11,825 nucleotides of DNA from a bacterium (GTDB taxonomy: Bacteria > BMS3Abin14). Below, one piece after another: positions 1-11,825 of the stretch. Position numbers and translations under genes: made by a program. The notes under the pieces were generated by a model that ran no database searches, had not been told where the DNA came from, and saw nothing but the letters and a program-made list of their open reading frames with translations. Location: the NCBI GenBank assembly GCA_029210545.1, contig JARGFV010000081.1, positions 1 through 11,825 of the forward strand. Reading direction: 5' to 3'. Numbering within the stretch: position 1 is the stretch's first letter; the number at the start of each line of letters is the position of its first letter.

Positions 1-14
1 CGGTTCCCGTTGAG

Positions 15-37
15 CCAAAGTCTCGCACAGACTTTGG
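15..37. repeat. Perfect palindromic hairpin, 9-bp stem
   Basis: Perfect inverted repeat: arm ccaaagtct (15-23), loop cgcac (24-28), arm agactttgg (29-37). It resembles the hairpin at 112-132: both have an AAAGTC/GACTTT core and a 5-nt loop starting with CGC. There is no T-run after it, so it does not look like a simple terminator. A REP-like dispersed palindrome is the best guess; copy number elsewhere is unknown. Confidence 0.6.
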
Positions 38-60
38 TGATCTATCAGCAGTCATTGTAA

Positions 61-90
61 GGAAAGGGAAAACGACGATTTTCCCTTTCC
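61..90. repeat. Perfect palindromic hairpin, 12-bp stem
   Basis: Perfect inverted repeat: ggaaagggaaaa (61-72), loop cgacga (73-78), ttttccctttcc (79-90). One arm is pure purine and the other pure pyrimidine. It lies between two related AAAGTC-type palindromes, so the three may form one composite intergenic element. No coding frame covers it convincingly. Confidence 0.6.
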
Positions 91-111
91 CCAGGACATT
101 AATGAGCCAGG

Positions 112-133
112 AAAAGTCCCGCCTGGACTTTTT
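112..133 (+). terminator. Terminator-like hairpin with T-run
   Basis: Arm aaaagtcc (112-119), loop cgcct (120-124), arm ggactttt (125-132), then another T. The A-tract and T-tract flanks would suit a Rho-independent terminator on either strand. It could end a gene located before the window, or be part of the palindromic repeat module at 15-132. It ends about 40 nt before the start codon of the rhodanese gene. Confidence 0.45.
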
Positions 134-173
134 GCGACCCTATCAAGGTTGACTGAAGAAAGGAGTTCAAAGG

Positions 174-710
174 ATGTGTACGCGTAGAGTAATGCTGGGA
201 TCGGCCATGGTTCTACTCCTGGTGCTGGGCTTTGCCATGCCTTCCATGGCACTGTTCGGGAACAGGTTCGTAGACGAGGTGGAGAAAGAGGCCGGGGCCG
301 TCAAGCTGACACGGGAGGTCATCCTGGGCGGCTACGACGTGGTCACCGCCGAAGAGCTTGAAAAATGGATCGACGAGGGCAGGGAGATGACCATCGTGGA
401 CACCATGCCTTTCGAGGACAGCTACAAGAAAGCCCACGTGCCTGGAGCCGTCCAGTTCCTGTTCCCCGTGCCGGAAATGAAAGAGTGGGACACCGACGAG
501 ACCGGCGGCAAGTCCCCGGAGGATTTTGAGAAGCTTCTGGGGGACGACAAGGACAGGACCATCGTCATCTACTGCGGGTTTGTCAAATGCACCCGCAGCC
601 ACAACGGCGCCCTTTGGGCGAAAAAACTTGGCTACGGGAACGTCTATCGCTTCCCCGGCGGAATCTTCGCCTGGAAGGGGGCGAAGTACCCGGTGGAGAA
701 GGTGGAATAG
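174..710 (+). CDS. Secreted rhodanese-domain protein
   Basis: A 178-residue exported single-domain rhodanese (sulfurtransferase superfamily). Residues 1-26 form a signal peptide: basic start, leucine-rich core, Ser-Met-Ala before the likely cleavage site, so the mature protein should be periplasmic. The domain runs from about residue 54 to 175. The first half has [19 protein letters not shown] (residues 74-92), matching the family's Asp-turn and HxPGA segment. The active-site loop follows VIYC, with Cys134, Cys139 and Arg141; either Cys could carry persulfide, since the loop is longer than the common CxxGxR type. The end, [18 protein letters not shown], matches the usual closing GGxxxW motif. 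The start is chosen by AAGGAG at 160-165, 8 nt upstream. The rubredoxin-like frame begins 20 nt after the stop, so the two are probably co-transcribed. Substrate unknown. Confidence 0.9.
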
Positions 711-730
711 GAGGGAAGAAGTCAGGGAGA

Positions 731-898
731 ATGGAAAAGTCAGACACGGTGACACGGGGACACGGCGACGCGGGGAAAGAGCTGGAATACCCGGTTTGGC
801 GGTGCAAAGTCTGTGGCTACCTGTGTGCCCGGGACGATCCGCCCGGTACGTGCCTTGCGTGAAAGGCGGATAAGGACCGGTTCGAAAGGTCCTTTTAA
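731..898 (+). CDS. Rubredoxin-like protein with in-frame TGA (possible Sec)
   Basis: Frame of 55 codons if TGA at 860-862 is read through. Residues 23-41, [19 protein letters not shown], are typical of the small rubredoxin-like zinc-ribbon/iron domain seen in rubrerythrin tails and stand-alone proteins. Three ligands are present: Cys25, Cys28, Cys41. The fourth is expected in C-x-x-C at residue 44, and exactly there the codon is TGA. After it the frame continues [11 protein letters not shown] and stops at TAA (896-898), the family's usual tail and end. So either selenocysteine replaces the fourth ligand (Fe-Cys3Sec), or TGC mutated to TGA. The hairpin at 872-894 fits bacterial SECIS spacing but also resembles a terminator. 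ATG 731 is the only ATG before the domain; AGGAGG lies 15 nt upstream, longer than ideal. Homology is clear; selenocysteine is inference. Confidence 0.6.
743..774. repeat. Octamer tandem repeat, four units
   Basis: Four 8-bp units: gacacggt, gacacggg, gacacggc, gacgcggg. It falls inside the 5' end of the rubredoxin-like frame and encodes residues 5-15, before the conserved domain. Because it lies outside the conserved part, it may be an inserted or expanded repeat, and the natural start of that gene is uncertain. Confidence 0.75.
872..894 (+). promoter_or_regulatory. SECIS-like stem-loop or terminator
   Basis: Stem aaggacc (872-878) pairs perfectly with ggtcctt (888-894); the loop is ggttcgaaa (879-887). 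The loop starts 16 nt after the TGA at 860-862 and begins with GG. Known bacterial SECIS elements lie directly after UGA, with the apical loop about 16-37 nt downstream and a G in its first two positions, so the geometry is permitted though at the lower limit. The same stem runs into TTTT (893-896), so it may equally be the operon's Rho-independent terminator. The two readings are not exclusive. Confidence 0.4.
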
Positions 899-1134
899 AT
901 GCAGGAGCCGGGACATGATCAAAATCTGATTTACTGTGGGGCGGCCTCCAGAAGGCCTCTCCTCAGTTTGCCACCCATCTTGTTTGACGAAGCTTTAACG
1001 GTCGCCCGAAGTTTTGACAAAGGCTGATGGGATATAGAAACCCTCGGTAAAGGGTGGGGTTACTAAGGGTAGTACCTGAAATGGTGGGGTGCTGCTGTCT
1101 TTACTGTTTTAAAGACTGTGGAAGTCTCCAATTA

Positions 1135-1155
1135 AGTGGAAAGTGGAAGGTGGAA
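1135..1155. repeat. Heptamer tandem repeat, three units
   Basis: Three 7-bp units: agtggaa, agtggaa, ggtggaa. It is intergenic, between the rubredoxin-like frame and the second rhodanese. Same unit length as the repeats at 3336-3356 and 10876-10896, but a different sequence. Confidence 0.75.
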
Positions 1156-1215
1156 GCTGTTATTTCACTGTCAGAAGTGGGATACAGGCGCCGTAGCCAT
1201 AGACATAAACAATGT

Positions 1216-1245
1216 TTGCCATTGTATTCTTCAATATATTAATAT
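1216..1245 (+). promoter_or_regulatory. Possible sigma70 promoter of second rhodanese
   Basis: TTGCCA (1216-1221) could be a -35 and TAATAT (1240-1245) a -10, with an 18-bp spacer, in the only AT-rich patch before the gene. The match is imperfect. The leader to the ATG at 1313 would be about 60 nt. Confidence 0.3.
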
Positions 1246-1312
1246 CCCCTTCAGCCATGTTGCCCCGGGCTGATTTGTGATCACCAACCTGACTGCCGAA
1301 GGAGGCTTGTCC

Positions 1313-1697
1313 ATGACCAGAACCGTTTTCGTTCTCTTTGCCGCCGTGCTGCTTGGCACCTTGACGCTTATTGCCGCTCCCGCCATTGCCGGGGGGGGAG
1401 GTGGGTTACAACTACATGGCCCCTGCGGACCTTAAAGCAAGGATGGAGTCCAGCGCCCCCATGACCGTTGTGGATATACAGGTTAAAGAGGAGTTCGATC
1501 AGCACCACATAAAAGGTGCGCTGGCTACCTACGCCTACCCCGTCAAGTCCGAAATGGAAAAGACCAGGCTGGACACCGTTCTTGACCAGATTGCATCAGG
1601 TTCGGGTCCCGTGGTCATCGTCTGCCCGCGCGCGGGCGGCGGAGCGCAAAGGGCCTTCGACTACCTCGCCGGGAATCGTCGCCTTCCTCCTCGATGA
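1313..1697 (+). pseudogene. Secreted rhodanese, frameshifted in poly-G
   Basis: ATG 1313 follows an excellent AAGGAGG (1299-1305, 7 nt spacing) and encodes a signal peptide, MTRTVFVLFAAVLLG then TLTLIAAPAIA (residues 1-26). The frame then enters a run of eight G (1391-1398) and, unshifted, stops at TAA 1433-1435. Seven G would join it to a rhodanese domain in another frame: MTVVDIQVKEEFDQHHIKGA, then VVIVCPRAGGGAQRAFDYL with the active-site Cys and a loop typical of periplasmic rhodaneses. The stop is at 1695-1697. Joined, the product is about 127 residues, but the family's closing segment after DYL (usually some 20 residues with a GGxxGW-like motif) is missing or scrambled, so a second lesion is likely. 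Alternatives: assembly error, slippage-based phase variation, or real decay. It converges on phoU with 35 bp between stops. Confidence 0.75.
1391..1398 (+). repeat. Run of eight G causing frameshift
   Basis: Homopolymer G8 directly after the signal-peptide codons of the broken rhodanese. Losing one G restores the frame to the catalytic domain. Such tracts slip readily in replication and in sequencing. Confidence 0.85.
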
Positions 1698-1732
1698 TAG
1701 TGCTTTTAACGCTTTTTCCGGGAACAGCGCCT

Positions 1733-2407
1733 TCAGCTCTTCTCGCTGAAATCCTCGGCCTGGTGGCGGATGATCTCGCCGGTGACCATGTAGATGACAT
1801 CTTCCGCGATGTTGGTGGCGTGATCGGCGATGCGCTCCAGGTGGCGGGTAGCAGACAGCGTGTGAATGAGAGATTCGGCGCGGTCCGGTATCTCCTTGAT
1901 CTTCGCGTAGACCATGTCGAACATCTCCTTGTTCATATCATCAACCACATCGTCCATCCTGATGACTTTCCTGGAAAGATCGACGTCCATGTTGATGAAG
2001 GAGTCCAGGCTCAGGCGGACCATTTCCTGGGCCTTGTCGGCCATCCCTGAAAAGTCCAGGGGCAGGTTAAGGGGCGGCCTGGTGCAGAGGAATGCCGCCC
2101 GCTCAGCCAGGTTGACAGCAGTGTCTCCTATCCGCTCAAGCTCGTTGTTGGTCCTGATGGCCGAAACGATGAACCGCAGGTCCACGGCCACCGGCTGGTG
2201 CAGGGCCAGGATCTTCAGCCCCTCCTCGGCGATCTCAACTTCCATCTCATCAATACGCCTGTCTCCCTCAATGACCTCCTGGGCAAGATCTGAGTCCCTG
2301 TTTTCCATGGCTATGACCGCCTTGCTCAGGCTTTCCTCGACCACTGTCATCAGGAAGAGGAGCATTTTTTTGAGTTTCTCTATCTCTTTGTGTAGCTGAA
2401 GTGTCAT
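1733..2407 (-). CDS. phoU: Phosphate transport regulator PhoU
   Basis: 224 residues, slightly shorter than E. coli PhoU (241). All-helical protein with two tandem PhoU repeats, residues about 10-105 and 120-210. Each repeat has the metal-binding helix signature: NELERIGDTAVNLAERA (88-104) and RHLERIADHATNIAEDV (188-204). It acts at the inner face of the membrane, linking the PstSCAB transporter to PhoR so that the Pho regulon is silenced when phosphate is plentiful, and limiting uptake. Start: ATG at 2407 with AAAGGAG 8 nt upstream, overlapping the end of pstB; the gap to pstB is 13 nt, so it is the last gene of the pst operon. Its 3' end faces the broken rhodanese; no convincing terminator was found in the short gap. 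Confidence 0.96.
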   Translation of the reverse strand: MTLQLHKEIEKLKKMLLFLMTVVEESLSKAVIAMENRDSDLAQEVIEGDRRIDEMEVEIAEEGLKILALHQPVAVDLRFIVSAIRTNNELERIGDTAVNLAERAAFLCTRPPLNLPLDFSGMADKAQEMVRLSLDSFINMDVDLSRKVIRMDDVVDDMNKEMFDMVYAKIKEIPDRAESLIHTLSATRHLERIADHATNIAEDVIYMVTGEIIRHQAEDFSEKS

Positions 2408-2420
2408 TTTTCGATCTCCT

Positions 2421-3299
2421 TTAACCGAACCGGCCCGTTACATAGTCCATGGTATCACGCAGGTGGGGGCGAACGAAGATAGTTTCCGTGGATCCGTATT
2501 CTATCAGATGGCCCAGGTACATGAAGGCGGTAAAGTCGCTGGTGCGGGCCGCCTGCTGCATGTTGTGGGTAACTATAAGGATGGAATATTCACCCTTCAA
2601 CTGTTCGATGAGGTCCTCGATCTTGTTGGTTGCGATGGGGTCCAGGGCGCTACACGGTTCGTCCATCAGAAGGACCTCCGGCTCGGCGGCGATGGCCCTT
2701 GCGATGCAGAGCCTCTGTTGCTGTCCGCCTGAGAGGCCCAGGGCGCTCTCGTGAAGGCGATCCCTGGTTTCCTCCCAGAGGGCAGCCCCCTTCAGGCTGT
2801 TCTCACAAACCTCGTCCAGAACGTTCTTGTCCCGTTCCCCGTCTATGCGAAGGGGATAAACGACGTTCTCGTAGATACTCATGGGGAAGGGGTTGGGTTT
2901 CTGGAACACCATGCCCATCCGTTTCCTCAGCTCGATGACGTCAACGCCCGGAGCGTACATGGACTCTCCGTTCAGGTTGATGTCCCCTTTGATCCTGACG
3001 GTGGGAAGCAGGTCGTTGATCCTGTTAACCGAGCGCAGAAGAGTTGATTTTCCGCACCCCGAAGGGCCGATGAGGGCCGTGACCTGGCCCCTGGGGATCT
3101 TCATGTTCACGTTGAAAAGGGCCTGCTTCTCACCGTAGTGGAGATTAAAATCCCTGATCTCGAGAATGGGCTCTTTCCAGTCGACTCCCTTGTGCAAGTC
3201 AGTGGGGAAGGTTCGGCCCTGTGCGATCAGTTCCAGACGGCTGATATCATCACTTGCACCCTCTAGCTGGTCACCTGTCGTTTTCTGCAGTTCACTCAT
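2421..3299 (-). CDS. pstB: Phosphate ABC transporter ATPase PstB
   Basis: 292 residues. Cytoplasmic ATPase that drives phosphate import through PstC/PstA. Walker [10 protein letters not shown] (78-86), Q-loop VFQKPNPFP (131-139), signature LSGGQQQR (189-196), Walker B VLLMDEP (209-215) and H-loop His245 are all intact, so it should be active. PstB-specific stretches such as [11 protein letters not shown] and [11 protein letters not shown] are present. The N-terminus is about 35-40 residues longer than the 257-residue E. coli protein. ATG 3299 is chosen: an upstream in-frame GTG (3320) is possible, but AAAGGA lies about 9-10 nt before ATG 3299. A 70-bp gap with a heptamer repeat separates it from pstA; phoU follows 13 nt later. 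Confidence 0.96.
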
Positions 3300-3335
3300 C
3301 TTATTTTTCCTTTTGTGCACATGTTGTATTTTGTT

Positions 3336-3356
3336 GTTACCTGTTACCTGTTACCT
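3336..3356. repeat. Heptamer tandem repeat, three units
   Basis: Three exact 7-bp units gttacct (aggtaac on the coding strand), followed by a diverged unit gtcagct. It lies in the 70-bp gap between the pstA stop and the pstB start, within the operon transcript. Confidence 0.8.
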
Positions 3357-3369
3357 GTCAGCTGATTAA

Positions 3370-5079
3370 CTAAAACGCAGCCGACTGAAACCTTTTTCTC
3401 AACCTTGTCCTGAGATTTACAGCAACGACGTTCAGCAGGAAAACGATGCCGATGAGGAGCAGGGTGGTTGTAAAGACCATCGGTTTGGCCGCTTCGCTGT
3501 TCTGGCTCTGGAAGCCCAGGTCGTAAATATGAAAACCAAGGTGCATGAAGCTTCGCTCCGGGTGGATGTACGGAAAGATCCCATCGACAGGAAGCTCGGG
3601 AGCCAGCTTGACGGCTCCAACGAGCATAAGGGGCGCCACCTCACCGGCTCCCCTGGCCATGGCCAGGATCATGCCGGTCATGATGCCGGGCAGCGCCCTG
3701 GGCAAGACAATCCTTTTTATTGTCTGCCACTTGCTCGCCCCGCACGCGTACGATCCCTCCCTCATGGAGTTAGGCACTGCAGCCAGGGCCTCTTCAGTGG
3801 CGACGATGACCACCGGCAGGGTCAGAAGGGCCAGGGTAAGGGCTGCCCATAAGACCCCTCCCTTCCCGTAAGTCGGGTTAGGCAAGCGCTCCTCAAACAG
3901 AAGCTGGTCCACCGAAGCGCCAATGATGTAACAGAAGAAACCCAGCCCGAATACACCGAAGACGATGCTTGGAACCCCCGCCAGGTTGTTGATGGAAATG
4001 CGGACGATGCTGATCATGGTCCCTGCCCTGGCATATTCCCTCAGGTACAGGGCGGCCATGACGCCGAAGGGCATAACGGCAAGGGACATGATCAGGGTCA
4101 TGATCACGGTCCCGAAAATAGCAGGGTACACTCCACCCTCGCTGTTGGCTTCCCTGGGCTCATCTACCAGGAACTCCACCCATCGGGACAGGTAGACCCC
4201 GGTTTTACCTAGGAGGCTGAGCCGGTTGGGGGGAAAGGCCCTGATGACGTCGGTCAGGGGGATCCCTTTTTCCACTCCCTGGGCTGTTTCCATCACCATG
4301 ACAAACCGGCCATTGGACCTGTTGAGAGCATCGATCTGCTGACGGATCGCCTTGAATTTTTCAGCGGCCTTCTCTTCTGACTCAGCGTAGTGCGCCTCGG
4401 CCTCCTTCCACTGTGGAGAGCCTTTTCCGTTTTCCATTTCAGCGCTGGTCACAGCAAGGCGGGCCTTTTCGAGGAGATGGTTGACCTTGCCCAGATCAAC
4501 TGTTTCGAGCTTTCGACGTTGATCCCTGCGCTTGCTGACTTCGTCCGTTAATTCAAGGAATTTTGCGTATATCTCACCGGGATCAGTCGCAACGGTTTGT
4601 CCTTCGACCTGGAACTCCTTCGGGAAACCATAGAAGATCCCCCATTCAGTACGCTCGATCACAAGGGCCCACTCGGACTGTTCCTCTTCAGCTACCTGGT
4701 CGTTCTCGATCCAGCGATAATGCTCGCCGGTGATATCGAAGTTGCCCGTTCTGAAAAGCCTGCGTCCCCCGGTTTGCTTACCTTCCACGTCGTCCGGGTT
4801 GCGAAAGGGATCTTCGATACGGGTGACTTCGCCCATGAAAACGGAGCCGTCTGTGGTGACAACCCTCTTAATGTGCGATGGCCAGAACGTTTTCATGCCC
4901 TGGTAAAGGACGAGGGATAAAAGGCCCACGATCATGAGGATGGAGATGACGAGCCCTCCGCCCGTGAGCCACACCATGGGCTCCCCCTGGGCGTAGAAGG
5001 AGGCTCTTGACTTTCTCCTCCTGTGGGAAGAAAGGGGCTTTGACACCTTTTCCCCGCTCTCTTGTGTTGTGTGGCTCAT
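3370..5079 (-). CDS. pstA: Phosphate ABC transporter permease PstA, large form
   Basis: 569 residues, about twice E. coli PstA (296). Inner-membrane half of the phosphate channel. A cytoplasmic basic N-terminus is followed by a membrane segment (about 35-60). A large hydrophilic periplasmic insertion follows (about 62-315), including a charged, helix-forming, coiled-coil-like part (about 170-255). Then comes the usual permease bundle (318-556). The cytoplasmic coupling loop that docks on PstB is EEALAAVPNSMREGSYACGA and onward (429-466), with Gly447 at the conserved EAA glycine. The ATG overlaps the pstC stop by 4 nt (ATGA), so translation is coupled; its own Shine-Dalgarno is weak. Large PstA proteins occur in some gammaproteobacteria such as Vibrio and Pseudomonas, so this is a known variant, though the insertion's role is unclear. 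Confidence 0.94.
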   Translation of the reverse strand: MSHTTQESGEKVSKPLSSHRRRKSRASFYAQGEPMVWLTGGGLVISILMIVGLLSLVLYQGMKTFWPSHIKRVVTTDGSVFMGEVTRIEDPFRNPDDVEGKQTGGRRLFRTGNFDITGEHYRWIENDQVAEEEQSEWALVIERTEWGIFYGFPKEFQVEGQTVATDPGEIYAKFLELTDEVSKRRDQRRKLETVDLGKVNHLLEKARLAVTSAEMENGKGSPQWKEAEAHYAESEEKAAEKFKAIRQQIDALNRSNGRFVMVMETAQGVEKGIPLTDVIRAFPPNRLSLLGKTGVYLSRWVEFLVDEPREANSEGGVYPAIFGTVIMTLIMSLAVMPFGVMAALYLREYARAGTMISIVRISINNLAGVPSIVFGVFGLGFFCYIIGASVDQLLFEERLPNPTYGKGGVLWAALTLALLTLPVVIVATEEALAAVPNSMREGSYACGASKWQTIKRIVLPRALPGIMTGMILAMARGAGEVAPLMLVGAVKLAPELPVDGIFPYIHPERSFMHLGFHIYDLGFQSQNSEAAKPMVFTTTLLLIGIVFLLNVVAVNLRTRLRKRFQSAAF

Positions 5080-7673
5080 AGTTCGCTTGCTCTCTTTCTG
5101 AACCTGAGTCTCACGATCTCAGCTGCCGTATTCAGTACAAAGGTCATGAGGAAGAGGACCAGGGCGGCCAGGAAAAGGGTCCTGTAATGGGTGCTGCCCA
5201 CAACGGCCTCCGGAAGCTCCACGGCGATATTGGCCGAAAGCGTCCTGAAACCGTTGAAGATGTTCATCTCCATGATGGGCGTGTTCCCGGCCGCCATTAG
5301 CACGATCATGGTCTCACCGACGGCCCGTCCCAACCCGATCATGATGGCCGAGAACAGCCCGCTCATGGCGGTGGGGATGATGATCCTGACGGCCGTCTGC
5401 CATGGAGTGGCGCCTGCCCCCAGGGAGGCTGAGCGAAGGTGTTCCGGGACAGCCGAAAGGGCGTCCTCGCTGATGGTGTAGATGATGGGTATGATGGCAA
5501 AGCCCATGACGAACCCGACGACCAGGGAATTTCTCTGCACGTAGGTCCCGAACACGCTGCCCCGTGGATCGAGGCCGAGCAGGCTCAGCAGTCCTCCCAC
5601 AGCTCCGGCTCCCGCCAGGATGGCCAGGCCAGTGAAGGCGAACCTGGATAGATCGATCCAGGCACACCGGTTCCGCGACCATCCGGCAGTGAGGTTCCTA
5701 ACCCACGGGCTGACCCTGATGGCAGAGATCCAGGCAGCGGCAAGAGCGGAAACCGGGATCATGAGAAAGGTCCAGGCTCCCCAGGTCCCCGGCAGCTGTC
5801 CGTCCAGCCAGGCGATGATGTTCCCTGCGAAGAACAGTTGTTCCAACAGGGGTCCTGCCAGGATGGCAAGCCCCCCTCCAAGGGGGACGGGGAGGAAAAG
5901 GAACCAGAAACGGTACCCTTGCATCCTGATCGTCCAGCCGTGGGGCAGGAGCTGCCACACGTAGGCACCCAGGAGAAAAGCCAGGGGCATGGTCACGAAA
6001 GTGGCCAGAAATACCGTGAGCAGATCCTCCACAACGGGGGCGAAAACAAGGGCGGCCAGGAAACCGAGAACGACGCTGGGCAAGCTGGCCATGAGCTCTA
6101 CTGCGGGCTTGACCCGGCTCCGGACCCGGGGAGTCAGAAATTCACTGGTGAACACGGCTGCCATCAGGGCGATGGGCACACCGAAAAACAGGGAATACAG
6201 GGTGGCTTTCAGTGTTCCGAAGATGAGGGGCATCAGGCCGTATTTCGGCTCGAAATCGTCAGTGGCCGCAGAGGACTGCCACACATGTTCCGGGCCGCTG
6301 GCGCCCTCGTACCAGACTGGCAGAATCAGGGAGCGGAAGGTGGTTTCCGGGTAGTATGGTGTCATTTCCCTTACAAGGAACCTGTCGGGAAGAGCCACCA
6401 GCAGGGTGTCGTCTTTAGGGGCGAACACCATGTCGAGGACAGGCCCGTTACCTCCAGGGGAGGGAAGGTCGGCCAACTCCTTGTGGCTGGTCACGTGAAC
6501 GACCCTGGAGGTACCGTCTTCGTAACCGATCCCGATCATCCGCATCCTGGCGGAGGATGCAATGGATGTGACCGGGCTTTTGGCCCCGGGGAACTCATGG
6601 GCCTGAGCCAGTTTCAGTTCATCTTCACCTGTCCCCGTCATGGGAATGCGCACCGGGAACCAGGCCCGCACCACCCCGGTGCTGTCCCCGGCGAGGAGCG
6701 TGGTCCTGCCCAGGAGATATTTCAGGACTGTCAGGGATTCTCCGTCTTCCGGGACCAGGTCCAGGACCTCCTGGAGAAAGGGCCTCTCGAAATCGCGGGT
6801 GTTGAACCGTGCCAGCGTGCCGTCCGGCCACGCAATGGAAACGGTGTCACCAAGTCCTGAAAGGGCGATGAAGACAGGTTTGCCATCCCTGGGAATGGCA
6901 CTGAAGGACAGGGAGGTGGAATCGGTATCCACGAACACCTCGCCCGTGAGCATGTTCTCCCTCTCTTCGACCCGCACAAGCTGGAAAGTCCGGTCCTCAT
7001 GGAACACTGAGTAGACACGGTCCGAGCCGTCGGTGCTCTGATCGATGAGAACAACGGCTGTTCCCGTGTCCCCCTTTATTGGTTCGCCAAAGGAAACAGC
7101 CAGCCTCTGTGTCCGAAACTGGTCCCGGGAGATCCTCTGGACCGTGGCGTCGCCGATACGGCCGATATCAGCTCCTGAAAGTGCACGCACCTGTTCACTG
7201 GCGTCCTCGATATCAAGGAACCCGGTTTCGAAGCTGATCTTGCCGAAGGACACGGTACCGTCTGAAAAACCGACGATGGCATCCGGCGTGGAGAGGGAAA
7301 AGGAGGATGCTGTGATCTTCCTTCCGGGGAACAGCTGCCGTTGTTCGATCAGGGTGCCATCTGCAAGGCTGAAGGCCTTCACGTTGCCGTCGGAAAACAG
7401 CTGCCAGACCATGGTCCTGTATTCGTCCACCTGGGTGTGGATGACCCGCGACATTTTTTCGTGAAGTTCCAGGGGGTGCTGAGCCCCGAGGGTAGCCGGT
7501 TTGAGCAGAGGATAGACAACCCAGAGGAGAAGGAAAAAGACGGTGGAAACTGCGATAACGGTCCCGATCCCTCCAACGGTGATGATCCATTTCGAAAGGA
7601 AATCCCCTGCCTTGACAGACCAGGGGGTTTCCTTTTTTCTTTTTCGACCTGTAAAGGCTCCGGGAGTTGACAT
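5076..7673 (-). CDS. pstC: Phosphate ABC transporter permease PstC, large form
   Basis: 865 residues against 319 in E. coli. Partner of PstA in the inner-membrane phosphate channel. Order: cytoplasmic basic tail (1-27); membrane segment (28-57); a large periplasmic region (about 60-470); permease membrane segments (about 485-575); extra hydrophobic segments (about 588-705) absent from the short form; final permease segments, with the PstB-docking loop EDALSAVPEHLRSASLGAGA (736-755) and onward. The periplasmic region has recurring strand-turn units such as FSDGNVKAF, FSDGTVSFG, WPDGTLARF, STGVVRAWF and YEDGTSRVV, as in WD40-type beta-propellers. Start ATG 7673 has AAGGA upstream; a longer in-frame start at 7736 would run through the hairpin region and is unlikely. 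The 3' end overlaps pstA. Confidence 0.94.
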   Translation of the reverse strand: MSTPGAFTGRKRKKETPWSVKAGDFLSKWIITVGGIGTVIAVSTVFFLLLWVVYPLLKPATLGAQHPLELHEKMSRVIHTQVDEYRTMVWQLFSDGNVKAFSLADGTLIEQRQLFPGRKITASSFSLSTPDAIVGFSDGTVSFGKISFETGFLDIEDASEQVRALSGADIGRIGDATVQRISRDQFRTQRLAVSFGEPIKGDTGTAVVLIDQSTDGSDRVYSVFHEDRTFQLVRVEERENMLTGEVFVDTDSTSLSFSAIPRDGKPVFIALSGLGDTVSIAWPDGTLARFNTRDFERPFLQEVLDLVPEDGESLTVLKYLLGRTTLLAGDSTGVVRAWFPVRIPMTGTGEDELKLAQAHEFPGAKSPVTSIASSARMRMIGIGYEDGTSRVVHVTSHKELADLPSPGGNGPVLDMVFAPKDDTLLVALPDRFLVREMTPYYPETTFRSLILPVWYEGASGPEHVWQSSAATDDFEPKYGLMPLIFGTLKATLYSLFFGVPIALMAAVFTSEFLTPRVRSRVKPAVELMASLPSVVLGFLAALVFAPVVEDLLTVFLATFVTMPLAFLLGAYVWQLLPHGWTIRMQGYRFWFLFLPVPLGGGLAILAGPLLEQLFFAGNIIAWLDGQLPGTWGAWTFLMIPVSALAAAWISAIRVSPWVRNLTAGWSRNRCAWIDLSRFAFTGLAILAGAGAVGGLLSLLGLDPRGSVFGTYVQRNSLVVGFVMGFAIIPIIYTISEDALSAVPEHLRSASLGAGATPWQTAVRIIIPTAMSGLFSAIMIGLGRAVGETMIVLMAAGNTPIMEMNIFNGFRTLSANIAVELPEAVVGSTHYRTLFLAALVLFLMTFVLNTAAEIVRLRFRKRASEL

Positions 7674-7696
7674 AAGAGGATCCTTGCAATGGAAGC

Positions 7697-7723
7697 GGGC
7701 GGAGGCCCGTAAGGCCCCCGCCC
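7697..7723 (-). promoter_or_regulatory. GC-rich intercistronic hairpin between pstS and pstC
   Basis: On the transcript strand gggcggGggcc pairs with ggccTccgccc around a 5-nt loop, an 11-bp stem with one G-U pair; on the opposite strand that position would be an A-C mismatch. It lies 23 nt before the pstC ATG and has no T-run, so it is more likely an mRNA-stabilising or attenuating element than a full terminator. Such elements keep the binding protein more abundant than its permeases in many ABC operons; that role is inferred here. Confidence 0.65.
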
Positions 7724-7748
7724 ATATTATCAACAAGCTCGTGGTTTA

Positions 7749-7767
7749 ATAAAAATACACCCGGTGT
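7749..7767 (-). terminator. Weak terminator-like hairpin after pstS
   Basis: On the coding strand acac-cgg-gtgt (7767-7757) is followed by ATTTTTATT, starting 2 nt after the pstS stop codon. The stem is only 4 bp, so termination would be partial at best. With the stronger hairpin at 7697-7723 it may lower expression of the genes downstream of pstS. Confidence 0.35.
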
Positions 7768-7769
7768 CT

Positions 7770-8750
7770 CTACTTGATGCCCACGGACTTGAGAGCTTCA
7801 TCGGCGATCTTTGCGGAAACGGGAAGGTAACCATCCTTGACCACCACTTCCTGGCCCTCCTTGCTGAAGATGTACTTGACGAACTCTTTGCGGAGAGGGT
7901 CCAGGTCGCTGCCCGGTTTGAAGTTGACGTACACATAAAGGAACCTGGCCAGAGGATACTCGCCGCTGTAGGCGTACTGGGGCTCGGCCGGGATGAACTT
8001 GCCCCCTTCTTTTTTCGCGAGGGGGACTACCTTTACATCAGCTGTCTTGTAGCCGATGCCGGAGTAACCGATCCCTCCAAGGTCTGTGGCCACACCCTGG
8101 ACTACCGCGGAGGAGCCGGGCTGTTCCTTCACGGAGTCCTTGTAGTCGCCTTTACCCAGGACGTTTTCCTTGAAGTAGCCGTAGGTGCCCGAAGCGGAGT
8201 TCCTGCCGTAGATGGAAACAGGCAGGTTGGAGAACTTGCCTTTACCACCTACCTGGCCCCAGTTGGAGATGTCTTTCTTGTATCCCATTTTGCGGCTCTT
8301 GGAGAAAACGGCGTCCACCTGTGGGAAGGACATGCCCTCGACCGGGTTGTCCTTGTTCACGTAAACGGCCAGCATATCGATGGAGGTGGGAAGAGCCACC
8401 GGCTTGTAGCCGAACTTGCCAACGAACTCATCCACTTCCTTGTCCTTCATCTTGCGGCTCATGGGCCCGAAGTTGGAGGTACCGGCGATGAGGGCCGGTG
8501 GCGCTGTGGATGAACCCTTACCCTCTATCTCGACAGAAACGTTGGGGTAAAACTTTTTGAACCCTTCGGCCCAGAGAGTCATGAGGTTGTTGAGGGTGTC
8601 GGAGCCAACACCGTTGATGGACCCGGAAACTCCCTTGACAGGTTTGTAGGAGGGAAGCTTGCTGTCCACCTTGACCTCAGCCGCCCCGATGCCCGCGAAG
8701 GTGAGGCAAATCAATGCCGCCATTACAGCTATGATCGTGGTCTTTTTCAT
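7770..8750 (-). CDS. pstS: Periplasmic phosphate-binding protein PstS
   Basis: 326 residues. Captures phosphate in the periplasm and hands it to PstC/PstA. Residues 1-24 are a signal peptide (KK start, hydrophobic core, Gly-Ala-Ala before cleavage); there is no lipobox, so the protein is soluble. Phosphate-contact segments of the PstS family are visible: INGVGSDTLNNLM (45-57), EGKGSSTAPPALIAGTSNFG (76-95), TSIDMLAVYVN (122-132) and IYGRNSASGTYGYF (180-193). The ending YIFSKEGQEVVVKDGYLPVS is typical of the family. The start is supported by AAAGGA 7 nt upstream. It is the first gene of the pst operon, with its own promoter region in the 325-bp gap after phoR. Confidence 0.96.
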   Translation of the reverse strand: MKKTTIIAVMAALICLTFAGIGAAEVKVDSKLPSYKPVKGVSGSINGVGSDTLNNLMTLWAEGFKKFYPNVSVEIEGKGSSTAPPALIAGTSNFGPMSRKMKDKEVDEFVGKFGYKPVALPTSIDMLAVYVNKDNPVEGMSFPQVDAVFSKSRKMGYKKDISNWGQVGGKGKFSNLPVSIYGRNSASGTYGYFKENVLGKGDYKDSVKEQPGSSAVVQGVATDLGGIGYSGIGYKTADVKVVPLAKKEGGKFIPAEPQYAYSGEYPLARFLYVYVNFKPGSDLDPLRKEFVKYIFSKEGQEVVVKDGYLPVSAKIADEALKSVGIK

Positions 8751-8806
8751 TTTAACGTCCTTTCTCTACAGTTTGATAAGCCGTTAATTCCAGGAAGCTA
8801 AGGCCG

Positions 8807-8843
8807 GTCCCATGCGGGACGCTCAACCTCGTTTCTCCAGGTT
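8807..8843 (-). other. Two small hairpins in pstS leader
   Basis: In the presumed pstS 5' leader: gtccc (8807-8811) pairs with gggac (8816-8820) over a 4-nt loop, and aacct (8825-8829) with aggtt (8839-8843) over a 9-nt loop. Both stems are 5 bp. Function unknown; leader stabilisation is possible but not shown. Confidence 0.35.
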
Positions 8844-8852
8844 ACGGTCGGG

Positions 8853-8901
8853 ATTATGAACCCTGAATGTTAGGAAAGGGTTAGGAGGAGGTTAAAAGAA
8901 G
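8853..8901 (-). promoter_or_regulatory. Candidate Pho box and -10 of pstS
   Basis: Read on the coding strand: TTAACC, CTAACC and CTAACA, each followed by 5 nt, give three contiguous 11-bp direct repeats (units at 8901-8891, 8890-8880, 8879-8869). Nine nt after the last hexamer is CATAAT (8858-8853), a 5/6 match to a -10. PhoB-family regulators bind 11-bp-period direct repeats that take the place of the -35. The hexamer resembles the Bacillus PhoP consensus (TTAACA-like) more than the E. coli TGTCA core. Transcription would start near 8846, giving a leader of about 95 nt. Architecture is seen; regulator assignment is inference. Confidence 0.6.
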
Positions 8902-9042
8902 GCAAGAAAAGGAGAGATATCAGGAACCTTGTGATGGGATGGTATTAGGGAGAGGGGTCTGTGTCCTATGTCCATGCCTGGTCGCTGTGTCCCGAGGGAG
9001 CAATACTGGAACGGGTGCATAAAGGCACAGCTGAGTTTTCAA

Positions 9043-9065
9043 CCGATGAGATCCTGGCTCACCGG
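9043..9065 (-). terminator. Hairpin after phoR
   Basis: On the transcript strand ccggtgag pairs with ctcatcgg (8 bp including one G-U) over a 7-nt loop, starting 10 nt after the phoR stop. No T-run follows, so it may be a transcript 3'-end stabiliser or a Rho-assisted stop rather than a classic terminator. It separates the phoBR unit from the pstS promoter region. Confidence 0.4.
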
Positions 9066-9075
9066 CTGGGCTTCA

Positions 9076-10854
9076 TCATGCCGGCAAGGAGATGGTGAAC
9101 GTGCTGCCCTTCCCGGGCGTGCTGGTCACGGAGACCTCACCGTTGTGGGCCTGAACGATATGCTTGACGATGGCAAGACCTAACCCGGTGCCGCCTACCT
9201 CTCTGCTCCTTGCCTTGTCCACACGGTAAAATCGCTCGAAAAGACGGGGCAGATGTTTTGCCTCGATACCAGATCCTTCGTCCTGGACGCTCAGTTCGAG
9301 GGTGCTTTCGGTTTTACTGCATACGATAATGATCCTGCCCCCGTCCTTGCTGTACTTGACCGCATTTTCGAGAAGGTTGATCAGGGCCATGACGAGGAGG
9401 GGAGGGTTGATATTTCCCCTGAGCTCCTGGGGACAGTTGACCTTCAGTCGGATATCTTTCTCCTCGATCCCCGCGTGACAGGCCTCCACCGCTTTGTCAA
9501 CGACCTCCCGGATGCTGCTTTCCTCGAAGCTCATCTCGCCGGATTCCAATGCTGTTTCAACCCTGGAGAGGTCCAGGAGATCTGCTACGATAGTGTTGAG
9601 CCTGTCTGAGTGCTTCCCGATGATCCCCAGGAACCGCCTGGTTACCTCGGGATCGTCGAGAGCCCCGTCCATAAGGGTCTCGACGAACCCCTTGATGGAG
9701 GTGATGGGAGTCCGGATCTCGTGGGAGGCGTTGGCAACGAACTCTCTACGGATGTTCTCCAGGTGGCGGATGTTGGTGACGTCGTTTAGAACAACGAGGG
9801 CTCCCATGCGTTTTCCCGCCGCATCGTTCAGGGGTGTACCGTGGGCCTGTATATACCTTTTTTGACCATTATAAAAAACGGCCTCCTCTTCAAGAGGTGA
9901 ATCGCTTTCCAGGGTAGTGGACACGAACCGCTGAAGGGTCGAGTTCCGGAGGACCTCCTGGATAGGCCGGTCGACCACATCTTCTTCCCTGACACCAAGC
10001 AGAAAGGCGGCTGCCCTGTTGAGGCTTATCAGACGCTCATCAGTATCGAAGGCAAGGACCCCCTCCACCATGCTGGACAGGACGGCCTCCAGTTCGTTGC
10101 GCTGGTTGATCACAGTCCGCATGCGGTCATCGAGCTGCTGGGCCATCCGGTTCATCTCGGTGGCGAGGGTCACGAACTCCTTCGTACCCGTGCTCCGGAT
10201 GGGAACCGAGAACTCTCCCCTGGCGTACCTGTCCACTCCTTCATGGATCTCCCTCAGGGGAGAGGTGATCCTGCGTGACAGCAGTACGGTGACCAGGACG
10301 ATGAGAAGCCCAGCAGCCACGGACCCTGCAAAAAGACGGTAGCGGGCTGAGAGAAGGGCATCGGTGAGGCTGGAAACAGGCACGGCTACCCTCACCACGG
10401 AGCCTTCCCCGGTACCCTCAAGGGGGACCGCGACATACAGCAGGTTCTTCTCCAGGGTGTAGCTGTAACGAACCGAAGAGCCATCTCCTTCAGCAAGTGC
10501 CTGCCTTATCTCAGGCCTGCTGGAGTGGTCGTCCATCCCGGCCGGATCCCTTTCCGAGTCGCACAGAACAGCACCGCTTTGGCCGATCATGGTGACCCTG
10601 GTACCGGACCTGGTGGCGAACCCTTTACACCAGTCCTGCGGGGAGGTTGGAGCGGAAATGTTATTTCCAACCTCAAAAAACTGTTGGGCTGAGCTGGAAG
10701 CAATCCGGGCGATAGATGTGAGGTCGTCCACCTTCTGACGGTAGTAGAAGCTGTTCATGTCCCTCGCCGCCATCCAGGTCATGGCTGCGAGAGAGAGCAC
10801 TACCGTGACGAGGTAGACAGGCAGAAGTCTTGATAAAAGGCTGTTGCGGGTCAA
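9076..10854 (-). CDS. phoR: Phosphate sensor histidine kinase PhoR
   Basis: 592 residues from the chosen start. Membrane kinase that phosphorylates PhoB when phosphate is scarce. Order: membrane segment (10-31); periplasmic sensor of about 140 residues (32-170); second membrane segment (172-193); HAMP linker (about 194-246); PAS domain (about 251-360); histidine-phosphotransfer helix NASHEIRTPITSIKG (375-389, His378); ATPase domain with N-box NLLENAVKYS (493-502), G1 DEGSGI (525-530) and G2 GGTGLGL (554-560). All catalytic boxes are intact. The periplasmic part is larger than in E. coli PhoR, which has almost none. The start is probably TTG 10854, preceded by AGGAG at 5 nt; ATG 10893 just after the phoB stop lacks a clear Shine-Dalgarno, and the longest frame (10977) would overlap phoB. 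PhoR and PhoB being adjacent supports the name. Confidence 0.93.
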   Translation of the reverse strand: MTRNSLLSRLLPVYLVTVVLSLAAMTWMAARDMNSFYYRQKVDDLTSIARIASSSAQQFFEVGNNISAPTSPQDWCKGFATRSGTRVTMIGQSGAVLCDSERDPAGMDDHSSRPEIRQALAEGDGSSVRYSYTLEKNLLYVAVPLEGTGEGSVVRVAVPVSSLTDALLSARYRLFAGSVAAGLLIVLVTVLLSRRITSPLREIHEGVDRYARGEFSVPIRSTGTKEFVTLATEMNRMAQQLDDRMRTVINQRNELEAVLSSMVEGVLAFDTDERLISLNRAAAFLLGVREEDVVDRPIQEVLRNSTLQRFVSTTLESDSPLEEEAVFYNGQKRYIQAHGTPLNDAAGKRMGALVVLNDVTNIRHLENIRREFVANASHEIRTPITSIKGFVETLMDGALDDPEVTRRFLGIIGKHSDRLNTIVADLLDLSRVETALESGEMSFEESSIREVVDKAVEACHAGIEEKDIRLKVNCPQELRGNINPPLLVMALINLLENAVKYSKDGGRIIIVCSKTESTLELSVQDEGSGIEAKHLPRLFERFYRVDKARSREVGGTGLGLAIVKHIVQAHNGEVSVTSTPGKGSTFTISLPA

Positions 10855-10875
10855 TATGGCTCCTGACGGAGGTGC

Positions 10876-10896
10876 CCATAGCACATAGCCCATAGC
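10876..10896. repeat. Heptamer tandem repeat, three units
   Basis: Units ccatagc, acatagc, ccatagc (gctatgg-type on the coding strand). It fills most of the gap between the phoB stop and the TTG start of phoR. Equivalently, an 11-bp direct repeat with a 14-bp period covers 10874-10898. If phoR began at ATG 10893 the repeat would be translated. Confidence 0.75.
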
Positions 10897-10897
10897 A

Positions 10898-11587
10898 CTA
10901 TTCTTTAAACCGATACCCCACCCCACGAACGGTCTCGATAACATCTCCGTGATCACCCAGTTTTTTTCGAAGGCCAAGGATGTGCACGTCTACGGCCCTG
11001 TCGGTTACGTGGTAGTCGTCGCCCTTGACGGCATCGACGATCTGGGTGCGGGTGAAGACCCATCCGGGTCTCCGGGCAAGGAAAAGGAGGATATTGAACT
11101 CTGTGAAGGTGAGGGAGATGGATTCTTCTCCCGCCCTGACCTCCCGTCTGCCAGGATGGATATAGATGTCTTGTTGCTCGATGGGTGCCCCTTCGCCTCC
11201 CTCGGTGTCTTCACGGGCCCTTCTGAGAGATCTTCTTACCCTTGCCACGAGCACCTTCGGACTGAACGGTTTGACGATGTAATCATCTGCACCAATTTCA
11301 AGGCCCAGGACGATATCGGACTCCTCACCTTTCGCTGTTACCATGATCACCGGGATGGCGGATGTCTGTTCCCCGTGTTTAAGGACCCGGCAAGCTTCAA
11401 GCCCGTCCATTCCGGGCAGCATCAGGTCCAGCAGGATCATGTCAGGCTTCCAGGTAGCGGCAGTTTCGATACCCTCCTCGGCGGAAAAAGCGGTCGAAAC
11501 CTCGAACCCATCCCGGGTCAAGTTGTAACGGACAAGCTCCTGGATGTCCTTCTCATCCTCGATAAGCAGGACCTTCTCTCGTGCCAT
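10898..11587 (-). CDS. phoB: Phosphate regulon response regulator PhoB
   Basis: 229 residues, the same length as E. coli PhoB. Receiver domain 1-120: acidic pocket Glu10, Asp11, phosphoacceptor Asp54 in ILLDLMLPGMDG (51-62), Thr84 in VTAK, Lys106 in VKPF. Linker about 121-140. OmpR-type winged-helix DNA-binding domain 140-229, with LTFTEFNILLFLARRPGWVF (159-178), RAVDVHILGLRKKL (197-210) and the closing TVRGVGYRF hairpin. When phosphorylated by PhoR it binds Pho boxes such as the candidate at 8869-8901. ATG 11587 has AGGAG 6 nt upstream; a TTG at 11608 in the same frame lacks this support. First gene of the reverse-strand block; phoR follows. Confidence 0.95.
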   Translation of the reverse strand: MAREKVLLIEDEKDIQELVRYNLTRDGFEVSTAFSAEEGIETAATWKPDMILLDLMLPGMDGLEACRVLKHGEQTSAIPVIMVTAKGEESDIVLGLEIGADDYIVKPFSPKVLVARVRRSLRRAREDTEGGEGAPIEQQDIYIHPGRREVRAGEESISLTFTEFNILLFLARRPGWVFTRTQIVDAVKGDDYHVTDRAVDVHILGLRKKLGDHGDVIETVRGVGYRFKE

Positions 11588-11825
11588 TTCATACTCCTGC
11601 GAGGGCAATAATAGCTCCCCTTACCAGATAATGTTAAATTCTGATCAAGGAATTGTAGTTAGAGCGCATCCGAAAAGCCCGGATTTTATCAACAAATAAG
11701 TGACAATTCACTCCATGACGATGCCGGCGCGACATCGCAATTAAGGGAACGATTAAATTGGTGCCAACCTCGGCTTTAAATGAAGGAAACTACTTCATCG
11801 GGACATACTCGCCCCTTAACGCCGG
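11588..11825. other. phoB upstream region, no gene seen
   Basis: No credible coding frame. It should hold the phoB promoter. Seen: the 11-bp-repeat candidate Pho box at 11685-11706; an inverted repeat atgaag (11780-11785) / cttcat (11793-11798) with a 7-nt loop; and a short inverted repeat cgatg/catcg around 11722-11740. No strong -35/-10 pair stands out. The window ends before the next gene. Confidence 0.5.
11685..11706 (-). promoter_or_regulatory. Possible Pho box upstream of phoB
   Basis: Coding strand: TTGTCACTTAT then TTGTTGATAAA, two adjacent 11-mers sharing TTGT and AT-rich ends, close to the E. coli Pho box pattern (TGTCA core, 11-bp period). It lies about 100 bp before the phoB ATG and would suit autoregulation. 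The second unit is poor, no clear -10 sits at the expected distance, and the sequence differs from the pstS candidate. Confidence 0.3.

Follow-up and report, generated by a model that had tools for sequence, protein, structure and literature searches.

The window, the whole 11,825-nucleotide stretch of bacterial DNA analysed here, contains a short rubredoxin-like open reading frame (ORF) with an in-frame TGA at its fourth metal-ligand cysteine. We consider it highly probable (our own judgement, not a computed value) that this TGA arose by nonsense mutation in a duplicated fragment that is now decaying. The ORF is a fragment, a paralogue elsewhere in the genome (contig C157) has an intact motif, conserved residues have been lost in the window copy and a pseudogene is adjacent (Table 1).

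Table 1. Features of the window and of one further contig that bear on the in-frame TGA
Feature	Position	Strand	Remarks
Intact rhodanese	174..710	+	Cys form (YCGFVKC) with a hydrophobic N-terminus; lies shortly before the ORF
Rubredoxin-tail ORF, read through TGA	731..898	+	55 residues; detached copy of the FTR-Rub C-terminal tail
Dispersed repeat GGTGACACGGGGACACGG	748..765	+	Part of the ORF N-terminus; 4 copies in the genome
In-frame TGA	860..862	+	Column of the fourth ligand Cys; family CP[IV]C, here CLA-TGA
SECIS-like hairpin AAGGACC-GGUUCGAAA-GGUCCUU	872..894	+	Starts 9 nt after the TGA
Rhodanese pseudogene	1313..1697	+	C-terminus missing; frame shifted near 1390, at a G run
Tandem rhodanese with in-frame TGA (FYCKGPK-TGA-TKSPQ), L131	C161:2994-3290	-	About 150 further rhodanese residues

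The rubredoxin-like ORF and its origin

Read through the TGA (as U), the frame ends at a TAA, and in a profile search its product matches the rubrerythrin-type rubredoxin domain PF21349 (RUBY_RBDX) with 46.1 bits (E 3.3e-12; curated cut-off 26.5 bits) over all 30 model positions, corresponding to residues 23-52. All of the 84 homologous tails that were extracted have Cys in the TGA column. The ORF has three ligand Cys plus the TGA, and its four-Cys CxxC...CxxC set is incomplete. These results bear out the sequence-only reading, which had placed the TGA exactly at the last ligand of a rubredoxin-like protein; its description of the frame as family-like to the natural end also holds, KADKDRFER being conserved after the TGA and the frame reaching the normal terminus of the family. 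The same reading had put a normal gene one base away, and this we reject: three adjacent codons differ, C-L-A-TGA facing TGT CCC ATC TGT in the sister copy on C157. The Pro of CP[IV]C is kept in 83 of the 84 tails and Ile or Val precedes the last Cys in every one, whereas the window copy has Leu and Ala; in addition, the C-terminal Phe of the family is replaced by Ser. The sister tail can acquire a nonsense codon in one step in 18 ways, of which five affect a Cys codon and four of these a ligand Cys; the position of the TGA taken alone is thus only a 1-in-4 to 1-in-5 coincidence.

The close homologues come from the bacterial family and from about 80 GTDB genomes; they form the C-terminal tails of proteins in which the ferredoxin-thioredoxin-reductase catalytic chain is fused to a rubredoxin (FTR-Rub). 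The FTR domain (PF02943) is present in the proteins of the relatives, and a profile search gave no match to it in the window ORF. Similarity to the fusion genes of the relatives at the DNA level begins at about position 764, inside the variable linker, and similarity to the tail on C157 runs from 788 to 913, beyond the stop codon. The N-terminus of the ORF includes a dispersed repeat, whose other copies are located at C14:6717, C14:6754 and C43:10992 (a reversed control pattern gave 0). Because the window holds the tail alone, with similarity starting in the linker and part of the N-terminus derived from a repeat, the ORF represents a domain copy that has become detached. The Cys tail on C157, which retains CPIC, is 79% identical to it over 38 residues. 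In this FTR-Rub of the genome itself (C157, L029:2076-2583), a repeat-like linker connects the FTR part to a rubredoxin part that lies in another frame; the break is either genuine or an indel of the assembly. A Dehalococcoidia genome (L105) encodes an FTR fusion with two consecutive rubredoxin tails, indicating that tail duplication occurs elsewhere too.

The broken rhodanese, located 0.4 kb downstream of the ORF, has intact versions in relatives. From its ORF list, the remainder of the window looks like a phosphate-uptake operon of the ordinary kind, with phoU, pst genes and a two-component pair. At 57-151, the window also carries an interspersed repeat (GGAAAG..AACGACG..TTTCCC, then TGGACTTTTTGCGACCCT.TCAA), found again in L030 at about 1955-2169 and twice in the relative G008, which looks like a small dispersed element.

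Selenocysteine decoding and the hairpin downstream of the TGA

As judged from its gene content, the genome very probably decodes UGA as selenocysteine (Sec), because it carries selA and selB (569 and 363 bits in profile searches, adjacent on contig C14), a tRNA-Sec with anticodon TCA (contig C7), and two genes with an in-frame TGA, encoding a formate dehydrogenase and a rhodanese. The TGA of the formate dehydrogenase (FdhA, on C14) is kept in ten relatives and the sequence downstream of it is nearly invariant. The TGA of the rhodanese on C161 is followed by a strong GGC-loop hairpin; this protein scores below the NF041203/TsoB cut-offs, and its sequence suggests that it is probably a real selenoprotein related to them. 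No selD above cut-off was found in the draft genome searched, and six relatives have a selD that itself contains a TGA. The sequence-only reading had looked to an absence of selB or selC as a ground for dismissing Sec; Sec is not refuted on this ground, as selA, selB and tRNA-Sec are present together with at least one clear Sec-type gene.

The hairpin downstream of the window TGA has a 7-bp stem and a 9-nt loop starting with GG, lies 16 nt from UGA to loop and has a predicted energy of -10.1 kcal/mol. It lies within all limits given for bSECIS elements (loop of 3-9 nt with a G in the first two positions, stem of 4-16 bp, spacing of 16-37 nt and MFE at most -7.5 kcal/mol; PMC13188914), with loop and spacing at the edge of their ranges. 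Among 1064 TGA triplets from three genome stretches, 7% reach -7.5 kcal/mol and 3.3% the energy of the window hairpin; among 85 Cys tails, two reach -7.5 kcal/mol and one exceeds the window hairpin. The elements of FdhA and of the C161 rhodanese differ from it in having a 3-nt GGC loop and a spacing of 22-23 nt. The SelD elements of the relatives have a spacing of 16-17 nt and loops of 3-5 nt, and show no visible alignment with those of FdhA. An Rfam scan of positions 1-2400 of the window revealed nothing relevant. We take the hairpin as modest evidence for Sec.

It is nonetheless likely that the hairpin plays no role in UGA decoding and is either a by-product of the sequence encoding KDRFER or a transcription terminator, an explanation that overlaps with a nonsense mutation. 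The sister Cys tail forms a weaker version (-4.2 kcal/mol), which indicates that the KDRFER coding sequence contributes to the structure, and several other Cys homologues also form a hairpin, one of them stronger (-13.9 kcal/mol). A short T run follows the stem; the hairpin is absent from the terminator scan, but this is not decisive since the scan allows loops of up to 8 nt and this loop has 9. Against a by-product, so stable a hairpin seldom arises in simulated random drift from the sister tail (0.75% of the runs reach its energy).

Nonsense mutation, selenocysteine or sequencing error

As far as the third ligand Cys (22 codons), the window copy and the C157 tail differ by nine synonymous and three nonsynonymous changes, and over the nine codons after the TGA (KADKDRFER) by four synonymous and no nonsynonymous ones. 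The changes from PIC to LA-stop and those in the last two codons are all nonsynonymous. For the greater part of its history, partly on the sister branch, purifying selection acted on the tail. Since the segment after the TGA shows synonymous changes only and ends at the normal terminus, any decay must be recent. The loss of Pro and of Ile/Val is better explained by relaxed constraint, as a Cys-to-Sec exchange would be expected to keep the neighbouring residues.

The sequence-only reading had also proposed that a TGA conserved opposite Cys in several species would support Sec. Every homologue found carries Cys, with no stop at this position, whether among 80 GTDB loci, in 386 genomes of relatives (24 with a match) or in 64 genomes of another phylum (five with a match). 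The comparison genomes all lie outside the genus of the window, and the ORF may be a genus-specific selenoprotein. If SelB and tRNA-Sec read the UGA with the help of the hairpin, the product would be a stand-alone 55-residue rubredoxin-like protein, in which C-x-x-U would replace the second metal knuckle. Its Sec would either coordinate iron or zinc or, should the site have lost metal binding, serve as a redox selenol. The decoding genes, the TGA-bearing FdhA and rhodanese, the location of the UGA opposite a ligand Cys, the conserved downstream frame and a hairpin whose loop length, loop G, spacing and energy lie within the bSECIS limits argue for such a protein. We regard it as unlikely, since the TGA is found in none of the homologues, the flanking Pro and Ile/Val are lost, the hairpin lies at the edge of the permitted loop and spacing ranges and is unlike those of FdhA and the rhodanese, and the ORF is a fragment adjoining a pseudogene. 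Furthermore, a 2026 review of prokaryotic selenoproteins mentions neither rubredoxin nor rubrerythrin (PMC13188914).

It is very improbable that the TGA is a sequencing or assembly error hiding a Cys codon, in which case the ORF would be an intact small rubredoxin. The assembly is in 241 contigs and contains other frame breaks (FTR and rubredoxin out of frame on C157, and the G run of the downstream rhodanese), but these are indels, not substitutions, and a single miscall does not account for the two other codon changes clustered with the TGA (CCC to CTT and ATC to GCG). A nonsense mutation followed by decay is favoured because the fragment lacks the FTR domain, has CLA-stop in place of CP[IV]C, Ser for the C-terminal Phe and a broken neighbour, and because no homologue found has a stop at this site, the sister tail keeps CPIC and part of the N-terminus derives from a repeat. 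The conserved codons after the TGA, the Sec-decoding genome and the bSECIS-like hairpin count against it; the null model of the sequence-only reading, a simple nonsense mutation, is preferred over Sec but not proven. In the scenario that we favour, the C-terminal rubredoxin tail of an FTR-Rub would have been duplicated without its catalytic domain, and the duplicate would have acquired the nonsense mutation and now be decaying. Translation would end at the UGA, producing a peptide of 43 residues that retains three ligand Cys out of four, has no complete rubredoxin site and presumably lacks a function.

Significance and comparison with known systems

A natural rubredoxin-type protein with Sec as fourth metal ligand, derived from a detached and duplicated FTR-Rub tail, is a doubtful candidate here. 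We know of no described natural rubredoxin with a selenolate ligand, and a search of titles and abstracts on selenocysteine and rubredoxin yielded no Sec-containing rubredoxin. If Sec were inserted, the protein would be such a rubredoxin and would allow the role of Sec at an iron site to be tested directly. If it is a decaying fragment, the ORF serves mainly as a warning that genomes able to decode Sec can yield false positives, in which a TGA faces Cys and is followed by a passable SECIS-like hairpin.

The nearest solved structure is that of an FTR-Rub (PDB 4TPU, deposited as 'Rubredoxin'; PF02943 plus PF21349), to which the intact protein of the relative G007 aligns over residues 7-185 (phmmer against 4tpu_A, E 1.9e-60). 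The window ORF shares the tail domain of this protein and differs from it in lacking the FTR domain, in the TGA at the fourth ligand and in the Leu-Ala preceding it. In the double-selenoprotein of the FtrB family (NF041072), Sec is predicted in the FTR part, within a CxU motif (PMC13188914), whereas the window TGA is in the rubredoxin tail; the FTR domain on C157 matches the NF041072 model below its cut-off. The FmdB-family selenoprotein (TIGR02605, UxxU), for which Sec is also predicted (PMC13188914), resembles the window ORF in its small size and paired CxxC motifs, but belongs to a different family and is not an iron rubredoxin. A duplicated pseudogene fragment with a nonsense codon likewise shows a partial domain, lost conserved residues and a broken neighbour; in the window copy, codon conservation extends beyond the stop, and its decay would be recent.
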